From Solemya velum gill symbiont (GTDB lineage: Bacteria; Pseudomonadota; Gammaproteobacteria; Chromatiales; Chromatiaceae): a DNA stretch of 64,000 bases. The position numbers were made by a program, and so were the translations under genes. Of this stretch, positions 1 through 64,000 are shown one piece after another. Location: positions 248,001 through 312,000 of the forward strand of contig NZ_JRAA01000003.1 in NCBI RefSeq assembly GCF_000787395.1, given 5' to 3'. The notes below the pieces were generated by a model. The model saw nothing but the letters and a program-made list of their open reading frames with translations. It was not told the origin of the DNA and made no database searches. Each line of letters starts with the position of its first letter. Positions within the stretch are counted from its first letter, which is position 1.

Positions 1-4
1 CAAA

Positions 5-1936
5 ATGACAATAATCATAATGACACTTGCATTTCAGCCGCATCAGAATCTTCGTCGCCTTTTTTTATGGGACATTAGCACCCGCGCCCTTTCTATAGCC
101 CTGTTCACAATTATTACAGTCTGGATTTTTTACTACGCGGGAATAAATAAACAAAAGCATCAGCTGGCTGATGTGGTCAAGGGCCAATCAGCGCTAATCA
201 GAGCTATGGCATCACATGCTGAGCATCATTACTTAACTATTAACAAAGCAAATATCTTGGATCAGTTACGTGATGCTCAAGAGAGTTTTCCAGGGATAGG
301 TGAAACAGGAGAAATCTCTCTCGCTCATATAGTTGATGAGAAGATCACCTTCCTTTTACATCACCGTAACCAACACGATAATGACACCGATCCTACTCGA
401 GTACCCATGGACGGCAAATTGGCTGAGCCTATGCGTCGCGCTCTTCAAGGAAAGAAAGGGGTATTAGAGGGTGTTGACTATCGGGGGAAGAGAGTATTTG
501 CTGCTTACTATCCATTACCTGACTTGGGGTGGGGCATAGTAGCCAAGATCGATTTTTCAGAAGTCAGCACCCCTTATTTCACAGTTGGTGGGATTGTTGG
601 TCTACTCGCCTTTCTGGTTGTAATTATCAGTGCCTATTCAGCAAATAAATCGTTGTTGGTGGTTCGCGACCAGTTGAATGAGATTAATTCACAGCTGAAC
701 CTAGCTACAGAAGCAGGAAATATTGCTATTTGGATATGGAATATACCCACGAACAAATTGAATTGGAATGACCTCCATTATGATCTCTATGGAATTCCAC
801 ATGACAGAAAAGTGACTTATGAGACTTGGAGGTCTGCAGTCCATCCTGATGACATTCTTGTGGCTGAGAGGCATTTGCAAGAGGCTCTGGAAAACCAGAA
901 CAAATTTAGTATGGAGTTCCGCATAGTGCTACCAGATGGAGGGGTTCGCCATGTAAAGGCAGCTGGCATAGTAGAGCGCAATAAATTAAATCAGCCGGTA
1001 CGCATGGTCGGTGTCAACTGGGACATTAGCGAAATGAAGAGGACTGAGAAGATTCTTGGTCAGCACGCTGTTGTTTTCGAGTCGGTAAAAGAGGCCGTTG
1101 TTATTACGGATGTTAATCGAAGAATTCAGGAAGTTAACCAAGCATTCACCGACATGACTGGTTACTCGGCACAAGAAGCTATCGGGGGGTCTCCGCGCAT
1201 CATTCGCTCAGGACAACATGATGATGCATTTTATGACAACTTGTATCAGACATTGGAGGAGGAAGGACAGTGGCGGGGAGAAATCTGGAATCGGCACAAG
1301 AACGGAGAAATCTTTCCAGTCTGGGAGAGCATCACTGCTGTGAAAAATGGGAAAGGTGAACTTACACAGTACATCGCCATTTTTTCCGATATTTCGGAGA
1401 AAGTTCACGCAGAGGAACGTACCCGCCACCTCGCCAATCATGACGCACTAACTGATTTACCTAATCGGCTGTTATTTTCTGAACTTTGCGAGCGTGCTTT
1501 GGAACATGCAAAGCGGGAAAAGAATATCATGGCGGTAATGTATCTTGACCTCGATCAATTCAAGCCTGTAAACGATAAATTTGGACATTCAGTGGGCGAT
1601 GAAATGTTGCAGTCGATTTCGTCACGATTAAAAGAAAACATCCGGGAATCAGACACGATTGCAAGGTTAGGTGGTGATGAATTCTCTGTGATTCTTGAAA
1701 AAATAACCCACCCCAAAGATGCCGTAAAGGTAGCTTCTAACATCATTGAAAGTCTGGGCAGGCCATTTGAGATTAAGGGGAACACCCTCAATATCGGTGT
1801 GAGTATCGGAATCAGCATATACCCAGAGGATGGAGAAAATATGACAAGTCTTGTTAAAAATGCAGATGAGGCCATGTATCGTGCAAAACAACGAGGGCGG
1901 AACTGTTACGAATTCTATTCCGAGAGGGAACTCTGA
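5..1936 (+). CDS. Membrane diguanylate cyclase with Cache-like sensor, two PAS domains and GGDEF
   Basis: Predicted to make cyclic di-GMP from two GTP in response to a periplasmic signal. Two membrane segments (about residues 28-46 and 192-212) bracket a roughly 145-residue periplasmic region that ends in a Cache-like stretch (YRGKRVFAAYYPL near 159-171). Two PAS folds follow (about 235-345 and 355-470), then a GGDEF domain (about 480-640). The active-site GGDEF is intact at 556-560, and an inhibitory-site RxxD (RESD, 547-550) lies exactly five residues before it, so product inhibition is likely. No EAL domain is present. The ATG at 5 gives a sensible short cytoplasmic start (a second ATG lies at 20), but the gene sits at the window edge and a start further upstream cannot be excluded. 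The natural ligand is not readable from the sequence. Confidence 0.9.
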   Translation: MTIIIMTLAFQPHQNLRRLFLWDISTRALSIALFTIITVWIFYYAGINKQKHQLADVVKGQSALIRAMASHAEHHYLTINKANILDQLRDAQESFPGIGETGEISLAHIVDEKITFLLHHRNQHDNDTDPTRVPMDGKLAEPMRRALQGKKGVLEGVDYRGKRVFAAYYPLPDLGWGIVAKIDFSEVSTPYFTVGGIVGLLAFLVVIISAYSANKSLLVVRDQLNEINSQLNLATEAGNIAIWIWNIPTNKLNWNDLHYDLYGIPHDRKVTYETWRSAVHPDDILVAERHLQEALENQNKFSMEFRIVLPDGGVRHVKAAGIVERNKLNQPVRMVGVNWDISEMKRTEKILGQHAVVFESVKEAVVITDVNRRIQEVNQAFTDMTGYSAQEAIGGSPRIIRSGQHDDAFYDNLYQTLEEEGQWRGEIWNRHKNGEIFPVWESITAVKNGKGELTQYIAIFSDISEKVHAEERTRHLANHDALTDLPNRLLFSELCERALEHAKREKNIMAVMYLDLDQFKPVNDKFGHSVGDEMLQSISSRLKENIRESDTIARLGGDEFSVILEKITHPKDAVKVASNIIESLGRPFEIKGNTLNIGVSIGISIYPEDGENMTSLVKNADEAMYRAKQRGRNCYEFYSEREL

Positions 1937-2002
1937 GCTAGATGGTTAACGATCATCCATCTTGAGAGATTAAACGCTGAAATCCTTGAGATAACTCCAG
2001 CT

Positions 2003-2041
2003 AAAATCGATGAATGACTACCATTTCTAGTCGATTTTTAT
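2003..2041 (+). terminator. Possible terminator after the diguanylate cyclase gene
   Basis: Arms AAAATCGA (2003-2010) and TCGATTTT (2031-2038) can pair and are followed by further T and A bases. An alternative inner stem GACTA/TAGTC overlaps the right arm. It lies 66 bp after the stop codon of the upstream gene. The loop is long, so the call is tentative. Confidence 0.35.
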
Positions 2042-2062
2042 TGGCGGAGATTCAAGTAACTA

Positions 2063-2150
2063 AATGACCGCTTCTGGCCGAAAGCAGACCTTAGGGGAAG
2101 GAAATGCTCCAATCAGGCTAAATGACCACTAACGATCCAAAGCGGATATT
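2063..2150. repeat. Paired 30-bp palindromic repeats (pair 1)
   Basis: Two copies of a 30-bp imperfect palindrome lie at 2063-2092 (AATGACCGCTTC, TGGCCG, AAAGCAGACCTT) and 2121-2150 (AATGACCACTAA ... AAAGCGGATATT). They start 58 bp apart and are each preceded by CTA. This is the same family as the copies at 2836, 2894, 5011, 5899, 5958, 6620 and 7790. The pair sits between the converging ends of the diguanylate cyclase and hsp20 genes. Confidence 0.85.
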
Positions 2151-2197
2151 GGTAACAACAAGGCAGCGCACCGACTACATGCGCTACCTAATCCTTA

Positions 2198-2704
2198 TCA
2201 TTCGACTTTAATTGTCTTACGTTTTCTCTTTTTTGCTTTCGGCAAGCTTAATTCGAGCACACCATTTTTGAATTTGGCTTTAGCGCCCCCCGATTCAACC
2301 TCGTCCGGCAGACTCACTCTGCGCATAAAGGAGCTCTGAGAAATTTCGCTTCGGTAGTAATCGCCCTTTTCACCTTCAGTCTTCTCATGCTTGGTCTCAC
2401 CCTTAAGTGTGACAGCATTGTCAGAAACAGTAATCTCCAGATCGTCTTTTTCAATGCCTGGCAGTTCAGCCCGAACTACGATTTTCTTCTTCTTATCAAT
2501 CACATCAACCTTGGGAACGCGGCGCTGTAACTTCATGTCAATTTCTTCTGGAAATGGCCAACTCGTATTGAATCGCTGCATCCAATGATTAGGAAATGCC
2601 TCATCAAACCAACGATCCATCTCTTCAAAAAGGCTTAAAGAGCGAGCCGGTTGGCTTATCTGAGTTTTCTTCTCAGGAGCCTTCGTTACTTGCTTATTAG
2701 CCAT
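2198..2704 (-). CDS. Small heat-shock protein, Hsp20/alpha-crystallin family
   Basis: ATP-independent chaperone that holds unfolding proteins. The 168-residue protein has a basic, disordered N-terminal arm, a segment typical of the family (SLFEEMDRWFDEAF), and a complete alpha-crystallin domain (about residues 63-155) with the signatures VRAELPGIEKDDL and NGVLELSLPK. It ends in a very basic tail with an I-x-V anchoring motif (TIKVE). The start is supported by GGAGAA a few bases upstream of ATG. It is a lone gene in the accessory region, away from the hrcA operon, and no CIRCE element is visible upstream. Such Hsp20 genes are frequent on mobile stress islands. Confidence 0.93.
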   Translation of the reverse strand: MANKQVTKAPEKKTQISQPARSLSLFEEMDRWFDEAFPNHWMQRFNTSWPFPEEIDMKLQRRVPKVDVIDKKKKIVVRAELPGIEKDDLEITVSDNAVTLKGETKHEKTEGEKGDYYRSEISQSSFMRRVSLPDEVESGGAKAKFKNGVLELSLPKAKKRKRKTIKVE

Positions 2705-2835
2705 GATCTTTCTCCATATATCAGAGCACTCTTCACAAGAGAGATCAGGCGATGTTGAGCCCCTCTCTTGAGGTGCTCTTATACTTTATCTATAGCATTA
2801 ATTTGGGAGTTATGCTTGATAATAGAAAAAAATCG

Positions 2836-2923
2836 AATGACCGCTTCTGGCCGAAAGCAGCCCTTCATGGATTCTTGGTCACCTAGACAACTAAATGACC
2901 GACTCCGACCCAAAGCGGTCATT
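2836..2923. repeat. Paired 30-bp palindromic repeats (pair 2)
   Basis: Copies lie at 2836-2865 (AATGACCGCTTC, TGGCCG, AAAGCAGCCCTT) and 2894-2923 (AATGACCGACTC ... AAAGCGGTCATT). The start-to-start distance is again 58 bp. The pair fills much of the 309-bp gap between hsp20 and the IS30 element. The rest of that gap is AT-rich and no gene is seen in it. Confidence 0.85.
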
Positions 2924-3009
2924 GATATTTTGCGCAAATCCAAAAAAGTTATCTGATACGGAATCATTTGAATTACTATTTAACATAGTGAAACCATATT
3001 AATAATCGC

Positions 3010-4073
3010 GGATTCAACTCACTAGTGCAACGGATGGGTTAATCCCGAAAAATACTTGATTGGGCGTTTTAATGCCAAGACATTTTCGGGGACGATTGTT
3101 CAGTTTATTCATCACCTGGTTGATTTCCGCCTGAGTGATGGTTGTAAAGTCCCGATGCTTTGGGAAGTATTGGCGAATGAGTCCATTGGTGTTCTCATTC
3201 AAGCCACGTTCCCAGGAGGCATAGGGATGGGCAAAGAAGAACCTGGCACTGAGGCCTTTAGCGATGGTCTCGTGACCGGCGAATTCCTTACCATTATCTG
3301 AGGTCAGCGTGTGAACGCGGCCGGCGATGGGTTTGAGCAGTTTGAGGATAGCGCTGGTGACGTTGCTGGCGGTTTTTCTCTCCACCTTATGGATGAGCGT
3401 CAATCGGGATTTACGCTCGGTGATTGAAACGATGGCCTGTTTGTGGCCTTTTCCGATAATGGTATCAAGTTCCCAATCACCGAAGCGTGAACGCTCATCA
3501 ACCACGGCAGGACGTTCATCGATGCTGACTCGGTTAATCAGTTGCCCTCGGCGGCTATAGCTGCCATAGCGCTTTCGACGCTGCTTCTGGCAACGCAGGT
3601 GGCGGTATAGGTTACCGCCCATGGATTTGTTCTGGAGAACGTACTGGTAAATCCACTCATGAGAGATTTGAATGTCAGCCTCATTGCACAGCCACAGGCT
3701 GATTTGTTCCGGACTCCAGTCCTCGCGCAACAGATGCTCGACTCGCTCCCAGTGGGTAGTGGCAATACGGGGCTGGCTCTTGCTCTGACGGCGCTCTACA
3801 GACAGCCGATGGGCCTGTTTGGGGCGATAGCCGCGCAAGCCACGGTTACGCCTCAGTTCGCGGCTGACAGTGGATTTGTGGCGCCCAAGTATCTTGGCTA
3901 TCTCTGTTTGATTGTGACCTGCTTTCATCAGTGCCTGAATCTGGTATCGTTCTTCCTGGGTAAGCTGCGTGTACATGGTGCTCCTCTAACTTTGGTCGGT
4001 GAGAGAAGCTACCTATGCTACCGCAGCTTGCCCTCTAACCAACTCTGTTGAGTTGCACTTGGAAATTGAATTC
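3010..4073. mobile_element. IS30-family insertion sequence, apparently complete
   Basis: The element is bounded by imperfect 22-bp terminal inverted repeats. The left end at 3010-3031 contains GGATTCAACT...AGTGCAAC, and the right end at 4052-4073 reads, in reverse complement, GAATTCAATT...AGTGCAAC (17 of 22 positions match). One transposase gene on the minus strand fills it, and its stop codon lies inside the left repeat, as is common in this family. No convincing target duplication could be read. The right end is 32 bp upstream of the sulfurtransferase start codon, so the insertion probably replaced or altered that promoter. Confidence 0.85.
3014..3976 (-). CDS. IS30-family transposase
   Basis: DDE recombinase that moves the surrounding IS element. 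The N-terminal third carries the helix-turn-helix of the family (LTQEERYQIQALMKAGHN, then QTEIAKILGRHKSTVSREL). The catalytic core shows the conserved acidic residues in order: WELDT, TSDNGKEF and NENTNGLIRQYFPK. The length of 320 residues is normal and the frame is open throughout, so the element may still be active. Its start at 3976 has GGAG just upstream (reverse complement of CTCC). Confidence 0.96.
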   Translation of the reverse strand: MYTQLTQEERYQIQALMKAGHNQTEIAKILGRHKSTVSRELRRNRGLRGYRPKQAHRLSVERRQSKSQPRIATTHWERVEHLLREDWSPEQISLWLCNEADIQISHEWIYQYVLQNKSMGGNLYRHLRCQKQRRKRYGSYSRRGQLINRVSIDERPAVVDERSRFGDWELDTIIGKGHKQAIVSITERKSRLTLIHKVERKTASNVTSAILKLLKPIAGRVHTLTSDNGKEFAGHETIAKGLSARFFFAHPYASWERGLNENTNGLIRQYFPKHRDFTTITQAEINQVMNKLNNRPRKCLGIKTPNQVFFGINPSVALVS

Positions 4074-4105
4074 ACGAATTCTTTTTCACATATGGTGATT
4101 TCATT

Positions 4106-4951
4106 ATGGACACCTTAGTAAGTGCAGAATGGCTAAAACAGCATATTAATGATCAAGATCTGGTGTTGTTAGATTGCACGGTTGTCACAATGCCAAATGC
4201 GGATGACCCACGCGGATTACATAATGTCAGTGGCCGCCCGGATTATGAACTTGGCCATATACCCAATGCAGGTTTTGCGGATCTTAAAAATGAGTTGTGC
4301 AAGGCTAATGGCCCAGTAGAGTTTGATTTATTGAGCCCTGAACAATTTTGCGCTGCGATGGGTGAACTGGGTGTGGGAGATGATTCTAGAGTCGTACTAT
4401 ACGATGCGAACTATACCGGTTGGGCAGCACGAGTCTGGTGGATGCTACGCTGGGTAGGCTTCGATAATGCTGCAATTTTAGATGGCGGACTTGCTGCATG
4501 GACATCAAATGGCAACGAACTTTCCCTGGAGCCTGTTCTTCGAGCTGTTAACACATTAACGCCCAAACCACGCCCTGAGGTGATTGCGGATCACGATGAA
4601 GTGGCTGCCAGTGTTAATGATGACACCGTTATTCTTATTGATACGCTGCCAGAGGAATTTTATCGTGGTGAAATGAGTATCTATCCACGAGCTGGTCATA
4701 TTATGGGGGCTGTGAATATTGACGGATTGTCATTACTCGATAACAAAGGTCACTTGCTTTCACAAGATGAGTTAGCTGCAATGCATGGATTTGATCATAA
4801 TGCACGAATAATTACCTATTGTGGTGGTGGTATTGTTGCATCGACAGATGCATTTGTTCTCACTCGACTGGGATATAACAATGTAGCGGTTTATATGGCT
4901 TCGTTGGAGGAATGGACAACAGATCCCAGCAACCCAATGGAGATTGGTTAA
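4106..4951 (+). CDS. sseA: Thiosulfate/3-mercaptopyruvate sulfurtransferase (tandem rhodanese)
   Basis: Transfers a sulfane sulfur from thiosulfate or 3-mercaptopyruvate to a thiol or cyanide acceptor through a cysteine persulfide. Two rhodanese domains are visible, an inactive N-terminal one (about residues 5-130) and a catalytic C-terminal one (about 155-275). The catalytic loop CGGGIV follows TY and begins at Cys239. The typical second-domain opening RAGHIMGAVN is present. Length of 281 residues is normal. There is no signal peptide, so it is cytoplasmic. The loop sequence does not decide between the thiosulfate and mercaptopyruvate subtypes, so the symbol is provisional. It stands alone behind an IS30 element. 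Confidence 0.88.
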   Translation: MDTLVSAEWLKQHINDQDLVLLDCTVVTMPNADDPRGLHNVSGRPDYELGHIPNAGFADLKNELCKANGPVEFDLLSPEQFCAAMGELGVGDDSRVVLYDANYTGWAARVWWMLRWVGFDNAAILDGGLAAWTSNGNELSLEPVLRAVNTLTPKPRPEVIADHDEVAASVNDDTVILIDTLPEEFYRGEMSIYPRAGHIMGAVNIDGLSLLDNKGHLLSQDELAAMHGFDHNARIITYCGGGIVASTDAFVLTRLGYNNVAVYMASLEEWTTDPSNPMEIG

Positions 4952-5010
4952 CCTCAGATCCAAAACATCCGTCAAAAATAATAATGATCAGCGATAGTGC
5001 TAATGTTCTT

Positions 5011-5040
5011 AATGACCGCAATTAGCCAATAACAGACCTC
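5011..5040. repeat. Single 30-bp palindromic repeat, degenerate copy
   Basis: A diverged member of the palindrome family begins AATGACCGCAAT and ends AACAGACCTC. It lies in the 100-bp gap between the converging sulfurtransferase and methyltransferase genes. No second copy of the pair is recognisable. Confidence 0.6.
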
Positions 5041-5051
5041 TTAGAGGTGAA

Positions 5052-5759
5052 TCACCATATACCCGGTAATAATTTGTAGCGAGTGACACTGGCATATTCA
5101 GGGTAACCTGACAGTTCTGCATGCAAGGTTCTGTCTTCAAGTACTGTGCGAATAATCAGCAATACTGCAAGAAGTGATGCTGGTATTAATCCAATTCGAG
5201 AGCCAAGCGCAACCGGGAAAGCGAGGAACAATACGATCACGACCGTGTACATTGGATGCCTGACAATTTTATATGGCCCTCCGGTTATTACCGTATGCTC
5301 GCGATGATGATCGATTTTCACTACTTGAGACAGGTATGTATTTGCCAACATTACCCATCCAAGTAATAAAAACAGTGGAACATGCGCAACCAGTGCAATG
5401 ATCTGTATCCAGCGAGGCAATGGTTCACTCCATTCATAACGAATTACATCAAATCCGGGAACTATGTAGAGACTGATACCAACGATAACAATCAGTACCA
5501 TAATCACTTTATCCCAGCCTTTTTGCCCCTCCTGTACTGGGCTGACTTTCATTCGCTCTGCAAGCAGCTCAGGATCATGTATAACAAGTAATGGCGTCAG
5601 TACAGCAAAGAAGATCAACCACAAGCCTATTAATACCCAGGCGTCCCACCATTGCCAAGTGCCTGCTGGCAACAACACAAACACCGGAAACAGTACCGTT
5701 CGCACCACAAGACTAATCCAGGTTCCTATCTTAATGCCTGCTTGTTGCTCCTTAGCCAT
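5052..5759 (-). CDS. Isoprenylcysteine-carboxyl-methyltransferase-like membrane methyltransferase
   Basis: Integral membrane SAM-dependent methyltransferase of the ICMT/phospholipid-methyltransferase superfamily. About five or six hydrophobic segments are visible. The C-terminal part carries the superfamily signature GGPYKIVRHPMYT followed by a catalytic-region tail with LEDRTLHAELSGYPEY. The ATG at 5759 (MAKEQQ) is preferred over the TTG at 5777 because GGTGACGGGT lies immediately upstream. The substrate is unknown. Bacterial members methylate lipids, thiols or other small molecules, and nothing nearby decides which. Confidence 0.75.
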   Translation of the reverse strand: MAKEQQAGIKIGTWISLVVRTVLFPVFVLLPAGTWQWWDAWVLIGLWLIFFAVLTPLLVIHDPELLAERMKVSPVQEGQKGWDKVIMVLIVIVGISLYIVPGFDVIRYEWSEPLPRWIQIIALVAHVPLFLLLGWVMLANTYLSQVVKIDHHREHTVITGGPYKIVRHPMYTVVIVLFLAFPVALGSRIGLIPASLLAVLLIIRTVLEDRTLHAELSGYPEYASVTRYKLLPGIW

Positions 5760-5898
5760 ACCCGTCACCAGACTCAATCAAAAATGCATTGTAGAGATCG
5801 CGTGTGATTCTCATTATCACTCCACTATAAATATCAACAATTTACTGGTAACTACAAGTATAGAAAACCGGGTGCGATAGTGAGATGTAGTCAGACTA

Positions 5899-5987
5899 AA
5901 TGTCTGTTTCTGGCCGATAACGGAAAATCTGGGGAATATACCACTTCAGCCAAGCTAAATGACTGCTAACGGCCCACAGCGGACATT
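5899..5987. repeat. Paired 30-bp palindromic repeats (pair 3)
   Basis: Copies lie at 5899-5928 (AATGTCTGTTTC, TGGCCG, ATAACGGAAAAT) and 5958-5987 (AATGACTGCTAA, CGGCCC, ACAGCGGACATT), with starts 59 bp apart. They lie in the 363-bp divergent gap between the methyltransferase and the small membrane protein. The rest of that gap holds no recognisable gene. It presumably carries the promoters of both. Confidence 0.8.
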
Positions 5988-6122
5988 CAGAGGTACTTAT
6001 TTCCCTTGTGTGCTGGAGTGATTACTTTTTGTCCGACTAGATGTCCTGCCAAAGAGTATTCTGAGTGATATTGTAAGATTATCTGAGATAGCTATGATTT
6101 TTCTATTACGAGGGTATCAGCG

Positions 6123-6554
6123 ATGAAACGAGACAGCGGCTTCTGGATGCTACAAGGGTTCGGCTGGCTTTTACTTTCTTACCTTGTTTATGCTCAGGCC
6201 ATTCCTGCATTTGATTATGATATGGGCGTCGCAATGGGTACACAGGAATCAGCCGATGTGATTACCGAAGTCGGAACTGCATTTTGGTATGGCTTCGCAC
6301 TGGGTGATCTATTGGTCTATATCCCTCTTCTAGCTGCCGGATTAGTTGGATACTGGTTAGGGAAGGGATGGGGGCGTATCCTGCTCAGTGCTGCACTTGG
6401 AATCACGGCATACTGGCCTATTGTGTGTCTAGCGGCTATTGTTGCGGCAAGAAGTGCTCCAGGATGGAACCTGGTTAATGAGACACCTTATTGGATCGTC
6501 TTGCCTCTGATCACCCTTGGAGGGGCTTGGGGGTTGTGGCACGTCACACGTTGA
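6123..6554 (+). CDS. Small integral membrane protein of unknown function
   Basis: A 143-residue protein with about four hydrophobic segments: residues 8-28, 52-75, 80-110 and 124-140. A loop of roughly 25 residues with several acidic residues (AFDYDMGVAMGTQES) follows the first segment. The ATG has GAGGGT 10 bases upstream. No family is recognised. It is in the accessory region between palindromic repeats, and its neighbours give no functional clue. Confidence 0.7.
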   Translation: MKRDSGFWMLQGFGWLLLSYLVYAQAIPAFDYDMGVAMGTQESADVITEVGTAFWYGFALGDLLVYIPLLAAGLVGYWLGKGWGRILLSAALGITAYWPIVCLAAIVAARSAPGWNLVNETPYWIVLPLITLGGAWGLWHVTR

Positions 6555-6619
6555 ACTCATTGATGTCGGCATAGACAAATATATTTGTTTGATGTGCTTC
6601 AGAATTGGCTGGATTCCTG

Positions 6620-6649
6620 AATAACTGCTACCAACCCAAAGCGGACATT
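6620..6649. repeat. Single 30-bp palindromic repeat
   Basis: The copy begins AATAACTGCTAC and ends AAAGCGGACATT. It resembles the right-hand member of the pairs. It lies just upstream of the broken lipoprotein gene, within its probable promoter region. Confidence 0.7.
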
Positions 6650-6684
6650 GAGAATTACTAGGGTAACCATCTTGGTGGTATAAA

Positions 6685-7751
6685 ATGCAAAACACCTTTC
6701 TTATTGGTTTCCTTCTTGCACAACTTGCCTTGTTCGGTTGTGTGACGGTTTCAAATGCAACAGATTTAAATCGACAACAACGCATTGCAAAAAGTCCACA
6801 ATGGAATGGGGAAAAAGTCTGACGACCTTCTGGGATTATTTCTTCAATAAACCGGAAGAATATACACCTAGCCCTCCACTGCCTGTGGAGCCATTTGATA
6901 TTTCCCAGTGGAATGAACTGCGTGATTTACAATTCACCTGGCTGGGGCACACAACTTTCCTTATTAAGATTGATGACAAAGTGATCCTGACCGATCCCAT
7001 GTTCTCACAACAAGCAGGCAGCTATGGACCGTTTAGTCCTATACGATATTCTAAAACTCTTGCATCAACGAATAGCTTGCCTGTGGTCGATGTGGTATTG
7101 ATTACTCATAATCATTCCGACCATCTGGACGAAGATTCTATTAAGGCGCTTATTCCTAAGACAAGGCATTTCATCGCGCCCCTAGCCGTGGGGAAATTAT
7201 TGGAAGAGTGGGGTGTATCGCATAAAAAGATAATCGAACTTGACTGGTGGCAGAAAAAATCCATTGATGGTTTGACGATTACCGCAGCACCGGCCAAGCA
7301 CACTTCCGAGCGAGGCATTTTTGACAAAAACAAGACGCTTTGGGCCTCATATGGTATTCAGGGAAACCAACAGAACATATACCTTAGCGGAGACTCGGGT
7401 TGGTTTAAGGGGCTCTACGAGATTGGTAAACGACTAGGACCTTTCGATGTGACTTTTTTTGAGATTGGGGCTTATGGTGAAATAAGAGGATGGAAGGAGA
7501 TCCATTACACTCCTGAGGAGGCGGTAAAAGCACATTAGGCCGTAAGGGGTAAACTGATGGTGCCCAGTGGCTGGGCTACCTTTGATCTTGGGATGTTCCC
7601 CTGGTCAGAACCAGTCGAGCGGCTTTTGATTGCAGCTAAACAAAGTCGTGTCGATTATCTTACTCCAAAAATTGGAGAGATCGTCATTCCTGGGAAGATA
7701 GGTGGCCGTGAAGCATGGTGGAAGCCATTTATAAAAGGAAAAGATAAATAA
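6685..7751 (+). pseudogene. Broken metallo-beta-lactamase-fold lipoprotein gene (frameshift plus in-frame TAG)
   Basis: Remnant of an UlaG/NAPE-PLD-like metal-dependent hydrolase. The original start is probably ATG 6685 (GGTGG upstream), which encodes a lipoprotein leader with the cysteine in LFGCVT, but that frame ends at TGA 6820. Loss of one A in the run at 6812-6816 would explain the shift, because the downstream frame continues a normal protein (THNHSDHLDE metal motif, later YLSGDSG). At 7536-7538 a TAG interrupts the same frame between EEAVKAH and AVRGKLMVPSGW, most simply a CAG-to-TAG change. The fragment after the stop is read on to 7751. The usual histidine of the late PxHWGTF motif is also missing (PSGWATF). 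A 64-residue ORF from 7557 is only the tail of this gene. Confidence 0.85.
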
Positions 7752-7789
7752 ATAAACTCAACAAAAGGCACGATTGATGACTAATATTG

Positions 7790-7819
7790 AATGTCCGCTT
7801 TTGGCCGAAAGCGGACGTT
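7790..7819. repeat. Best-preserved 30-bp palindromic repeat
   Basis: Arms AATGTCCGCTTT and AAAGCGGACGTT flank TGGCCG, with a single mismatch between the 12-bp arms. This is the cleanest copy and defines the consensus. It lies between the broken lipoprotein gene and ssrA. Confidence 0.85.
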
Positions 7820-7941
7820 GATAATGTGGGTTGCCGATAGAAAAAAGCGACGTTTCAATGTCGGGCCGTACATCAACCCGTACATTAACTAACATATAAA
7901 ATGAAAAAGCACTGAATTAACAGTGCATTATCATTGATGGT

Positions 7942-8305
7942 TGGTGGAGGCGGCGGGAATCGAACCCGCGTCCGCAAGTCCTCCGCTACAGAATCTACAT
8001 GTTTAGATTACCTATTAAATTTAATCGCAGACTACCCGGCAATCAGGGCCTGTACATACGACGATTCCGGTTAAGGTTTAATGTATCGGCCCCGGGCAAG
8101 CTTCAACACGATTCTGTGAGATATGACGCCTGAAACCTGGACGCACAGACACGGCTCCAGTCAGACGGCTCCCTACCGGGTATTAAGCGGCGAGAGCGTA
8201 GTTGTTGTCGTTTGCAACTATATTTATGCGACTGTATTTACGTGGTATTCGCCCCACGACATGCATCTGAAGTTTTGCAACCCACGTCGAAGCCAGGTCG
8301 CCCCC
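7942..8305 (-). ncRNA. ssrA: Transfer-messenger RNA (tmRNA)
   Basis: One-piece tmRNA of about 364 nt that rescues stalled ribosomes together with SmpB. The 5' end reads GGGGGCGACCTGGCTTCGAC and the 3' end carries the T-arm GGTTCGATTCCCGCC followed by the encoded CCA. The tag reading frame lies at 8183-8215 in the complement and encodes ANDNNYALAA followed by TAA, the typical gammaproteobacterial degradation tag. smpB lies about 0.7 kb away on the same strand. The 3' end of ssrA coincides with the edge of the accessory region. Confidence 0.97.
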
Positions 8306-8315
8306 AGTAGCTGTT

Positions 8316-8344
8316 AGTGTAGTTCTTATGCTTAAAAGTTCCAA
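8316..8344 (-). promoter_or_regulatory. Candidate sigma-70 promoter of ssrA
   Basis: On the minus strand a -35 box TTGGAA (8339-8344) and a -10 box TACACT (8316-8321) are separated by exactly 17 bp. They end about 10 bases before the mature 5' end of tmRNA, which suits a short precursor leader. Confidence 0.5.
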
Positions 8345-8437
8345 GTCACTTGAACTTATTACTAGTAAGATTACACTTTGCTATGCAACATAAATAAGGT
8401 CAGAAATGACAAATACAACAAAGAGTGGAGGTTTGAG

Positions 8438-8935
8438 ATGAAAAAACTGGCAAAAACAGTTTCGGCAGCGGCTATTGCATTGGCGGTATCAATGCCTGCG
8501 ATGGCGCAGGATGATGATCTTGTCGTTAGCGTCAAGCGCCTGACACTGGATACTGCAGCAAGAGTCGGTATGGCCACGATCGAGGCATGCAGGGAGCAGG
8601 GTATTCAGGCTGGCGTTACCGTTGTTGATCGAAACGGAGTTGTGCAGTTTCAGGCACGTGATACGGTTGCACCGGTAATTACCCTGGGTATCAGCAAGGG
8701 TAAAGCCTATGCTGCAGCCAATTTCATGGTGAACTCGTCAGGTTTGGCAGAGCGTGCAGATGGTCCAATCGGACGTGTTCCTGGTGTGGTGATGTCAGCC
8801 GGGGCAGTGCTGATAGAGGCTGGTGGAAGTGTCTATGGTGCCGTGGGTGTCAGTGGTGCACCTTCCGGTGAAACCGATGAAGCTTGTGCGCAGGCGGGTC
8901 TGGATGCAGTCAAAGATGACCTTGAGATGATGTAA
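8438..8935 (+). CDS. Exported GlcG/HbpS-family (DUF336) protein
   Basis: A 165-residue protein with a clear Sec signal peptide ending AMA-Q (about residue 23). The mature part is a single GlcG/HbpS-like domain with the family signatures VTVVDRNGVVQFQARD, TLGISKGKAYAAA and the glycine-rich VYGAVGVSGAP near the C-terminus. Some family members bind haem or cobalamin, but the role of periplasmic ones is mostly unknown. ATG 8438 is chosen because GTGGAGG lies just upstream and the signal peptide starts there. A longer in-frame extension to 8378 lacks a ribosome site. It is transcribed divergently from ssrA. Confidence 0.85.
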   Translation: MKKLAKTVSAAAIALAVSMPAMAQDDDLVVSVKRLTLDTAARVGMATIEACREQGIQAGVTVVDRNGVVQFQARDTVAPVITLGISKGKAYAAANFMVNSSGLAERADGPIGRVPGVVMSAGAVLIEAGGSVYGAVGVSGAPSGETDEACAQAGLDAVKDDLEMM

Positions 8936-8947
8936 ACAGGGCATTTG

Positions 8948-8992
8948 GTCGTTGGTTGTTGTCAGGCTAGTGACTGACTAACGACCAACGAC
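8948..8992. terminator. Stem-loop between convergent GlcG-like gene and smpB
   Basis: Arms GTCGTTGGT (8948-8956) and ACCAACGAC (8984-8992) are perfectly complementary, with further partial pairing inside. The structure fills the 62-bp gap between two converging genes. There is no strong T-run on either side, so it may act as a weak bidirectional terminator or an mRNA-stabilising hairpin. Confidence 0.5.
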
Positions 8993-8997
8993 TGGAG

Positions 8998-9480
8998 TTA
9001 ACGGTTTTTCATTATCCGTGCCTGGTCTCGCTTCCAGTCACGATCTTTCTCATCAGCGCGTTTGTCGTGCAGCTTTTTACCCTTGGCAACGCCAATTTCC
9101 AGCTTGGCACGCCCTTTTTTCCAGTACATGGCAGTCGCCACGAGGGTGTAGCCCTTTCGTTCGATCAGGCCTGTCAGCTTGTCCAGTTCGTTTCGGTTGA
9201 GCAACAGTTTGCGGATTCGCTTGGGTTCGGGATCGATATGGGTTGAAGCAGTCTGCAGCGGGTTGATGGTGCAGTTGAATATGAATGCCTCGCCGTTCTT
9301 GACGGTCACATAGCTCTCGGCAATATTGACGCGCCCGGCGCGTAACGCCTTGACTTCCCAGCCCTCGAGCAGCATTCCCGCCTCGAATTTCTCCTCGATG
9401 GTGAACTCGTGCCTCGCCTTGCGGTTCAGCACAATGGTGTTGCTGTCCGTACCTTTCTTTTTCTTGCTCTTGCCGCTCAT
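8998..9480 (-). CDS. smpB: SsrA-binding protein SmpB
   Basis: Binds tmRNA and delivers it to stalled ribosomes for trans-translation. The 160-residue product matches the usual length and shows the conserved [18 protein letters not shown] and [16 protein letters not shown] segments and the basic C-terminal tail ([15 protein letters not shown]) that forms a helix in the ribosome. The start is placed at ATG 9480 ([10 protein letters not shown]) by comparison with the family. An in-frame extension to 9567 adds a non-family leader that would overlap the CIRCE operator. The gene is close to ssrA and divergent from hrcA. Confidence 0.95.
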
Positions 9481-9560
9481 GGGGGGTGATTCTACAGTCT
9501 TGCGCGCGCTTGCGAAATGGAAACCTTGCATCGGCAGGGTCAACTGCGCATAATTCGCCT

Positions 9561-9587
9561 TTGGCACTTGGGCTTTGAGAGTGCCAA
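9561..9587. promoter_or_regulatory. CIRCE operator (HrcA binding site)
   Basis: The inverted repeat TTGGCACTT, 9-bp spacer, GAGTGCCAA has the exact 9-9-9 architecture of CIRCE (consensus TTAGCACTC-N9-GAGTGCTAA), with one mismatch between arms. It lies 34 bp upstream of the hrcA start and 80 bp upstream of the divergent smpB start. It implies that HrcA represses its own operon and possibly smpB. Confidence 0.9.
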
Positions 9588-9621
9588 GTCGATCGAGAAG
9601 TGGATAATTCCGGGATAATGT

Positions 9622-10668
9622 GTGGCTTCAGCATCTGAATCTGTAATCAATGAACGCGCGCAGCACTTTCTTAAAGTGTTGATCGAACGTTATATCCAGG
9701 ATGGAACGCCTGTCGGCTCGCGCACACTGGCACGTGACAGCGGTATGAACCTGAGTCCGGCAACGATCCGCAACGTGATGTCAGATCTGGAAGAGATGGG
9801 CCTGATCACCTCGCCGCACACGTCGTCAGGGCGTATTCCCACGGTCTCAGGTTACCGCTTCTTCCTCGACTTTCTAGTCACCCTGAAACAGCCGGGACAA
9901 ACCCTGCTGACCCAGGTGCAGGAGCAGCTGAAGGGGCAGATGGGGCAGAAGCAGATTGCCGAGACTGCATCCAATGCACTCTCCGAGCTGACCCACATGG
10001 CCGGGCTAGTCATGATCCCGAAGCGCGAGAGCCTGTTTTTCAGGCAAATCGAGTTTCTGCCACTGTCAGCAAACCGGGTGTTGGTGATACTCATCAGCAG
10101 TGACGGCGAAGTGCACAACCGGGTGATCGAGACCAGCCAGAAATTCAGTCAGAGTGAATTGGTCGAGTCGGCAAATTTTCTCAACCGCCACTACGCAGGT
10201 GAAGAGCTCGAGGTGATGCGGGACCAGCTCATCAACGAGCTGGAGAATACACGCAGCGAGATGGATGCCGTCATGAAAAAGGCACTGTCGCTTGCAGGCG
10301 AGGTATTGGGCGGTGAACAGAAAGAGGGCGACTATGTTGTCTCGGGGCAAACCAACCTGATGGGCTACAACGACCTCACGGACGTTGAACGCCTCAAGTT
10401 GCTGTTCGACTCTTTCGCAGAGAAGCGCCAGATACTGCACTTGCTGGACCGTTGTATGGAGGCAGACGGCGTTCAGATTTTTATCGGCGAAGAGTCGCAC
10501 TACGACCCGCTTGAAACCTGTAGCCTGGTGACTTCAGCATATGAGGTAGATGGCGCCGTCGCTGGTGTACTGGGGGTCATCGGCCCCACGCGCATGGCGT
10601 ACGACAAGGTGATCCCGATTGTAGACGTGACCGCAAAACTGCTGTCAGTCGCCTTGAAATCGGAGTAA
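9622..10668 (+). CDS. hrcA: Heat-inducible transcription repressor HrcA
   Basis: Repressor that binds CIRCE and is itself kept active by GroEL. The 348-residue protein has an N-terminal winged helix ([34 protein letters not shown]) followed by [11 protein letters not shown], and the conserved C-terminal segment ending [14 protein letters not shown]. The start is GTG 9622. A CIRCE element lies 34 bp upstream, so the gene is autoregulated. It heads the operon hrcA-grpE-dnaK-dnaJ, an order known from several gammaproteobacterial and betaproteobacterial lineages. Confidence 0.97.
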
Positions 10669-10756
10669 TCGGCCCCAATTCCACACGCACAGGATTTAAC
10701 TGGTCCGCGAAAACGGGCCATGAAGCAGTTTTTACAGATTTTTTGGAGAGTATGAA

Positions 10757-11344
10757 ATGTCAGACAAGGCGGAACCCACGCTGAATGAAACAGAAGCAGC
10801 GCATGAGTTGCAGCCATCCGGGGAAGTGACCGGAGAGACAGTCGAGGAATCAGTTGCCGAGACACTGCACGATATCGATTCCATCAAAGAGGAACTCGAG
10901 GCAGCTACTGCCAAGGCAGACGAGGCACACGAACAGCTTCTCAGAACTGTCGCCGACATGGAGAACCAGAAGCGTCGCCAGGCACAAGAGCTCGAAAAGG
11001 CACGTAAATTCGCTCTTGAAGGTTTTGTCAATGAGCTCCTGCAGGTATGGGACAGCCTCGAACTGGGCGTCAAGGCATCAATGGACGAGGGTGCTGATGT
11101 CGATAAGCTGCGCGAGGGCAGCGAGCTGACGCTCAAGCTGCTGTCGGATGCCATGAACAAGTTTGGTGTTGAACAGATCGACCCGCGTGAGCAGCCATTT
11201 GATCCCGAGCAGCACCAAGCCATGACCATGGTGCCGAGCGCTGATATTGAACCCAATACCGTCATCGATGTTTTCCAGAAGGGCTACCTTCTGAACGGTC
11301 GTCTTGTACGTCCCGCGATGGTCGTGGTTTCGCAGGGCGAGTAA
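10757..11344 (+). CDS. grpE: Nucleotide exchange factor GrpE
   Basis: Releases ADP from DnaK. The 195-residue protein has a long charged N-terminal helix (about residues 20-90) with the dimerisation segment and the C-terminal beta domain signature (DPREQPFDPEQHQAM, then VIDVFQKGYLLNGRLVRPAMVVVS). ATG follows GGAGAG by about 8 bases. It sits 88 bp after hrcA and 119 bp before dnaK. Confidence 0.97.
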   Translation: MSDKAEPTLNETEAAHELQPSGEVTGETVEESVAETLHDIDSIKEELEAATAKADEAHEQLLRTVADMENQKRRQAQELEKARKFALEGFVNELLQVWDSLELGVKASMDEGADVDKLREGSELTLKLLSDAMNKFGVEQIDPREQPFDPEQHQAMTMVPSADIEPNTVIDVFQKGYLLNGRLVRPAMVVVSQGE

Positions 11345-11378
11345 AAACCCGAAAAATTTGAAAAAACACCGTTTTTAG

Positions 11379-11406
11379 CTTGAAAATGGGCCTGAAGACC
11401 CAATTT
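11379..11406 (+). promoter_or_regulatory. Candidate sigma-32 heat-shock promoter of dnaK
   Basis: A -35 element CTTGAAA (11379-11385) and a -10 element CCCAATTT (11399-11406) are separated by 13 bp. This closely matches the sigma-32 consensus CTTGAAA-N11-15-CCCCATnT. It lies 57 bp upstream of dnaK, so dnaK-dnaJ may have their own heat-shock start in addition to the CIRCE-controlled operon promoter. Confidence 0.65.
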
Positions 11407-11463
11407 TGGGTGTTAGATAAAGAATTTTAGATATTGAACAAGTTTTCTGGAGAGTATTGAATT

Positions 11464-13398
11464 ATGGGTAAGATTATCGGTATCGACCTCGGCACCACCA
11501 ACTCCTGCGTTGCAGTCATGGAAGATGGTGAGCCGAAAGTGATTGAAAATTCCGAGGGTGATCGCACAACCCCCTCGATTATCGCCTACACCAAGGATAA
11601 CGAAGTACTGGTAGGCCAGTCGGCCAAGCGCCAGGCTGTCACCAATCCTCAGAACACACTGTTCGCAATCAAGCGCCTGATTGGCCGTCGTTTTGAAGAC
11701 GACGTGGTCAAGCGTGACCAGGACATCGTGCCTTACAAGATCGTCAAGGCTGACAACGGTGATGCCTGGGTTGAGATCAATGGCGAGAAAATGGCGCCAC
11801 CTGAAATCTCGGCAAAGATTCTTCAGAAGATGAAGAAGACCGCTGAAGATTATCTTGGTGAAGCTGTTACCGAGGCAGTTATCACTGTACCTGCCTACTT
11901 TAATGACTCGCAGCGCCAGGCAACCAAGGACGCAGGCAGAATTGCCGGTCTTGATGTCAAGCGCATTATCAACGAGCCGACCGCAGCTGCACTTGCCTAC
12001 GGTATGGACAAGAAAGGCGGCGATCGCAAGATTGTTGTTTATGACCTCGGTGGCGGTACTTTTGACGTATCCATTATCGAGATTGCCGAGATCGACGGCG
12101 AGCACCAGTTCGAAGTGCTGTCGACCAACGGTGACACATTCCTCGGTGGTGAAGATTTCGACATGCTGATCATTGATTACATCGTCAATGAATTCCAGAA
12201 GGAGCAGGGCGTTGATCTGCGGAACGACCCGCTTGCACTGCAGCGTCTCAAGGAAGCAGCAGAGAAAGCCAAGATCGAGCTCTCTTCAAGCCAGCAGACA
12301 GATATCAACCTGCCATACGTTACGGCAGATGCCTCAGGTCCCAAGCACCTGGCGCTGAAACTGACTCGTGCCAAGCTCGAATCCCTGGTTGAGTCGCTGG
12401 TCAAGCGTACGCTTGAGCCATGCAAAATTGCGATGAGCGATGCCGGTCTTTCAAATAGCGATCTGGACGACGTTATTCTCGTTGGTGGCCAGACACGTAT
12501 GCCGCTGGTTCAGTCAACAGTTGAAGAGTTCTTCGGTAAGGCGCCACGCAAGGACGTCAATCCTGACGAGGCAGTTGCTGTAGGTGCCGCGGTTCAGGGT
12601 GGTGTACTTGGCGGTGATGTTAAGGACATCCTGTTGCTCGACGTTACTCCACTGTCGCTCGGTATCGAGACACTCGGTGGTGTCATGACCAAGCTGATCG
12701 ACAAGAACACGACTATTCCGACCAAGGCGGAGCAGGTCTTCTCAACTGCGGAAGACAACCAGACTGCAGTAACAGTTCACGTCCTCCAGGGTGAGCGTGA
12801 GCAGGCAGGCGCGAACAAGTCGTTGGGTCGATTTGATCTCGGTGATATTCCGCCAGCACCGCGCGGTGTACCACAGGTCGAGGTGACCTTCGATATTGAC
12901 TCGAACGGTATCCTGCACGTTTCTGCAAAGGACAAGGCATCCGGCAAGGAGCAGTCAATCCGTATTACTGCATCAAGTGGTCTGTCGGATGAAGAGATCG
13001 ATCGCATGGTACAGGATGCCGAAGCGCATTCGGAAGAGGACAAGAAGTTCCATGAACTGGTTGCAGCACGTAACACGGCTGACACCATGATCCATGCAAC
13101 CAAGAAGAGCATGGAAGAGCTCGGTGACAAACTCGATGCCGCAGAGCGGGGCAATATCGAGGCTGCCATCAGTGATCTTGAAGGTGTCATGGACAAGGAT
13201 GACAAGGAACTCATCGAGACCAAGACCAAGGCACTCACCGATGCATCTGCGAAGATGGCCGAGAAGCTTTACGCAGAGCAGGGTGCTGCCGGTGCAGCTG
13301 GCGATGCCGGTGAGCAGGCCGGCGGCGAACAGGCGGCAGACGACGATGTTGTCGATGCCGAGTTCGAAGAGGTCAATGATGACGACAAAAAAGCGTAA
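11464..13398 (+). CDS. dnaK: Chaperone DnaK (Hsp70)
   Basis: ATP-driven Hsp70 chaperone. The 644-residue protein has the N-terminal ATPase with [10 protein letters not shown] (residues 5-14), [13 protein letters not shown] and the VGGQTRMP loop, a substrate-binding domain from about residue 390, and a lid ending in an acidic tail ([17 protein letters not shown]) that carries the EEV-type motif. ATG has GGAGAG upstream. The length and all motifs are normal. Confidence 0.99.
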
Positions 13399-13408
13399 TT
13401 AGCGCGCA

Positions 13409-13437
13409 GGCATGACGGGAAATTATCCCGTCATGCC
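13409..13437 (+). terminator. Perfect hairpin between dnaK and dnaJ
   Basis: Arms GGCATGACGGGA and TCCCGTCATGCC pair perfectly over 12 bp around the loop AATTA, 11 bases after the dnaK stop. There is no T-run after it, so it is more likely an mRNA 3'-end stabiliser or attenuator that lowers dnaJ expression relative to dnaK than a full terminator. Confidence 0.6.
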
Positions 13438-13559
13438 AGACTGAAACAGCAGAGGCCGGGGGCGGGTGGATTCACACGCCCCTTTGGCCGTATAAAAGAT
13501 AGTGCGAAACCGTTGAGTTGCGGATTTGCATGACAACGGAATAACAACCGAGACCAAGC

Positions 13560-14686
13560 ATGTCGAAGAGCGATTATTACGAAGTACTGGGTGTTGAACG
13601 CAATGCAAGCGATGCCGATATCAAGAAGGCATATCGTCGTCTTGCGATGAAATATCATCCCGATCGTGCCGGAGATGATGCACAGGCAGAGACCCGGTTC
13701 AAGGAGGCCAAGGAGGCCTACGAGATACTCTCCGACCAGCAGAAACGAGCTGCCTATGACCAGTTTGGACATGCCGGTGTCGACCAGTCCATGGGTGGCG
13801 GCGGGGGTGGTTTCGAAGGTGGCAATTTCAGCGACATCTTTGGTGACGTGTTCGGCGATATCTTCGGTGGCGGCCGTGGTGGCGGCCAGCGTGCCAGTCG
13901 CGGTGCTGACCTGCGTTATGGACTGCAGATCTCACTTGAGGATGCAGTCAACGGTACCGAGGTAAAAATTCGTGTGCCGACCTGGGTGGCCTGTGATACC
14001 TGTAACGGCAGTGGCGCCAAGAAAGGCTCAAGCCCCAAGACTTGTGGTACCTGTCATGGACAGGGACAGGTGCGTATGCAGCAGGGTTTTTTCTCTGTGC
14101 AACAGACCTGTCCCGCATGCCAGGGACGCGGAACAGTTATCGATGATCCATGTGGTGATTGCCGCGGCCAGGGCCGTGTTCAGGAACAGAAGACACTCTC
14201 GGTCAAGGTGCCAGCAGGTGTTGATAATGGTGACCGCATTCGTCTCTCTGGTGAGGGCGAAGCCGGGGAGTACGGTGCTCCTCCGGGTGATCTCTACGTC
14301 GAGGTGCAGGTCAAGGAGCATCTGATCTTCGAGCGCGAGGGTGCGCACCTCTACTGCGAGATGCCGATCAGTTTTACACGTGCTGCACTTGGCGGTGAGA
14401 TGGAAGTGCCGACTCTTGGTGGTAAGGTAAAACTGAAAATTCCTGCCGGAACCCAGACTGGAAAAATGTTCCGTGTTCGCGGCAAGGGCGTCAAGCCGGT
14501 TCGTGGTGGTGCGCAGGGTGATCTCATTTGCCGTGTGATAGTAGAAACCCCGGTTAACCTGACATCTCGTCAGAAAGAGTTGCTTAATGAGCTAGACGAA
14601 AGCATGTCGGATAGTGGCTCAAAGCACAGTCCGCAATCGCATTCGTGGCTGGACGGGGTGAAGAAATTCTTCTCCGAGATGGGAAG

Positions 14687-14693
<7 letters not shown>
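13560..14693 (+). CDS. dnaJ: Co-chaperone DnaJ (Hsp40)
   Basis: Stimulates DnaK ATP hydrolysis and delivers substrates. The 377-residue protein is a class A Hsp40: J domain with the HPD motif (YHPDRAG), a Gly/Phe-rich linker ([11 protein letters not shown]), four CxxCxGxG zinc repeats ([32 protein letters not shown]) and the C-terminal substrate-binding barrels. The stop codon lies inside the first copy of a 16-bp tandem repeat, but the C-terminus is of normal length. Confidence 0.99.
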
Positions 14694-15703
<1,010 letters not shown>

Positions 15704-15749
15704 AGGCTTTCTCGCTGCGTCACTTTTCTTCCTGTTCAGATCTATTGTC

Positions 15750-15770
15750 ATGCCGGCCTTGAGCCGGCAT
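15750..15770. repeat. REP-like hairpin after dapB
   Basis: Arms ATGCCGGC and GCCGGCAT pair perfectly around CTTGA, 46 bp after the dapB stop. It is related in sequence to the larger repeat at 22360-22437 (both contain the GTCATGCCGG type motif). It may end the dapB transcript, although no T-run follows. The remaining gap to 15955 shows no gene. Confidence 0.55.
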
Positions 15771-15955
15771 TCCTTCATACTTCAGCACTGAACTGCTATC
15801 CCCCTGATATCTCCGTGTCATACGCCTCACAACTCCATTTCACCAACCTTGTTCATTAAGAATAAGTTCATTGTTGCACTATTCGAGTGCATGCTAGTAT
15901 CTAATCCATGGTACCGAGTACAAACAATAATAAAATTGTGTTCTCAGAGGTATGT

Positions 15956-16717
15956 ATGATCAAGCCGTTTCCACAACTCAAGCTCCTCCTCTCCTTGTTG
16001 CTGGCAATCTCCTTCGTTTTAAGCGGATGTGTACAAACTAAAGATCCACTGATTGTCTATTCAGGAAAAGGCATGAAAAAAGCCATGGATGAGATTGTTC
16101 GGCTTTATGAGAAGCTGCATGGTGTCAAGGTGTCAATCATTTATGCCGGTTCCAATACCCTGCTGGGAACGATCGAGGAAACCGGGGTGGGAGATATTTT
16201 CCTTCCCGGCTCCAGGTCGTATATCAAAAAAGCTGGTACCCTGATCGCAAACTCATACTATGTTGCCAAACATGTACCCACCTTTGCTGTCAGGAAAGAT
16301 AATAAAAAGGGCCTGAAGAATTATGCTGACCTGATTGAGGATGGTGTTCAAATCGCTATCGCCAACAAGGAGATGGCTGCAATCGGCAATGTTGCGAAAG
16401 CGATCATGAATGGGGGCTCTGAAGAGAAGAGTTTCAGGAAGAATATTGCGATTGTCGGTTCTACCGTGAATGAAATATTAAGCCTTGTGGTCGATAGGGA
16501 GGTCGATGCTGCATTGGTATGGACTGACATGCTGACCTGGGAGGCAGCAGCTGGATTGGTTGAAATTACTATTCCCGAAACGGTAAATAAACCCAAGGAG
16601 ATCTGGATAGCGGAGTTGTCTGACAGCTCGCGACCAGAAGAGGCCAAAGCATTTGCGAAGTTTGTTGTTTCGGAACAGGGGCAGGCGATTTTCAAGATGT
16701 ATGGGTTTGGAATCTAA
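15956..16717 (+). CDS. ModA-like periplasmic solute-binding lipoprotein
   Basis: Substrate-binding protein of the molybdate/tungstate (ModA) type fold, anchored as a lipoprotein. The lipobox LSGC lies near residue 24, followed by the family opening LIVYSGKGMKKAMDEI. A hinge region reads IYAGSNTLLGTIE, and near the end are DAALVWTDM and AKAFAKFVVSEQGQAIF. ATG 15956 is chosen because AGAGGT lies upstream and the signal peptide begins there. No ABC permease or ATPase gene is adjacent. Instead a hybrid kinase starts 3 bp after the stop, so the protein is more likely a sensory receptor than a transporter component. The ligand is not proven. Confidence 0.8.
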   Translation: MIKPFPQLKLLLSLLLAISFVLSGCVQTKDPLIVYSGKGMKKAMDEIVRLYEKLHGVKVSIIYAGSNTLLGTIEETGVGDIFLPGSRSYIKKAGTLIANSYYVAKHVPTFAVRKDNKKGLKNYADLIEDGVQIAIANKEMAAIGNVAKAIMNGGSEEKSFRKNIAIVGSTVNEILSLVVDREVDAALVWTDMLTWEAAAGLVEITIPETVNKPKEIWIAELSDSSRPEEAKAFAKFVVSEQGQAIFKMYGFGI

Positions 16718-16720
16718 CCG

Positions 16721-18796
16721 ATGTCGATCAGGCTCAAACTGCTTGCAGGTTTTCTGCTTGTCTCCCTGCTTACACTGGGGGTGAGCCTCGGAATCAGCCT
16801 TACTGTACAGCAGAAAGTCGCTAGCTTGATCAGTGATGTTGGTGGCAAGAAACTGCCGGGAGTCATTGCATTATCGCGCATGGAGGCCGACCTCTACCAA
16901 GTGCTTTTTCTTCTTGAGCGCTACGAGTCTGATCGGGAAATTTCGATCAGGGAGGATATAGAGCGCTCACTCGCCTCATTAGGTTCCCATCAAACCGGGC
17001 ATACCCTCTACCATGACGGAGAGTCGTTTATAGCTTTCGTAGAAACTTTTGTCAGGGAGTTCAGCCGTGCAACGGCCGGATATATTTTGCTGCTACAGCG
17101 AGGGAAGTCTGCCGGTGAGATTGAAGTTGCGCGGAACAGAATTGACAGCCTGCTTGACAGGTACCGGCAGGATATTATTCCTCATCTTCATGAAGATGTA
17201 AGGGAAGGCTACGTAAAAATCAATCAGATTGATGATATCAACCGGGATTCACGCAACGTCCTGCTAATTTCCGCCCTCATCATCATGTTGCTTGCAATCT
17301 TTTTCAGCGCCTTCATTGCAACCATGTTTGCCAGGCCGCTGGCATCAATGACAGAGGCGGCAAGAAAGATTGGGTCAGGTCAGTTGGATATTGAAATTCC
17401 GGTCACTTCAAAAGATGAGATCGGTCAGTTATCAGAAGCATTCAATGACATGACCAGCAATTTGCTGACCATGCGTAATAATCTGATGAATCTGAATCTG
17501 AATCTGAATCTGAACCTGGACCTGGAAAATGAGCTGGATGAAAATCAGGATCTGACTAACGAGCTGAGTGAACACCGCAAAAACCTCGAAAAGCTGGTTG
17601 TTGAGCGTACTAAAGAAGTTGAGCATCAGCGTCAGCTTGCTGTACAGGCAAATAACAGCAAGTCGGAATTCCTCGCGAACATGAGTCACGAAATCCGCAC
17701 CCCGATGAATGCTGTCATCGGCATGACAAACCTGGCCTTGAATACTGATCTTGATGAGACGCAAAGAAATTTCATCAGCAAGGCCCATATGTCGGCAGAG
17801 TCCCTACTGCATATTCTCAATGACATACTCGATTTTTCAAAGATAGAAGCCGGCAAGCTTGAGATGGAAAGCACCGACTTCAGCCTCAAAAGGGTTTTCG
17901 ACAATACCTGCCACATGATTCACAGCAGCGCCGAAGAGCGAGGTGTTTCCTATTCAACGAAAATTTCCGCTGAGGTTCCGGATGCATTGATCGGTGACCC
18001 GATGCGTCTTGGCCAGGTGCTACTGAACCTCATTAACAATGCGGTCAAATTTACCAGTGAGGGAGGCAAGATAGAGGTGGATGTGTCGTTGCAGGCGGAG
18101 AGTGACAGGGATTGCGTCATACGCTGTTCGATCAAGGATAATGGAATTGGCATTTCGACGGAGCAACAGGAGAAACTGTTTCAGCCCTTTACCCAGGCAG
18201 ATAGTTCGACGACGCGAAAATATGGTGGTACAGGACTGGGCCTGGTTATTTGCAGCCAGATTGTCAAGGCGATGGGTGGTGAATTACAGGTCGATAGTGA
18301 GCTTGGGAAAGGGAGTGATTTTCACTTTACTGTACGCCTCGGCAAGCTGCAGCAAACAGTGGCAGTCGTCCAGCCGGGTGATGATGAAGGTGGAAATATT
18401 GCCGAATGGAAAGAGCAGTTGAAGGGAGTGCGGCTGCTGCTGGTTGAAGACAACGAGGTTAACCAGGAGCTGGCAACAATGATTCTCACCATGAACGGTA
18501 TTGATGTCGAGGTGGCGGATAATGGCCAGGAAGCGCTGGATATGCTGAGAAAAGAATCCTTTGATGGCATATTAATGGATTGCCAGATGCCGGTGATGGA
18601 TGGTTACGATGCAACTCGAAGAATTCGAGAGCAGGAACGATTCAGAGATTTGCCTATCATTGCATTGACAGCGAATGCCATGAAAGGGGACAGGGAGAGA
18701 GCACTGGCCAGCGGAATGAATGGTTTTATCACCAAGCCGATCAATCATGACGCCTTATTCAGTACCATGGCCAGGTGGATAAATAAGAAATCCTGA
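16721..18796 (+). CDS. Hybrid sensor histidine kinase with receiver domain
   Basis: Membrane sensor of a two-component system. An N-terminal membrane segment (about residues 7-28), a helical periplasmic region (about 30-180), a second membrane segment (about 185-207), HAMP (about 208-260), a coiled linker, HisKA with the phosphoaccepting [15 protein letters not shown], an HATPase domain (DNGIGI, GGTGLGL) and a C-terminal receiver ([22 protein letters not shown]) are present. No HPt domain is fused. The architecture is like TorS, which works with a periplasmic binding protein. The ModA-like lipoprotein encoded 3 bp upstream is the obvious partner. No separate response regulator lies nearby. 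Confidence 0.9.
17488..17515. repeat. In-frame hexanucleotide repeat in the kinase linker
   Basis: CTGAAT is repeated in tandem about four times and encodes alternating Asn-Leu, then Asp-Leu and Glu-rich residues between HAMP and HisKA. Each unit adds two residues without shifting the frame, so slippage could change the length and heptad phase of the signalling helix. Confidence 0.75.
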
Positions 18797-18854
18797 AAGA
18801 AAAAACCGATTTCCAGTGTCATACTGATATTGGCCACAGCACACAGGATTGAAC

Positions 18855-19817
18855 ATGCTGATAAAAAAACCGGATCACATCAAATTTTCAGAAATCACCA
18901 CCCAGAGTGATTACCTGCGCCGCAGGGATTTCCTCAAGAAGGGTTTATATGCCTTTGCCGGTCTTGGATTGTCAGGTATTGCAGAGGCACTGGTAAAAGC
19001 GCCCGGCAAGAATCCCGCAATCGCCAATCTTGCCGATGCAGGCTTCAGTGTTGACGAGGACCTCACTCCTTACGACCTGGTCACCAGTTACAACAACTAC
19101 TATGAATTCGGTACCGGCAAGAGTGATCCGGTCGAAAACTCGAAGGCTTTTGAGTCCCGTCCCTGGCACGTTGTTGTTGACGGAGAGTGTGAAGAGCCCG
19201 GTGAGATTGATATCGAGGATATTCTCACCGGCATCACGCAGGAGGAGCGTATCTACCGACTACGCTGTGTTGAGGCCTGGTCGATGGTGGTTCCCTGGGT
19301 TGGCTTCCCCCTTTCAACCTTGCTGAAACGCTTCAAACCCACAGCCAAGGCGAAATACGTGTCATTTGAGACCCTGCATGACGCTGAACGAATGCCTGGT
19401 CAAAAACGCGCTGTACTTGACTGGCCCTATCGTGAAGGCTTGCGTATCGACGAGGCAATGCATCCGCTGACAATTCTGGCAACCGGGCTTTATGGTGAAC
19501 TTTTGCCAAACCAGAATGGTGCCCCGTTGCGTCTTGTGGTGCCGTGGAAATACGGCTTCAAGAGTATCAAGGGGATCGTGCGCATACGTTTTAGCGAAGA
19601 GCAGCCCCAGGCAACCTGGAATATGAATAACCCACGTGAGTATGGCTTCTATTCCAATGTGAATCCGCGCGTCGAACATCCGCGCTGGAGCCAGAAGTAT
19701 CACCGTGTCATTGGTGGTGGTATTTTCTCCAGCAAGGTTAAAACAGAGATGTTCAATGGGTATGCGGATGAAGTCGCCTCACTCTATACCGGCATGGACC
19801 TGAGGAAGAATTTCTGA
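18855..19817 (+). CDS. msrP: Periplasmic methionine sulfoxide reductase, molybdopterin subunit MsrP
   Basis: Reduces methionine sulfoxide in periplasmic proteins with electrons from the membrane through MsrQ. The N-terminus has a twin-arginine signal (RRRDFLKKG, then a hydrophobic stretch to ALVKA). The sulfite-oxidase fold includes the molybdenum-ligand cysteine in YRLRCVEAWSMVVPW (Cys138). GAPLRLVVPWKYGFK is also present. Length of 320 residues and the ending MDLRKNF match the family. ATG 18855 is preferred to an in-frame TTG at 18849. It pairs with msrQ 4 bp downstream. Confidence 0.95.
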   Translation: MLIKKPDHIKFSEITTQSDYLRRRDFLKKGLYAFAGLGLSGIAEALVKAPGKNPAIANLADAGFSVDEDLTPYDLVTSYNNYYEFGTGKSDPVENSKAFESRPWHVVVDGECEEPGEIDIEDILTGITQEERIYRLRCVEAWSMVVPWVGFPLSTLLKRFKPTAKAKYVSFETLHDAERMPGQKRAVLDWPYREGLRIDEAMHPLTILATGLYGELLPNQNGAPLRLVVPWKYGFKSIKGIVRIRFSEEQPQATWNMNNPREYGFYSNVNPRVEHPRWSQKYHRVIGGGIFSSKVKTEMFNGYADEVASLYTGMDLRKNF

Positions 19818-19821
19818 TCCC

Positions 19822-20421
19822 GTGAGTAATCGATGGCGTGCGGCAGGCATCAAGCTGCTGCTGTTCCTGCTCTGTCTGCTGCCCTTCCTCTACCTGTTAT
19901 GGGATGCATTCAATGGCAATCTTGGTGCAAACCCGGTTGAGGCACTGACACATCGAAGCGGTGACTGGACGCTGCGTATGTTGCTGGTTACGCTCGCCGT
20001 GACACCCTTGCGTCGTACTACCGGTTACAGCTTGCTGCGTCACAGGCGCATGCTGGGGCTGTTCAGCTTTTTCTATGCAGTTGTTCACCTGACAATCTAC
20101 GTATGGATTGACCAGGTATTTCTGTGGGATGAGATTGTTGAGGATATCATCAAGCGCTCCTATATCACCGTCGGCTTTACAGCGCTGATGATTCTGTTGC
20201 CGTTGGCAGTCACTTCAACGCGCGGGATGCAGCGGCGTCTCGGCAAGCGCTGGAAAAGCCTGCATAAGGGCGCCTACATAGCTGCTGCGTTGGGTTGCCT
20301 CCATTTTCTATGGTTGACACGTGCCGATACGCTGGAACCCTATATCTATATCGCTGTTTTCGTTGTTTTGATGCTGCTGCGTTTGAAAAGAGAACAAATT
20401 CCAGGGTTTTTAAGGCGCTGA
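19822..20421 (+). CDS. msrQ: Haem-binding membrane subunit MsrQ
   Basis: Integral membrane b-type cytochrome-like protein that passes quinol-derived electrons to MsrP. The 199 residues contain about six hydrophobic segments of the ferric-reductase-like domain. Conserved histidines appear in FYAVVHLTIYV and in SLHKGAYIAAALGCLHFLW. The start is GTG 19822, 4 bp after msrP. Confidence 0.93.
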   Translation: MSNRWRAAGIKLLLFLLCLLPFLYLLWDAFNGNLGANPVEALTHRSGDWTLRMLLVTLAVTPLRRTTGYSLLRHRRMLGLFSFFYAVVHLTIYVWIDQVFLWDEIVEDIIKRSYITVGFTALMILLPLAVTSTRGMQRRLGKRWKSLHKGAYIAAALGCLHFLWLTRADTLEPYIYIAVFVVLMLLRLKREQIPGFLRR

Positions 20422-20569
20422 GCTGCTGGCATAATGATCAGGTTATGAAGCTGCCCGTGATAGAACGGCTTGAGTTATCGTGCTTTTCAAGTATATTGCT
20501 GACAGTTGGAATCCAAATAAAAATGCAGCGACTGGCTGCGACAAAAGACTGGTTGGAGGAGAAAACCCA

Positions 20570-22348
20570 ATGTCAATTTCACGCCGAGAATTTATCCGTC
20601 TGATGGGGCTCGCCGGAGCTGCTGGCATGATGCCAAGCTCTGTTTTTGCTGCTGCCCGTCAACCTTCCGATCTGTACGAAGTGCCGAAGTTCGGCAACGT
20701 AACCCTGATGCATATGACTGACTGTCATGCACAGCTCAATCCTATCTATTTCCGTGAGCCGAATGTCAATCTTGGCCTCGGCCCTGCTCATGGCAAGGCA
20801 CCACACCTGGTAGGAAACTCACTTCTCAAGCATTTCAACCTTGAGCCCGGCAGTATTGAAGCACACGCCTTCACCTATCTCGGTTATGACGAGGCAGCAC
20901 ACAATTACGGCATGGTCGGTGGTTTTGCGCATCTCAAAACGTTGGTCAACAACATCCGCGACTCTCGCGGCCCGGGCAACAGCCTGCTGCTTGATGGTGG
21001 TGATACCTGGCAGGGTTCAGGAACTGCTTATTACACACGCGGTAAGGATATGGTCGGCGCCTGTAACCTGCTTGGCGTCGATGTCATGACGGGTCACTGG
21101 GAGTTTACCTATCTCGATGAAGAGGTTATCTCCAACGTCAATGATTTCAAAGGTGACTTTGTTGCGCAGAACGTTGCGGTCACAGATGACGCACTGTTTG
21201 ATTACAAATTTGCCGATTTTGAGGGTTTTGATGAAGATGAAGGCACGGCCTTTAAGCCATACACCATCAAAAATGTCGGCGGTGCCCGTGTTGCCGTCAT
21301 CGGCCAGGCTTTCCCCTATACGCCAATCGCGAATCCATCGCGCTTTATCCCGGACTGGACTTTCGGTATCCAGGATGAGCACATGCAGGGGGTTGTCGAC
21401 AGCGTACGTGAAAACGAGAACCCCGACGTGGTTGTCGTGATCTCACATAACGGCATGGATGTTGACCTCAAGATGGCGTCGCGTGTCACAGGTATCGATG
21501 CAATCTTCGGTGGCCACACCCATGATGGCGTGCCTGCTGCGATTCCGGTCAAAAATGCAGCCGGTAAAACCCTGGTTACAAATGCTGGTTCAAACGGCAA
21601 GTTCCTCGGTGTGATGGATTTCGATGTCAGAAATGGCAAGGTACAGGATTTCCGCTACCGCCTGTTGCCGGTCTTCTCCAACCTGCTTGAAGCAAACGCA
21701 GAGATGCAAACGTACATCGACGATGTCCGTGCGCCATACAAGAAGGAACTCGAAGAGGAACTCGCAACAGCAGAAGAGACACTCTATCGTCGCGGCAACT
21801 TCAACGGTACCTTCGACCAGGTTATTTGTGACGCATTGACCACGGTTAAGGATGCGCAGATTTCACTGTCACCGGGTTTCCGCTGGGGTACCACGGTACT
21901 GCCGGGTCAGAAGATCACCATGGACAATGTCATGGATCAGACCTGTATCACCTATCCTGAAACCTACCGTCGTGAAATGAGCGGTGAAGAGATCAAGCTG
22001 ATCCTCGAGGATGTGTGTGACAATCTTTTCAACGAGGACGCCTACTACCAGCAGGGTGGTGACATGGTGCGTCTGGGTGGTATGGATTACGTCTGTGATC
22101 CGACCGCCGGAATGGGTGAGCGTATCCAGGATATGACACTGAATGACGGAACCAAGATCGAAGCGGCCAAGAAGTACATGGTTGCCGGCTGGGCAACGGT
22201 TGGATCACAATCGCCCGGCGAACCGATCTGGGAAGTTGTGGCCGAGTACCTGAGAGATCAGAAAACCGTCAAGATCGACAAGCTCAATACGCCGAAACTG
22301 GTCAACGTCAAGGGCAACCCCGGGATCGAGGAGTACGTCCACGGCTGA
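20570..22348 (+). CDS. soxB: Thiosulfohydrolase SoxB
   Basis: Dimanganese enzyme that hydrolyses the sulfone group from SoxY-bound cysteine-S-thiosulfonate, releasing sulfate. ATG 20570 has GGAGGAG upstream and begins a twin-arginine signal (SRREFIRLMGLAGAAG, cut after SVFAA). The 5'-nucleotidase-type metallophosphoesterase core shows MHMTDCHAQLNP, LLDGGDTWQGSG, TGHWEFTY, VVISHNGMDVD and FGGHTHDG. The length is 592 residues, normal for SoxB. The gene is separated from soxXYZA by about 26 kb and lies 149 bp after msrQ. Confidence 0.97.
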   Translation: MSISRREFIRLMGLAGAAGMMPSSVFAAARQPSDLYEVPKFGNVTLMHMTDCHAQLNPIYFREPNVNLGLGPAHGKAPHLVGNSLLKHFNLEPGSIEAHAFTYLGYDEAAHNYGMVGGFAHLKTLVNNIRDSRGPGNSLLLDGGDTWQGSGTAYYTRGKDMVGACNLLGVDVMTGHWEFTYLDEEVISNVNDFKGDFVAQNVAVTDDALFDYKFADFEGFDEDEGTAFKPYTIKNVGGARVAVIGQAFPYTPIANPSRFIPDWTFGIQDEHMQGVVDSVRENENPDVVVVISHNGMDVDLKMASRVTGIDAIFGGHTHDGVPAAIPVKNAAGKTLVTNAGSNGKFLGVMDFDVRNGKVQDFRYRLLPVFSNLLEANAEMQTYIDDVRAPYKKELEEELATAEETLYRRGNFNGTFDQVICDALTTVKDAQISLSPGFRWGTTVLPGQKITMDNVMDQTCITYPETYRREMSGEEIKLILEDVCDNLFNEDAYYQQGGDMVRLGGMDYVCDPTAGMGERIQDMTLNDGTKIEAAKKYMVAGWATVGSQSPGEPIWEVVAEYLRDQKTVKIDKLNTPKLVNVKGNPGIEEYVHG

Positions 22349-22359
22349 TTATACGATTT

Positions 22360-22437
22360 CGTCACTCCGGGCTTGATCCGGGGTCCATCAGGAACAGTGC
22401 ACGCACCCATGGATGCCGGTTCAAATTCGGCATGACG
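22360..22437. repeat. Cloverleaf-like intergenic repeat after soxB
   Basis: The outer arms CGTCA/TGACG and GTCCAT/ATGGAT enclose two internal hairpins, CCGG-gcttgat-CCGG and GCCG-gttcaaatt-CGGC. This layout matches a very widespread proteobacterial intergenic repeat class (GTCATTCCGGGCTTGACC-like). It is non-coding and just precedes the terminator. Confidence 0.65.
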
Positions 22438-22477
22438 GAAAAGGAACTCTTCCAATACACTGCAATACGATGAAAAT

Positions 22478-22500
22478 ACCGCCTTTCGGGGCGGTTTTTA
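22478..22500 (+). terminator. Rho-independent terminator after soxB
   Basis: Stem ACCGCC/GGCGGT with loop TTTCGG is followed by TTTTTATT. It ends the soxB transcript and separates it from alaC. Confidence 0.85.
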
Positions 22501-22566
22501 TTGCAGTTTTCGCACCAGTCGGGTAATTTTAGTCCCCTTTCATACTCTCATTTTCCGAGGTCGTCA

Positions 22567-23781
22567 GTGTCAACTCCAGAAATGGAAGATTTCCGCCGCA
22601 TCAAGCGCCTGCCACCCTATGTTTTTGCCATCGTCAATGAACTGAAGATGGCGGCACGAGCACGCGGCGAAGATATTATCGACTTCGGCATGGGCAATCC
22701 TGATCAGCCCACACCGCAACATATTGTCGATAAGCTGACCGAGGCCGCGAACCGCAAGGATACGCACCGTTATTCCCAGTCAAAGGGAATTCCGCGCCTG
22801 CGCCGTGCGATGTGTAACTGGTACAAGGAGCGCTACGACGTTGACCTCGATCCTGAAGAAGAGGCGATCGTCACTATCGGTTCAAAAGAGGGGCTCGCGC
22901 ACCTCGCACTTGCCTGTCTCGGACCGGGCGACACCGTACTGGTGCCAAACCCTGCCTACCCGATTCACCCGTGGGGTTTTGTGATTGCAGGTGCCGATGT
23001 GCGTCACGTGCCGATCAATTCTGACGATGGTTTTTTCGAGGAACTTGAGAAGGCGATCCGCGAGTCATGGCCCAAACCGAAGATGCTGGTACTGAATTTC
23101 CCGGCAAATCCGACAGGGCACTGTGTTGACCTCGAATTTTTTGAGAAAGTCGTCGCCATTGCCAAGGAAGAGAATATCTGGGTTGTTCAGGATCTCGCCT
23201 ATGCCGATATTGTCTTCGATGGCTACCAGGCGCCGTCCATCCTGCAGGTGCCGGGCGCGAAGGATATCGCGGTCGAGGCATTTTCGCTTTCAAAAAGCTA
23301 CAATATGCCCGGTTGGCGTGTTGGTTTCCTGTGCGGCAACAAGACTCTGATTGGTGCGCTCGCGCGAATCAAATCCTACCTCGACTACGGCACCTTCACG
23401 CCGATCCAGGTTGCTGCGATTGCTGCCCTTGAAGGACCACAGGAGTGTGTTTCCGAGATTCGAGATATGTACCAGAGTCGTCGCGATGTGCTGTGTGACG
23501 GACTCAGTGCGATCGGCTGGGAAATAGAAAAACCCAAGGCGACCATGTTTGTGTGGGCGCCGATACCTGAAGCGTACAAAGAGTATGACTCGCTCGAATT
23601 TGCCAAGAAGCTTGTCGCCGATGCGAGAGTGGCTGTCTCTCCCGGAATCGGCTTTGGTGCCGATGGTGAAGGCTATGTGCGTTTTGGACTGATTGAAAAT
23701 GAACACCGGACTCGCCAGGCGGTCCGGGGTATTCGCGACATGTTCCGTCGTGATGGTGTTTTAAAAGAAGGAGATAAATAG
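22567..23781 (+). CDS. alaC: Glutamate-pyruvate aminotransferase AlaC-like
   Basis: PLP-dependent class I/II aminotransferase expected to make alanine from pyruvate and glutamate. The sequence follows E. coli AlaC closely: RLPPYVF near the start, [25 protein letters not shown], the PLP-lysine segment [36 protein letters not shown] and [11 protein letters not shown] 22567 is chosen because CCGAGG lies 7 bases upstream, and it gives 404 residues, the family length. The stop overlaps the start of hom by one base. Confidence 0.92.
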
Positions 23782-25088
23782 TGAATCCGGTCAATGTTGG
23801 CCTGCTGGGTCTTGGTACTGTCGGTGGGGGCACACTCAATGTGCTGGTACGTAATGCCGAGGAGATTTCACGTCGTCTTGGTCGTGAAATAAAGGTGGTT
23901 GCCGCGGCAGCCAGGGAGTATGACCCGGAAGGTCTTGATGGTATCGACCAGGTGAGAGTGTCTAATGATGCCGCTGATGTCATCAGTGACCCGGATATTC
24001 ATATTGTCGTCGAACTGATTGGCGGATATTCACCTGCGCGTGAGTTTGTTCTCGAGGCGCTTGCCAACGGCAAACATGTTGTAACTGCCAACAAGGCATT
24101 GATTGCCATGCATGGCGAAGAGCTGTTTGCGGCAGCGAGAGAGGCTGGTGTCACACTCGCCTACGAGGCGGCTGTTGCAGGCGGCATCCCGATTCTCAAG
24201 GCGATCCGTGAAGGTCTCGCAGGTAACAGGATCGAGTGGGTTGCCGGAATCATTAACGGTACCGGAAACTTCATTCTCACCGAGATGCGTGACAAGGGCA
24301 GGGACTTTGCTGATGTGCTGAAAGAGGCACAGGAACTTGGCTACGCGGAAGCTGATCCGACATTTGATGTCGAGGGCATCGATGCTGCGCACAAGCTGGC
24401 AATACTTGCCTCCCTGTCATTCGGCATGCCACTGCATTTCGAGAAAACCTATACTGAAGGGATCACAAAGATCGAACCCCGGGATGTGACTTATGCATCC
24501 GAGCTGGGTTACAACATCAAGCATCTCGGTATCGCCCGCAACACTGACGAGGGCGTCGAGCTGCGCGTGCATCCGACACTGGTTCCCAAGGGCCGCTTAA
24601 TTGCCAATGTTGACGGTGTCATGAACGCTGTGCTGATTAAGGGTGACATGGTAGGACCAACACTCTACTACGGTGCCGGTGCCGGTTCCCTGCCGACAGC
24701 ATCTGCCGTGGTTGCAGATATCATCGACGTCGCACGCTCTATCGATCACATTGATACCGCAGTGCCATGCCAGGGTTACCAGGATGGAAAAATCGAGGAT
24801 CTGCCAGTACTGCCGATTGAAGAGATAACAACTTCATTCTACTTGCGCATGTATGCACGTGATATCGCGGGTGTCATGGCAGAAGTCTCAAGCTTGCTGG
24901 CAGAAGCAGGTATCAGCATCGAAGCGATGCACCAGTACGAGTCTCATACCGAGGATGGCTGCGTACCACTGGTGATGCTGACGCACAGGGTCAAAGAGCA
25001 GGTGATGAATGAAACCATCGCCCGCATCGAGGCGCTCGAGACCATCAAGGGTGAAGTCGCACGTATCCGTATGGAACATCTCGATTAA
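23781..25088 (+). CDS. hom: Homoserine dehydrogenase
   Basis: Reduces aspartate semialdehyde to homoserine for threonine and methionine synthesis. The 435-residue monofunctional enzyme has the NAD(P) motif GLLGLGTVGGGT, the catalytic region EAAVAGGIPILKAI and INGTGNFILTEM, EADPTFDVEGIDAAHK, and a C-terminal ACT domain (about residues 350-430) for feedback inhibition. GTG start, overlapping alaC by one base, so the two are co-transcribed. AlaC-hom adjacency is common in sulfur-oxidizing and other gammaproteobacteria. Confidence 0.97.
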   Translation: MNPVNVGLLGLGTVGGGTLNVLVRNAEEISRRLGREIKVVAAAAREYDPEGLDGIDQVRVSNDAADVISDPDIHIVVELIGGYSPAREFVLEALANGKHVVTANKALIAMHGEELFAAAREAGVTLAYEAAVAGGIPILKAIREGLAGNRIEWVAGIINGTGNFILTEMRDKGRDFADVLKEAQELGYAEADPTFDVEGIDAAHKLAILASLSFGMPLHFEKTYTEGITKIEPRDVTYASELGYNIKHLGIARNTDEGVELRVHPTLVPKGRLIANVDGVMNAVLIKGDMVGPTLYYGAGAGSLPTASAVVADIIDVARSIDHIDTAVPCQGYQDGKIEDLPVLPIEEITTSFYLRMYARDIAGVMAEVSSLLAEAGISIEAMHQYESHTEDGCVPLVMLTHRVKEQVMNETIARIEALETIKGEVARIRMEHLD

Positions 25089-25112
25089 CAGAGCTGGCAA
25101 AGCTGACAGTGT

Positions 25113-26105
25113 ATGACGTCCGCTAGCAACAGCGTCGATTTCGTTCGCTCTGTCTATTGTCTTCTGCCTTCCCTGTTTAATGTAGAGGCGATATCAAGCT
25201 CTTCAGCACAGACACCTAACCTGGACCAGCTGGCGCGCTCTTGCCGCCGGCTGGAGTCTCCGCCACTCAGTATTGGACAGGTGCTGCAGCAGGCACTGGG
25301 TTTAGATCAGAAAAATGATTTCCCGTCAGGTGCATTGCGCTATGCCGGGCTCGGCGGTGATCCGGGGCGTGCTGTGTGGGCTCAACTGCAACCGGTTCAC
25401 TTTCGTCCTGATCGGGACCGCCTGCTGGTTTTTCCGCTGGAAGGAGCATCAGCAATTCCGCCGCAAGGCTTGCTTGATCACCTCAATAGCCATTTTGCAG
25501 AAGACGGGTGTCACTTTGTCTCTCTCAATGGTGAGTGGTTCGTACGTTTTGATTCTCCGCTTTCCGCTGTTACCTCCAGTCTCTCGGAGGCTCGCCGCAA
25601 AGGTGTAGAGGAGGCGATGCCGCATGGTGAGGACGCCAGGTTGTTGAAGCGGCTGCTCACCGAAATGCAGATGTTGCTGGCACAAATGGTGCTTCCCGGG
25701 CAGCAGCAGGCTCTGTTTAACGGTTTCTGGATTTCAGGTCTCGGCTCACTTGAGTCAATTGGTGCTCTTCAAAATCAGTTGCAGCTGGTTGGTGATTCGC
25801 CACTGCTGGATGGTTTGCGACAGCTTATGGGGCAGGCGCCAGTTTCCATGCAGGAGATTGAATTGTCACGCCCCGCTGTTGTCTTTACTGAGAGTCCTGA
25901 AGAAACTGCCATTGCGGAAGCTGAAACCCTTTTCGGGCACCTGCTTGCAGGTAAGGTTCGCAAGCTTGTGATTGCGGATGAGTCAGGGGATTCACTGGTA
26001 TACAAGCGCCCGCTTGTGTACCCTTTCTGGCGTAAGGACGGATGGCGCAGCCTGCTTGAGGCTGAAATTGCAGCCGGGCTGCTGAATGAACAGGATATGA
26101 TGTAA
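25113..26105 (+). CDS. Conserved protein resembling RpfE-type regulatory family (COG4255)
   Basis: A 330-residue cytoplasmic protein without signal peptide or membrane segments. The features LRYAGLGGDPGRAVWAQLQPVHFRPDRD, LNGEWFVR and EMQMLLAQ resemble a poorly characterised family named after RpfE. I do not know a proven activity for it. The late segment LFGHLLAGKVRKLVIA is unrelated to any catalytic motif I recognise. It lies 24 bp after hom and 5 bp before mrcB, so it probably belongs to the same transcript. Confidence 0.6.
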   Translation: MTSASNSVDFVRSVYCLLPSLFNVEAISSSSAQTPNLDQLARSCRRLESPPLSIGQVLQQALGLDQKNDFPSGALRYAGLGGDPGRAVWAQLQPVHFRPDRDRLLVFPLEGASAIPPQGLLDHLNSHFAEDGCHFVSLNGEWFVRFDSPLSAVTSSLSEARRKGVEEAMPHGEDARLLKRLLTEMQMLLAQMVLPGQQQALFNGFWISGLGSLESIGALQNQLQLVGDSPLLDGLRQLMGQAPVSMQEIELSRPAVVFTESPEETAIAEAETLFGHLLAGKVRKLVIADESGDSLVYKRPLVYPFWRKDGWRSLLEAEIAAGLLNEQDMM

Positions 26106-26110
26106 CCGAG

Positions 26111-28570
26111 ATGGCAAAAAAAGTTAGAAAACGTACCGTAACGAAACGAAAGAAGCGTCGCAGCAAAAAGAAGCGTGGCTCCTTTTTCGGTGCGCTTTTC
26201 AAGCTGGCATTCTCTCTCGGCCTTGTTGGTGTACTTCTGCTCGCCGGCTACATGGCGTATCTCTACCCGACTGTTACCGATCAGTTCGAAGGACAGCGTT
26301 GGCGAGTGCCTGCACGTGTCTATTCACGCTCCCTGGAGCTTTATGTAGGCGCACCTGTTACCAGGCAGCAACTGACAGCTGAATTGACGCGACTCGGTTA
26401 TCGCAAGGTCGATAATCCCAGGCGCACAGGTGAATGGGCAATCAATGGCGGGCGCTTGCTGGTGCGAAGCCGGGGATTCTATTTCTGGGACGGTGATGAA
26501 CCGGAACAATACCTTGATGTGCATTTCGGATCATCAGGGATCTCCAGGTTAAAGGAGAAAACCAGCGGCAAGGACCTGGCGATTGTGCGTCTTGAGCCGA
26601 TGGAGATTGGCAGTATCTATCCATCCCATAGCGAAGATCGTGTCATCCTGTCGAGTGGTGAAATTCCCAAGCTGCTCTCCGGCACCCTGCTGGCAGTTGA
26701 GGATAAGCGCTTCTACCAGCATCACGGGGTTGATCCGATCGGCCTTACCCGTGCGGTTGTTCAGACACTCATGGGCAACCGGCAGGGCGGCAGTACCATT
26801 ACCCAGCAGCTGATCAAGAACATGTATCTGACACCGCGGCGTGACATGAAACGCAAGCTCAAGGAAGCGGTGATGGCGTTGATCCTTGATGCCAAGTTCG
26901 AAAAAGAGGACATCCTCACAGCTTACGTCAACGAAATCTACCTGGGTCAGGACGGCAATCGCGGTATTCATGGATTTGGCCTGGCGAGTTATTTCTATTT
27001 TGGAGCACCTGTTTCTGAGCTGGACCTGCCCAGAACAGCACTACTTGTCGGTATGCTCAAGGGGCCTTCGCAGTACAATCCGCGGCGTAATCCCAAGGCT
27101 GCAACAAAGCGCCGCAACGTGGTGCTTTCAGTCCTGCTCGATGCCGGGTTAATCAGCGAGAGCCAGTACCGTTCAGCAGCTGCGGCGCCGCTCGGTGTGA
27201 CTGCGGCCAAGGGTGGTGGCGACAGCGGTCGCTATCCTGCATTCATGGACCTGGTACGTCGCCAGTTACGCCGCGATTACCAACCTGAAGACCTCAATTC
27301 AGATGGATTGCGCATCTTCACCACTTTCGATCCATGGGTGCAGCAGCAAGTTGAATCTGCAACTGACAAGCGCCTGCAGGGGTTGGAGAAGCAGAAAAAG
27401 CTGCCCAAGGGCAAACTACAGTCCGCGGCTGTCGTCGTCACCCCGCAGGATGGTGAGGTGCTGGCTCTCTCCGGTGACAGGCAGCCGGCGTATGCAGGCT
27501 TCAACCGTGCCCTGGATGCGACCAGGCCGATTGGTTCCCTGGTGAAACCGGCGGTCTATCTGACAGCGCTGGAGAAACCGCAACTGTTCTCGTTGGTCAC
27601 GCGCCTGAGTGATACCAGGCTTACTCTCGAACAGAATGGCAAGATATGGGAGCCGGATAATTACGACAAGGAGGAGCATGGTGCTGTAGCGCTTGAGACA
27701 GCCCTGGCAAAGTCCTATAACCTGGCGACCGTGCATCTTGGCCTTGAACTGGGCCTGAACCGCGTTATAGACAAGCTGCATGCGCTCGGCGTTAGTCAGA
27801 AACTGAATGCATTTCCGTCACTGCTACTGGGTGCGGTTGAGTTAACGCCCCTGGAAGTGGCGCAAATGTACCAGTCGATTGCATCAGGAGGTTTCCGCTC
27901 ACCACTGAGAGCGATCCGCGATGTGCTCGATCAACATGGCAACCCTGTACAGCGGTACCCGTTGACCGTGAATCGTGCCAGCCAGCCGGGCCCTGTCTAC
28001 TTGTTGACAACTGCAATGCAAAAGGTGGTCAGCGAAGGCACCTCGCGTTATCTCAACACCATTATGCCTGCACATCTGAACCTGGCAGGTAAAACAGGTA
28101 CAACAGATAATCTGCGCGATAGCTGGTTTGCCGGTTTCTCTTCCGATTACGTGACAGTTGTCTGGGTCGGTCGTGACGACAATACCCCGGCTGGTCTGAC
28201 AGGAGCGAGCGGAGCCTTGCGGGTATGGGGCGATATTATGAAACCGCTCAATCCGAGACCGCTGGAACTTCATCCTCCGGAAACGATCGAAATGGTTACT
28301 GTCGACAAGGAGACAGGTCTGCTCGCTAATCATGACTGCTACGAGGTGGAAACCAGGCCGTTTCTGCGCGGATATGCTCCAATGGGGCTGGCACCATGCG
28401 CAGGTGGGTCGATCGACGGCCTGTTCGACTTTTTGAATGGTGGTAACGGGGGTGTGCTCGATAAAGATGGACATCCTGATTTCGAATCGTGGGATAATAC
28501 GGGGTCTGAACGGCAACCGCGGAAGTCCGGCGATGGTCTTGGCGATTTTCTCAGGAGTATTTTCGATTGA
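26111..28570 (+). CDS. mrcB: Penicillin-binding protein 1B (bifunctional transglycosylase/transpeptidase)
   Basis: Polymerises and cross-links peptidoglycan. A very basic cytoplasmic tail (residues 1-24), one membrane anchor (about 28-50), a UB2H-like region (about 70-150), a GT51 domain with catalytic Glu197 in AVEDKRFYQHHGVDP and GGSTITQQ, and a transpeptidase domain with SLVK (Ser476), SYN (Ser535) and KTG (661-663). The length is 819 residues. The stop overlaps the next gene region, where a lipoprotein of LpoP type is encoded. Confidence 0.96.
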   Translation: MAKKVRKRTVTKRKKRRSKKKRGSFFGALFKLAFSLGLVGVLLLAGYMAYLYPTVTDQFEGQRWRVPARVYSRSLELYVGAPVTRQQLTAELTRLGYRKVDNPRRTGEWAINGGRLLVRSRGFYFWDGDEPEQYLDVHFGSSGISRLKEKTSGKDLAIVRLEPMEIGSIYPSHSEDRVILSSGEIPKLLSGTLLAVEDKRFYQHHGVDPIGLTRAVVQTLMGNRQGGSTITQQLIKNMYLTPRRDMKRKLKEAVMALILDAKFEKEDILTAYVNEIYLGQDGNRGIHGFGLASYFYFGAPVSELDLPRTALLVGMLKGPSQYNPRRNPKAATKRRNVVLSVLLDAGLISESQYRSAAAAPLGVTAAKGGGDSGRYPAFMDLVRRQLRRDYQPEDLNSDGLRIFTTFDPWVQQQVESATDKRLQGLEKQKKLPKGKLQSAAVVVTPQDGEVLALSGDRQPAYAGFNRALDATRPIGSLVKPAVYLTALEKPQLFSLVTRLSDTRLTLEQNGKIWEPDNYDKEEHGAVALETALAKSYNLATVHLGLELGLNRVIDKLHALGVSQKLNAFPSLLLGAVELTPLEVAQMYQSIASGGFRSPLRAIRDVLDQHGNPVQRYPLTVNRASQPGPVYLLTTAMQKVVSEGTSRYLNTIMPAHLNLAGKTGTTDNLRDSWFAGFSSDYVTVVWVGRDDNTPAGLTGASGALRVWGDIMKPLNPRPLELHPPETIEMVTVDKETGLLANHDCYEVETRPFLRGYAPMGLAPCAGGSIDGLFDFLNGGNGGVLDKDGHPDFESWDNTGSERQPRKSGDGLGDFLRSIFD

Positions 28571-28575
28571 ATAAA

Positions 28576-29238
28576 ATGATGCGAAACAGTTCTCACTCCC
28601 TGCTTGTTGCACTCATGCTGGGTGCATTTCTGAGTGGCTGTTCATCCTACAAGCCGCGCTCTGAACCCAACGCGCCCGTCTATGAGAGGGGCTCTCGTGT
28701 CTCTTCGGCATGGGGAGGGCTGGCACCCGGAGAGACTGCCGGTGTTGATTCACCGGAACTGGCAACTGCGGACCAGTATTATGAACCGGATGTCAGCAGG
28801 CCCGTACCGGCGGCAACATCACCGACCCAGGCACCTGCAGCTGAGACTATTGCATATGCGGATACTACAACTTACCAGCCCAGTCGGGTCACCCCGGTGC
28901 CTGCTGCCACCTCTTCTACCTCTATGAGTGCCGCGACAAAATCACTGCTTTTCAAGGCTGACAGAGAGCAGTCCACAGGCAACCTGACCGGTGCAGCTTC
29001 AACTCTGGAAAGGGCTCTGCGTATCGAAAATCATCCGTTGCTGTGGAACCGTCTTGCAAACATTCGTCTGCAGCAGAAACGTTATTCACTCGCAAGTGAC
29101 CTTGCTTCGAAGTCAAATGCACTCGCTTCCGGCGATTATGCTCTCAAGCGTAATAACTACGAGGTGATTGCGCAGGCCAAGGCGGCGATGGGTGATTCAG
29201 CGGGTGCAGCTAGCGCACGCGCCAAGATAGGTAATTAA
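28576..29238 (+). CDS. TPR lipoprotein, probable PBP1b activator of LpoP type
   Basis: An outer-membrane lipoprotein candidate with lipobox LSGC (Cys about residue 22 from ATG 28576). A Ser/Thr/Pro/Ala-rich linker (about 25-120) follows, then a TPR-like helical C-terminal domain (about 125-218: LLFKADREQSTGNLTGAAST, then LERALRIENHPLLWNRLANI). In Pseudomonas aeruginosa the activator LpoP is a TPR lipoprotein encoded next to ponB/mrcB. The same architecture and position directly after mrcB make that role likely here. ATG 28576 or 28579 are both possible. A TTG at 28567 overlaps mrcB. Confidence 0.75.
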   Translation: MMRNSSHSLLVALMLGAFLSGCSSYKPRSEPNAPVYERGSRVSSAWGGLAPGETAGVDSPELATADQYYEPDVSRPVPAATSPTQAPAAETIAYADTTTYQPSRVTPVPAATSSTSMSAATKSLLFKADREQSTGNLTGAASTLERALRIENHPLLWNRLANIRLQQKRYSLASDLASKSNALASGDYALKRNNYEVIAQAKAAMGDSAGAASARAKIGN

Positions 29239-29291
29239 CCGGTTGCCCATCTGTTTTTTTGCAGGAGGTTTGCCTTCGCCGCGATAAAAAC

Positions 29292-29888
29292 CTATCCGGC
29301 TGTCCCGTTGAGTTTATCGAGCAGCACACCCTGTGGCGCCAGGCGCAGCCGACTGATACCGCCATTGGTTATGGTCAGCCTGTACATGCAATCTGCCGGG
29401 GCACCGACTGCATAAGTTATCATGGCGCGTATAACACCGGCATGGGCTACAACCAGTAGCTGTTCCCCCTGGTATCTCTCCCTGAGATGTTCAAATACGG
29501 TGCCTATGCGCGCGTGGAAATTCATCACTTTTTCTGCATTTTCAGGTGTGTTAGCAACAGGATCGCGGTAGAAGGCGTCAAATTCCTCCAGTCTCTCCTC
29601 GCGTAGCTGAGCCTTTGTTTTACCTTCCCATGCGCCAAAACCGATCTCTTTGAGGTCGTCATGGATCGTCACCGGGAGCTGCCGGTTTTTGCCCAGTTCA
29701 TTTGCGAAGGCTGCGCACCTGGTCAGTGGTGAAGAGATGATGCGTGACCAACCGGAATGTTCACCGACACTCTCCCACATCTGTCGCCAGCCCTTTTCCG
29801 AAAGGGGATCGTCGATACCGTGGCCACGATAACGGCTGCCACCGACAGGCTCGCCATGCCGGATCATCTCTATGACTGTCTCTTTCAT
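29292..29888 (-). CDS. Histidine phosphatase family protein (phosphoglycerate-mutase-like)
   Basis: A 198-residue branch-1 histidine phosphatase with the catalytic IRHGEP near residue 10, SSPLTRCAAFA, GFGAWEGK and the second histidine in VVAHAGVIRAM. The length and motifs are like CobC (alpha-ribazole phosphatase), but no cobalamin genes are nearby, so the substrate is open. It lies 6 bp after nfo on the same strand and converges with the LpoP-like gene. Confidence 0.85.
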   Translation of the reverse strand: MKETVIEMIRHGEPVGGSRYRGHGIDDPLSEKGWRQMWESVGEHSGWSRIISSPLTRCAAFANELGKNRQLPVTIHDDLKEIGFGAWEGKTKAQLREERLEEFDAFYRDPVANTPENAEKVMNFHARIGTVFEHLRERYQGEQLLVVAHAGVIRAMITYAVGAPADCMYRLTITNGGISRLRLAPQGVLLDKLNGTAG

Positions 29889-29894
29889 ACTGTT

Positions 29895-30737
29895 TTATGC
29901 GGCAAACTGGTACAGGGCGAGGATTTCATCTTTCCAGATACTCGGGTCGATAGTTTCAAGTACCAGCGGGATGTCATCAAAACGTGCATCCTGCATGATG
30001 TATTCAAAAGCAGTCCAGCCGATCTTGCCGGCACCTAATGACTGATGGCGGTCGACACGGGCGCCAAGATCAGGTTTGGAGTCATTGAGGTGCATGCCAA
30101 GCAGGTAATTAAAACCGACTATCTCATCAAATTGCGAGAAGGTCTCATCGCATGCTTCAGTCGTACGCAGGTCATAGCCTGCAGTAAAGATGTGGCAGGT
30201 ATCGATACAGACACCGACACGGCTCTTGTCATCGATTTGTTCGATGATCGTCCCCAGGTGTTCAAAGCTGTATCCCAGGTTGGTTCCCTGTCCGGCAGTC
30301 GTTTCGATAACGGCTGTCACACCGGATGTTGTTTCGAGTGCGATATTGATGGACTCTGCGACGCGCGCAAGGCTCTCATCCTCGCTGATTTTTTTCAGAT
30401 GGCTGCCGGGATGGAAATTAAGCAGTGGCAGGCCCAGTTGCATGCAGCGCTCCATTTCGTCGACAAAGGCATCGCGTGATTTCTGTAGAGCCTCCTGTTC
30501 AGGATGACCGAGGTTGATCAGGTAACTGTCGTGCGGAAGCACGTGCTCCGGCTTGATATCCGCCAACTTCAGATTCTTTTTGAATGCATCGATACTCTCC
30601 TGCGTGAGTGGCTTGGCTTTCCACTGGCGCTGGTTTTTTGTAAACAGTGCAAATGCTTTTGCACCGATCTCCATGGCATTCAGCGGGGCGTTTTCGACAC
30701 CGCCCTGGGCACTGACATGTGCACCGACATATTTCAT
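29895..30737 (-). CDS. nfo: Endonuclease IV
   Basis: AP endonuclease of base-excision repair with a trinuclear zinc site in a TIM barrel. The 280-residue protein shows [15 protein letters not shown] at the start, [68 protein letters not shown] and the late DIPLVLETI. All metal-binding segments are present. It is the upstream gene of a two-gene unit with the histidine phosphatase. Confidence 0.97.
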
Positions 30738-30807
30738 CGTTTTTCACAGGCTGTATTGTTCAAATCAGCGGTTAGAATAGCAGACTCGAACAGGCAAAAC
30801 CCGGCAT

Positions 30808-31941
30808 TTGAAAGCAGAAATTCACACATCAATCGACGAGATAGAGCCGCAGCAGTGGAACCGTCTGGTAGACGATAACAACCCGTTGATCCGGCACGAG
30901 TTTCTCGCAGCTATGGAGCATCACAGCTGTGTTGGTGAGCGTTTCGGCTGGTTGCCACGTCACATCGCACTCTATGATGCGGATGAACTGGTGGCAGCTA
31001 TGCCCTTGTATGAGAAACACAACTCCTACGGCGAGTTTGTCTTTGATCACCAGTGGGAAAGCGCGTGGGAGAGTAGCGGGCGAAACTACTTTCCGAAATT
31101 GGTCTCTGCCGTACCCTATACCCCTGCAACCGGTCAGCGCATGCTGTTTCATTCGGGTGATCAGGAGAGCCAGAGAATGCTGACTGACACAGCCGTGGCC
31201 CTTGCCGTCAGTATCAATGCAAGTGGTGTGCACATACTCTTCCCGACAGAAAATCAGCAACAGCAACTGGACTCTATTGGCTGGTTGAGTCGGCACGATG
31301 TGCAGTTCCATTGGCACAATCATGCATACGCAGATTTCGATGATTTTCTGAGTCGTCTCACGGCACGCAAGCGCAAGATGATTCGCAAGGAGCGTGAGAC
31401 GGTAGTCAAATCAGGTGTCAACCTGCGACAACTTGATGGCCACTCAGCCAGCCATGCCGACTGGCAGGCTTTTACGCGTTTTTATGAAAAGACCTTTGAT
31501 GAGAAGTGGGGGCTTGCAACCTTTAATCTCGGTTTCTTTGAAGAGGTCGCACAAAAAATGCCAGACAATATTATCCTGGTGCTTGCAGACCTGGATGGTG
31601 AATGCATCGCAGGCTCCCTGATGTATTGCAGCAATACGACGCTTTACGGGCGCCACTGGGGATGCAGTCAACAGGTCGACATGCTCCATTTCGAAGCCTG
31701 CTATTACCAGGGTATCGAGTTTTGTATCCGACGTGGTCTCACCAGTTTTGAACCGGGAGCACAGGGTGAGCACAAGATTCCTAGAGGCTTTTTACCTGTT
31801 GCGACGACATCTGCACACTGGATTAATGATGATGAATTCCGGGAGCCTGTCAGGCAATGGACATTGCATGAACAGGCAGCAGTTGCTGCTTACCATGATG
31901 AGTTGCGCTTGCGCTCACCCTATCGGGAAGAAAACAGTTGA
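30808..31941 (+). CDS. GNAT-fold / peptidoglycan-type N-acyltransferase (DUF482-like)
   Basis: A 377-residue protein of the family once labelled peptidogalycan biosynthesis protein, built of two GNAT-like halves. Signatures visible are PLIRHEFLAAMEHHSCVG, PLYEKHNSYGEFVFD, LTARKRKMIRKERE, YCSNTTLYGRHWGCS and FEPGAQGEHKIPRGFLP. The biochemical function is not established. It begins at TTG 30808 with only a weak ribosome site. Its stop overlaps the ATG of the next gene (TGATG), so translation is coupled. Confidence 0.8.
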   Translation: MKAEIHTSIDEIEPQQWNRLVDDNNPLIRHEFLAAMEHHSCVGERFGWLPRHIALYDADELVAAMPLYEKHNSYGEFVFDHQWESAWESSGRNYFPKLVSAVPYTPATGQRMLFHSGDQESQRMLTDTAVALAVSINASGVHILFPTENQQQQLDSIGWLSRHDVQFHWHNHAYADFDDFLSRLTARKRKMIRKERETVVKSGVNLRQLDGHSASHADWQAFTRFYEKTFDEKWGLATFNLGFFEEVAQKMPDNIILVLADLDGECIAGSLMYCSNTTLYGRHWGCSQQVDMLHFEACYYQGIEFCIRRGLTSFEPGAQGEHKIPRGFLPVATTSAHWINDDEFREPVRQWTLHEQAAVAAYHDELRLRSPYREENS

Positions 31942-32543
31942 TGATGAATAAGCCATGGGCGGAATCCTGTGATCAGAATCGTGAGCCGATACTTGAGGTG
32001 ATTCGTCCACTTTTCAGTGAATCTGGCAGCATTCTCGAGATCGGTAGCGGAACTGGACAGCATGCGGTCTTTTTTGCACAGCAGTTGCCCCATATGCAAT
32101 GGCATGCCAGTGATCAGTCTGATTATCATGCCGGTATCTCCATGTGGGTCGAGGAGGCAGCTCTGCCGAATGTGCATGGTCCGTTTCAACTTGACGTGAT
32201 GCAGGAAGATTGGCCGCAGATAGATATAGACGCAGTTTTCTCTGCGAACAGTGCTCATATCATGGATGAGAAAATGGTTGAGGCGATGTTTGCAGGGGTC
32301 GGTGAAATCCTTCCGCATGCTGGGGTGTTTGCGCTCTATGGTCCTTTTAATTACGACGGCAGTTATACGAGTGAAAGTAACGCGCGTTTCGATGAGTGGC
32401 TCAAGTCACGCGACCCGCACAGTGGCATCAAATCATTCGAATGGCTCAACAGTCTCGCCAGAGCGGCTGGTATGAAGCTGCAAGATGACGTTGCCATGCC
32501 GGCCAATAACCGTATTCTCGTTTGGGTGAAGGACGCTGAATAA
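31941..32543 (+). CDS. DUF938 family SAM-dependent methyltransferase
   Basis: Class I methyltransferase of the DUF938 family, 200 residues. It starts NKPWAESCDQNREPIL and has the SAM-binding motif ILEIGSGTGQHAVFFA, then WHASDQ and NSAHIMD, and the C-terminal NNRILVWVK typical of the family. ATG 31941 overlaps the upstream stop. The substrate is unknown. Confidence 0.88.
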   Translation: MMNKPWAESCDQNREPILEVIRPLFSESGSILEIGSGTGQHAVFFAQQLPHMQWHASDQSDYHAGISMWVEEAALPNVHGPFQLDVMQEDWPQIDIDAVFSANSAHIMDEKMVEAMFAGVGEILPHAGVFALYGPFNYDGSYTSESNARFDEWLKSRDPHSGIKSFEWLNSLARAAGMKLQDDVAMPANNRILVWVKDAE

Positions 32544-32615
32544 TGCTATGATTCCGACCTACACGGCATTGATGAGCCGCTACCGGATGGCTCTCATCAC
32601 CCCGATGGAAAAAGC

Positions 32616-34583
32616 ATGTACGAGTCCTATTTCGGATTAAGCGAAAAACCCTTTACGATCGCTCCTGATCCCCGTTATGTCTTTCTTAGCGTGGTCCATG
32701 AAGAGGCGCTTGCGCACCTGTTGTACGGTGTACAGGAGGGCGGTGGCTTCGTACAGCTGACAGGTGAAGTCGGCACGGGTAAAACAACCCTGGTGCGAAC
32801 ACTCCTTGAGCAGTTGCCGGAAAATGTTGATCTTGCCCTGGTATTTAATCCCAAACTCTCCCCGCTAGAATTTGTTGCCAGTGTCTGTGACGAGTTCGGT
32901 ATTGAGTATGATGCCGACAAGGCGACACTGAAGACGCTGGTTGATGCACTGAATGCGCACCTGTTTGAAAGCTTCTCTGACGGGCGCCGCGCTGTTTTGA
33001 TTATCGATGAAGCCCAGGGGCTGTCAATCGATGTGCTGGAACAGGTGCGCCTGCTGACAAACCTTGAAACCAACCGCGAAAAGCTGCTGCAGATCATTCT
33101 CGTTGGTCAGCCTGAACTGCGCAGCAAGCTCGGTCGCAAGGATCTGCGACAGCTGGCACAGCGTATTACCGCACGCTATCACCTTGAGCCGCTGCTGCCT
33201 GACGAGGTACGTTCCTATGTTGCGCACCGCGTGGGTATCGCAGGCAGTAACAGGAATCTCTATACCGCTGCGGCGATGAAAGCGCTCTACAAGGCGAGTG
33301 GAGGCGTTCCCCGTCTGATCAACGAAATTGCCGACCGTGCCCTGCTGGCAGCTTACGTGCAGGAGGCATCGGTGGTTGATCACACCATGGTGCGCGAGGC
33401 AGCGCGGCAGGTGCTGGGTGAAACTGATGAGAGGCAGGCAATGCTGATTCAGTGGGGTGCTATCGCTGCCGTACTCTTGTTGTTGGCCGCATTAACAGGC
33501 TACCTGCTGTCGTGGCATGATGAACAGGCTCCGGCAATCAGCGAGTCATCCGAAACCGTTCAACAGGCTCTGCCGCCTGCGCAGGAGACCGCACCTCCTG
33601 AGCAGGAATCTACACCGCCTTCCTCTCCGGCAGCACCAGCGATCCTGATAGAGAACGGGGTTTCCCGTCCATTTGATGAGAATAGCCCGCCAGTAGTCGA
33701 GCCCGCGGCTGTCGATGTAGAGGAGACGTCGCAGGATGTTGTTGAAACACCGCAGGGTAATCCGTCTCTCGAGGTGACTCAAGATATGCCCGTGACAGCT
33801 CCTGGTGCAGTTGAAGAACCGCAGCCATCAGCTGAAATAAGCGATGCTCCACCCCGGGAGTTAAGTGACGAGCCGGCCATTACAGCCGGTCCGGATGTGC
33901 CTGTGGCTGTTTCTGTGCAACCTGCTGAGCAGGAGCAGACGAGTGTGGACGAGATCACCTTCGATGAGTGGCTTGATAAGAATATCGCCAGCATGGATGA
34001 AGCACAGGCAATGCGGGAATTGGCATTCAGCTGGGATCTGCCTGCCGGGACCGACAGCGATTCACTCTGCAATGGCAAGAAGAGTAATAAGATCCGCTGT
34101 GTCACTTCGACCGGTAACTGGACACGTATCTCACAACTCAATCGACCTGTGATTCTGACCCTCAATCGCGGCCTGGTTGGTAATCTGCACATTACGATTG
34201 TCGGTATGGACGAAGAGTCGGTTGCACTATGTTTCGATGGTGAAGTACAGCGTTTCTTCAAGAGTGAAATTGAACCTTACTGGCTTGGTGAGTTCCGCTA
34301 TATCTGGCGGATGCCAGAACTGGTACGCAACGCAATGATCGTACCGGGGAGTCGCGGGGCAGATGTTTTATGGCTGCGCAGGCAGCTCTCTGCCATTGCC
34401 GGTTATGAGATGGGAGAAGATATTGATCTTGCAGATTTTGATCAGCCACTCGTACAGTTGGTGATGCTCTTCCAGGAGTCGAATCACCTGGACGCGGATG
34501 GTTACGTGGGCGAGCAGACCCTGCAGCATATTATGAGCCAGTCTCCGCTGGCTGGCGGCCCCCGTCTCGGGAGAGTTGACTGA
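32616..34583 (+). CDS. gspA: GspA/ExeA-type AAA ATPase with periplasmic peptidoglycan-binding domain
   Basis: Inner-membrane ATPase that with GspB/ExeB helps the type II secretion secretin to assemble through the cell wall. MYESYFGLSEKPF opens the ATPase, Walker A is GEVGTGKTT (50-58) and Walker B is VLIIDEAQ (about 126-133). A membrane segment (about 283-300) is followed by a long Pro/Glu/Val-rich periplasmic linker. A C-terminal part carries a conserved globular domain (ISQLNRPVILTLNR) and a peptidoglycan-binding repeat (GADVLWLRRQLSAIAG, then DADGYVGEQT). It overlaps gspB by one base. No other gsp genes lie in the window. Confidence 0.88.
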   Translation: MYESYFGLSEKPFTIAPDPRYVFLSVVHEEALAHLLYGVQEGGGFVQLTGEVGTGKTTLVRTLLEQLPENVDLALVFNPKLSPLEFVASVCDEFGIEYDADKATLKTLVDALNAHLFESFSDGRRAVLIIDEAQGLSIDVLEQVRLLTNLETNREKLLQIILVGQPELRSKLGRKDLRQLAQRITARYHLEPLLPDEVRSYVAHRVGIAGSNRNLYTAAAMKALYKASGGVPRLINEIADRALLAAYVQEASVVDHTMVREAARQVLGETDERQAMLIQWGAIAAVLLLLAALTGYLLSWHDEQAPAISESSETVQQALPPAQETAPPEQESTPPSSPAAPAILIENGVSRPFDENSPPVVEPAAVDVEETSQDVVETPQGNPSLEVTQDMPVTAPGAVEEPQPSAEISDAPPRELSDEPAITAGPDVPVAVSVQPAEQEQTSVDEITFDEWLDKNIASMDEAQAMRELAFSWDLPAGTDSDSLCNGKKSNKIRCVTSTGNWTRISQLNRPVILTLNRGLVGNLHITIVGMDEESVALCFDGEVQRFFKSEIEPYWLGEFRYIWRMPELVRNAMIVPGSRGADVLWLRRQLSAIAGYEMGEDIDLADFDQPLVQLVMLFQESNHLDADGYVGEQTLQHIMSQSPLAGGPRLGRVD

Positions 34584-35380
34584 TGTCGCTGATCCTTGAA
34601 GCCTTGAAAAAGTCGGAACGTGAGCGTCTCGGTAACGCAGCAAGTGTGCCCCTGGTCACGCGTCCACGCCATGCGTTAGGGTCACGCAATGTACGCAGAC
34701 GGCGCCAAAGTCGCCTTGTGGTCGTAATGATTGCACTGCTGCTTGTTGCTGCTCTGGCTGCCTGGCTTCTGACACAAAGGCAGGGCAACATGAGTCCACT
34801 TGATCAGGCAAGGGAAGGTGACAGGGACCAGTTGCCACAGGCAAGTGTTGTGGAACCGCCGTCTGTATCTTCACCTCAAGCCCTTCCGCCTCCACAAGTG
34901 GAAATGCGTCCCCAGGTTGAGCAACAGCAACTGCCAGTAGAGATTCCATCACAGGCTGAGCCTGCTGAAGTGGTTGTCGACAAATTGCCGCAACAGGTAC
35001 AAATAACTGAACCAGTATCTGATCAAGTCATTGAACCAGTAATTGAGCCTCTAACTGAACCCGTAGTGGAAGAGATTGAAACCCCCGAGCCACCTGTGCA
35101 GTTGGAGCCAGTGCCGCAAGAGCCCGAGGTGGTGTCTGAAAAGAGTGATCTGCGGACATTCAGGCAACTCCCTTCTTCGCTGCGCAATAGTCTCAAGCCC
35201 ATGCATCTCGATGTGCATGTCTATGACCGTCGTGAAAGCAGGCGATTCGTCTATATCAGTGGCAGGCTCTACAGTGAAGGAGCAAGACTGAAAAATGGTG
35301 CTGAAGTGATCGAGATCGTTCCAACCGGTGTTGTTATGCGTATCAATGGGGAGCAGTTTCTGCTCACGGTCAATGACTGA
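34583..35380 (+). CDS. gspB: General secretion pathway protein B (GspB/ExeB)
   Basis: Bitopic inner-membrane partner of GspA. MSLILEALKKSERER opens the cytoplasmic part, a membrane segment lies at about residues 47-65, then a long Pro/Glu/Gln-rich linker leads to the conserved C-terminal GspB domain (about 195-265: LPSSLRNSLKPMHLDVHVYD, then FVYISGRLYSEG and GVVMRINGEQFLLTV). The start overlaps the gspA stop by one base, and tcdA begins inside its last codons. Confidence 0.9.
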   Translation: MSLILEALKKSERERLGNAASVPLVTRPRHALGSRNVRRRRQSRLVVVMIALLLVAALAAWLLTQRQGNMSPLDQAREGDRDQLPQASVVEPPSVSSPQALPPPQVEMRPQVEQQQLPVEIPSQAEPAEVVVDKLPQQVQITEPVSDQVIEPVIEPLTEPVVEEIETPEPPVQLEPVPQEPEVVSEKSDLRTFRQLPSSLRNSLKPMHLDVHVYDRRESRRFVYISGRLYSEGARLKNGAEVIEIVPTGVVMRINGEQFLLTVND

Positions 35381-36149
35381 AGAAACGGATAACAGCAGGC
35401 GTTTTGGCGGTATTGCGCGACTCTATGGTGAGACCGCATATCGTCGTTTTCTCTCTGCGCACGTGTGTGTCATCGGTGTCGGCGGGGTCGGTTCATGGGT
35501 AGTCGAGTCACTCGCGAGAAGCGCTATCGGACGGCTCACCCTGATCGATATGGATCATGTCTCCGAGTCGAATATCAATCGTCAGCTACCTGCACTTGCG
35601 AGTACGCTCGGTGCAGCGAAAGTTCAGGTTCTGAAGCAGCGTGTAGACGAGATCAATCCCCACTGCCATGTCGAGACGGTTGAGGAGTTTGTTACTGCGG
35701 ACAATCCGGGAGAGTGGATTCCGGCGGATGCCGATGTTGTGGTCGACTGTATCGATTCATTTCGTGACAAGGCAGCTTTGATTGCATGGTGCAGGCGTAA
35801 CAAGCAATGTGTGATCACTGTTGGAGGCGCCGGGGGCAAGAGCGATGCAAGTCTGCTGCGGATTGCTGATCTGAGTCGTACCGAGAAAGATGCGCTTCTC
35901 TCCCGCGTACGTAAGCAGCTGCGACAGGACTACAACTTCCCACGTAATCCGAAACGCCGTTTCTCTGTGCCTGCCATCTATTCAACTGAGGAGCCGCGTA
36001 TCGCGGAAGCAGGGACGGGGAGTTGTTCAATTGATGACAAGGCGTCGCATCTTAACTGTGGCGGACTGGGCTCGGTTACCCATGTCACTGCAACCGCCGG
36101 GTTGCTTGCCGTTGGCGAGGTTTTGAGGCGACTTTCTTTACCTAACTGA
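35373..36149 (+). CDS. tcdA: tRNA threonylcarbamoyladenosine dehydratase
   Basis: E1-like enzyme that cyclises t6A37 in tRNA. The 258-residue product starts at ATG 35373, inside the last codons of gspB. It shows RFGGIARLYGETAYRRF, the ATP-binding VIGVGGVGSWVVESLARS, DMDHVSESNINRQ and VVDCIDSFRDKAALIAWC. The start inside gspB suggests translational coupling. Confidence 0.93.
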   Translation: MTEETDNSRRFGGIARLYGETAYRRFLSAHVCVIGVGGVGSWVVESLARSAIGRLTLIDMDHVSESNINRQLPALASTLGAAKVQVLKQRVDEINPHCHVETVEEFVTADNPGEWIPADADVVVDCIDSFRDKAALIAWCRRNKQCVITVGGAGGKSDASLLRIADLSRTEKDALLSRVRKQLRQDYNFPRNPKRRFSVPAIYSTEEPRIAEAGTGSCSIDDKASHLNCGGLGSVTHVTATAGLLAVGEVLRRLSLPN

Positions 36150-36175
36150 CCGGAATGTTGTACTTTCGGGCAAGC

Positions 36176-36329
36176 GCTGTACCCCTTGCATTTCCCGCCA
36201 TACCTCCGCCTGATCGTTCAAGCCACGGCGCGCAAGGAACTCGCGATCCAACGATCGCTCAGACAACCTTCTGCTTCTTCCGTGGCTTGAACGGGCTCCG
36301 TTAACGGCGGGAAATGCAAGGCATACAGC
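36176..36329. repeat. 154-bp nested inverted repeat between convergent genes
   Basis: The outer 24-bp arms (36176-36199 and 36306-36329) match except at two positions; their core is CCTTGCATTTCCCGCC against GGCGGGAAATGCAAGG. Inside are perfect 14-bp arms CGTTCAAGCCACGG (36215-36228) and CCGTGGCTTGAACG (36280-36293). The tip has GCGATC-CAAC-GATCGC. The whole would fold into one long hairpin. It fills the gap between converging tcdA and the SpoU gene and has no coding potential. Confidence 0.85.
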
Positions 36330-36342
36330 ACCAGAGTACATT

Positions 36343-36903
36343 TCACTTCTTTTCGTGCTGGCGAACATATTCGTAAAGGACGATGGAGGCGGCGACACTT
36401 ACATTGAGACTCTCGACCTGTCCAAATTGCGGGATAGAAATAAAGTTGATATCCGGTTGTTGGGCGGGATCGAAGCTATGACCGAACTCCTCGTGGCCGA
36501 GGATGAAAGCGGACTTTTCCGGCAGAACAGATTGTGTCAGTGATGTGTCTGCATCGGCACTGAGAGCAAACAGGCTGTAACCAGCCTCACGCAGCGAGTT
36601 CAGACTATCCGACATCTGCTCGAAAAAGCGTGCCGGAACCTTTTTGAAAGCTCCTTTACCGGGAGCAGGATCAAATGGTGGAACATTAACCAGGTGTACT
36701 TCTGCTGCACCAAAGGCCTCGGCACTGCGAAAAATCTTGGGTACGTTAAATCCGCCCTTGAGATGGTCGAGTACCAAGACGATGTCATGGCAACCCGGGA
36801 CAGCCATCACATTACGACGTTTCTGCTTTTCATAACGTAACATCGCCTGGTGGCGTTTCTCGCGGCGTTTTGCGGGTGACAGGCGTGGTCGCTGGTTCTC
36901 CAT
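36343..36903 (-). CDS. TrmH/SpoU-family RNA 2'-O-methyltransferase
   Basis: SPOUT-class RNA methyltransferase with the knotted SAM site. The 186-residue protein has VLDHLKGGFNVPKIFRSAEA (motif 1), FILGHEEFGHSF (motif 2) and FISIPQFGQVESLNVSVAAS (motif 3). The basic N-terminus (AKRREKRHQ) is short. The exact RNA target cannot be told from the sequence. It is divergent from dxs. Confidence 0.88.
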   Translation of the reverse strand: MENQRPRLSPAKRREKRHQAMLRYEKQKRRNVMAVPGCHDIVLVLDHLKGGFNVPKIFRSAEAFGAAEVHLVNVPPFDPAPGKGAFKKVPARFFEQMSDSLNSLREAGYSLFALSADADTSLTQSVLPEKSAFILGHEEFGHSFDPAQQPDINFISIPQFGQVESLNVSVAASIVLYEYVRQHEKK

Positions 36904-36964
36904 TTTTTCTTCTGTTAATGAGATATGCTGATAGAATACATCGTTATGTCTTATAAATTAACTT

Positions 36965-38857
36965 TTGCCCGTGCCATATAGTACTTTCCCATTGCTGGAG
37001 ACTATTGATACGCCGTCAGACATGCGCAAGCTGGATGATGCCCAGCTTTCACAGCTGGCGGATGAATTGCGCCGTTTTCTGATCAAAAGTGTTTCGCAAA
37101 CAGGTGGGCACCTGGCAGCAGGTCTTGGTGTTGTTGAACTGACCGTTGCCCTGCATACAATTTACAAGACCCCGCATGATCGCCTGGTTTGGGATGTCGG
37201 CCATCAGGCCTATCCGCACAAGATACTGACCGGGCGCAGAGAGCAGATGGGCAGCCTGCGCCAGAAGGATGGCATCGCCGGCTTTCCATCCCGTACTGAA
37301 TCACCCTTTGATACTTTCGGCACAGGCCACTCCTCGACTTCTATCAGTGCGGCGATTGGCATGGCGCTGGCTGCGCGGCAACAGGGTATTGAGCGCGAAG
37401 TGATTGCCGTTATCGGCGATGGCGCCTTGTCTGGCGGAATGTCCTTTGAGGCCATGAATCATGGTGGTTCGATTGATGATCTGAACCTGACCGTGATACT
37501 CAATGACAATGATATGTCGATCTCGCGACCGGTCGGTGCGGTCAGCAGGTATCTGACACGGGTACTTTCTAGTCGATTCTATAACGAAGTCAGGGACAAG
37601 GGACGCTCGGTTTTCAGACGTCTGAATATCGGTGAATTTGCCGATCGCTGGGAAGAGCACATGAAGGGCATGATGCTGCCTGGAACCCTGTGGGAGGAGT
37701 TGGGATTTACCTACCTGGGGCCGGTTGATGGACATGATTTGCCAATGGTTCTCTCAACCCTGCGTAATATGAAAAAGATGCACGGTCCACTTTTTCTGCA
37801 CCTTGTGACTCAGAAGGGCAAGGGATACGAGCCGGCAGAGGATCAGCCGATCACCTACCATGGTGTGACTCCATTCAACCCCAACACGGGAAAAATGGAG
37901 AAAGGGGCAGGATCACGTTCCTATACTGCGGTTTTCGATGACTGGATCTGCGATGCCGCCGAGCAGGATTCACGCCTGAATGCGATCACTCCGGCAATGT
38001 GCGAAGGTTCCGGTCTGGTTGCTTTCTCCGAACGCTTTCCCGAGCGTTATCACGATGTCGGTATAGCTGAACAACATGCGCTGACGCTCGCTGCAGGCAT
38101 GGCATGTGAAGATGTAAAACCGGTTGTTGCTATCTATTCGACATTCTTACAGCGTGGTTATGATCAGTTGATCCATGACGTGGCGCTCCAGAACCTCGAT
38201 GTTACCTTTGCCGTGGACCGTGCCGGCGAAGTGGGTGCCGATGGTGCAACCCATGCGGGTAGTTTTGATCTGAGTTATGTGCGTGCAATACCGAACATGG
38301 TGGTTATGGCGCCTGCCGATGCGCGCGAGGCGCGCATGATGTTACAGACTGCCTATGAATTCGAAGGGCCGGCAATGGTGCGTTATCCGCGTGGTGGCGG
38401 TCCGGATGTCACCGAGCAGGATGACCTGGAGACACTCGAGATAGCAAAATCGGAAGTGCGCCGCAAGGGTTCACATATCGCATTGCTTGCCTTCGGCACC
38501 ATGGTTGCGAGTGCACAGCGCATTGCTGAAGAACTCGATGCAACTGTTGTTAACATGCGCTTCGTCAAGCCTCTTGATGAAGATGCCGTACGTGAGATTT
38601 CTGCTTCACATGAACTGTTGGTGACACTCGAAGAGAATGTTATCCAGGGGGGTGCCGGATCGGCTGTTTCAGAGTATCTGAATCGCGAGGGAATCCAGAC
38701 AGATTTGCTACAGCTGGGTCTGCCCGACACATATATCGAGCAGGCGACCCAGGTAGAGCAGCTACAGGAGGCGGGTCTTGATGACGATTCCTTGCTGCAG
38801 GCAATTCGCCAAAGAGTCTCTGCAGCACATGCCGGACTATCAAGCGCAATCAGCTAA
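36965..38857 (+). CDS. dxs: 1-deoxy-D-xylulose-5-phosphate synthase
   Basis: Thiamine-diphosphate enzyme that starts the MEP isoprenoid pathway from pyruvate and glyceraldehyde 3-phosphate. It shows SGHLA-like GGHLAAGLGVVELTVALH, DVGHQAYPHKILTGRR, GHSSTSISAAIGMALA, the thiamine-binding IGDGALSGGMSFEAMN with NDNDMSIS, and the later transketolase-type half (DVGIAEQHALTLAAGMA, DRAGEVGADGATHAG). The start is uncertain. TTG 36965 or GTG 36971 fit the family N-terminus, but neither has a clear ribosome site. Its stop abuts the stop of the next, convergent gene. Confidence 0.95.
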   Translation: MPVPYSTFPLLETIDTPSDMRKLDDAQLSQLADELRRFLIKSVSQTGGHLAAGLGVVELTVALHTIYKTPHDRLVWDVGHQAYPHKILTGRREQMGSLRQKDGIAGFPSRTESPFDTFGTGHSSTSISAAIGMALAARQQGIEREVIAVIGDGALSGGMSFEAMNHGGSIDDLNLTVILNDNDMSISRPVGAVSRYLTRVLSSRFYNEVRDKGRSVFRRLNIGEFADRWEEHMKGMMLPGTLWEELGFTYLGPVDGHDLPMVLSTLRNMKKMHGPLFLHLVTQKGKGYEPAEDQPITYHGVTPFNPNTGKMEKGAGSRSYTAVFDDWICDAAEQDSRLNAITPAMCEGSGLVAFSERFPERYHDVGIAEQHALTLAAGMACEDVKPVVAIYSTFLQRGYDQLIHDVALQNLDVTFAVDRAGEVGADGATHAGSFDLSYVRAIPNMVVMAPADAREARMMLQTAYEFEGPAMVRYPRGGGPDVTEQDDLETLEIAKSEVRRKGSHIALLAFGTMVASAQRIAEELDATVVNMRFVKPLDEDAVREISASHELLVTLEENVIQGGAGSAVSEYLNREGIQTDLLQLGLPDTYIEQATQVEQLQEAGLDDDSLLQAIRQRVSAAHAGLSSAIS

Positions 38858-39652
38858 CTAATCTGAACGGTTCTCCTCCCGGTGGCGGTAACCCAGCCGG
38901 GTGCTCTCTTCCTCTTCAGCATGCTCTTTGCTTCTCTTCTCCCGCTTTCCCGAGCGCTCTTCAATAGCCTCTTTATCCTTACGTTTAGTTGACCGGATAT
39001 TCTCACTGTGTCCATATTTTTTTCCAGAGCGGTCTGAGTGCTCTTCAACAGCTTCTTTACTCTTGTTCCGCTTTTTATTGCTTTTGGAAATCTGCTGATC
39101 GTGTCGTTGTTTCTTTGTAACAACGGCTTTATCGACTTCATTCCTCTGACGCCTGGCATCGCGATCCCTTCTTTCCCTTGGGCCATCATCGTGACGATCC
39201 CGATGATCTCTCCTGGGCTCTTCCTGACGTTCACGGTGCTTTTTGCGGCTGTTTTCGTGATCTTTGTGGAGATTATCACGCTCTCTCCGGTCACTATTCG
39301 CATCACCCCTGTGACGGTCATCACGACGATACTTCCGCTTGTGCTTGTCAAAATCACGGTAGGGCTTGCCGCCATGATGGACAATATGCCTGCGGTGCTT
39401 GTGATGTAGGCGGTAATGGCGTGGCAGGAAATGTCTTCGAATCCAGCGTCCATTGTGGATATAGAAGTAGTCACCACTGTAGATATGGAAATAGACACCT
39501 ACTCCAGGATAGAAATAGTAGTCATCATGACCATAGATATATCCCGGATAGCCAGAATAATAGCCATACGGCCCATCATCATAATAGGTCCCGACGACAC
39601 AGGCTGACAGCAGTAGAGGTGTCAGCAGAATCATTATCAGTTTGCTTTTCAT
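38858..39652 (-). CDS. His/Arg/Lys-rich lipoprotein with tyrosine-rich N-terminal segment
   Basis: Predicted lipoprotein of 264 residues. ATG 39652 is chosen because GGAGG lies upstream and a lipoprotein signal begins there (lipobox LSAC, Cys about residue 17). The mature N-terminus is rich in Tyr, Gly, His and Asp (YYDDGPYGYYSGYPGY, then YFHIYSGDYFYIHNGRWI). From about residue 85 the chain is extremely charged, mostly Arg, Lys, His, Glu and Asp with repeated ERRDRD-like runs, and looks disordered. The function is unknown. Metal binding, surface adhesion or polymer interaction are possible but unsupported. It is separated from dxs by no bases and converges with it. Confidence 0.75.
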   Translation of the reverse strand: MKSKLIMILLTPLLLSACVVGTYYDDGPYGYYSGYPGYIYGHDDYYFYPGVGVYFHIYSGDYFYIHNGRWIRRHFLPRHYRLHHKHRRHIVHHGGKPYRDFDKHKRKYRRDDRHRGDANSDRRERDNLHKDHENSRKKHRERQEEPRRDHRDRHDDGPRERRDRDARRQRNEVDKAVVTKKQRHDQQISKSNKKRNKSKEAVEEHSDRSGKKYGHSENIRSTKRKDKEAIEERSGKREKRSKEHAEEEESTRLGYRHREENRSD

Positions 39653-39722
39653 CTCAAATTCCTCCCTGTTACAACCATAATATAGTTGATCCTGGCTGAA
39701 CCCTTGCTGAACAGCTTTTCTG

Positions 39723-40157
39723 TTATTTTCCGGGCAGCCGCCTGAGGCATTCGAGATAGGCCTTCTCATCAGGCAAAACGCCTTTTGTCTGCGCCTCCCA
39801 AAGGCTTTTTTCCAGGCACTCCATCATGCGGTGCTCGGCATGGTGCTTGTCGGGTGATTTTTTTTGCAGGCGCTGATAGATATCCCTGATACCCGTTGGC
39901 CTGTCTGTCTGCAACTGTTCATGCAGGGAGATATGCATGCCGAGATGAAAAAATGGATTTGGACCGCCGTCGGCACCAAATTCGCTCTCAACCAGTTTTT
40001 CATCCTCCTGTTCGAACAGGGGGTGATATTCCGGATGCATGGCGATGATGTCACCGATCATCTTTTGCAGCGGTGTCAATTGAGCTCCAGGCATTCTGTA
40101 AAGCTTCCAGGCAGAGATGAACTGTTGCCTGATGGCATTGCGGTCGTTACCAAACAT
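39723..40157 (-). CDS. DUF1841 family protein
   Basis: A 144-residue cytoplasmic protein of a family known in gammaproteobacteria and betaproteobacteria without assigned function. Recognisable parts are MFGNDRNAIRQQFISAWKLY, MIGDIIAMHPEYHPLFE, NPFFHLGMHISLHEQLQTD and HRMMECLEKSLWEAQ. It contains several conserved histidines. It lies between two exported proteins on the same strand. Confidence 0.85.
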   Translation of the reverse strand: MFGNDRNAIRQQFISAWKLYRMPGAQLTPLQKMIGDIIAMHPEYHPLFEQEDEKLVESEFGADGGPNPFFHLGMHISLHEQLQTDRPTGIRDIYQRLQKKSPDKHHAEHRMMECLEKSLWEAQTKGVLPDEKAYLECLRRLPGK

Positions 40158-40168
40158 CTTATGTGCGC

Positions 40169-40723
40169 TTATCTGGGCTGTGGGTAGCCGTATTCCGGTG
40201 GATAGTATTCCATCGGCGGATAGTATTCTGCCGGGGGGTAGTAGCTATAAGCCGGTGGAGGAGGTGGGTAGTCGCTATATCCCGGCTCCTGGTAATAGTA
40301 GTTGTAATTGTAGTGGTAGACGTGGCTGCCGGCATCACTGTCACCGTCGACATCTGCATTTGCATCGACATCGAACTCTATTTCTGCAGAGATATTGAAA
40401 TCAAAATCGCCAGCTCCGCTGCCATCGACAACGCCTTCAAATGGGCCCCAGTCGCTGCGATTTCCCCACCGATCACGGCCATCCCAGTAGTCGCCTTCCC
40501 ATGGTTTGGTGCGGCGGTCAAAATCCCAGCCATCGCGCCACATCGACCAGCGACGTTCACGAGGATAGGGATTCTGTGCATAGGCAGGAGGGTAGGCATA
40601 CTCCGGAGTTGGTCGCTCACCATAAGTCGGGTATGCCGGCTGATAGTAGGGCTGAGCAGCAGTCTGGCCCGAAATCATGATCAACGCAGCTACTGATATT
40701 GACTGGATGACAGTTTTTCTCAT
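40169..40723 (-). CDS. Exported Tyr/Pro-rich protein, candidate sulfur-globule-type protein
   Basis: A 184-residue secreted protein. ATG 40723 is chosen because AGGAGAG lies upstream and a signal peptide (cut after SGQTAAQ, about residue 23) begins there. The mature chain is Tyr/Pro-rich at both ends (PYYQPAYPTYGERPTP and EYYPPMEYYPPEYGYPQP). The middle holds WSMWRDGWDFDRRTKPWEGD, then WGPFEGVVDGSGAGDFDF and a run of Asp/Ala/Val. The WGPF...GDFDF-type core resembles proteins annotated as sulfur globule family in sulfur-oxidizing gammaproteobacteria, which coat intracellular periplasmic sulfur. This is a family-memory match, not a proof. Sox without SoxCD in the window is consistent. Confidence 0.55.
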   Translation of the reverse strand: MRKTVIQSISVAALIMISGQTAAQPYYQPAYPTYGERPTPEYAYPPAYAQNPYPRERRWSMWRDGWDFDRRTKPWEGDYWDGRDRWGNRSDWGPFEGVVDGSGAGDFDFNISAEIEFDVDANADVDGDSDAGSHVYHYNYNYYYQEPGYSDYPPPPPAYSYYPPAEYYPPMEYYPPEYGYPQPR

Positions 40724-40761
40724 CGTGCTCTCTCCTGTAATCATCTGGCGTTGATTGTATC

Positions 40762-41601
40762 TCAATCCTTCAAGGCGGATATGGCTGCTTCTTTCAGCAA
40801 CGCCTGGCAGGTTGCAGGCAGTATCCGTTTTGGGCGTGGTTTCTTAACGGCTGGCTTGTCTGGCTGGTTTTCCGGATACCAGGCAGCCAGGTCTGCACCG
40901 CAGCCATCTCCTGCCGGGGGTGGGGATTGCGGTTTGCATTCGACTGCGCCAGCCGGGCATTTCAGGCGTACATGAAAATGAGAGTCATGCTTCCACCAGG
41001 GGCGTATCTTACTCAGCCACTTGCGACTACTCCATTTTTTCTCGCACAAGGCTTTCTTGATGGCAGGGTGCACAAATATACGTGCGACACGTTTGTCATC
41101 TGCCGCGAGCTTGATCATTTGTGCCTGCTTGTCTGTCCAGACTCTTTTGTTGACGACAAACGCTTTTTTATCAACCATGGAAACAGATTGGAGGTTGCCC
41201 TTGAGGCTATCGACATTCTTGTAGTTGAGCGGCAGCCAGATATCGGCATCAAGCCCTGTCTGGTGACTGGTGTGGCCCTTGGTAAATGGCCCGCCTCGTG
41301 GCATTGCCATGTCGGCAACCAGCATCAATCCAAGATTCTCTTTTTTGACTTTCTTACCAAGATCCTCAAGGAAATCAACAAGGTTCGGATGGCCGTAATT
41401 CCGTTTCCGATTGAGTCGTACAACCTGGTAACCCTTTCCTTTTGCTGACAGGGCCTCGGCGCCAATCAGGCAGCCGTTGGCATAGCTGCCGATCGGTTCA
41501 GGTGTCCTTTCCAGCGGCGACTGGAACTTTTCCCATGAATTCGGGGCGGCACAGACCGCGCCGGAAAATAATATGGCAAGCAGGGACAGGTTGCGGATCA
41601 T
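40762..41601 (-). CDS. mepA: Penicillin-insensitive murein endopeptidase MepA
   Basis: Periplasmic LAS-family zinc endopeptidase that cuts peptide cross-links in peptidoglycan. A signal peptide (cut about AVCA-A, residue 18) precedes a mature protein with the metal-binding GHTSHQTGLDADIW and the second site WWKHDSHFHVRLKCP. The C-terminal extension after the core is Pro/Lys-rich with a conserved cysteine-containing end. The length of 279 residues is normal. Confidence 0.93.
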   Translation of the reverse strand: MIRNLSLLAILFSGAVCAAPNSWEKFQSPLERTPEPIGSYANGCLIGAEALSAKGKGYQVVRLNRKRNYGHPNLVDFLEDLGKKVKKENLGLMLVADMAMPRGGPFTKGHTSHQTGLDADIWLPLNYKNVDSLKGNLQSVSMVDKKAFVVNKRVWTDKQAQMIKLAADDKRVARIFVHPAIKKALCEKKWSSRKWLSKIRPWWKHDSHFHVRLKCPAGAVECKPQSPPPAGDGCGADLAAWYPENQPDKPAVKKPRPKRILPATCQALLKEAAISALKD

Positions 41602-41637
41602 GTGTAACTCGTTTTGAAACAGCTCATGTATATAAGA

Positions 41638-42837
41638 CTAGCAAAGATCCTTTGCTGCCGCATAGGCAGATGACCATGCCCATTGAAAGTTATAACCACC
41701 AAGGTGTCCTGTGACATCGACAACTTCGCCGATGAAGTAGAGACCGCTTTGTGTTTTACTCTCCATGGTTTTTGATGAGAGATCATCGGTATCTACTCCA
41801 CCGAGTGTCACTTCGGCTGTTCTGTAGCCTTCGGTAGAGGCGGGCTTGAGTTCCCAGTGGTGGAGAGTCTGTGCAATTTCTGCAAGCCGCCGGTTCGGTA
41901 TCTCGGTAATGGAGAGGGCTGTTTCATCCTTCCAGTATCTCTGCGCGAGCAGATCGACCAGCTTTTTTGGCAGTTTCTGTATCAGCAACTGGCGCAGGCT
42001 CGATTTTGGATTTGTCTGCTTATCTTCCAGAAAAGAGTGTTCGAGATTATCTCCCGGCAGCAGGTCGATTCTGACCGGTTCACCTGGCTCCCAGTAGTTA
42101 GAGAGTTGCAGTACAGCAGGGCCACTCAGACCACGGTGTGTAAAAAGAATGTTCTCTGTGAAGGCGTGTTTGCCTGTCGAAATGGTGACCTCAATTGCAA
42201 TGCCGGAGAGTTCTTCACTCATCTCCCTGAACCAGTCACTGAACATGAAAGGCACGAGTCCGGCCCGTGTCGATTTGATCCGCATGCCGAACTGTTCTGC
42301 AACCTGGTAACCAAAAGGGGTGGTATTCATCGTAGGTATGGAGAGGCCCCCGGTGGCAATAACCAGCTTGTTCGAGGTCAGTGTGCCTTTGCCGGTTTCA
42401 ATTGTGTAGCCTTCATCAGCTGTTATCTGTGTGACTTCACAGCGGGTTTCAATCTTTACTCCAGCCTTGCCACACTCGCTGAGTAACATGTCGAGAATCT
42501 CGCGTGCAGAATCGTCGCAAAAGAGTTGTCCGTGGTCACGTTCGTGCCATTTGATTGCGTAGCTGTCGACAAGCGCAATGAAATCCCATTGGGTATAGCC
42601 ATTGAGTGCCGATTTGCAAAAATGAGGGTTTGCGCAGATGTAGTTATCTGCCTCAACCTGCAGGTTGGTGAAATTGCAGCGGCCACCACCGGACATGAGA
42701 ATTTTCTTGCCGACTTTTGAGGTGTGCTCTATGACCAGAACACGCGATCCGCACTGGCCGATGAGAGAGGCGCAAAAAAGCCCTGAGGCCCCGCCGCCGA
42801 TGATGATGACATCATAGTCATTCTCTGCCAGTGTCAT
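41638..42837 (-). CDS. NAD(P)/FAD-dependent oxidoreductase, BaiN/HI0933 (YhiN) family
   Basis: Flavoprotein of about 399 residues. The FAD-binding GGGASGLFCASLIGQ starts near residue 13, SGGGRCNFTN follows at about 49-58, a second Rossmann-type segment includes VIATGGLSIP, and the C-terminal FAD-closing segment is FIGEVVDVTGHLGGYNFQWA. The family is widespread but its substrate is poorly known. It converges with nothing nearby and is divergent from the transporter gene. Confidence 0.9.
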   Translation of the reverse strand: MTLAENDYDVIIIGGGASGLFCASLIGQCGSRVLVIEHTSKVGKKILMSGGGRCNFTNLQVEADNYICANPHFCKSALNGYTQWDFIALVDSYAIKWHERDHGQLFCDDSAREILDMLLSECGKAGVKIETRCEVTQITADEGYTIETGKGTLTSNKLVIATGGLSIPTMNTTPFGYQVAEQFGMRIKSTRAGLVPFMFSDWFREMSEELSGIAIEVTISTGKHAFTENILFTHRGLSGPAVLQLSNYWEPGEPVRIDLLPGDNLEHSFLEDKQTNPKSSLRQLLIQKLPKKLVDLLAQRYWKDETALSITEIPNRRLAEIAQTLHHWELKPASTEGYRTAEVTLGGVDTDDLSSKTMESKTQSGLYFIGEVVDVTGHLGGYNFQWAWSSAYAAAKDLC

Positions 42838-42976
42838 TGTATGGGTGTCATGCAGATAAACAGAATCAGCATTCTCCGTTGAGTTAAGCAGAGTTGCAAC
42901 ACTGTATGACAGAGCATCAGAAGTTGCGGGTAGAATGGTGTGACAATTCAGAGGATTCCCACACCGGAAAAAACAG

Positions 42977-43927
42977 ATGGCAGACTTTTTATCGACAATT
43001 CAGTTTGCCTTAACGGTGACAGGGCCGATCATCGTTATTCTGATCCTGGGTATTTTCCTCGCCAGGATAGGGATTCTGACCGATGCTTTTATCGATTCCG
43101 GTTCAAAGCTGGTGTTCAATGTACTTCTGCCTTCCATGCTGTTTATCACTATCAGTAAAACAGGATTTTCCGGCGTTGCCAATTTCAAGCTGATTACAGT
43201 TGGAATTGTTGGAACCCTGTTTGTGTATCTCCTGCTTGAATTACTGGCAAATTACCTCGTGACGCCTGCAGAGGAGAGGGGGGTCGTGGTGCAGGGCGGA
43301 TTCCGTTCAAATATGGGAATTATCGGGCTGGCTTATTGTGTTAATGGCTATGGTGAAGCCGGCTTGGCTGCGGCGTCTCTCTATCTTGGAATTGTCACTA
43401 TCCTGTTCAATGTGCTGGCAGTGATTACTCTCAACCGGTCGCTCAACAGGCATCGTTCGATGCTTCAATCCTTCAGGGATATAGGGACGAATCCCCTGAT
43501 CGTCGGTATATTGCTAGCGCTTCCTGTTGCCTGGTGGGAGGTAGAAATTCCTTTTGTACTGTTGCGCGCAGGCGACTATTTTGCGCAAATGACCCTGCCA
43601 TTTGCCCTGTTGGTCACAGGGGCCTCCCTGAGCCTGAGAGTATTACGATACGAAACCTTCAATGCGATGTTTGCAAGTGGCTGTAAATTGATCTTCGTGC
43701 CTGTGCTTCTGACTGGAGGTGGAATTCTTGTCGGTCTGCGTGGTATGGAACTCGGTGTACTCTTTATGATGACTTCAGCACCGACTGCAGCAGCAAGTTA
43801 CGTGATGGTACGAGCGATGGGTGGCAATCCTGCGTTGGCGGCGAATATTGTCGTAGTGACAACCCTGGGTTCGCTGTTGTTTACGAGTATTGGTATCGCA
43901 TCGATGCGTGGGTTGGGTTTAATATAG
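42977..43927 (+). CDS. AEC (auxin efflux carrier) family transporter
   Basis: Integral membrane carrier of 316 residues with about ten hydrophobic segments in two halves. The bacterial AEC signatures ILILGIFLARIGIL, GFRSNMGIIGLAYC, FALLVTGASLSLRVL and TSAPTAAASYVMVRAMGG are visible. Bacterial members export or import dicarboxylates and similar anions. The substrate here is open. It lies 36 bp upstream of tas. Confidence 0.9.
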   Translation: MADFLSTIQFALTVTGPIIVILILGIFLARIGILTDAFIDSGSKLVFNVLLPSMLFITISKTGFSGVANFKLITVGIVGTLFVYLLLELLANYLVTPAEERGVVVQGGFRSNMGIIGLAYCVNGYGEAGLAAASLYLGIVTILFNVLAVITLNRSLNRHRSMLQSFRDIGTNPLIVGILLALPVAWWEVEIPFVLLRAGDYFAQMTLPFALLVTGASLSLRVLRYETFNAMFASGCKLIFVPVLLTGGGILVGLRGMELGVLFMMTSAPTAAASYVMVRAMGGNPALAANIVVVTTLGSLLFTSIGIASMRGLGLI

Positions 43928-43963
43928 TCGAATGCTTGCATTGATTTATTGACAGGAAACAGT

Positions 43964-45004
43964 ATGGAATACCGGCAACTCGGGAAAACAGATCTTCAGG
44001 TTAGTGCAATCTGTCTCGGCACCATGACTTTTGGTGAACAGAACAGTCAGGATGAGGCATTCGAACAACTCGATTATGCGATTGCGTGTGGTATCAACTT
44101 CATTGATACCGCCGAGCTCTATCCTGTTCCAGGCAGGGCGGAAACCATGGGTAGAACAGAAGAGCAGATTGGCAACTGGCTGGCTGCCCGTGGCAACAGG
44201 GACCAGGTCATTGTTGCATCCAAGGTGGTTGGGCGTGCAGACTGGATGGATCATATCCGCGGCGCCGGGAACTGTTTGAGTCGCGAAAATATTCGGATTG
44301 CAATAGAGGATAGCCTGCGGCGCTTGCAGACGGATTACATCGATCTTTACCAGGTGCACTGGCCGGATCGTCCATCCAATTATTTCGGTCAGCTTGGATA
44401 CAAGTACCCGCAGCAGGAGAAGGGCGTGCCGATTGCAGAGACGCTGGAAGCCCTTGCTGAACTTGTCAGTGAGGGCAAGGTGCGGCATGTCGGTGTCTCT
44501 AATGAAACCCCGTGGGGAGTTGCCGAATACCTGCGCCTTTCGCGTGAACAGGAGTTACCGCGTATCCAATCCGTCCAGAATCCTTACAGCCTTTTGAACC
44601 GAACATTTGAAGTGGGTCTGGCCGAATTCTCTCATCGAGAGGCTGTCGGGCTGCTTGCCTATTCACCGATGGCATTTGGTGTTTTGTCCGGGAAATATCT
44701 TCAAGGCAGGATGCCGGAAGGATCACGTCTGAAGCTGTTTAGCCATTTTGACCGCTACAGTAACCCGCGCGCAGTTGCGGCAACTGAAGCCTATGTCGGC
44801 CTGGCGAAAGAGTGGGGGATTGATCCGGCTCAAATGGCATTGGCTTATGTGACCAGCCGACCTTTCGTGACATCAAATATTATTGGTGCAACATCCATGC
44901 AGCAGCTTGAAACTAATATCGCCAGCTTCGGGATTTCACTCGACAAGGAGTTAGTAAAGGCGATTGATGGCATCCACGAGGAGCACCCAAACCCCTCCCC
45001 ATAA
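43964..45004 (+). CDS. tas: Aldo/keto reductase Tas-like
   Basis: NADPH-dependent oxidoreductase with a TIM barrel. The 346-residue product follows E. coli Tas: YRQLGKTDLQVSAICLGTMT, TFGEQNSQDEAFEQLDYA, DTAELYPVPGRAET, SLRRLQTDYIDLYQVHWPDR, VGVSNETPWGV, QNPYSLLNRTFEVGLAE and LGATSM-like IIGATSMQQLETNI. ATG 43964 has AGGAAA upstream. The catalytic Tyr is in ELYPVP. The cellular substrate is not known. Confidence 0.93.
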   Translation: MEYRQLGKTDLQVSAICLGTMTFGEQNSQDEAFEQLDYAIACGINFIDTAELYPVPGRAETMGRTEEQIGNWLAARGNRDQVIVASKVVGRADWMDHIRGAGNCLSRENIRIAIEDSLRRLQTDYIDLYQVHWPDRPSNYFGQLGYKYPQQEKGVPIAETLEALAELVSEGKVRHVGVSNETPWGVAEYLRLSREQELPRIQSVQNPYSLLNRTFEVGLAEFSHREAVGLLAYSPMAFGVLSGKYLQGRMPEGSRLKLFSHFDRYSNPRAVAATEAYVGLAKEWGIDPAQMALAYVTSRPFVTSNIIGATSMQQLETNIASFGISLDKELVKAIDGIHEEHPNPSP

Positions 45005-45028
45005 CCAGAAAGTAGACGTAACTCATTA

Positions 45029-45050
45029 ATCTGAAAGGATATTTTCAGAT
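45029..45050 (+). terminator. Hairpin after tas
   Basis: Perfect 8-bp arms ATCTGAAA and TTTCAGAT surround GGATAT, 25 bases after the tas stop. The following sequence is T-rich (TTGTTTCTTG) but has no uninterrupted run, so it is a possible rather than certain terminator. Confidence 0.45.
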
Positions 45051-45203
45051 CAATGCTTGTTTCTTGTAAGTTATTGAAATTAATAGAAAAAAACAAGGAA
45101 TATAATGCCTTGTGGGTGCGCATATTGCTGCGATGCAAAAATAATTTACCCGCATTTATGCTGTTAAGCTCTTGATTCGATAACGCTTTTTTTCATAATA
45201 AAT

Positions 45204-45232
45204 TTGTAACTTTCTAATTTATTGTCTATATT
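45204..45232 (+). promoter_or_regulatory. Sigma-70-type promoter of the small basic protein
   Basis: A -35 box TTGTAA (45204-45209) and a -10 box TATATT (45227-45232) are separated by exactly 17 bp in a very AT-rich stretch. The predicted transcript would have a leader of about 60 bases before ATG 45301. This makes the short gene downstream more credible. The rest of the roughly 300-bp gap holds no other gene. Confidence 0.5.
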
Positions 45233-45300
45233 TTAATGAAGGCTGCATGATTGTATGCAGACTGGGGCATCGCGTTATTACTTTGGTTGGGGAACTAAAT

Positions 45301-45468
45301 ATGTCAGATGCGAATCGGCACACCGCTGAAAAGCAAAAAAAGAAAGCGCCCAAGAGCGTTCAGAAAAAAACACAAAAGAGTGAAAAGACTCGTTGGTTTA
45401 GTTATATGAAGGATGATGAACTGGCTCCGGAAGAGACCCGTGATATCGCCTTCCTTGGGTACAACTGA
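45301..45468 (+). CDS. Small Lys/Gln-rich protein of unknown function
   Basis: A 55-residue protein beginning MSDANRHTAEKQKKK and ending in a less basic part (WFSYMKDDELAPEETRDIAF, then LGYN). The N-terminal half is almost entirely Lys, Gln, Ser and Thr. ATG 45301 is supported by GGTTGGGGA upstream and a good promoter. An extension to 45247 is possible but lacks a ribosome site. There is no signal peptide or membrane segment. I do not recognise a family. It could be a nucleic-acid-binding protein. Confidence 0.55.
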   Translation: MSDANRHTAEKQKKKAPKSVQKKTQKSEKTRWFSYMKDDELAPEETRDIAFLGYN

Positions 45469-45573
45469 GTCGACATGATCAGCTGATCCATTCCGGTTGG
45501 GACAAGTGGGGCCCCGGGATTCTGTGTATTGGAATGCTAGCTGCGACTAACAGGCTGACAGTTACTAGTGGGC

Positions 45574-46272
45574 TTATTTTCCAGCCTCTTTCCCTCTCGG
45601 ATCAAACATATCCATCATTTTCTTTGGCATGTCTATGATGGATTTCTCATCTGCCTCCCTTAATTTCGGGTCATAAGTGAAGTACATCTTTTTCGCTTGC
45701 AGCTTATAACTCCATGGCAGGCCGGCGTTCTTCCAGCCATTAACCAGTCGCTTACCCTCGTTCTCGCCACTCTTTGCCTTGATTCCCTCAAATCCTTCTA
45801 CTTGCGTATAGACAGTTGTAAACCCGGTTTTGTGGAGTGCCCGCGCAGCAAAAGGTGCGCGTGAACCTGATGTGCAGATAATAATGACAGGACTCTCCTT
45901 GTTGAGACCTTTTGAAGCTAATGCGTTGACAACCGCAGCTTCGAAATCAGGATTGCGTTTTTTTCTGAATGTCCCGTGTATGTCATCCCTTTTGGACTTC
46001 CAATCCAGCGAGTCGAACATGTAGGGTATATTGGCATCGACCTGTTCGGCCATGCCGATGTAATGGACCTCTGGCTGGCTGCGTACATCAATGAAAAGAG
46101 TCTCCTGCGGCCTGGATGTCACCATATCAAAGGCCTCTTGAGGATCCAGATAGAGATCAAATGGTGTATGCCACTTCTTTTGTACATCCTGCTTGTCGAC
46201 GGCATATGCCGATGTAGAAATAAGTAGAAGTATGGTGATTAGCAAGTGTGTCGGATGCATGCAAATTCTCAT
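45574..46272 (-). CDS. Exported single-domain rhodanese-like protein
   Basis: A 232-residue periplasmic protein with a signal peptide (cut after SAYA, about residue 24). A single rhodanese domain follows (about 40-185): LYLDPQEAFDMVTSRP, LFIDVRSQPEVHYIGMA and the active-site loop beginning at Cys133 (CTSGSR). The C-terminal tail ends in a Lys/Met/Asp-rich region (PKKMMDMFDPRGKEAG). Periplasmic rhodaneses can carry sulfane sulfur, which suits a sulfur oxidizer. The acceptor is unknown. It lies 23 bp after galU on the same strand. Confidence 0.85.
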   Translation of the reverse strand: MRICMHPTHLLITILLLISTSAYAVDKQDVQKKWHTPFDLYLDPQEAFDMVTSRPQETLFIDVRSQPEVHYIGMAEQVDANIPYMFDSLDWKSKRDDIHGTFRKKRNPDFEAAVVNALASKGLNKESPVIIICTSGSRAPFAARALHKTGFTTVYTQVEGFEGIKAKSGENEGKRLVNGWKNAGLPWSYKLQAKKMYFTYDPKLREADEKSIIDMPKKMMDMFDPRGKEAGK

Positions 46273-46295
46273 TATGTCGATATTGCTCCAGCCAT

Positions 46296-47132
46296 TTATT
46301 CGTCTGGCGAGAACTTTGAAAAGAAGTGATTTACTGCGTCAACAAAACCATGAATGCTGCCGCAGTCGAATCGCTGCCCCTTGAACCTGTAGCCAATAAC
46401 CTTGCCTTGTTTTGCCTGTTCAAGTATGGCGTCGGTGAGCTGGATTTCACCATTTTTACCTGGTTCGATATTGCGCAGGATCTCATAGATATCGGGTGTC
46501 AGTATATATCTGCCGATAATCGCAAGATTTGACGGCGCTTTGTCTGCTGGGGGTTTTTCCACCATGTCGGTTACACGGTAAATTCCATCTTCGATCTCTT
46601 CACCGGCAATGACACCGTACTTGCTGATCTCATCGATCGGGACCTCTTGTACGGCAACAATGCTGCACTGATGCTCTTCATATAGCCTGGCCATTTGACA
46701 CATGACAGGATCGTCTTCGTTACTGCACAGGTCGTCAGCAAGTATGACGCCAAATGGCTCATGATTGGTTAGTGGCTCACTACAGAGGATGGCATCACCG
46801 AGGCCGCGCATTTCTCGTTGGCGTGTGAAAAGGAAGGTGCACTGGTCAATCAGGTTGCGTATTTCGTGCAGCAGGATCTCTTTTGATGACCCCTGAATCT
46901 GGTGTTCTAGTTCATAGCTGATATCGAAATGATCAGCAATGGCTCGCTTGCCTCGTCCGGTGATGATCGCGATGGTGGACATCCCGGCAGCAAGGGCTTC
47001 TTCCACTCCATATTGCACAAGAGGCTTGTCGAGAACGGGCAACATCTCTTTCGGCATGGCCTTGGTTGCAGGCAGAAAGCGGGTGCCATAGCCTGCGGCG
47101 GGAAAGACGCATTTTGTGATTGTATTTGTCAT
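46296..47132 (-). CDS. galU: UTP--glucose-1-phosphate uridylyltransferase
   Basis: Makes UDP-glucose for polysaccharide and lipopolysaccharide synthesis. The 278-residue protein has the nucleotidyltransferase opening CVFPAAGYGTRFLPATKAMP and KEMLPVLDKPLVQYGVEEA, later GVILADDLCSNEDD, VEKPPADKAPSNLAIIGRYI and GEIQLTDAI. The length and motifs are normal. Confidence 0.97.
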   Translation of the reverse strand: MTNTITKCVFPAAGYGTRFLPATKAMPKEMLPVLDKPLVQYGVEEALAAGMSTIAIITGRGKRAIADHFDISYELEHQIQGSSKEILLHEIRNLIDQCTFLFTRQREMRGLGDAILCSEPLTNHEPFGVILADDLCSNEDDPVMCQMARLYEEHQCSIVAVQEVPIDEISKYGVIAGEEIEDGIYRVTDMVEKPPADKAPSNLAIIGRYILTPDIYEILRNIEPGKNGEIQLTDAILEQAKQGKVIGYRFKGQRFDCGSIHGFVDAVNHFFSKFSPDE

Positions 47133-47148
47133 GAGTTTCCTGTTTTCC

Positions 47149-47649
47149 CTATGTTCTGAACTTCCACGTGGGTTGGTTCTCTTGTGTGATTAGTTGAGCA
47201 TGCAATAGCCAGTCGCGTGCATCCTCGGCATCTTTCTCAAACCAGGCAGATGCAGAGCCTAGCCTGAAGCTGTATCCCCAGCTATCCATGTCCTGCATCA
47301 TACGGTCGCTGCTGTAGCCATCAAGTTGGTTAGCGAGCAGTATCTGCAGATAACAAACAGCATTTTCCTCGTGTACATCACCACCGGCATTTGTATTCAG
47401 GCCGGTACGGCGCTGCTGATCCATACAGATGTAGTGACATGCCTCGTGAAATGCAGAGTGTACCGGGGTGTCTTCACGAATATAGAGGTCATTTGCGATA
47501 AGGCCGGCCTCCGACTCTCCCCAGAAACTGCCTGGTATCGGCTCTTCATTTGCGATACTGGCTGTATTGAGTCCGTAGCGTGAAAAAAGTGCGCTGATAG
47601 AGGTGTCATAGTCGCGACAGCGTTCGACCTGTAATTCCTGATCTTCCAC
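47149..47649 (-). CDS. Putative zincin-like protein with HEACH motif
   Basis: A 166-residue protein without a signal peptide and with no family that I recognise. The strongest feature is an HExxH-type metal motif, FHEACHYICMDQQRR (His68, Glu69, His72), followed after about 20 residues by HEENAVCYLQ, where Glu94 or Glu95 could supply a third zinc ligand as in gluzincins. The rest is mostly helical. It starts at GTG 47649 and sits 16 bp from galU on the same strand. Proteolytic activity is inference from the motif only. Confidence 0.65.
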   Translation of the reverse strand: MEDQELQVERCRDYDTSISALFSRYGLNTASIANEEPIPGSFWGESEAGLIANDLYIREDTPVHSAFHEACHYICMDQQRRTGLNTNAGGDVHEENAVCYLQILLANQLDGYSSDRMMQDMDSWGYSFRLGSASAWFEKDAEDARDWLLHAQLITQENQPTWKFRT

Positions 47650-47713
47650 AGTTTTCGATTGGAAAAGCGTACAATAGGCGACAACATATACGAAGCTGGT
47701 ATGAGATTCAAAT

Positions 47714-48610
47714 TTGCTTAAATATCTTCTAACACTCTACAGTCATGTCCCATTGCGCACAGCGCAAAGAATAGGCAGTTTGTTGGGCTCTTTAGCATGG
47801 TATCTGCGTACGAATGAACGACGAATTACGGAGATCAACCTGGCGCACTGTTTCCCTGAAATGGATCCTGCCGAACGCAAACAACTGGCAAAACGATCTT
47901 TGCAAGAGGATGGCAAGTTCCTGGCAGAGTTGCCACTGGTATGGCTGCAGCCACCTTCGCGATTTACCAGCAAGCTTTATTTCGGTGACGAGATGGAGGA
48001 AATCCGGCAACTTCAACAGGAAGGTCGAGGTCTGATTTTTATTGTTCCACACCAGGGTAACTGGGAAGTAGGGCTCAGTGAGGTAGTAAAAAATATTGAA
48101 ATGACCGTTTTTTACCGTCCACCGAGACAACGCTGGCTCGAGGAGGTTATGACAATCGGGCGCCAGGCAACCGGATCAAAAACAGCACCAACAGACGCGT
48201 CAGGAATCAAGCAGTTGTTGGGGGCACTGAAAAATGGCGAAGGAGTCGCAATTCTGCCTGACCAGACACCAAAGAAATCAAGCGCTTCAGCAGCTGTGTT
48301 TTCTCCGTTTTTCGGGCAACCGGCCTATACTATGACGCTAGCTGCCAAATTTGCAGCAAAAACCGGTGCTGCGGTCCGCTCAGTCTATATGGAACGTTTG
48401 CCAAAAGGTGAGGGATTCAGGATTCATCTGCACAAGGTTGACGAAGATATTTATGACAGGGACCTCGCAAAGTCTGTGCGAGCGATCAATGCGGCTGTAG
48501 AGCAATCTGTTAATGTATGTCCTGAACAGTATCAGTGGGGTTACAAGCGCTTCACCATACAGCCGAAAGGCACACGTTCCCCATACAAGGTTTTGAAGTT
48601 ACGAGAGTAA
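47714..48610 (+). CDS. Lipid A lauroyl/myristoyl-type acyltransferase (LpxL/HtrB family)
   Basis: Adds a secondary acyl chain to lipid A from acyl-ACP. The 298-residue protein has an N-terminal membrane-associated helix and the acyltransferase HX4(D/E) motif in FIVPHQGNWEVGLSE. It also has the conserved YRPPRQRWLEEVM and LPDQTPKK segments and a C-terminal QYQWGYKRF. The start is TTG 47714, the best available in the frame. It is divergent from the zincin-like gene. Confidence 0.9.
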   Translation: MLKYLLTLYSHVPLRTAQRIGSLLGSLAWYLRTNERRITEINLAHCFPEMDPAERKQLAKRSLQEDGKFLAELPLVWLQPPSRFTSKLYFGDEMEEIRQLQQEGRGLIFIVPHQGNWEVGLSEVVKNIEMTVFYRPPRQRWLEEVMTIGRQATGSKTAPTDASGIKQLLGALKNGEGVAILPDQTPKKSSASAAVFSPFFGQPAYTMTLAAKFAAKTGAAVRSVYMERLPKGEGFRIHLHKVDEDIYDRDLAKSVRAINAAVEQSVNVCPEQYQWGYKRFTIQPKGTRSPYKVLKLRE

Positions 48611-48639
48611 TTATTCTTCTTTCTAAGGCCATACCGCCC

Positions 48640-48790
48640 CTCCTGTGCATTCATCGCTCCATGTCACCGTGACCCACAGGGATGTGGGCCGTTCCTGTGC
48701 ATCCTGCGCCCACGGCATTTGTGCATCCCTGCACGGCAGGATTGTCGGTTATGCAGGAGCATTTACCGACCGGCATACCGTACATCCTGT
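48640..48790. repeat. Palindrome-rich intergenic repeat between the acyltransferase and soxA
   Basis: The segment has several short related units: CCTGTGCAT twice, TTGTGCATCCCTGC and CATCCTGTACAT. It also contains palindromes CCCACA-GGGA-TGTGGG and CCTGC-ACG-GCAGG. It resembles widespread intergenic repeats in sulfur-oxidizing gammaproteobacteria. No ORF in it has coding character. Confidence 0.5.
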
Positions 48791-48793
48791 ACA

Positions 48794-48820
48794 TAAAAAA
48801 ACCCGGCTTACGCCGGGTTT
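48794..48820. terminator. Bidirectional terminator ending the sox operon
   Basis: Stem AACCCGGC/GCCGGGTT with loop TTAC is preceded by a run of seven A (a T-run for the minus strand) and followed by TTT. On the minus strand it is a standard rho-independent terminator 23 bp after soxA. It may also end the acyltransferase transcript from the other side. Confidence 0.88.
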
Positions 48821-48842
48821 AAGACTTTATTGTTGTTATATT

Positions 48843-49694
48843 TTATTTACGTGCAGACGGTCCGTTGAACTCGATTCCATTACTCATGTGAGTCAGGAAG
48901 TACTCGAGATTACGATACTCTTTGCTCTGCGCCTTGAATGGCTTGGCACGAACCTGCTTGTTACAACCACCGAAACGACGGTGCAGTGTACCCAGGTTGC
49001 CCCACTTTGAACGGTACACTGGCCAGCCAGTGGTGTGTCCTAGTCCAGGGCTCAGGATATCAGTACGTACGTGCATGCCAGAGCTCTGCATGTGACAACT
49101 TGCACAAGCGAAGTTCAACTGGCCGCGACGGCTGAAATACTGGCTCTTGCCTTCATTGTAGGCTGCCAGTGCATCCGCATCGCCTTCAGGTATAACAACG
49201 TTGGTTGTCTGACCGCGTGACTCGTAACCCATGTATGCGAGCAGGGAAGCGATTGCGCCTACTTTCCATTTCAGAGGTTTCTCGCCATTGGCCTCACGAC
49301 ACTCGTTAATTGCGAGCGGCAAGGTAACAACCATTTTGCGTTTCGCATCCCAGTGTGGATAGTTCTTGCGCTGTGCAGGACCATCCTTGAAGCAGTCAGC
49401 GTAGCCTTTGCCGTTGGCAAATGGTGTGTTCCACAACTCTTCACCTTCCTCGATGAAAGGTTCGTATGGCGGGAATTCCTCGATAGCTTCCCAACTGTCA
49501 CGGGAAACCTTGTCAATGGCGTAAACACCATTGGAAAACTCCTGCAGTGGCACACCTGGAAATTTTTTGGTGAAGTAGCTGCGGTAGGTCTCGATATCTT
49601 GTGCCGGTGTTGTATCAGCGGCATTTTTTGCGACAACGGTGCTGGAGAGCCCGACGACGCACAGTATTGCTATTGCGACAACTGTCTTTTTCAT
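48843..49694 (-). CDS. soxA: L-cysteine S-thiosulfotransferase subunit SoxA
   Basis: Haem c subunit of SoxXA, which couples thiosulfate to the SoxY cysteine. A signal peptide (cut about residue 22) is followed by a mature protein with one haem-binding CASCH (197-201) and the active-site/ligand Cys244 in FGGCNKQ. The N-terminal half keeps only Cys101 and Cys132 and no second CxxCH, so this is the single-haem SoxA type. The length is 283 residues. It is the last gene of soxXYZA, 89 bp after soxZ. Confidence 0.96.
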   Translation of the reverse strand: MKKTVVAIAILCVVGLSSTVVAKNAADTTPAQDIETYRSYFTKKFPGVPLQEFSNGVYAIDKVSRDSWEAIEEFPPYEPFIEEGEELWNTPFANGKGYADCFKDGPAQRKNYPHWDAKRKMVVTLPLAINECREANGEKPLKWKVGAIASLLAYMGYESRGQTTNVVIPEGDADALAAYNEGKSQYFSRRGQLNFACASCHMQSSGMHVRTDILSPGLGHTTGWPVYRSKWGNLGTLHRRFGGCNKQVRAKPFKAQSKEYRNLEYFLTHMSNGIEFNGPSARK

Positions 49695-49783
49695 AGTTTA
49701 TACTCCTCCCGGTAGGGTGTGATATCGGTATTCCCCGAGGTTATCGGGGAGTGACCGGCATCATCTATTATTGTGTCACTGGC

Positions 49784-50116
49784 TTATTTTTTGCCCTTGA
49801 TCTTGACTTCGTTCGAGTCGCTGCCACCCTTGTTATCAGTCCAGGAGACCTTGACCATTTCACCGTTCGCTCCGCCTTTGAAGGAGAATGACAGGTATGG
49901 GTCCTTGGAAACACCACCAGACCATGATGTGGTGATGACAACTTTGCCGTTGTACTCGCCAACAACTTCCTGGATGAAGTGCTCAGGGATGTTTTCGCCG
50001 GTTTTCTTGTTCTTACGCTGGCCGGTTTCCATTGGGTGAGACATCAGCGCCTTAACGGTTGTGACGCCGTTCTTTTCTTTAGCTCTCAGTTTGATTGAGC
50101 TTTTAGCCTTAGCCAT
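49784..50116 (-). CDS. soxZ: Sulfur carrier partner SoxZ
   Basis: Partner of SoxY in the periplasmic sulfur carrier SoxYZ. The 110-residue protein has no signal peptide of its own (it is co-exported with SoxY by the twin-arginine system). Recognisable parts are IKLRAKEKNGVTTVKALMSH, ETGQRKNKKTGENIPEHFI, DPYLSFSFKGGANGEMVKV and SWTDNKGGSDSNEV. It lies 59 bp after soxY. Confidence 0.96.
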   Translation of the reverse strand: MAKAKSSIKLRAKEKNGVTTVKALMSHPMETGQRKNKKTGENIPEHFIQEVVGEYNGKVVITTSWSGGVSKDPYLSFSFKGGANGEMVKVSWTDNKGGSDSNEVKIKGKK

Positions 50117-50175
50117 TTAAATATACCTCTAATCAGATTCTATACAAAACTGGTTGATGATTAATCTCGAGGAGA

Positions 50176-50649
50176 TTAACCGCCACAACCGCCGATGGTG
50201 ACTTTGACTTCTTTCTTGGCGGTATAAACCTTATCGCCAGCCTGTACCAAGGCAATGACGTCACCGGTTTTACCCATTTTGATACGTGTGCTGACGTCAG
50301 CTACTGTGCTTTCGCCCAGTGCGAAACTTGCAACCATCGGGGATGGGTTGCTTGCAGCAAGGATCGAGATGGCTGTGACACCGGCAATGCTACTTGAAAC
50401 TGAAACTGGTACAACAGCACCATTCTCAGCGATTTCAGGCGCCTTGATCTTGATATCTGCACTCTCTTCAGTTGCATCTGTTCCGGTCTGTGCCTTTATG
50501 GCATCCGCAACAGTTTTTGATCTGAAAGCGGCTTCATTCCACTCGGCAAGTACGGCCTGTGGCGCGATCAGTCCTGCGCCAGCAGCTGCAACAACAGCAC
50601 CGGCAGCAGCAGAGCCTTTCAGAAAAACTCGGCGTTTTACATCGATCAT
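50176..50649 (-). CDS. soxY: Sulfur carrier protein SoxY
   Basis: Carries pathway intermediates on a C-terminal cysteine. The 157-residue precursor has a twin-arginine signal (KRRVFLKGSAAAGAVVAA, cut near AVLA) and ends in the diagnostic GGCGG with the swinging-arm Cys155. The internal segment IAENGAVVPVSVSSSI is typical of the family. It is the second gene of the operon, 39 bp after soxX. Confidence 0.97.
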   Translation of the reverse strand: MIDVKRRVFLKGSAAAGAVVAAAGAGLIAPQAVLAEWNEAAFRSKTVADAIKAQTGTDATEESADIKIKAPEIAENGAVVPVSVSSSIAGVTAISILAASNPSPMVASFALGESTVADVSTRIKMGKTGDVIALVQAGDKVYTAKKEVKVTIGGCGG

Positions 50650-50688
50650 TTTGGATATTCTCCTTAATTCAACAACTAGTTTGACGTC

Positions 50689-51060
50689 TTACAATGTGTA
50701 GAGATACTCGATAACAGCATCGAGTTGATCGTCAGTCAGAATATTATGCTTTCCAAAGGGAGGCATCATTGTGTTTGCATTGGCAGCCATTGGGTCTTCA
50801 AGCTGGGCACGCAGTTTCGCCGGATCGGGAAAACGTGTTTTCATTGCGACCAGTGGCGGGCCAAGGTCACCAGGGCTAACGCCGTCGTCCATCATGTGGC
50901 ATGCAAGGCAGTTGCCGAGCTTGCGGTCATAGGCGACTTTTTTACCCATGGCGATAGTTTCTTTTGCGCCTTCAGCCATAGAGCTGACAGGTACGAGGGA
51001 TACCGCGAGCACAGCTGCAAATGATGCAGCAATAGCGGTCAACTTAGCGGGTTTCCGCAT
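50689..51060 (-). CDS. soxX: SoxX, monohaem cytochrome c subunit of SoxXA
   Basis: Electron-accepting cytochrome subunit of SoxXA. A signal peptide (cut about SSMA, residue 29) precedes a small cytochrome c with CLACH (51-55) and a late methionine ligand in NTMMPPFGKH (Met98 or Met99). The length is 123 residues. It is the first gene of soxXYZA, with AGGAGGA just before the ATG and a perfect FNR-type site about 135 bp upstream. Confidence 0.96.
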   Translation of the reverse strand: MRKPAKLTAIAASFAAVLAVSLVPVSSMAEGAKETIAMGKKVAYDRKLGNCLACHMMDDGVSPGDLGPPLVAMKTRFPDPAKLRAQLEDPMAANANTMMPPFGKHNILTDDQLDAVIEYLYTL

Positions 51061-51194
51061 TTAGAGTCCTCCTCAACAGTTTTATGATATTTGTTATGAC
51101 TCGTATGGCCGGGGTGAATTCACAGTTATATTCTGCGATATCGTCCGACGAGTTTTCCTAGAATACCTAAATTGCAACAATGTGCAAGCGGCAA

Positions 51195-51208
51195 TTGATA
51201 TAAATCAA
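51195..51208 (-). promoter_or_regulatory. FNR/CRP-type operator upstream of soxX
   Basis: TTGAT-ATAA-ATCAA is a perfect match to the FNR/Anr dyad consensus TTGAT-N4-ATCAA. It lies between soxX and bepA, about 135 bp before the soxX start. On the minus strand a possible -10 (TATTCT) follows at a distance that would place the dyad near -48, so an activator role is plausible but not fixed. It suggests oxygen-responsive control of the sox operon. Confidence 0.6.
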
Positions 51209-51275
51209 CTAATTTTTAAAAGGGTTTGCCAAGCTATTTACCACAGTATAATTAAGGTATTGCATGGTGGAGAGT

Positions 51276-52718
51276 CTATCGCTTCAGTGCGGCTGACTCC
51301 TCTTCCATCATGCGTTTTTTCGCTTCAAGTTTTGACTTCGAATAGAAGCTCAGCCCTGGCGTCTTGAGTGCAATCAGTAGTTGTTGCACGGCGACATCCG
51401 GTTCGCCTACCAGGAAGTGGTAGTCAGCAAGCGCTGCATGTGAATCCGCTTTCTTTTTACTACCAGCTGCAGCGCGCGCCAGCAACTTGAATGTCTGCGG
51501 GTCGTCGGAGTGTGATTTTGCATGCTTCTTGAGTAACTTGTAGGCGGATTTGGGTTGTCTTGCACGAGTCATGATATCCGCTGTGAGTACCGTTAAAGCA
51601 TGATTGCCAGGCTTGCTGGCAAGTGCCTGTTTTGCTGTTGATACCGCTTTCTGGTTGTTTCCCTGCTTGAGCCACAGGCGTGCATTGGTTGCGCGAATCA
51701 TCGGGTTGCGCGGGTGTTTTGACAGTAGCTTGCCAAGTTCCTTGCGCGCCTCTGAATATTTTCTGCTACGCATCAGGCCCAGCACCAGTCCATAGCGTTC
51801 AGCATCCTCGCTGCGGTAGCGCCCGTCGCGCAGAGTCGACTTGAAGTGCTTGGCGGAACTCTTGCCGCTAGAGAATTGATCTGCCCTGATCGCTGCCCTG
51901 AACAGCTGGAAATCAAAGTCGTCATGCTGTTGCTGGTACGGGTATTTTTCTGCACGTGCAAGTGCATCAGCGGTGCGGTCTGCAGTCACCGGGTGCGACA
52001 GTAGAAACTCCGGTAATGTCACGCCGCCCGAGTTGGTGGCACGTCCGAGGCGCTGGAAGAAAGTTGCCATGGCACGTGTGTCGTGTTTTGACTTTGCCAG
52101 AATCTGAATGCCGATATTATCGGCTTCGCGTTCGTTGGCACGCGTGAAGTTGATCTGTTTCTGCATTAATGCTGCCTGCCCACCGGCTGCCATCGCCATT
52201 GCTCCGGCTCCACCTGTTGCGGCACCAAGCAGGATTGCGGCGAGCAGCATACCGGCTGCCGGCATAGCCATCTGTTCAGCTTCCTGCACCATGCGCGCGA
52301 TATGGCGCTGGCTGACATGGGCAATCTCGTGGGCGACCACCGCTGCCAGCTCATCTTCAGTCTCAGCCTCGAGAATCAGCCCGGTATGGACGCCAATGTA
52401 GCCTCCGGGGCCGGCAAAGGCGTTGATGAGCATGTCATCGACAAGAAAGAAGTTGAAGCTTCCCGCACCCAGCTGTGCCTTGCTGGCAAGCCGGTCTCCG
52501 AGAGACTGCAGGTAGCCGGTCAGCATGGTGTCCTTGACCACGTTGGCGTTGGCATGGACGTAACGCATGAACGCACGCCCCAGCTTGCGTTCCTGTACTG
52601 TGCTCAGGTAGGCGCCGGATGACTCTCCCATGTCTGGCAGGGAGTAGTCGAGTGCCAGGGCAGGATGCAATGTCCAGCTGAACAGAAGGATGGTGAGAAG
52701 TGGTTTAATCATTTTCAT
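51276..52718 (-). CDS. bepA: Periplasmic M48 metalloprotease BepA-like with TPR domain
   Basis: Quality-control protease and chaperone of outer-membrane protein assembly. ATG 52718 begins a signal peptide (cut after HPALA). The M48 domain has the zinc site AHEIAHVSQRH and the third-ligand region RANEREADNIGIQILAK. A C-terminal TPR region follows (about residues 310-470: FKSTLRDGRYRSEDAERYGL onward). An in-frame GTG at 52745 adds nine residues but spoils the signal peptide. It is the last gene after the DUF2201 gene. Confidence 0.92.
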   Translation of the reverse strand: MKMIKPLLTILLFSWTLHPALALDYSLPDMGESSGAYLSTVQERKLGRAFMRYVHANANVVKDTMLTGYLQSLGDRLASKAQLGAGSFNFFLVDDMLINAFAGPGGYIGVHTGLILEAETEDELAAVVAHEIAHVSQRHIARMVQEAEQMAMPAAGMLLAAILLGAATGGAGAMAMAAGGQAALMQKQINFTRANEREADNIGIQILAKSKHDTRAMATFFQRLGRATNSGGVTLPEFLLSHPVTADRTADALARAEKYPYQQQHDDFDFQLFRAAIRADQFSSGKSSAKHFKSTLRDGRYRSEDAERYGLVLGLMRSRKYSEARKELGKLLSKHPRNPMIRATNARLWLKQGNNQKAVSTAKQALASKPGNHALTVLTADIMTRARQPKSAYKLLKKHAKSHSDDPQTFKLLARAAAGSKKKADSHAALADYHFLVGEPDVAVQQLLIALKTPGLSFYSKSKLEAKKRMMEEESAALKR

Positions 52719-52745
52719 GTTGTCTATGACAGGTGTTTGGCGCAC

Positions 52746-54041
52746 TCAGTTCAACTGGATGCGCTCTCCCCAGGGAACAGGGGTCTTGTTTTTGACCAGC
52801 CAGATCACCGGGTAGGCAGGTGGCAATGAGGGGAAATCACCATCCGCATCAGTAAAGTAAAGCAGCAAATCGGGTTGGCGCCCACGCTCTTCAAGCCAAT
52901 TGAAAACAGGACGAAAGTCGGTTCCGCCGCCACCATGGATTTTCTCGGGGAGTTTGAATTCCTCCCAGGGTTCATATTCCCACGGCGCACCCTCTGCAAT
53001 CGTCGCATCGCACGGCAGCAGGGTCAGACGGGCGCGTACTTGTCCCTTGAGGGCGTCGATTTCCGATATGAATTCTGCTATCTCTTTCGCCTTGAGCGAG
53101 CCACTTGTATCGATCGCAACAACCAGGTCGACCTGCGCACTTCGCAGTGACGGCAATATTGCATCACCTTCGCGCCTTGATGGCCGCATATAGCTGAAGT
53201 CATCACGCGCCAGCATCGACATGTAACGTGCTAGCAGATTGCGCCATGGCAGCTGCGGTTGCAGCAGGTGGTCGATCATGCGCGCCAGCACTCCACCCAG
53301 TTTACCTGCCTGCAGTGCTTGCTGAGCCGCACCTGCGGTACGTTGCTGCCACTGCACATCAAGAGTCTCTTTCTCCTGTTCTGTCAGTGGGGGTGGCGGT
53401 GTGTCTGCACTGTCACCCGGTGCTCCCTGAGGGCGGTCATCCATACCGGACGGCGTCGAACCACCGGCCTCGTTATCATCTCTCTCGTGCTGTTTGCCGC
53501 CATTCTGTTGTTGCTGCTGGCGTTGGGATGGTGGAGGAGGGCTATCCATACCCTCTCTATCCGGGTCACCACCCGAGTCATTTTCACTACTGTCATAAAG
53601 ATGCTGATCCATCGTCTCCCTGTCATCATCTTCCTCAAGGAGTGGATAGATCTCTTCCGCTGTCATGCCCTCGTATTGCGGAATGTAGAGTGCTTCGGGC
53701 GGTGGCGTCAGGCCGTCAGTCATCAGCAGGGGATTGATGGCGAGGTCGCAGGCGAGATCCCAGCGGTGGATGACACGATGCCCGCGTCGCGCAAAATGGC
53801 GCAGCGCGCAGTGTAAAGCCTCGTGCGCAAGGATGAACTGCGTCTGTTCAATAGAGAGGTTATCGATATATTCAGCGTTGTAGTAAAAGTGCTTTGCATC
53901 CGTTGCCGCTGTTGGGCACCAGGAGGCGTTTGCAGTTTTCAATGGCAGTCTCAATACCAGTGCGCCTAGGAATGGCTTATCGATAATCAGCCTTGTGCGT
54001 GCGGCGACAAGCTTGGTTTCGACTGCCTGGGCATCAAGCAT
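52746..54041 (-). CDS. DUF2201 metallopeptidase-like protein with C-terminal VWA domain
   Basis: A 431-residue cytoplasmic protein. The N-terminal domain (about 1-130) carries an HExxH motif HEALHCALRH (His73, Glu74, His77). A low-complexity Pro/Gln/Asp/Ser-rich middle follows (about 150-235). The C-terminal VWA-like domain has the MIDAS motif AIDTSGS and TDFRPVFNW. Proteins of this type are encoded next to MoxR ATPases and are thought to act as a chaperone pair for metalloenzyme or complex maturation. The MoxR gene ends 12 bp upstream. The client is unknown. Confidence 0.85.
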   Translation of the reverse strand: MLDAQAVETKLVAARTRLIIDKPFLGALVLRLPLKTANASWCPTAATDAKHFYYNAEYIDNLSIEQTQFILAHEALHCALRHFARRGHRVIHRWDLACDLAINPLLMTDGLTPPPEALYIPQYEGMTAEEIYPLLEEDDDRETMDQHLYDSSENDSGGDPDREGMDSPPPPSQRQQQQQNGGKQHERDDNEAGGSTPSGMDDRPQGAPGDSADTPPPPLTEQEKETLDVQWQQRTAGAAQQALQAGKLGGVLARMIDHLLQPQLPWRNLLARYMSMLARDDFSYMRPSRREGDAILPSLRSAQVDLVVAIDTSGSLKAKEIAEFISEIDALKGQVRARLTLLPCDATIAEGAPWEYEPWEEFKLPEKIHGGGGTDFRPVFNWLEERGRQPDLLLYFTDADGDFPSLPPAYPVIWLVKNKTPVPWGERIQLN

Positions 54042-54053
54042 TCTCAGCTGCCT

Positions 54054-55097
54054 TTACTGGTAGAGCATGACATCGGCAATTGCCGTCGCCCACTCGCTGA
54101 ACTGGGGTACCTGGAAAAGGGGTTCGCCGATGGCGCGATGCAGATCGGAAACCAGCATGACGCCCATTTCCCGCTGTGGAAAGCGGTTCGCATAATCGAG
54201 AATATGACCGGTGACAATCGCTGCATCAGGCGAGTTTTGTGCCTTGATAGCACGTCCGACCAGCGCTGCGGCAACCGCGTATTGCAGATCGATCTCTTGA
54301 GGAACGCTGCTCTCCTCGCCTTTGACGATGGCGTCGAGATCAGGCATCTGTTCCAGGCTGTTGACGAAAGCAGTGAGTTCAACGCCGGCAGCAGGTCCGA
54401 CACAGGCCTGTAATGACCCTTGCAGCAGTTGCGGGTGACGGTCGAATTTCTGCAGAGCGCGATGCGCAAACTCCCACGAACGGGGGGAGGGGAAAGCAAC
54501 CGGGTTGTGTGCAGGATCAAAGTCGAACAGCAGTTCGGGACGAAAACGCAAAAAGCCGATAACACGTTCGTCCATGCTGTTCTCGTAGGCCCAGTGCACC
54601 CAGTCATCCAGGTTGACATCAACCTCGAAGTGGGAGAACCGATTCGCAAGTGGAGCCGGCATCGTATAGGTAACACCCCTGTCGCCCTGGCGGTTACCTG
54701 CAGCAAAAATTGCCCAGCCATCCGGTACCTTGTATTCGCCCAGGCGCCGGTCGAGAATCAGCTGATAGGCTGCTGCCGAAACACTTGGTGGTGCCGAGGT
54801 GATCTCGTCGAGAAACAGGATGCCTGCCTCCCCGTGGCGTTCTGCACTGGGCAGAATTGCAGGAATTGCCCACTCGACCATGTCATCATTTCTGAATGGA
54901 ATGCCACGCAGGTCGGATGGCTCCATCTGCGAGAGGCGAATATCGACGACGGGCACCTGGTGCCTCTCGCCAATCTGCGCCACCATCTGGCTTTTTCCGA
55001 CACCCGGCGGACCCCACAACATGACGGGGGTGTGATGGCCTTCACTGGTGCTTGTGAATTCCTGTTCTAGAATGGTTATTAGCTGGGCTGGGCGCAT
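54054..55097 (-). CDS. MoxR-family AAA ATPase
   Basis: Hexameric AAA chaperone of 347 residues. Walker A is GPPGVGKSQ (about 29-37), and Walker B is ILFLDEITSAPPSVSAAAYQ. The arginine-finger region follows ILDRRLGEYKVPDGWAIFA. It is co-transcribed with the DUF2201/VWA gene, a standard MoxR-VWA arrangement. Confidence 0.9.
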   Translation of the reverse strand: MRPAQLITILEQEFTSTSEGHHTPVMLWGPPGVGKSQMVAQIGERHQVPVVDIRLSQMEPSDLRGIPFRNDDMVEWAIPAILPSAERHGEAGILFLDEITSAPPSVSAAAYQLILDRRLGEYKVPDGWAIFAAGNRQGDRGVTYTMPAPLANRFSHFEVDVNLDDWVHWAYENSMDERVIGFLRFRPELLFDFDPAHNPVAFPSPRSWEFAHRALQKFDRHPQLLQGSLQACVGPAAGVELTAFVNSLEQMPDLDAIVKGEESSVPQEIDLQYAVAAALVGRAIKAQNSPDAAIVTGHILDYANRFPQREMGVMLVSDLHRAIGEPLFQVPQFSEWATAIADVMLYQ

Positions 55098-55138
55098 GTG
55101 CAGTAGGTGAAGTAATTCAAGTTGTCTATAGGATCACT

Positions 55139-55175
55139 CCCGGCAGCTTAAAGATCAACCATGATCCGTGCCGGG
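55139..55175. terminator. Hairpin upstream of the MoxR gene and after the TDT transporter
   Basis: Arms CCCGGCA (55139-55145) and TGCCGGG (55169-55175) are perfect complements, with GATC/GATC pairing inside. It lies 12 bp downstream of the transporter stop on the minus strand. It may separate the transporter transcript from the MoxR operon. Confidence 0.5.
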
Positions 55176-55186
55176 ATAAGAATTTC

Positions 55187-56149
55187 CTACATTTGTGGTG
55201 GGCGGCAGATCTCTCCGCGACGTGCAGCGAGAAAAGTACGCAGCAAGAGCGTGGCGATAACCGCGGTCAGCAACAGGTGCAACGCATAGCCAATAGCGAG
55301 GAAAGCACGTGTGCCTGTCTCCGCGTACATCGCAAAGGTTGCGATGGTGATCGCGGCGAGCGGGAATGAATAGGCCCACCAGGAGAGTGTAAACGGCAGA
55401 CGCAGAAAGCGCAGGCCCTGCGACAACAGCAGCATGGTCAGGAATAGCGCACTGTAGTAAAGAATGCGTGCGAAGTTATCCAGTTCCGGGCTCAGGTTGA
55501 GATAGGCGGCAAAGCCCACCGCTGGTGGTGCGATGATAATAAATAGTGTAGGTAACAGCGCTTCCGGCATCGGGTGGTGGAAGATCATGCGGTACATAAT
55601 GATTGTAAACAGCACGATCCAGAACAGCAGGCCGATACTGAAGAAGAACCAGTTGAGCTCGATAGGTGCATACTGAATGCCAGCCAGTGGTACGAGGATG
55701 TTGCCCACCACGGGAATAAACCAGGCAGGACTGATGTGGTGTATTTCAAAATGGTCGTGGTGAATCCACTTCGAGAGAATATAGAGTGTCAGTATCAACT
55801 GCAGCACTGCGCCGCTCGTCCAGATATAGAAAGCTGTTTTCGGGAACCACAGTGACAGCATGGTACCGATGAGGATCAGGCTGATAGATATGGTCGGGAA
55901 AAAGCTCAGCATGACCGGGTGATGTAACTCGGCTTTTACCTTGTCAGGATGTTTGATTGCTTTTGCAGTGTAAATTGATAACAGCAGCAGAAACAGTCCA
56001 AGTGCCAGAACAGCCAGGTACTCGGAAGGATAAATCGGGTAGAGCTTGAGTTCCTCGCACTGCATCCACACCAGCACGTAGCCGGCAAGGCCCATAATCA
56101 TTGAGAAAAAGGAGATGGGAAAATAGGGTAGGCGCCTGGTTTCTGACAT
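55187..56149 (-). CDS. TDT-family (TehA/SLAC1-like) transporter
   Basis: Integral membrane protein of 320 residues with about ten hydrophobic segments. Features typical of the tellurite-resistance/dicarboxylate and SLAC1 anion channel family include the opening YFPISFFSMIMGLAGYVL, ISPAWFIPVVGNILVPLAG and FTLSWWAYSFPLAAITIATF. Members carry tellurite, dicarboxylates, sulfite or other anions. In a sulfur oxidizer, sulfite export is possible but not shown. It is divergent from pntAA. Confidence 0.85.
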   Translation of the reverse strand: MSETRRLPYFPISFFSMIMGLAGYVLVWMQCEELKLYPIYPSEYLAVLALGLFLLLLSIYTAKAIKHPDKVKAELHHPVMLSFFPTISISLILIGTMLSLWFPKTAFYIWTSGAVLQLILTLYILSKWIHHDHFEIHHISPAWFIPVVGNILVPLAGIQYAPIELNWFFFSIGLLFWIVLFTIIMYRMIFHHPMPEALLPTLFIIIAPPAVGFAAYLNLSPELDNFARILYYSALFLTMLLLSQGLRFLRLPFTLSWWAYSFPLAAITIATFAMYAETGTRAFLAIGYALHLLLTAVIATLLLRTFLAARRGEICRPPQM

Positions 56150-56358
56150 GGGTTTATTACACGGTTTGTCGGCAGTGATTCAATACAAAACATCTTAACA
56201 TAATGCTAATCATCAGCACTATCAGGGCGCTTCTGGCAAAGATATAAAACCATTTAATTGAGCCATGAGAGGCTGTTTGATTCTGCATCGCTTGTGCCGT
56301 GCGCCGTGAGTCCGCATAATGATCGGATTTTCTGTCATTAAAACCAGACAAGAGCGCG

Positions 56359-57453
56359 ATGAAAATAGGCGTAATTAAAGAGACTCGCAGCGGCGAGAGC
56401 CGTGTTGCTACAACCCCGGTAATTGCAAAAAAACTGATTGGCAAGGGCTTCACCGTGCAAGTGGAGACAGGTGCCGGTGAGGCTGCACATTTCCATAATG
56501 ATGAATACCTAGAAGCGGGTGTGGAACTGGTTGATCGCCAGACCGCACTCTCTGCTGACCTGATTCTGTCCGTGCGTCGTCCGTTGATGGATGACGTTGA
56601 GATGATGGCGGAAAAGAGCGTATATGTCAGTCACCTCGAAAATTGCGAGGATGATGGCACCCTCGCGAAATTGCTTACCAAGGATATTACGCCGATTGCC
56701 ATGGAGCATATTCCACGTATCTCCAGGGCGCAGTCAATGGATGCACTTTCGTCGCAGAGTAATATCGCGGGCTATCGTGCAGTGATTGAAGCATCTGCGC
56801 GTTTCCGCCGTTTTCTGCCGTTGATGATGACATCAGCAGGTTCTGCCAAGCCCGCGCGACTCGTGGTTCTGGGTGTTGGTGTTGCAGGTCTGCAGGCGAT
56901 TGCAACTGCACGTCGACTGGGTGCAGACGTGTATGCCTACGACGTCCGCCCGGAGACAAGGGAGCAGGTTGAATCACTCGGTGCCAAGTGGATCGATATT
57001 GATGTTGGCGAAAGCGGTGAGGGTACGGGAGGCTACGCGAAGGAGCTCTCGGACGAAGCCAAGCAGCGCCAGCAGGAACTGCTCTCGGACGAACTAGCCA
57101 AGGCGCATGTGATCATCACTACTGCCCTGATACCGTGCAAGCCGGCTCCCGTTCTGATCCCGAATGAAGTTGTCAAGCGCATGCGCGAGGGCTCGGTGAT
57201 CATTGACCTGGCTGCGGGCAACGGCGGTAACTGCCAGCTGACCGAGGCGGACAAGGTTGTCGAGAAGCATGGTGTGATCCTCGTCGGACATACGAATTAC
57301 CCCTCGATGATGTCAACAGACGCGAGTAATTTCTACGCGCAGAATCTCTTCAACCTGGTTCAGATCATGGTCGAGGAGCAGGAGGGGCAACTTGTCTTCA
57401 GGGATTTTGAGGAAGACGAGATTACACAGGCGGCGCAGGTTCGCCAGGCCTGA
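56359..57453 (+). CDS. pntAA: NAD(P) transhydrogenase subunit alpha part 1
   Basis: NAD(H)-binding soluble domain of the proton-translocating transhydrogenase. The 364-residue protein starts MKIGVIKETRSGESRVATTP and has MEHIPRISRAQSMDALSSQS, VVLGVGVAGLQAIATARRLG and the mobile loop region ELLSDELAKAHVIITTALIP. GHTNYPSMMSTDAS follows. The alpha subunit is split into PntAA and PntAB, the three-subunit layout. The start ATG follows AGAGCG. Confidence 0.96.
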   Translation: MKIGVIKETRSGESRVATTPVIAKKLIGKGFTVQVETGAGEAAHFHNDEYLEAGVELVDRQTALSADLILSVRRPLMDDVEMMAEKSVYVSHLENCEDDGTLAKLLTKDITPIAMEHIPRISRAQSMDALSSQSNIAGYRAVIEASARFRRFLPLMMTSAGSAKPARLVVLGVGVAGLQAIATARRLGADVYAYDVRPETREQVESLGAKWIDIDVGESGEGTGGYAKELSDEAKQRQQELLSDELAKAHVIITTALIPCKPAPVLIPNEVVKRMREGSVIIDLAAGNGGNCQLTEADKVVEKHGVILVGHTNYPSMMSTDASNFYAQNLFNLVQIMVEEQEGQLVFRDFEEDEITQAAQVRQA

Positions 57454-57521
57454 TACAGGCCTGATAAAAGAGAAGAATAAAATGATGAGTGATTGGATTA
57501 TAGATTTCGGAGACTGTTCCC

Positions 57522-57809
57522 ATGCCTGACACACTGGTTGCACTATATGTATTCGTGCTCTCCTGTTTCATTGGCTATTACGTCATATGGGGAGTAACAC
57601 CCTCGTTGCATACGCCGCTGGTCGCTTTGACCAATGCCATTTCAGGAATCGTGATTGTTGGTGCCCTGCTGGTCACCGGACTTGAGTCAGTCAGTACAAC
57701 GGCTGAAATCATCGGTTTCTTTGCTGTCCTGCTCGCCTCGATTAACGTCTTTGGCGGTTTTCTTGTCACCAACAGAATGCTTGCGATGTTCCGCAAGGAC
57801 AAGAAATAA
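57522..57809 (+). CDS. pntAB: NAD(P) transhydrogenase subunit alpha part 2
   Basis: Membrane part of the alpha subunit, 95 residues, with about three membrane segments. Signatures are [20 protein letters not shown] and [15 protein letters not shown], then [19 protein letters not shown]. It lies 68 bp after pntAA and 12 bp before pntB. Confidence 0.95.
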
Positions 57810-57821
57810 GGGAGCTTGATA

Positions 57822-59222
57822 ATGCAGATTTCAGTTAATTTCCAGGCGATAGCCTATCTTGTTTCCGCGGTGCTTTTCGTGCTCGCGCTGAAAGGGTTGA
57901 CCCATCCCGCATCGGCAAGGCGTGGCAACTATCTCGGTATGGCCGGTATGGCGATTGCGATTGGCGCAACCCTGTTCGGTAGCGAGGTCCAGTCGTACGG
58001 TTTCATTCTTGCCGGTGTTGTCGGTGGTGCGGTGATCGGAACCATCCTTGCGATGCGTATCAAGATGACAGATATGCCGCAGCTGGTTGCAGCACTGCAC
58101 AGCTTTGTTGGTATGGCGGCTGTATTGGTGGCGATCGGTACCTTTCTTAACAAGCGCGAAGCAGACCTGCTTAATGGCGTACTGATGGGCGAGCTGTCGG
58201 CGGGCATTATAATAGGTGCGATCACCTTTTCCGGTTCTGTCATCGCATTCGGCAAGCTGCAGGGGATTATCTCCGGCAAGCCGGTTCGCTTTATGGGACA
58301 GCATGCTGTCAATGCGGCGATCGCCATTGCCGCTGTTGCACTGGGTGTTCATTTCGCCCTGACCGAAAGCATGACCTCGCTTGTCTTGATGACACTGCTT
58401 GCATTCATTCTCGGTTTTACACTGATTATTCCGATCGGTGGTGCTGATATGCCCGTTATTGTCTCGATGCTCAACTCCTATTCCGGGTGGGCTGCGGCGG
58501 CAACGGGTTTCACTCTGCAGAACCATCTGTTGATCATCGTTGGTGCGCTGGTTGGATTCTCCGGTGCGATCCTCTCCTATATCATGTGCCGCGCGATGAA
58601 CCGTTCAATCTGGAATGTCATCTTCGGTGGTTTCGGTAGCGAATCCGGTGATGCGCCAAGTGCCGTCGGTGAAGCTGTTGAAAAAGGTGTCAAATCTGCC
58701 GCGATTGAAGATGCGGTCTACTGGATGGAAGATGCCAACAAGGTCATTATTGTTCCAGGTTATGGCATGGCGGTTGCACAGGCACAGCATGCGATGAAAG
58801 AGCTGATGGAACAGTTGGAAGCACGTGATGTGCCGGTTAAGTTTGCTATCCATCCGGTTGCCGGACGTATGCCGGGCCACATGAATGTTCTGCTCGCCGA
58901 GGCGGATATTCCTTATGACAACGTGCTTGAGATGGATGAAATCAATCCCGAGTTCTCAACTGCCGATGTGGTTCTCGTTGTTGGCGCGAATGATGTCGTC
59001 AATCCGGCTGCGAAGGATGATACATCAAGCCCCATCTACGGTATGCCGATCCTCGAAGCTGGCAAGGCAAAAAATGTTTTCGTCGTCAAACGCTCGATGC
59101 GCCCCGGCTACTCGGGTGTTGAAAACCTGCTCTACTATCAGGATAACTGTTCATTGATCTTTGGCGACGCGAAGGATGTTGCCGAAGGCATGGTGACGAC
59201 CCTGAAGGGCGGAGGACATTAA
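57822..59222 (+). CDS. pntB: NAD(P) transhydrogenase subunit beta
   Basis: Membrane and NADP(H)-binding subunit, 466 residues. About eight or nine membrane segments (residues 5-260) are followed by the NADP domain with VIIVPGYGMAVAQAQHAM, FAIHPVAGRMPGHMNVLLAE and VVLVVGANDVVNPAA, then SIYGMPIL-like SPIYGMPILEA. ATG 57822 is preferred over TTG 57816 because GGGAG lies just upstream. The three pnt genes form one operon that makes NADPH. Confidence 0.96.
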   Translation: MQISVNFQAIAYLVSAVLFVLALKGLTHPASARRGNYLGMAGMAIAIGATLFGSEVQSYGFILAGVVGGAVIGTILAMRIKMTDMPQLVAALHSFVGMAAVLVAIGTFLNKREADLLNGVLMGELSAGIIIGAITFSGSVIAFGKLQGIISGKPVRFMGQHAVNAAIAIAAVALGVHFALTESMTSLVLMTLLAFILGFTLIIPIGGADMPVIVSMLNSYSGWAAAATGFTLQNHLLIIVGALVGFSGAILSYIMCRAMNRSIWNVIFGGFGSESGDAPSAVGEAVEKGVKSAAIEDAVYWMEDANKVIIVPGYGMAVAQAQHAMKELMEQLEARDVPVKFAIHPVAGRMPGHMNVLLAEADIPYDNVLEMDEINPEFSTADVVLVVGANDVVNPAAKDDTSSPIYGMPILEAGKAKNVFVVKRSMRPGYSGVENLLYYQDNCSLIFGDAKDVAEGMVTTLKGGGH

Positions 59223-59256
59223 GGGAGTCTTGGGCTCCCGAGGTTCAAGGTGAAAG

Positions 59257-60312
59257 GTGAAAGGTAAAAGGCAACAATGCCAGGCCGGGACGGGAATTGC
59301 TTTTTTTGGACTTCTGTTGTTTCTGTTGCTGTCACCAGGAATGCTGTTTGCAGCAAGCGACGACAGTATCGTTTTTGACGATATCCAGCTAGAAGAGCCT
59401 CTGAAATACCCTGACTGGTTTATATTGCCATCCGGTGATCTCGGTGACGACCTGGAAGATGCGTTGGCAAAAGGCAAGCAGGGCATCGTTGTCTACTTCG
59501 GCCAGAAGCGTTGCAGTTACTGCGAACAGTTTCTAAGTCTTGACCTGGGCACTCCCGATATCCGGACCTACATGCAGAAGAACTTTGATGTCCTGCCCAT
59601 TGATATCTGGGGTATCGAGGATATTACAGATACGGATGGCAATGAATATACCGAGCGTGACTTATCCATCAAGTACCAGGTTAATTTCACATCATCACTG
59701 ATCTTCTATAACAGCGAAGGTGAAAAGGTGTTTCGCTTGCGCGGTTTCTATCCGCCATACAAATTCAGGGCTGCGCTTAAATACGTTGTCGGTGAATTCT
59801 ACAAGACAGAGACTTTCCGCGATTACCTTGCGCGTGCCGAACCCGGTGTCTTTTTCCAGGAGGGTGGGCTGACTGAACGTGACTTCTTTATGGCGCCGCC
59901 GTATGAGTTGGCACGTACAGATCAACCGGCAGTTAAACCGCTCGCGGTATTCTTTGAGCAGGGAAATTGTCACGCCTGCGACCTTTTACATTCAGGGCCG
60001 TTAAATGATGATCGTCTTGTTGCTGAACTCGACAAGATGGATGTTGTGCAGGTGAATATCGCCAGTGATGATGAAGTGACAACGCCATCCGGCAAAAAAA
60101 CCACTGCTCGTGAATGGGCCGATGAGCTCGGCATATTCCATCTGCCAACCATACTTTTCTTTGATGAAGCGGGGCGCGAAGTGATGCGCGTTGACTCCAT
60201 TGTGCAGTTTTATCGCAAGTGGGGTGTGCTCGATTACATCAATCGTCGAGCCTACAATGAGCAGGTCGATTATCAGTTATGGCGCCTGAAACAGCGTGAT
60301 GTGGCTGAATAA
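59257..60312 (+). CDS. Exported protein with two thioredoxin-like domains
   Basis: A 351-residue periplasmic protein. A hydrophobic signal segment (about 12-32, cut after LFAA) precedes two thioredoxin-like folds. The first (about 60-180) has Cys86-x-x-Cys89 in FGQKRCSYCEQ, the second (about 225-330) has Cys238-x-x-Cys241 in QGNCHACDLL and ends in GIFHLPTILFFDEAGREV. Such SoxW-like thioredoxins assist sulfur-oxidation proteins in some bacteria, but two fused folds are unusual. GTG 59257 lies in a GGTGAAA tandem repeat, with another possible GTG at 59250. It follows pntB by 34 bp. Confidence 0.8.
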   Translation: MKGKRQQCQAGTGIAFFGLLLFLLLSPGMLFAASDDSIVFDDIQLEEPLKYPDWFILPSGDLGDDLEDALAKGKQGIVVYFGQKRCSYCEQFLSLDLGTPDIRTYMQKNFDVLPIDIWGIEDITDTDGNEYTERDLSIKYQVNFTSSLIFYNSEGEKVFRLRGFYPPYKFRAALKYVVGEFYKTETFRDYLARAEPGVFFQEGGLTERDFFMAPPYELARTDQPAVKPLAVFFEQGNCHACDLLHSGPLNDDRLVAELDKMDVVQVNIASDDEVTTPSGKKTTAREWADELGIFHLPTILFFDEAGREVMRVDSIVQFYRKWGVLDYINRRAYNEQVDYQLWRLKQRDVAE

Positions 60313-60372
60313 TAGGTATTTTTTCCATTTTTTTCGAAAAAAAACCGGTTTTAATCGAATATTCACAAGAAC

Positions 60373-60401
60373 TTGGCGACTTAGACGTGTAAGATGCTAA
60401 T
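60373..60401 (+). promoter_or_regulatory. Candidate promoter of the cold-shock gene
   Basis: A -35 box TTGGCG (60373-60378) and a -10 box GCTAAT (60396-60401) are separated by 17 bp. The transcript would have a leader of about 90 bases with T-rich and A-rich tracts, as is usual for cspA-type genes. Each box matches the consensus at only four of six positions. Confidence 0.35.
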
Positions 60402-60498
60402 GATTGTCACTGACGAAATGTTGGAAGACAATTTTTTTAGAGTCGTCAGAAAATGCTTTTTGCGATTCACAAACATTAGCAACAGTAGGAAATTGAAA

Positions 60499-60702
60499 AT
60501 GAGTCAAGGTACGGTTAAGTGGTTTAATGCGGACAAAGGTTTTGGTTTTATTACACCTGATGATGGTGGAAAGGATCTGTTTGTTCACCATTCTGAAATC
60601 AAAGTCTCTGGTTATGCCACTTTGAATGAAGGTCAGAAGGTTGAGTTTGAAGTTGGTGAAGGACAGAAAGGCCCATGTGCCAATAATGTCGTCCCGCTTT
60701 AA
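60499..60702 (+). CDS. Cold-shock protein of CspA family
   Basis: A 67-residue single-stranded nucleic acid chaperone with one OB fold. The RNP1-type KGFGFITP and RNP2-type DLFVHHSEI motifs are both present, and the start is [14 protein letters not shown] lies upstream of ATG 60499. An extension to 60394 has no coding character. A strong terminator follows, so it is a single-gene unit. Confidence 0.95.
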
Positions 60703-60717
60703 TAGCATGACATAAGG

Positions 60718-60751
60718 AAACCCCTGGCCGATTCGTTGGTCAGGGGTTTTT
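60718..60751 (+). terminator. Rho-independent terminator after the cold-shock gene
   Basis: Arms AAACCCCTGGCC and GGTCAGGGGTTT pair (one G-T position) around GATTCGTT and are followed by a T-run. It separates the cold-shock gene from hrpA. Confidence 0.92.
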
Positions 60752-60776
60752 TCATTTTTGGCCCCTTGCCCCTTGC

Positions 60777-63700
60777 ATGGAGCCTCTGTTATTCACCTCT
60801 TTCGTCTCAGTGAAGTTACCCGATCAAACACAGTTTAATGAATGCTTGCTAACGGATCGTTACCGTCTTCGCAGGCGTCTGCATGCCCTGCAAAAATTAC
60901 AACGAAGTGGTTCGCTTGATAGTGATGCCGTATTAAAGCTGGAGAAGGAAGTTAACGTTTCTGCAGTAATCGCATCTCAACGTCTGCAAACTGAATTTGA
61001 TCTCGACTATCCGGCTGACTTGCCGGTTGCCCAGCGTGTGGATGAAATCAGCAAAACCATCCGCGATAACCAGGTCACGATTCTGTGTGGCGAGACGGGT
61101 TCCGGAAAATCAACACAGTTGCCGAAGATCTGTCTTGAGCTGGGTTATGGCCACTACGGACGCATCGGTCATACTCAGCCACGACGTATCGCTGCACGCA
61201 GCCTGGCGTCAAGAATCGCATCAGAGCTCAATACCGAGTCTGGGCAACTGGTTGGTTATCGTGTGCGCTTCAAGGATCACCTGCAGCCGCATTCGCGCAT
61301 CAAGCTGATGACGGACGGTATCCTGCTTGCAGAGATTCAGCAGGATCCATGGCTCAATCAATACGACTTGCTGATTATTGACGAGGCACACGAGCGCACA
61401 CTCAATATCGATTTCCTGCTTGGCTATCTGAAACGCCTGTTGCCAAAGCGCCCTGATCTCAAACTGATTATCACTTCTGCCACGATAGATCCTGAACGGT
61501 TCTCCGAACATTTTGATAAAGCGCCCATCATTATGGTGTCGGGTCGTACCTGGCCTGTCGAGGTGCGTTATCAGCCGCCTGAAGAGGAGCTTGGTACTGC
61601 AGAACGCGACGAGGGAGTGCAGCAGGCGATTGTTGATGCGCTTGATGAACTGGCGCTCGAAGATCGTGGCGATGTACTGGTGTTTCTTTCAGGTGAACGT
61701 GAGATACGTGAAACTGCCGAGACGCTCAGAAAGCACCATATGGATAACACCGAAGTGTTGCCCCTGTATGCTCGCCTGAGCCCGACCGAGCAGTCAAAAA
61801 TATTCAACCCGTCCGGACAAAGGCGCATTATTCTCTCGACCAATGTCGCCGAAACCTCACTGACGGTTCCGGGGATAAGACACGTGGTTGATACCGGCTT
61901 TGCCCGCATCAGCCGTTACAGCCATCGTTCCAAGGTACAGAGATTGCCGGTTGAGCGAGTCTCGCAGGCATCGGCGAATCAGCGCAAGGGACGTTGCGGA
62001 CGTGTCGCAGAGGGCATCTGCATTCGCCTCTACAGTGAAGAGGATTTCGAATCACGGCGCGAGTTCACCGAGCCGGAGATTCAGCGCACCAATCTCGCCT
62101 CGGTTATTTTGCAGATGCAGTTGATGGGTGTTGGCAAGATTGAGGGCTTTCCTTTTATCGATGCACCTGACAGTCGTTTGATCAAGGATGGTTACCTCGT
62201 GCTGACCGAGCTTGGATCAGTGACACCTGATCGCAAGGTCACGCGTATCGGTAAACAGTTAGCCCGGCTGCCGGTTGATCCACGCATCGGTCGCATGTTG
62301 CTGGAAGCGGCGCATACACACTGTCTTAACGAACTCCTGGTGATTGCAGCTTCTTTGTCGATTCAGGATCCGCGCATGCGCCCGCTGGAGAAGCAGCAGG
62401 CCTCAGATGAAGCGCACGCACTTTTCCATGACGAACTTTCCGATTACATGGCGATGCTCAACCTGTGGAGACATCTTGAGGAGCAGAAACGGCACCTCAG
62501 CAGACGCAAGTTCAACAACCATTGCCGTGAACGCTTTCTCTCGTCGACACGCGTACAGGAGTGGTTTGATATCCATCACCAGTTACGTGGCCAGATGCAC
62601 GAGATGGGCTACAAGGAGAGCATGGCAGAATCGGGTTACGAGGAGATTCACAAGGCGATTCTTTCCGGCCTGCTGTCGCATATCGGTTTTCGACACAGTG
62701 GCAAGGAGATGGATTATCTTGGAGCAAGGAACAGCCGCTTCCATCTCTTTCCCGGTTCCGGTGTGTTCAAGAAACGTCCCAAGTGGGTGGTTGCCGCAGA
62801 ACTGGTAGAGACAACACGTCTGTATGCCCGTGGTGTCGCCTCTGTTGAGCCGCAGTGGATCGAATCGATGGCAGGTCACCTGATCAAGCGAAGTTATTCT
62901 GAACCACATTGGCAGAAGAAACGTGGCCAGGTCGGTGCATACGAGAAAGTGACTCTCTATGGTCTGACGCTGGTTCAGCGTAGACGGATCAACTACGGCC
63001 CGATTGATCCTGATCTGTCACGTGAAATATTTATACGCCAGGGATTGGTCGAGGAGGAGTTCGAGACACGCGCACCTTTCTGGCGACACAACCACGAACT
63101 GATTGCTTCGCTGCGAGACCAGGAGGCACGTTCCAGGCAACACGCCATCCTGTTCGACGAAGAACTGCTGTTTCGTTTCTATGATGAACGTATTCCGGCT
63201 GGCATCTATTCGAAACCCGATTTTGAGCGTTGGTCACGTAATCTGAAAGGAGGGCAGGGCAAGCTGTTGTTTCTGTCGGAAGAGGATGTCAGACCGTCTG
63301 ATGCACTTGTCTCTAAAGAGCAGTTTCCCGACAGCATGAATATCAACGGGATGCAGTTACCGCTGAGTTATCGATTTCAACCGGGTGCGACTGATGATGG
63401 AGTCACGCTGACGGTACCTCAGGATGTACTTGGCCAGGTGACCCAGGCGCAGCTTGAATGGCTGGTTCCCGGACTGCTTGAAGAGCGTATCACCATGATG
63501 ATCCGGGGGTTGCCAAAAGCGATACGCAAGCACTTTGTTCCCGTGCCTGACTTTGCGCGGCGCTGCGTGAATGAATTACCTCATGCGCAGGGATCGTTGA
63601 AACTGGCCGTGGCGCGTCTGCTGGGTAAGCATGCAGGTATACACATCTCGGATACTGACTGGCAGGAGGAGAAGTTGCCGGAACATTTGCAGATGAAGAT

Positions 63701-64000
63701 ACGCGTCGTTGATAGCGACGGAAAAAAGCTGGCACACGGGATTGATCTTGCTGCAATGAAACGCAAGTATGCCCGCAGTGGACAGGGAAACCAGCCGACT
63801 TCACTTGCTGATGCCAGTCATGAGATAGAAAATATCAAACGCTGGGAATTCGGTGATATCAGGCAGCGTATCAAGCTCAAACGCGGTGGTATCGAACTGA
63901 CCGCATTTTCCGCCCTCATCGATTGCAACGAGAGTGTCTCGCTGAAACTGCTGGAGAGTGAGGCGATTGCAGCGGCAGTTCACAGGCGTGGCCTGCGACG
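60777..64000 (+). CDS. hrpA: ATP-dependent RNA helicase HrpA (3' end beyond window)
   Basis: DEAH-box helicase that resolves stalled ribosomes on mRNA. The frame from ATG 60777 is open to the window end, giving at least 1074 of about 1300 residues. It begins MEPLLFTSFV and carries Walker A GETGSGKST (105-113), HTQPRRIAARSLASRI (motif Ia region) and IIDEAHERTLN (DEAH at 202-205). TSAT-type and RVAEGICIRLYSEEDF segments follow, then the long C-terminal DUF3418-type part typical of HrpA. No ribosome site is evident before the ATG, so the exact start is uncertain. It was found by reading the open frame because it has no stop in the window. Confidence 0.95.
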   Translation, partial: MEPLLFTSFVSVKLPDQTQFNECLLTDRYRLRRRLHALQKLQRSGSLDSDAVLKLEKEVNVSAVIASQRLQTEFDLDYPADLPVAQRVDEISKTIRDNQVTILCGETGSGKSTQLPKICLELGYGHYGRIGHTQPRRIAARSLASRIASELNTESGQLVGYRVRFKDHLQPHSRIKLMTDGILLAEIQQDPWLNQYDLLIIDEAHERTLNIDFLLGYLKRLLPKRPDLKLIITSATIDPERFSEHFDKAPIIMVSGRTWPVEVRYQPPEEELGTAERDEGVQQAIVDALDELALEDRGDVLVFLSGEREIRETAETLRKHHMDNTEVLPLYARLSPTEQSKIFNPSGQRRIILSTNVAETSLTVPGIRHVVDTGFARISRYSHRSKVQRLPVERVSQASANQRKGRCGRVAEGICIRLYSEEDFESRREFTEPEIQRTNLASVILQMQLMGVGKIEGFPFIDAPDSRLIKDGYLVLTELGSVTPDRKVTRIGKQLARLPVDPRIGRMLLEAAHTHCLNELLVIAASLSIQDPRMRPLEKQQASDEAHALFHDELSDYMAMLNLWRHLEEQKRHLSRRKFNNHCRERFLSSTRVQEWFDIHHQLRGQMHEMGYKESMAESGYEEIHKAILSGLLSHIGFRHSGKEMDYLGARNSRFHLFPGSGVFKKRPKWVVAAELVETTRLYARGVASVEPQWIESMAGHLIKRSYSEPHWQKKRGQVGAYEKVTLYGLTLVQRRRINYGPIDPDLSREIFIRQGLVEEEFETRAPFWRHNHELIASLRDQEARSRQHAILFDEELLFRFYDERIPAGIYSKPDFERWSRNLKGGQGKLLFLSEEDVRPSDALVSKEQFPDSMNINGMQLPLSYRFQPGATDDGVTLTVPQDVLGQVTQAQLEWLVPGLLEERITMMIRGLPKAIRKHFVPVPDFARRCVNELPHAQGSLKLAVARLLGKHAGIHISDTDWQEEKLPEHLQMKIRVVDSDGKKLAHGIDLAAMKRKYARSGQGNQPTSLADASHEIENIKRWEFGDIRQRIKLKRGGIELTAFSALIDCNESVSLKLLESEAIAAAVHRRGLR

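Follow-up and report, generated by a model that had tools for sequence, protein, structure and literature searches.

P0001, a divergent tyrosine- and proline-rich protein of the Solemya velum gill symbiont, as a candidate coat protein of zero-valent sulfur

We analyzed a window of 64,000 nucleotides from the genome of the sulfide-oxidizing gill symbiont of the clam Solemya velum, in which the gene for a tyrosine- and proline-rich protein, termed P0001, lies between mepA and the gene for a DUF1841 protein. The three genes form a tight array on one strand: mepA, upstream, is separated from P0001 by 38 nt, and the DUF1841 gene, downstream, by 11 nt. The features of the locus are as follows.

40762..41601, minus strand: mepA, penicillin-insensitive murein endopeptidase (NF006947, 341 bits; PF03411, 320 bits)
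40169..40723, minus strand: P0001, a 184-residue Tyr/Pro-rich protein with a sulfur-globule-like core (ORF from ATG to stop; coding test)
40655..40723, minus strand: candidate Sec signal peptide, residues 1-23 (MRKTV..VAALIMIS..TAA; by-eye reading of the sequence)
40493..40654, minus strand: N-terminal segment rich in Tyr/Pro and Arg/Trp, residues 24-77
40388..40492, minus strand: conserved core, residues 78-112 (WGNR..DWGPF..VDG.G.GDFDFNIS; alignments A2 and A4, shuffles on residues 78-150)
40328..40387, minus strand: acidic stretch, residues 113-132, EFDVDANADVDGD, with a counterpart in L128, a sulfur globule protein (SGP) of the same genome (alignment to L128)
40172..40327, minus strand: tail, residues 133-184, Tyr-rich and then built of YYPPxE hexads
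39723..40157, minus strand: DUF1841 protein (PF08897, 155.6 bits)

P0001 is coding and under purifying selection. Comparison with the gene of the Solemya elarraichensis gill symbiont gave a dN/dS of 0.134 over 121 codons, with 7, 5, and 28 differences at the first, second, and third codon positions, respectively (third positions, 28 of 40), and the same comparison for mepA, which is 85% identical to its S. elarraichensis symbiont copy, gave 0.113 over 120 codons. The ATG at 40723 is preceded by GGAGAG; the longest ORF instead opens at a TTG at 40765. An ORF on the opposite strand (40163-40696) is open in the window, but its frame gave a dN/dS of 2.18 and, across the 363 bases compared, has two stops here and six in the relative. 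Scans for promoters and terminators returned counts near the shuffle means. The initial annotation had described an exported Tyr/Pro-rich protein with a WGPF...GDFDF core, and both motifs (residues 92-95 and 105-109) and the composition were found as described, with the export signal read by eye. Tyr accounts for 16% of the mature protein, Pro for 15.5%, and Asp for 11%; it contains no Cys and shows a YYPP hexad periodicity at its C-terminus. The AlphaFold model (five rows; mean pLDDT 45.1, pTM 0.12) showed no ordered structure and no helix and is uninformative.

Relatives of P0001 were sought with the protein, with its core, and with profiles. When P0001 was searched against 55 related genomes, nothing was found outside its own genus at E ≤ 0.001. 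The core alone as the query found a protein from another genus of the family (in genome G002; E = 2.6e-4), which appears by eye to be exported, carries the common core together with an OmpA domain (74.6 bits), and weakly matches TSP3. Sixteen weaker matches from the core search were set aside; 15 of these looked by eye like chance frames, and L022 was the PF17228 (Sulphur globule protein) protein of its own genome. Among 210 genomes of the same family, a three-row profile (A2) matched 15 at E ≤ 0.1, and an eight-row profile (A4) matched 48 at E ≤ 0.02. Strong A4 relatives (E < 1e-10) were present in 14 of the 210 genomes, exclusively from the genera g1, g2, g7, and g29, and the A4 rows were themselves drawn from 8 of those 14. 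Of 369 genomes drawn from across the class, A4 matched 23 at E ≤ 0.02, 21 of which were from outside the family with none better than 3.2e-5. Relatives were not found in viral contigs or plasmids. OmpA-fused relatives were identified at G002/L008, G151/L057, G152/L058, G207/L059, and G171/L065, with a weaker one at G060/L160; the OmpA domain is confirmed by Pfam in G002 and L160 and was recognized by eye in the others, certain frames being cut by contig ends. The symbiont's own genome yielded two A4 matches, P0001 and one PF17228 protein, and no OmpA-fused form. The likeness of the P0001 core (residues 78-150) to its relatives exceeds composition, and the controls strongly back this link. Against a profile of all other relatives the core scored 53.1 bits, compared with a maximum of 36.2 for 1000 local shuffles and 17.4 for the reversed sequence, and against the OmpA-fused g7/g29 group alone it scored 31.0 bits, compared with a maximum of 14.6 for 1000 shuffles and 16.0 for the reversed sequence.

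The position of the gene is conserved. In MAG_Ve_Sed_28 (L137, identical in sequence to G148/L060), a relative without OmpA is flanked immediately by mepA and a DUF1841-like ORF, the same arrangement as for P0001 (DUF1841 recognized by eye). DUF1841 comes right after the relative in G002, and a DUF1841-like ORF, again recognized by eye, follows the relatives of G151 (L057) and G152 (L058). At L139 and L140, mepA is followed by one ORF, a rhodanese-like ORF, and then the OmpA-fused relative. With DUF1841 as the anchor in other genera, no Tyr-rich ORF was present upstream on the same strand in 30 loci of 55 matching genomes, where the filter was at least 80 codons and more than 7% Tyr and contig ends cut some loci. 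Neither mepA nor DUF1841 is known to have a sulfur role. Several nearby genes were recorded. In genus g2, the gene immediately upstream of the OmpA-fused relative encodes a rhodanese-like protein that by eye is anchored in the membrane (L008:293-1114, L057, L058, and L069; L008 scored 48.8 bits with Rhodanese, and the other three were recognized by eye). A lipoprotein predicted by eye at 38858-39652 (minus strand) of the window combines a Tyr-rich N-terminal part with a long tail full of charged residues, and it matched nothing in NCBIfam or Pfam. An exported Gly/Tyr repeat ORF adjoins DUF1841 on the opposite strand in G067 (L043) and has no PF17228 match.

P0001 itself was compared with PF17228, a model which we take to have been built on SgpA/B of Allochromatium vinosum and which has a Pfam gathering cut-off of 26.7 bits. 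The profile search that the initial annotation had proposed as its check came back empty for P0001: Pfam returned a single irrelevant match and did not return PF17228 even at E ≤ 10, NCBIfam gave no match, and PDB chains gave nothing useful. The symbiont genome has seven PF17228 places at E ≤ 10, five of them over the cut-off, and P0001 is absent from all seven. The mature protein and its core also scored no better against 30 broad SGPs (defined below) than their own local shuffles, 794 and 104 of 1000 of which, respectively, were as high. On the basis of these results we rejected PF17228 membership, and by the profile test P0001 is not a member because it had no match at E ≤ 10. It does have the general features of such proteins, namely low-complexity sequence with aromatic, regularly spaced residues and no catalytic domain. 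Among the PF17228 places of the genome, G000:C1:617809-618803 (L070, L119, and L128) holds a tandem PF17228 pair followed by an exported coiled-coil ORF that is SgpD-like by eye. The PF17228 genes at G000:C3:77696-77983 (L113) and C3:337667-337954 (L106) encode the same protein within an exact 534-base block whose flanks differ, and this block is a recent duplication or conversion. In genera g4 and g7 (L161, L164, L166, L168, and L173), a sulfur-globule core is joined to a long coiled-coil-like tail, and L161 and L164 exceed the PF17228 cut-off.

Some relatives of P0001 came closer to PF17228. Two in the conserved slot scored 19.7-21.0 bits (G148) and 21.8 bits (G152), both below the cut-off, and the slot relatives G002:C20 and G151:C67 gave no match at E ≤ 10. 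A relative at G151:C295 scored 10.8 bits (E = 1.39), and neither the N-terminal part of the G207 protein nor the OmpA-fused L160 matched PF17228. Among ORFs retrieved with A4, 15 of 16 from the same family (A6) and 11 of 18 from the class-wide set (A7) matched PF17228 at E ≤ 0.01; these 34 are the weaker matches at loci other than the strong ones and a subset of all A4 matches, and of ten hand-picked from them and scanned first, eight were over the cut-off. The proposed likeness to the sulfur globule family is therefore supported in part: its profile test fails for P0001 itself, but two of the relatives match below threshold and the profile of the relatives' cores recovers many PF17228 proteins.

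Because low-complexity proteins inflate scores, three kinds of control were applied: local shuffling in blocks of 10, sequence reversal, and permutation of profile columns. The targets were the lineage SGPs, which are 17 proteins from g1 and g2 with a PF17228 match (7 exceed the cut-off and 10 fall short of it), and the broad SGPs, which are the 30 top PF17228 matches, all over the cut-off. Against the lineage SGPs, the G002 relative scored 86.7 bits without null2 (maximum of 1000 local shuffles, 59.1; reversed, 61.2) and 37.4 with null2 (shuffle maximum, 24.7; reversed, -5.3). Against the broad SGPs, the G148 relative scored 53.2 bits without null2 (maximum of 1000 local shuffles, 49.9; reversed, 17.6), and its null2 score was reached by 3 of 1000 local shuffles. 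The null2 scores of G148 against the lineage SGPs and of G002 against the broad SGPs were reached by 603 and 299 of 1000 local shuffles, respectively, and for G207 the reversed sequence beat the real one. The P0001 core scored 22.8 bits against the lineage SGPs, a value reached by none of 1000 shuffles (maximum, 20.2), and the mature protein scored 24.4 (reversed, 21.6), with 11 of 1000 local shuffles scoring as high, or 14 when null2 was applied. A two-row model of P0001 and its G001 relative scored 20.0 against the lineage SGPs (reversed, 11.0; 0 of 100 permutations as high) and 7.6 against the broad SGPs (reversed, 3.2; 2 of 100). When the OmpA-fused rows were added to this model, the reversed lineage SGPs (26.4) outscored the real ones (21.3), showing that composition accounts for part of the likeness. 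Column-permuted A4 never attained the real means for the 17 lineage SGPs, the 30 broad SGPs, or 17 chosen from the 34 weaker matches. These results make the chain from P0001 through its relatives to the SGPs sturdier than the direct comparison; the controls partly back the link from relatives to SGPs, and the direct link of P0001 to the SGPs is weak.

The sulfur oxidation genes in the window are as follows.

20579..22306, plus strand: soxB (TIGR04486, 880.8 bits at G000:C4:268579-270306)
48843..49694, minus strand: soxA (TIGR04484, 233 bits)
49805..50089, minus strand: soxZ (PF08770, 123.8 bits)
50176..50649, minus strand: soxY (PF13501, 116.6 bits)

Just before soxB, at 18849-20421 (plus strand), lie genes for a molybdopterin oxidoreductase and a ferric-reductase-like membrane protein, an MsrPQ-like pair. 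DsrA was found in the same genome as P0001. SoxCD is lacking according to the available text of the genome paper (PMC4287430), and on that basis the host of P0001 has a truncated Sox set together with rDsr. Bacteria with truncated Sox deposit sulfur, yet none is microscopically detectable in S. velum or its symbiont, a puzzle in that 2014 paper, whose authors suggest rapid consumption or storage in a hardly observable form (available text of PMC4287430); the term "sgp" is absent from its main text. The initial annotation had argued that a Sox set without SoxCD predicts a globule protein. Such a gene set is present, with SoxA, SoxYZ, and SoxB in the window and SoxCD lacking by the account in PMC4287430, but the prediction of P0001 from it is inferential, and visible sulfur is not reported. 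Among the 14 genomes with strong relatives, SoxB and DsrA were each detected in 13 (E ≤ 0.001), with at least one of the two in every genome; SoxB was missing only in G148 (56% complete), with only sub-cut-off pieces in G151, and DsrA was missing only in G002 (83% complete). SoxB was present in 26 of all 30 genomes checked, and three of the four lacking it (G427, G526, and G311) have weak matches that look different. The annotation had counted a lack of similarity to globule proteins together with occurrence in non-sulfur bacteria as evidence against a globule protein; this combination was not encountered, as the strong relatives are confined to same-family genomes, each with SoxB or DsrA. PF17228 is present in 187 of 204 same-family genomes, and SoxB and DsrA were counted in relative-bearing genomes only, so this co-occurrence is weak evidence.

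On balance, we favor the interpretation, with a probability slightly above one half (approximately 0.54), that P0001 is a divergent, probably disordered periplasmic coat protein of zero-valent sulfur particles, perhaps tiny or transient ones. It is rather unlikely that P0001 is instead a general, wall-associated envelope protein that works alongside MepA, either as peptidoglycan grows or in spacing the envelope, and has no tie to sulfur. The short gaps to mepA and DUF1841, the peptidoglycan-binding OmpA domain of several relatives, and the weak direct similarity of P0001 to PF17228 would all fit such a function, but many PF17228 proteins are picked up by the profile built on the relatives, the strong relatives are confined to genomes with SoxB or DsrA, and at the g7/g29 loci L059, L065, and L066 neither mepA nor DUF1841 was seen by eye within about 1 kb of the relative. 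It is less probable still that P0001 is a convergent low-complexity secreted protein, such as a surface, matrix, or host-contact polymer, that is alike to SGPs in composition only. Composition does make up a large share of the scores in the controls, and such Tyr/Pro hexads resemble plant extensins, but the core matches relatives from other genera in an order-specific way (none of 1000 local shuffles scored as high), and MAGs, including one whose name points to sediment, contain relatives as well. We consider it highly improbable that P0001 is a relic coat protein left over from a lineage that formerly stored sulfur, for although visible sulfur is unreported in S. velum or its symbiont (available text of PMC4287430), the dN/dS of P0001 is similar to that of mepA and several PF17228 frames are free of stops, two with the common 534-base block.

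If P0001 is a sulfur coat protein, its signal sequence would direct export to the periplasm, where the probably disordered, aromatic and proline-rich chain would help to form a proteinaceous skin around the zero-valent sulfur that Sox without SoxCD produces and rDsr later consumes. P0001 would act like SgpA/B/C, as a structural coat and not an enzyme, and packing against sulfur or against fellow coat proteins would fall to the core shared with sulfur-globule-type proteins. In the relatives, the added OmpA domain may tether the core to peptidoglycan; P0001 lacks such a tether and would therefore be a free coat component. Since such coated particles are unreported in the S. velum symbiont, they would have to be small or short-lived. 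The globule proteins of A. vinosum are exported and structural, and mutants without SgpB and SgpC form no sulfur inclusions, according to the portions of PMC10386293 available. A broader conjecture, which we regard as doubtful, is that sulfur-globule-type cores are modular (alone, with a coiled coil, or with OmpA), that OmpA tethers the globule skin to the wall, and that the Solemya symbiont retains only forms without a tether, one of them produced together with a murein endopeptidase, which coat particles too small for microscopy.

P0001 thus appears from its sequence to be a divergent relative of known sulfur-globule-type proteins, not a PF17228 member by profile. Taken with the five PF17228 places over the cut-off, it turns the existence of a hidden sulfur pool in the symbiont into a directed question for proteomics and spectroscopy. 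The OmpA-fused relatives suggest a possible means of retaining globules within the periplasm; neither these fusions nor Solemya sgp genes were described in the literature searched, which was poor in subscription papers and consisted partly of incomplete texts (including PMC7787665, PMC6908572, PMC11237559, and PMC10892978). The vesicle proteins of C. tepidum include an OmpA family protein, and porin roles in extracellular globules were suggested by the authors (available text of PMC12285230).

Compared with its OmpA-fused relatives, P0001 has the same kind of candidate signal peptide, aromatic and proline-rich arms, and core, and in g2 also the same place before DUF1841, but it lacks their TSP3-like stretch and peptidoglycan-binding OmpA domain. 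It resembles SgpD of A. vinosum in its apparent export, in its regularly spaced prolines, and in its proposed structural character, whereas SgpD is predicted to be helical and P0001 is helix-free in a low-confidence model with a mean pLDDT of 45 (for SgpD, available text of PMC10386293). P0001 differs from SgpA, SgpB, and SgpC, the PF17228 proteins, in being Tyr/Pro-rich and Gly-poor (8.7% versus 13-19% in five lineage SGPs), in the long Tyr/Pro arms that flank its core, and in the strongly acidic stretch that follows the core. Like them, it is small, apparently exported, aromatic-rich, devoid of a catalytic domain, and found in a host with truncated Sox and rDsr, and the W-G ... G-D-F-x-F-N pattern of its core is also seen in PF17228 proteins.
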